NCBI GenBank assembly: GCA_014730235.1
Contig: WJIO01000201.1
Location: forward strand, 1-8,763
Direction: 5' to 3'
Length of the DNA: 8,763 nt
Source: Candidatus Poribacteria bacterium
GTDB lineage: Bacteria; Poribacteria; DTPJ01; WJIO01
The position numbers were made by a program, and so were the translations under genes. Positions 1-8,763 of the stretch are shown here, piece by piece. Every line of letters begins with the position of its first letter. Position 1 is the first letter of the stretch. The notes beneath the pieces were generated by a model. That model ran no database searches. It was given only the letters and a program-made list of their open reading frames with translations, and was not told the origin of the DNA.

Positions 1-32
1 CACAGGCGTCGCATTTTCTTTTCATTTTTCAT
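1..32 (-). CDS. Possible start of a further operon gene (partial, 3' end outside window)
   Basis: This is a reading frame that starts at ATG (32-30) and stays open to the window edge, giving MKNEKKMRRL. A GGGAG purine run (41-37) sits 4 bases before the ATG and overlaps the TAG stop of the preceding Cas02710 gene, as expected for a closely spaced operon gene. Another ATG at 36-34 meets a stop after four codons, and an in-frame ATG at 14-12 is an alternative start. Ten codons are far too few to name a product or to rule out chance. Confidence 0.3.
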   Translation of the reverse strand, partial: MKNEKKMRRL

Positions 33-40
33 TCATCTCC

Positions 41-1261
41 CTATATAAAATCCACCAGAAACTGTGGGGCAATGGAATACTTTTTGCCCTCAAATTCCAC
101 TATTTTCTTGACTCCTTCGGTAATGAAATTGATAACAAATTCACCATAGTCAGTATAATCCCTTTTACTAACTGGCCTTGTGCCATGAGCCAATATGGAT
201 TGGTTTCGCACCTCCAGAAAGGATTTTATCTTTTTCTTATTCTGAGTATAATACCTTGATAAGGGACTTTCATCTATATCCTCTAGAAGCTTCCAGGCTT
301 TTTGTAAACCTACCTTTATCTTTTCTTTATCATCCCTATTCTTCTCAAATTCTGATTTCAGGATATGTGATTTTACCTTTGTCATGTCAACGTCTGACGT
401 ATTTACCCCTGTTTTTTCAAGGCGTTTCTGAGCCAGCATTTCTATTGCTCTGTATAAACGGGCTATAGCATCATCATAACGCTTGCGATAAGCCCTTCGC
501 TGGGCATTACGAACTAAATCTTCAACCATTTCATAACCATGACCCCTTTGGTCTATAATATATTTTAGGAATATCTTATGCTGGACCACGTCTTTTGCAT
601 AAGTCTCCAGCATAGAGTAGGCCAACTCATGTTCAAAACAGTCCCAGGCTTCAAAGGCTTTGCTCAGGGTTATTCCCCGATGAAGATGTTGAATTGTTTC
701 TGGGTTTGCATGTTTGGCATATTGAAACACCAAGCTCTCTAATAATTCTTTGACGGCAGAATAATCAAACTGCTTTAAAAGTCTTCTACCTTCTACCAAT
801 CCTCGTTCTATCTGAATACTGCATATAGAAATTAGCCGTGGAATTTGCGTTCCATCAGTCACTTTTACTAAATCTTTACGTACACCGGCAACCAAGGCAA
901 CATCGCATTGTCCATCATCCAGCGCAGCCGCTGCTAATCCTGCTGCCATGGATTTTGTTCCACCTGTGTAATCAACTGTAATTTTAGCACGTGGATATTC
1001 TTCATGGAGTCTATTTATCAATCGGCAGGATGAAATATAGCAGTAGCTAAGATTGTCATAATTATCTATCTTCTCAATTTCATATTGATATTCTTCCAGA
1101 TTTGCCTGCTTAACTATCCCATCTCCGACCACTTGTGTATAGCTACCCTTTACTGTGCCGCTGTCGTTGGAACAGAGAAATATGACTTTATCGGGCTTAA
1201 ACCATTCTATACTGCTAAGGAGCGGTTCGGGAGCGCTGCCAACAGTTAAAATAAGAAGCAT
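41..1261 (-). CDS. CARF-HEPN ribonuclease, Cas02710/TIGR02710 family (Csm6/Csx1-like)
   Basis: Probable cyclic-oligoadenylate-activated RNase of type III CRISPR immunity, acting in the cytoplasm. The N-terminal CARF domain (about residues 1-150) opens with LILTVGSAPEPLL and has the ligand-loop motif TGGTKSM at about 99-105. The C-terminal helical HEPN domain carries the RNase motif R-x6-H (R352 to H359, RNQSILAHG). A segment near 262-282 (YDDAIARLYRAIEMLAQKRL) closely matches one in the 505-aa protein encoded at 1817-3334, so the two are paralogues. A TTG one codon upstream (1264) could also start the frame, but GGGAGGA (1272-1266) lies 4 bases before the ATG at 1261 and too close to the TTG, so I chose the ATG (406 aa). 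The gene lies downstream of a mini-CRISPR array and is separated from the cas6 operon by it, so it may have its own promoter. Family assignment is confident; RNase activity and ligand size are inferred. Confidence 0.88.
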   Translation of the reverse strand: MLLILTVGSAPEPLLSSIEWFKPDKVIFLCSNDSGTVKGSYTQVVGDGIVKQANLEEYQYEIEKIDNYDNLSYCYISSCRLINRLHEEYPRAKITVDYTGGTKSMAAGLAAAALDDGQCDVALVAGVRKDLVKVTDGTQIPRLISICSIQIERGLVEGRRLLKQFDYSAVKELLESLVFQYAKHANPETIQHLHRGITLSKAFEAWDCFEHELAYSMLETYAKDVVQHKIFLKYIIDQRGHGYEMVEDLVRNAQRRAYRKRYDDAIARLYRAIEMLAQKRLEKTGVNTSDVDMTKVKSHILKSEFEKNRDDKEKIKVGLQKAWKLLEDIDESPLSRYYTQNKKKIKSFLEVRNQSILAHGTRPVSKRDYTDYGEFVINFITEGVKKIVEFEGKKYSIAPQFLVDFI

Positions 1262-1265
1262 CAAA

Positions 1266-1272
1266 TCCTCCC
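1266..1272 (-). promoter_or_regulatory. Ribosome binding site of the 406-aa Cas02710 gene
   Basis: GGGAGGA on the minus strand lies 4 bases before the ATG at 1261. The spacing decides for this ATG over the TTG at 1264, which would leave only about 1 base between site and start. Confidence 0.7.
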
Positions 1273-1290
1273 TTCCTATTAGATACCATT

Positions 1291-1320
1291 ATTAAATATG
1301 AAACTCTTAATCCTCTTCAA
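1291..1320 (-). promoter_or_regulatory. Candidate promoter using bases of the distal CRISPR repeat
   Basis: On the minus strand, TTGAAG (1320-1315) lies inside the distal repeat and resembles a -35 box (4 of 6 matches to TTGACA). After 18 bases comes TTTAAT (1296-1291), a 5-of-6 match to a -10 box. This would start a transcript about 20-25 bases before the ribosome binding site of the Cas02710 gene, downstream of the terminator-like spacer. AT-rich DNA often yields such matches by chance, so this is weak. Confidence 0.3.
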
Positions 1321-1414
1321 ATCGAGTCAGTCTTTCCTACAAAAACAAAAGAAAAAAGGGAGCTTATGGCTCCCGACGTTCCAATCCTCTTCAAATCGAG
1401 TCAGTCTTTCCTAC
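1309..1414 (-). CRISPR. Mini CRISPR array: two repeats, one spacer
   Basis: Two identical 32-base copies (1414-1383 and 1340-1309) have a 74-base period. On the minus strand each begins GTAGGAAAGACTG and ends GAAGAGGATT. The shared core may be shorter than the true repeat: with a usual 37-base repeat the spacer would be 37 bases. The bases after GGATT are GGAAC in the leader-proximal copy and AAGAG in the distal one, so the last bases are either degenerate or outside the repeat. A third identical copy lies at 7620-7589. The flank shared with that copy lies on the GTAG side, which places the leader upstream and sets transcription on the minus strand, the same as the cas genes. The only spacer looks like a terminator. 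Confidence 0.75.
1341..1374 (-). terminator. Rho-independent terminator-like spacer
   Basis: On the minus strand a perfect 6-bp stem, GGGAGC / GCTCCC (1374-1369 and 1363-1358) with a 5-base CATAA loop, is followed at once by a run of TTTTTTC and further T-rich sequence (1357-1341) up to the distal repeat. Five of the six stem pairs are G-C. It occupies nearly the whole spacer, so transcripts from the leader at 1415-1602 would be expected to end here, before the distal repeat and before the downstream gene. Confidence 0.75.
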
Positions 1415-1602
1415 ATACCCCCTTTTAAACCCTTGTGTTGCAAGGCTTTAGAAGCCCATTTCGCGTAACCTATGGTTTGTGATGCTAAAATTAACATTTG
1501 TTAATCCGTTTTCGGGTTATTTTTCACACTAAAAAGTACCATAAACCCTTGTGTGGTACTGGTGGACAAAATTAACGCGTAACCTATGCTGCATTTTGCA
1601 AC
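1415..1602 (-). promoter_or_regulatory. CRISPR leader, downstream copy
   Basis: This 188-bp non-coding segment is directly upstream (minus strand) of the two-repeat array. It is conserved with 7621-7808, while the sequence beyond the repeats differs, which is how two loci sharing a leader look. Read on the plus strand, it holds two imperfect units about 115 bp apart, each with AAACCCTTGTGT (1427-1438; 1543-1554) followed after 23 or 21 bases by CGCGTAACCTATG (1462-1474; 1576-1588). It also has a small hairpin (1444-1456) and a palindrome TTAACA-TT-TGTTAA (1491-1504). I could not fix a convincing -35/-10 pair. The role as leader and promoter is inferred from position and conservation. Confidence 0.7.
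1491..1504. promoter_or_regulatory. Conserved palindrome, possible operator (downstream leader)
   Basis: TTAACA-TT-TGTTAA is a 6-bp perfect inverted repeat around 2 bases. It is retained unchanged at 7697-7710 although bases on both sides differ between the leaders. A binding site for a dimeric regulator or architectural protein is possible. Short AT-rich palindromes also occur by chance. Confidence 0.35.
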
Positions 1603-1718
1603 AAATATAATATAATTTTAGCCTATTTTTTGAAAAATCCGCTTGATACTACTCATTAAAAACCGCTTGCTTAAACTAAAATACCATATACATAGAAAGT
1701 AGTCAACAAAAAAATGAA
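1603..1718. other. AT-rich intergenic stretch, no gene seen
   Basis: Between the leader and the inverted-repeat element there is no open frame with a ribosome binding site. The stretch contains AT-rich runs (ATATAATATAATTTTA, 1605-1620). A T-rich run on the minus strand (complement of 1708-1716) directly follows the hairpin element at 1719-1814. It could hold promoter elements for the leader transcript, but no clear one could be fixed. The corresponding DNA upstream of the other leader copy is unrelated. Confidence 0.5.
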
Positions 1719-1814
1719 TTAAGTGATTCCCAATAAATATTTTTGAATTTTATTGGAGAAAATCCCCCTTTAAGAAAGTGGGAAAGTTAAGGATATTTAT
1801 TGTGAATCACTTAA
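1719..1814. repeat. 96-bp inverted-repeat element (terminator hairpin or MITE-like)
   Basis: 22-base arms at 1719-1740 and 1793-1814 pair with a single mismatch (outer ends TTAAGTGATTC and GAATCACTTAA), and pairing continues a few bases inward with wobble pairs. The 52-base centre holds a smaller hairpin around CTTTCTTAAAG (minus strand). The element begins 2 bases after the stop of the 505-aa Cas02710 gene, and on the minus strand a T run follows it (1716-1708), so it may end the cas6 operon transcript. The outer bases fit a TA-flanked miniature transposable element, which is an alternative reading. One copy only is seen here. Confidence 0.65.
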
Positions 1815-1816
1815 AT

Positions 1817-3334
1817 TTAAAGCCCAATATATATCTGACCATGCAAAGCCATATTAAGTAGATTTTTAAATCTATCTTTTCCTATTGTGTTTTGTATAAC
1901 AACTTCAGTTTTGTTCTTGAATTCAGGCCATAAATTATCTGGAATAGGATTTGTTCCATGAGCCAGTATAGAGCGATTCCTTATATCCATAAGGCTTTCA
2001 CTACCACGCCGTCGCCGTCTTATACCTTCGTAAATCCTGGCAATATTTTCTCCTGCTATATCAAGAAGACCCATCTGATCGTCCAGGCCAAGCCTTTCAT
2101 TGGGTAGCTTTCTACGTTTTTTCTTTTCAAATTCAATGCCAAGATTTTTTATGTCCTTATTAATATTGGAGCAGAATGATTTATAATCAGGTTCCTTCGT
2201 ATCTTTTAGGCCCTTTTCAATAAGTTTTAAGGTTGCGGACATTTCCAAACATCTATATAGTCTTCCTACTGCATCGTCATATTTCTTTTGTTTTTCGCGA
2301 CGCAGCGCGCTTGAGAAGATGTCAACAAGTCTTAATTCATCAACGATGTTTTTGTTATCTCGCCATGTTTTATCCAGTTTCCTGAGATATTCCAAGTTTG
2401 CATTTATATTATCAGGTAAATACTGAGCCAGGGCCAGCCTTTGGAAATCGGCAACTATCCCTTCTAATTTCTCACTTAGTGGTGGTTTTGGTCTCTTATC
2501 TTCAGGTACAGCGCTGTGCATAAATGAATCCCAGTCCATATAAACTTTTACAAGTTCCTGGAGACAATTTACTTTTGTAAGAGTCGCTGCATCTCTGACT
2601 TTACGACTTAATTGGATACAGGTGTTAAAAGCGGCCTCATAGAGATGGCAATTAAATTGTTCCTGAACCAGCCCAAGCTCTGTATCACCGAAGAATTCAA
2701 ATGGATTTTCTATTATTCTAAGCCTTTCTGTAAAGGGAAATACAATACCACTTTCTTCAATGCTGTGTATGTATACCATCTGGAAACGATGGTAAAAAGC
2801 TGCAAGAGCCAGGGATGCAACCATTACCTTGCGTCCTCCAGTAGGGTCAATAAGGGTAATCTCTTTTTCCACATGGGAAATACGAGGTAAAGCCTGTTCT
2901 CTGATTACCCGGTAATTCTGACTTGCGTCATACTCAGTTATGAGTAATCTTGTAATTTCCACTTCTATATCATTGATATCCGGATCTGTCTCTATTTCCA
3001 GGGCTGTATCTGCAGAACCATCTGTATGTAAAAGGATTGCTTTTTGGGGTTTTAAGCAAAGTATACTGAGAATTATAGGCTCTTTGCTTCCCCCTACTGT
3101 CATAATCATATTACGGCATTGAAGCCTTTGGGACATGAATTTATTATGAGGGATTAGAGGAACATATTTCTTTTCCAATTCAAATACTTCTTTTAATAAA
3201 TCCCTTGCTTCTGTTCGTGCGCCAGCAGCTATAGCAATACTAAATCGTTCTGCTATATCTATTAGAGATTTTAGTTCCTTACCTTTGGTTATTTTTCTTA
3301 ACTGATTGATGGTTTCATTCATTCTCTCATCCAT
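1817..3334 (-). CDS. CARF-HEPN ribonuclease, Cas02710/TIGR02710 family, with N-terminal extension
   Basis: Second Cas02710 protein of the window (505 aa), probably a cyclic-oligoadenylate-dependent RNase. A helical, charged extension of about 74 residues comes before the CARF start (MIMTVGGSKEPI, 76-87). The CARF ligand motif is TGGRKVM (165-171). The HEPN RNase motif R-x6-H is R452 to H459 (RNRSILAHG). The segment KKYDDAVGRLYRCLEM (350-365) matches its paralogue at 41-1261, which is about 100 residues shorter and lacks the extension. A basic patch (RRRRR, 439-443) precedes the HEPN motif. The start ATG follows AAGGA with about 9 bases between, 14 bp after the cas6 stop, so it is the last gene of the operon. 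The N-terminal start is less certain: internal ATGs at codons 5, 67 and 76 exist, but the frame is coding-like throughout. Function inferred from family. Confidence 0.86.
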   Translation of the reverse strand: MDERMNETINQLRKITKGKELKSLIDIAERFSIAIAAGARTEARDLLKEVFELEKKYVPLIPHNKFMSQRLQCRNMIMTVGGSKEPIILSILCLKPQKAILLHTDGSADTALEIETDPDINDIEVEITRLLITEYDASQNYRVIREQALPRISHVEKEITLIDPTGGRKVMVASLALAAFYHRFQMVYIHSIEESGIVFPFTERLRIIENPFEFFGDTELGLVQEQFNCHLYEAAFNTCIQLSRKVRDAATLTKVNCLQELVKVYMDWDSFMHSAVPEDKRPKPPLSEKLEGIVADFQRLALAQYLPDNINANLEYLRKLDKTWRDNKNIVDELRLVDIFSSALRREKQKKYDDAVGRLYRCLEMSATLKLIEKGLKDTKEPDYKSFCSNINKDIKNLGIEFEKKKRRKLPNERLGLDDQMGLLDIAGENIARIYEGIRRRRRGSESLMDIRNRSILAHGTNPIPDNLWPEFKNKTEVVIQNTIGKDRFKNLLNMALHGQIYIGL

Positions 3335-3348
3335 AGCCTGCTGTCCTT

Positions 3349-4311
3349 TCAGGAAATGACGTATTTACCAAGCCCAAAGGCTGTTCCCTTGCCCACATGT
3401 ATATATTCGCCAATTAAAAGGAGAGGAATAAAATCCTGTAGAAATCCGGAAAAAGTTACTTTTCCTTTGAATCCACCCAGCATCATACGCATATTTTGAC
3501 GGGATGATGGTCTGGACCAATCCCTCCAGAATAATGCTTCATCAACTTTTTTAATTTTCTGTTGGGCTTGTGTGATCAGATAATTATAATCGAATTCCGG
3601 TTCATGGTTACAATGAAAATACGATAGTATTAATATCCGTCGGATCAACGCTCGTATAAGCATTTCAAAATCTATGGTATTCTGGAGTTTATCGGAAGAT
3701 TTAACGCGTGTTGGGGTTATAAATTCTAAATTTACTTCTTTAGATTTTTCAGCTAATTTAATTTCGCTAAACTTGTCCGCAGATAAAATGTTATTATCAG
3801 ATAGTTCCTTTGTATTTCCAGTATATATAACATGATAATTATCCTGATAATCCACGCTCTCTACTTTTTTCAGGAAACATCTCCCTCTGTAACCGTTAAT
3901 TCTTTTGCCTATCCCCCATTCTGCCAGAAGTTCAAAAGCGAGTATAAAATAGGGTACAAAATCAACTGAATATCCGATTAATAATAGTTGAAATACAATT
4001 TCGTCTCCTGGAATGTACCTGGTTTTTTCTTCTAAAGGTGGCTCCAATACAAAAGGATGTGGGGCAAATTCCTGGTTTTTCAAATATTTGCTGTCTTCAG
4101 GAATAGGGGTTTCAAAGATTTTAGAATAAGCGCAATTTGCCTTTAACATACAAGTATCACACTCAGCATTTTTCAAAACACAGGAGACTTTCCTGAGGGC
4201 AGCGCCTAATCCCCCACGCAATACGCTGCCTTTATATACAGGCATTAGAATATTCTCTTCGACAGCATATGTAAACCTGAGAAGCGACATTTTCAAATAC
4301 TCGAAATTCAT
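3349..4311 (-). CDS. cas6: Cas6 pre-crRNA processing endoribonuclease
   Basis: RAMP-fold RNase (320 aa) that cuts CRISPR transcripts within each repeat, in most type III systems 8 bases before the spacer. Visible marks are the N-terminal RAMP region with GSVLRGGLGAALRK (28-41), a cysteine cluster C44, C51, C54, C60 that could bind zinc, as in one Cas6 subfamily, and the C-terminal glycine-rich loop HVGKGTAFGLGKY (305-317). The catalytic histidine cannot be assigned from sequence alone. The start ATG overlaps the stop of the preceding CARF gene (ATGA), so the two are probably translationally coupled. The natural substrates within the window are the repeats at 1309-1414 and also the lone repeat in the 5' region of its own operon (7589-7620), which suggests possible self-regulation. 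Confidence 0.9.
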   Translation of the reverse strand: MNFEYLKMSLLRFTYAVEENILMPVYKGSVLRGGLGAALRKVSCVLKNAECDTCMLKANCAYSKIFETPIPEDSKYLKNQEFAPHPFVLEPPLEEKTRYIPGDEIVFQLLLIGYSVDFVPYFILAFELLAEWGIGKRINGYRGRCFLKKVESVDYQDNYHVIYTGNTKELSDNNILSADKFSEIKLAEKSKEVNLEFITPTRVKSSDKLQNTIDFEMLIRALIRRILILSYFHCNHEPEFDYNYLITQAQQKIKKVDEALFWRDWSRPSSRQNMRMMLGGFKGKVTFSGFLQDFIPLLLIGEYIHVGKGTAFGLGKYVIS

Positions 4312-5420
4312 ATTCTTACCCCTCTTGCAATCATTCGATTTGTCAGGTCTACAACTGCTGCCTGAACTTTTAGAGGATCATCTGTTGTAATGAAAACGTC
4401 AAATCTGGCTGTTTTTTCATCATTAGAGTATTGTCCCTTTATAAAATCGTCTCCATGTGAGGATTTCGTAAACCTATTCCTGACAGGTAGATTAGGGTTG
4501 TCATAAAAAACGTTAATTCTGGTAACATATTCAACTTCACATATCCATTCCAGATAGTTTTTCAGTCCACGAAATGGGCGGTGATCAAAAGATATTTTCT
4601 TTTCCTTTGGTTCCAGATTAGATGGAGGAGGAAGCTCAGGTCCCTGACCCCTTAGAAACCTGTCCAGGAAACCTTTGTAAAAGAGCTCACCCATAGCAGA
4701 AAGCATAGTCTCATCGTTTTCATAATATAGAAGAATATAGAGCTTAGGATGCAGTTCCTTTAGTATCTCATCGTTTGATGGTACAATGCCTCGTTCTCTT
4801 ATTTCGTGTAGCGCGGAATAATTATCCAACCAAAGTGAAAAATCAAAAGAGACTGGCATAGGTGGCATTTCTATAACTTCCGAAAACCGCTCAAACATAT
4901 AATAAACCGGCACTTCCAATACCTGACCTATTAGTCCTGCAAAGGATATCTGGGCTTTAAATCCACCGGTAGCATTTATAACTGGTTCATGTCCCTGATC
5001 TCGTTCTTTTTTAATTATATCCGCCGTTTCTCGCACAAGATTAAGAAGCCCGCGATTTCGGAAATCACTGAAGTTTTCATGGTGCAGTCCCTTTAGAATT
5101 TTTACGTAAACTTCGTTAAATTGAGCTTTATAATAGAGCTTTAATACTTCACCCACAAAAGAACCATCGTCAGTATTTGAAACCATAAAATAAAGTGCAT
5201 GTTTATCCTGTATTAAATTTTTCTCCAGTATAGAAGTTATTGAATTTACCTCCGCGCCACATTCACGACTACTGGAAGTAAGCTCTGACTTCATAAGTTT
5301 TGCTGTTGCTATAACATTTCGACTCTTTATTGCCGCTTTGATAGGTTCAGAACAGGAACTGCTGCGCTCAAGATTTGTGATCAGGGCAGTGCCTACTGTA
5401 CAAATTATCACATCTTTCAT
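4308..5420 (-). CDS. CARF protein, APE2256/TIGR02619-like, with unassigned C-terminal domain
   Basis: N-terminal CARF domain (about 1-195): it opens with VIICTVGTALITNL, and the ligand-loop motif is ATGGFKAQ (150-157), followed by the PPMPVSFDFSLW strand typical of this family. The same features, with GLLNLVRETAD-like helices, are found in the adjacent CARF-HD protein, so the N-terminal halves are paralogous. A linker with LSAMGELFYKGF (240-251) leads to a proline-rich stretch and a C-terminal domain (about 275-370), with HRPFRGLKNYL and a basic/histidine run RNRFTKSSHGD. This domain has no HEPN R-x4-6-H motif at the expected place and no clear PD-D/ExK motif. CARF-RelE toxin fusions are known and are one possibility, not shown here. 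It could be an effector or a ring nuclease. GAGGGAG lies 7 bases before the ATG, just after the CARF-HD stop (15-bp gap), so the genes form one operon. Confidence 0.8.
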   Translation of the reverse strand: MKDVIICTVGTALITNLERSSSCSEPIKAAIKSRNVIATAKLMKSELTSSSRECGAEVNSITSILEKNLIQDKHALYFMVSNTDDGSFVGEVLKLYYKAQFNEVYVKILKGLHHENFSDFRNRGLLNLVRETADIIKKERDQGHEPVINATGGFKAQISFAGLIGQVLEVPVYYMFERFSEVIEMPPMPVSFDFSLWLDNYSALHEIRERGIVPSNDEILKELHPKLYILLYYENDETMLSAMGELFYKGFLDRFLRGQGPELPPPSNLEPKEKKISFDHRPFRGLKNYLEWICEVEYVTRINVFYDNPNLPVRNRFTKSSHGDDFIKGQYSNDEKTARFDVFITTDDPLKVQAAVVDLTNRMIARGVRI

Positions 5421-5435
5421 AATAATACTCCCTCT

Positions 5436-7580
5436 TTAATCCAGGTCCAACTCGTAATCAATTGTCATATTATAATACTCAAACAGAATTGATTTTACCC
5501 TTTCATACTCATCCATCATATTATTTTTCAACTCTTCCAGATATTCTTTGTCCTTACTTGATCCTTTTATTATTACTACAAATTTATTCATACTGTCAGT
5601 AAGATTATGGGCTACAGAAACTTCCTTGATTTTGGCTGCCCTGGAAAAGTGGGCTTCCTGCTCTTTTTTAAAATCCAGACGATAGGAAACTTCTCTTCGT
5701 AGATCAACTGCCATTTGAATCATTTTTTGTTTATCAGGTTTGTCTATAGAATTGATTATATTGTTAACTGACTCACGATGATTCTGCATTTTACCTTTAA
5801 GCTTTTCTTTTTCTTCATTATCTTTGAATTCCCTTCGCTCTTTCTTTCTATATAATTCTCTGGCAGTTTCTACTTCTTTCTCCAATTCATTTCTTATTTG
5901 TGTAATACCAGTTATATCTGTTACAAGTGACAACAATTCTGTGGCATTTTCTTCTCTTTTGGTTTCAGTTCTGAGGTCTGCGGCTATTAACCCTAATTTC
6001 AATCTCTGTTCCTGATCTGTTCCTATACGGGATATCTGAATGTCACAGCTATCAATTATCCTGAAAATAGATGCTAACTTTAGCGCGCTTTCTGTAAATT
6101 CCTTACCATGGAAGAAAAGCTTTTCAGAACTCAGAGGAGCATAGCTTTTCTTCTTTGTTGGGAGTGAATAATCATTATATTCTTCTTCTCCATTTTTTAA
6201 GGGCATATCGCGTCGGTGGTAGAGACCAATAGTAGCAATAGCTTTCAACTCATCTTCCCAGTATTCCTTTATTATTTTGTGCGGATTTTGGTTTTCCTTC
6301 CAGATAAATGCAAGTTCTGGCAATAGATTATCTTCCCCTATTCTGAAATGATCAGGGTTGAGTCTTTCATACCCCAGTATATGATGCCAATTCCTTATCT
6401 CTGTAGGTAGAAGCGGTCTGCCGGGAAAACCTGGAAAAGCATTTAGTGAATGTCCGCAGTCATGGAGTAATATGACACATAACAGGACATAGACTTCCTC
6501 TGGGGACATGAAATCGGGATTATTTAAAAACATGGGTACCAGAAACATCTCAGCGAATTCAAAGAGATTGTGATGATGCTTAAGGGCGTGATCCACCATT
6601 TCAGGAACTTTATCACCGATCCAGATATACTCGCTGATCTCCTGTAAATACCGACCATATCTACTTTTTAGGTCTTCTTTCCGAAGATGGAATAAAAGGG
6701 ATCTGCCACCAGCCTGAAATTGAGACCAAACACTGGCATCTTTATACGCGCTATATAGTATTTCTCCGGCAGGTTTCCATACATAGGAGTCTTCGGCGTC
6801 ATTTAGCTGTATTAAATTCCTGATTCTATCATCCAGTATTTCGTAGAAAGGTTTTGCATTTATAACTGGCAGGTTAAGAATTAGCTCAATGCGTTCAGCA
6901 TTTTGTCGCCATAAATCAAAATCAAGGTTAATAGGCAATACTGGCAGGTCAATATTTTCCTGAAATTCCTCATGAAGGTAATATATTGGCCGTTGACATA
7001 ACATACCAGCCAGAGAACCATAAACTGAACCTGCCTTATAACCTCCGGTGGCAATAATAAATACTTCCTTTTCTTCCTGACGTGAGAGATCAGCTATTTT
7101 ATCAACTAAGTTTCTTAAACCCGTATCTTTAAACATTCTCTCATTCCGGGCTTTAAGACCATCAATTGGATGCAGATAGGTTTCATCCACAACATTATCT
7201 TTAAGAAATAGCTGTAATAATCGTCCGGAAAGCCATCCTGAATGAGAATCTGAGCATATAAGGTGGATCTGATCCTGATCCTGGTTTAGGGGATATTCCA
7301 GGTCAAAACGAGCCAAACTTGCTAACTCCGCCGAAAGGGCGCGGAAACCTTCAATGCCTGCTGGGTTATCCTGAATTACATTCCATTTTTCTTTCAAGAC
7401 TGATACTGCATAGAGAATGTTTTCATTATCCTCAAGTATCATCTTCTCTAAATTTTGCTGAAATGTTTCCAGCAAATCCAGATGATTCTTATCTAATAAT
7501 TTACGAAGCTCATTAGTAATGATACCCTTGGCTTCACTAAGTAATGATGTTCCTACTGTTACCACAATGGACTTATCCAT
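5436..7580 (-). CDS. CARF-HD domain fusion protein
   Basis: Large (714 aa) CARF protein. CARF domain, about 1-225: opening SIVVTVGTSLLSEAKG, ligand-loop motif IATGGYKAG (176-184), then LPVLPINLDFDLW. HD phosphohydrolase-type domain, about 325-520: candidate metal ligands are H331 or H335-H337, the HD pair H373-D374 (LLHDCGHS), H399-H400 (NWHHILGYERL), H455 (GLYHRRDMP) and D510 (FRIIDSCDI). After this comes a long charged helical, probably coiled-coil part (about 560-610) and a C-terminal part (about 620-714) with no recognised domain. The HD domain might cut nucleic acid, cut cyclic oligoadenylate, or act on nucleotides; sequence cannot tell. It is first in the operon. The start ATG lies 8 bp after a lone CRISPR repeat, whose AGAGGA (7596-7591) is the only visible ribosome binding site, 10 bases away. 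Fusions of CARF with HD have been noted in surveys of CARF proteins, but I know of no activity to assign. Confidence 0.85.
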   Translation of the reverse strand: MDKSIVVTVGTSLLSEAKGIITNELRKLLDKNHLDLLETFQQNLEKMILEDNENILYAVSVLKEKWNVIQDNPAGIEGFRALSAELASLARFDLEYPLNQDQDQIHLICSDSHSGWLSGRLLQLFLKDNVVDETYLHPIDGLKARNERMFKDTGLRNLVDKIADLSRQEEKEVFIIATGGYKAGSVYGSLAGMLCQRPIYYLHEEFQENIDLPVLPINLDFDLWRQNAERIELILNLPVINAKPFYEILDDRIRNLIQLNDAEDSYVWKPAGEILYSAYKDASVWSQFQAGGRSLLFHLRKEDLKSRYGRYLQEISEYIWIGDKVPEMVDHALKHHHNLFEFAEMFLVPMFLNNPDFMSPEEVYVLLCVILLHDCGHSLNAFPGFPGRPLLPTEIRNWHHILGYERLNPDHFRIGEDNLLPELAFIWKENQNPHKIIKEYWEDELKAIATIGLYHRRDMPLKNGEEEYNDYSLPTKKKSYAPLSSEKLFFHGKEFTESALKLASIFRIIDSCDIQISRIGTDQEQRLKLGLIAADLRTETKREENATELLSLVTDITGITQIRNELEKEVETARELYRKKERREFKDNEEKEKLKGKMQNHRESVNNIINSIDKPDKQKMIQMAVDLRREVSYRLDFKKEQEAHFSRAAKIKEVSVAHNLTDSMNKFVVIIKGSSKDKEYLEELKNNMMDEYERVKSILFEYYNMTIDYELDLD

Positions 7581-7588
7581 TTTAATAA

Positions 7589-7620
7589 AATCCTCTTCAA
7601 ATCGAGTCAGTCTTTCCTAC
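7589..7620 (-). CRISPR. Lone CRISPR repeat in the 5' region of the CARF-HD gene
   Basis: Identical over 32 bases to both repeats of the mini-array at 1309-1414 and preceded by the same leader, but with no spacer or second repeat: the coding sequence begins 8 bp after it. It may be the remnant of a collapsed array, or a leader-repeat unit retained for expression control. Its AGAGGA serves as the likely ribosome binding site. Confidence 0.75.
7591..7596 (-). promoter_or_regulatory. Ribosome binding site inside the CRISPR repeat
   Basis: AGAGGA on the minus strand lies within the lone repeat, 10 bases before the ATG at 7580. The spacing is at the long end of normal. No other purine-rich site lies between the repeat and the start codon (TTTTATTAAA). 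Confidence 0.5.
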
Positions 7621-7808
7621 AGACCCCATTTTAAACCCTTGTGTGACGGGGGTTTAGAACCCCATTTCGCGTAACCTATGGTTTGTGACATAAAAATTAA
7701 CATTTGTTAAGTCGTTTTCGGGTTATTTTTCACACTAAAAAGTACCATAAACCCTTGTGTGATACTGGTGGACAAGATTGCCGCGTAACCTATGTTGCAT
7801 TTTGCGAC
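7621..7808 (-). promoter_or_regulatory. CRISPR leader, upstream copy, likely 5' regulatory region of the CARF-HD operon
   Basis: Non-coding segment conserved with 1415-1602. It has the same two-unit build: AAACCCTTGTGT (plus strand) at 7633-7644 and 7749-7760, and CGCGTAACCTATG at 7668-7680 and 7782-7794, with the same 35- and 33-base offsets. A hairpin GGGGTT-TAG-AACCCC (7649-7663) replaces the GGCTT-TAG-AAGCC hairpin of the other copy. Since the CARF-HD gene follows directly, this leader probably supplies its promoter, unless the operon is read through from csm5. The exact promoter could not be fixed. Confidence 0.65.
7697..7710. promoter_or_regulatory. Conserved palindrome, possible operator (upstream leader)
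   Basis: Same TTAACA-TT-TGTTAA palindrome as at 1491-1504, unchanged while its immediate neighbours differ between the copies (for example the bases just after it). Confidence 0.35.
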
Positions 7809-7841
7809 TGGTTAAATTTTAGATCATCAGCTTTTATTGCA

Positions 7842-8763
7842 TTAATTATGATTCACTTTTAACTCCATCCATCCCAACGGTAACTGGGCTTCAAGCTGAT
7901 TGCCAACTCTAGATACAGTTAGTCTACGGGACTTAGGAGCTTCGTCGTCTCGCCTGTCAGTAAATAAAAGATTCCTTAATCTTTTAGTAGAATCACGACC
8001 TAAAAGAAGATCTATTGTAGTTCCAAGCAATCCTGAACCCCAACCCACCCTAATTGAGGGACAGTATCCGTTATCGTAGAATTCCCATACTTTTTCAAGA
8101 GTTACATCTCTTGAGTCCTTTACCCATGCAAAAAAGTCCTCTTGCTCATCCCATTGGGCTTTACTGAATTCCTTTATCATATTAATAATATCATTCAGAT
8201 TTGCAAAGGGGATATTTTTATTATTTTCCTGAAAATATTTAAGTATATCCATATCAAGGCTTAATGTAAATTCCACATTAACTCCAGGTGGTATACATTC
8301 AACATTTAGTATTGTGCCATTCTTGTTATATGCGCTTCTACTGTTTGCGCCTCTTAAGCTCATAAGCATTACATCTTCCAATTTTAACCCTTTTGGACTG
8401 TTGATGCTATCAGATATTTTAAGGCATCTCAGGATATCTGTATGTGGACCATTTTGCTTTTGTTTTTGATTTAGGCTGTAACCCATAAAAATATCTTCGT
8501 TAATCTTCTTTGCAAAACTTTCCTTTATGCGATTTTTATCTCTCTCTCTTGGTCTTCGACGCTGGACATCGTTTAAGTTTTTATCTACATAACTGCAAAA
8601 ATCATCCAGTTTCTTATCATCATTTTTGATAATAGAATAAAGCATAGCAGTACGAATAGCGCCTTTAACAGCAGTTCCTGGAATAAAAGGTCTATACCGC
8701 CCATCCCTTATAAATGGCTTTGGATATCGGATTCGTCCTCCAGTAAAGGCTAACTCCATACGA
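7842..8763 (-). CDS. csm5: Csm5, type III-A effector complex RAMP subunit (partial, N-terminus outside window)
   Basis: RAMP protein at the crRNA 3' end of the Csm complex. Visible marks are the conserved RYRPFIPGTAVKGAIRTAML (21-40 counted from the first in-window Met), DILRCLKISDS (108-118), NVECIPPGVNVEF (152-164) typical of Csm5, and the glycine-rich loop RVGWGSGLLGTTID (237-250), with a GWMELKV end. The frame is open upstream of that Met to the window edge (an in-frame CGT codon precedes it), and about 307 codons are seen. Csm5 proteins are usually longer, with an N-terminal RAMP strand before the PFIPG motif, so the true start lies outside the window. It ends 221 bp before the lone repeat, with no clear terminator between, so read-through into the CARF-HD operon is possible. 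It identifies the system as type III-A; Cas10 and the other csm genes are probably beyond the edge. Confidence 0.88.
   Translation of the reverse strand, partial: RMELAFTGGRIRYPKPFIRDGRYRPFIPGTAVKGAIRTAMLYSIIKNDDKKLDDFCSYVDKNLNDVQRRRPRERDKNRIKESFAKKINEDIFMGYSLNQKQKQNGPHTDILRCLKISDSINSPKGLKLEDVMLMSLRGANSRSAYNKNGTILNVECIPPGVNVEFTLSLDMDILKYFQENNKNIPFANLNDIINMIKEFSKAQWDEQEDFFAWVKDSRDVTLEKVWEFYDNGYCPSIRVGWGSGLLGTTIDLLLGRDSTKRLRNLLFTDRRDDEAPKSRRLTVSRVGNQLEAQLPLGWMELKVNHN

Follow-up and report, generated by a model that had tools for sequence, protein, structure and literature searches.

Relation to described CRISPR repeat units

To our knowledge, the control of potent CARF effectors by type III CRISPR systems is little understood. 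Translation can be controlled by Csy4/Cas6 cut sites that are engineered into 5′ UTRs. Terminal repeats of CRISPR arrays are commonly degenerate at their 3′ end, recombination between repeats can shrink an array until a single terminal repeat is left, and both collapsed and refilled arrays have been reported for Legionella (PMC8047081). Solitary repeat units of phages act as RNA anti-CRISPRs (PMC10651486), and a small RNA is the product of these units as well as of CreTA (PMC9458426) and of the Cas6-matured s479 of H. volcanii (PMC8155600).

The unit described here (unit A) consists of a CRISPR leader and a lone repeat in front of a CARF-HD gene. It shares with the engineered 5′ UTRs a Cas6-family cut site near the ribosome-binding site, but its sequence is natural and its cutting is predicted. 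As in a collapsed zero-spacer array (PMC8047081), a leader is followed by a single repeat with an altered 3′ end; unlike such an array, unit A lies 8 nt before a CARF-effector gene, for which it would provide the Shine-Dalgarno (SD) site. The phage solitary repeat units (PMC10651486) are likewise stand-alone repeats after a probable promoter to which Cas6 is expected to bind, whereas unit A is located in a cas locus, has a full leader and is joined to an mRNA rather than forming a small phage RNA. CreTA (PMC9458426) and s479 (PMC8155600) are comparable as repeats outside arrays, beside cas genes and with a regulatory use (putative for unit A), but they make crRNA-like guides with a handle, while unit A has lost the handle and encodes no guide. 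The part of the literature that we searched contained no paper on Cas6 autoregulation via a 5′ UTR repeat or on a repeat serving as SD of a CARF/cas6 operon. We would class unit A as a probable collapsed CRISPR array at an unusual site, for which feedback by Cas6 is a possible, testable addition.

Gene content of the type III-A locus

The window, the whole stretch of DNA that was analysed, is the complete contig C128 (8,763 nt) of a 5.5-Mb draft genome in 451 contigs, and its main genes are all encoded on the minus strand. The csm5 gene (7842–8762; 306 aa, running to the contig end; PADLOC Csm5, 1.6e-32; Pfam RAMPs) is the final gene of a type III-A effector operon upstream of CARF7-HD (5436–7580; 714 aa; Pfam Cas_APE2256, 2e-24, and HD-CE, 3.6e-10; PADLOC CARF7-CARF_HD, 4.1e-32). 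The latter, hereafter CARF-HD, starts with an ATG at 7580 and is the first gene of an effector operon in which it is followed by CARF7-DUF2103 (4308–5420; 370 aa; Pfam and PADLOC), by cas6 (3349–4311; 320 aa; Pfam CRISPR_Cas6, 1.8e-20; PADLOC Cas6, 1.7e-96), whose 5′ end shares 4 nt with the gene before it, and by a csx1/csm6-like CARF-HEPN gene (1817–3334; 505 aa; Pfam and PADLOC). These four genes look like one operon because their intergenic spacing is 15, −4, and 14 nt, and the gene order bears out the claim of an initial annotation of this DNA that cas6 is third in the CARF-HD operon. A CARF gene after csm5 occupies the usual position of csm6. According to the coordinates, csm5 and CARF-HD are separated by ~41 nt once the leader and the repeat are subtracted, which is ordinary operon spacing. 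A second CARF-HEPN gene (csx1, 41–1261; 406 aa; ORF list, Pfam, PADLOC, and sequence) is located downstream of a CRISPR mini-array and has an SD of its own, GGAGG. The source genome is unusually CRISPR-rich and harbours seven cas6-family genes, all on short contigs.

Near the stop codon of the first csx1 gene, a 32-nt inverted repeat with 84% complementarity (1719–1814) might function as a terminator or represent a small mobile element. Apart from a meaningless chance hit to an miRNA below threshold, Rfam gave no match.

Two copies of the CRISPR leader

Positions 7589–7808 and 1383–1602 share a 220-nt block with 91% identity, in which a leader is followed by a repeat. Leader A (7621–7808, minus strand; 188 nt) is complete, as compared with three other leaders, and since it directly adjoins the lone repeat A (7584–7620, minus strand) on its upstream side, the two are regarded as one leader-repeat unit. 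Leader B (1415–1602, minus strand), recognised by comparison with leader A, precedes the mini-array, which on the same strand comprises the full 37-nt repeat R1 (1378–1414; GTAGGAAAGACTGACTCGATTTGAAGAGGATTGGAAC, handle ATTGGAAC), a sole spacer of 37 nt (1341–1377), and the terminal repeat R2 (1304–1340), which is degenerate past nucleotide 32 of 37. Leaders A and B are identical at 168 of 188 positions; their 20 differences are clustered and the longest difference-free run is 49 nt. Sister arrays on contigs C422 and C372 have leaders that are 68–72% identical to the window leader, each with 63 differences to leader A, and all four leaders have the same 5′ boundary. Unique changes number seven in leader A vs four in leader B, an excess that is not significant. 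Both window leaders contain the module CATAGGTTACGCG ... CACAAGGGTTTA twice, and it is partly retained in the C422 and C372 leaders; these modules are possible protein-binding sites.

The mini-array spacer carries a strong intrinsic-terminator-like hairpin (stem 1374–1358 in a terminator scan) followed by a T-run (GGGAGCCATAAGCTCCC + TTTTTTCTTTTGTTTTT, minus strand), and the mini-array would therefore terminate its own transcript ahead of R2 and csx1. The spacer had no target in viral contigs, no match elsewhere in its own genome at up to three mismatches over 24 nt, and no partial target in the window, where the best match was 21 of 37 nt.

Anatomy of the lone repeat

In a 37-nt frame, nucleotides 1–32 of repeat A (7620–7589) match the mini-array repeats (1414–1378 and 1340–1309) without a difference, reaching 3 nt beyond the expected Cas6 cut site, while the last five nucleotides are degenerate, with TTATT in place of GGAAC (one of five matching). 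The 33 nt at 7589–7621 are identical to 1309–1341 and 1383–1415, far above chance, and the repeat is present three times in the whole 5.5-Mb genome when up to three mismatches are allowed. As first noted in the initial annotation, a CRISPR repeat thus abuts CARF-HD, with the homology ending 8 nt (7581–7588) before the ATG. The homology of R2 stops at the same nucleotide (32 of 37).

Cas6 of type I and III systems leaves an 8-nt handle derived from the 3′ end of the repeat, and the cut site was placed by this rule after alignment of repeat A to the full repeat R1 (1414–1378), which reads GTAGGAAAGACTGACTCGATTTGAAGAGG^ATTGGAAC with the cut marked by a caret. The alignment agrees with the previously proposed cut at 7592/7591, in the interval from SD to ATG; the minus-strand junction reads GACTCGATTTGAAGAGG up to the expected cut and ATTTTATTAAA-ATG after it. 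A weak hairpin (7593–7606, minus strand; fold and comparison) with the arms CTC (7606–7604) and GAG (7595–7593) and an 8-nt loop precedes the cut, which is expected one base beyond the 3′ arm. The repeat of the sister arrays on C422 and C372 is GTTxGAAxAGTAGACCCGACTTCAAGGGG^ATTGAAAC, and since CTC/GAG is replaced by CCC/GGG in these repeats, the stem covaries. Repeat A has kept the features for Cas6, namely the CTC/GAG stem and the cut site GG^ATT, and because its sequence before the cut is unaltered, Cas6 would probably be able to bind or cut it; with seven cas6 genes in the genome, the cognate enzyme is an assumption.

AGAGGA (7591–7596, minus strand), inside repeat A, is indeed the sole SD-like site before CARF-HD, and it takes in the 3′ arm of the repeat stem. 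Its GAGG ends 11 nt upstream of the ATG; this SD spacing of 10–11 nt is the widest among the window genes but still usable, the remaining genes having their own SDs at 5–9 nt. As leader and repeat directly precede the effector operon, repeat A appears to double as a ribosome-binding site and, by its position, is probably the 5′ UTR and SD of CARF-HD. An SD-like tetramer is present in the 3′ part of 11 of 19 type III-like repeats vs 25% of random 17-mers, so that an SD in a repeat requires no special selection, and since type III repeats commonly have SD-like purine runs, an ATG beside a repeat will often gain an SD. A sigma-70 scan of leader A detected no consensus promoter on the coding strand, and the proposed promoter therefore rests on what CRISPR leaders do.

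Occurrence in related genomes

A search of the 84 phylum genomes and of plasmid and phage sequences found the leader in its own genome only, and the repeat core was detected neither in viral contigs nor in the genome contigs of 84,980 species genomes, where no CARF-HD relatives could be confirmed either. We surveyed 59 related CARF7 ORFs with their surroundings, for only part of which a start codon could be assigned, which makes the survey non-exhaustive. Three were preceded by an array in the same direction (L073, 24 nt; L079, 54 nt, with a last repeat that lacks the handle; L086, 180 nt), and none of the three has a repeat-borne SD. The search for lone leader-repeat units upstream of CARF genes, which had been proposed as a check on the initial annotation, thus yielded no further case with a repeat-borne SD among the 59 CARF7 ORFs. 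The order of array and CARF gene is recurrent but uncommon, and a borrowed SD was seen only in the window among the CARF7 genes surveyed. L073 was rejected as a parallel lone mini-array, since what looked like one is probably the distal part of an array of 18 repeats interrupted by a 1.4-kb ORF, and the CARF gene at L073 carries an SD of its own. This ORF (470 aa, L073 6362–7774) apparently lies inside the CRISPR array, just before the CARF7 gene, in a genome from outside the phylum of the window.

A probable collapsed array in front of CARF-HD

We consider it probable that the III-A system has, in unit A, a second CRISPR locus, which was cut down to zero spacers between csm5 and the CARF gene. 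A zero-spacer second locus is the simplest reading because repeat A breaks off like R2, leader A is intact, and removal of unit A would leave ~41 nt between csm5 and CARF-HD. The leader is complete and held in common with an active-type array (168/188 between A and B, with the same boundary in C422 and C372), and the repeat shows the 3′ degeneration of a terminal repeat (32/32 matches, then 1/5, with R2 stopping there too). Unit A may have originated by recombination between the leader-end repeat and a 3′-degenerate terminal repeat, i.e., by array collapse, or alternatively by duplication of a leader-repeat unit. With the terminal repeat 8 nt from the ATG, the promoter of the CARF-HD/CARF/cas6/csx1 operon would most likely be leader A, and the purine-rich 3′ arm of the repeat A hairpin would provide CARF-HD with its SD. 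We infer transcription from leader A and use of this SD; more tentatively, and as a side effect, Cas6 might bind the mRNA or cut it between SD and ATG, which would lower CARF-HD translation somewhat. A collapsed array accounts for all features seen, and regulation is not needed. Even so, it would mean that array turnover can place CRISPR promoters and Cas6 sites before effector genes, and if leader and repeat drive and gate the operon, there would be a directly testable coupling in cis between array transcription, the level of Cas6, and the dose of effectors.

Several points speak against a simple collapse. No relative with spacers at this site was found (83 other phylum genomes for the leader, 84,980 species genomes for the repeat core), so that the collapse event is deduced from its product. 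The repeat has 0/32 differences vs 20/188 in the leader, for which the probability is ~3–4% if the 20 differences are random, a figure that is weaker still because the leader differences cluster; this hints at constraint on the repeat, which is suggestive but weak. The draft state of the assembly (451 contigs) also leaves some room for a collapse introduced by the assembler.

Alternative interpretations

A less probable possibility is that leader and single repeat are retained as a site at which new spacers can enter. Incoming spacer-repeat units would be inserted upstream, and the SD-bearing repeat would stay before CARF-HD. This concerns present use and is compatible with a collapsed array. 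Leader A is complete and conserved, and in tested systems a lone repeat next to the leader can support naive adaptation (PMC8047081), but the altered repeat 3′ end is the joining point of the second integration strand, and unit A has no spacers.

That the repeat is a selected, Cas6-controlled 5′ UTR is unlikely on the present evidence. Cutting at 7592/7591 would strip the SD and leave an mRNA starting with AUUUUAUUAAAAUGG, with weaker CARF-HD translation, and would limit effector and Cas6; pre-crRNA that titrates Cas6 would relieve this. The cut site is exactly between the SD (7596–7591) and the ATG (7580), the hairpin is intact and covarying, cas6 is third in the same operon, and since part of the SD is formed by the 3′ arm of the hairpin, mere binding of Cas6 would block it. 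Without the handle, the cut mRNA would not be loaded as a crRNA, which fits both collapse and regulation. A hairpin that would enclose the AUG in the 5′ region after the cut is weak support and was rejected as not significant (10 of 200 shuffles fold equally well). Maturation of an ectopic-repeat RNA by Cas6 has a precedent in s479 of H. volcanii (PMC8155600). On the other side, no conserved case was found: the leader is absent from the 83 other phylum genomes, plasmids, and phages, the repeat core from 84,980 species genomes, and a repeat-borne SD from all 59 surveyed CARF7 genes, with start codons assigned in part. Moreover, every feature is equally that of a terminal repeat, and any of seven cas6 genes could be involved. 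Of the mechanism put forward in the initial annotation, the anatomy stands (repeat as 5′ UTR, SD inside it, cut between SD and ATG, cas6 third), whereas a selected Cas6 feedback tied to the pre-crRNA load gains no direct support; the search yielded no relative with this arrangement, and the 3′ end resembles that of an ordinary terminal repeat. We likewise regard it as doubtful that free Cas6, via the pre-crRNA load, sets the CARF effector level through a co-opted repeat; if it did, feedback would link effector dose to array transcription.

It is improbable that the genome contains a true array here whose first and last repeats were fused by a short-read assembler. The assembly is a draft in 451 contigs, several of its CRISPR contigs are short or end at arrays, and a hybrid repeat is the expected product of such a fusion, but usual reads and k-mers are longer than this 33-nt repeat, and the assembly resolved the mini-array nearby, which has two identical repeats.

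A crRNA-like regulatory RNA, comparable to CreA or to the degenerate mini-arrays found in type I and type V systems, is very improbable despite an ectopic degenerate repeat beside cas genes and a nearby mini-array with one odd spacer, given that neither a repeat nor a spacer follows repeat A downstream and that the unit B spacer matches the window at no more than 21/37 nt and the genome nowhere (≤3 mismatches, 24 nt).

Apart from the window, the sister arrays on C422 (L029, 916–1027) and C372 (L030, 782–894) are both cut off at an identical position in the second repeat, between GTAGACCCGAC and TGAGCTTATTCAG, by related, transposase-bearing DNA that is 80% identical, and their first spacers differ. 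This DNA is possibly an insertion sequence that targets CRISPR repeats.
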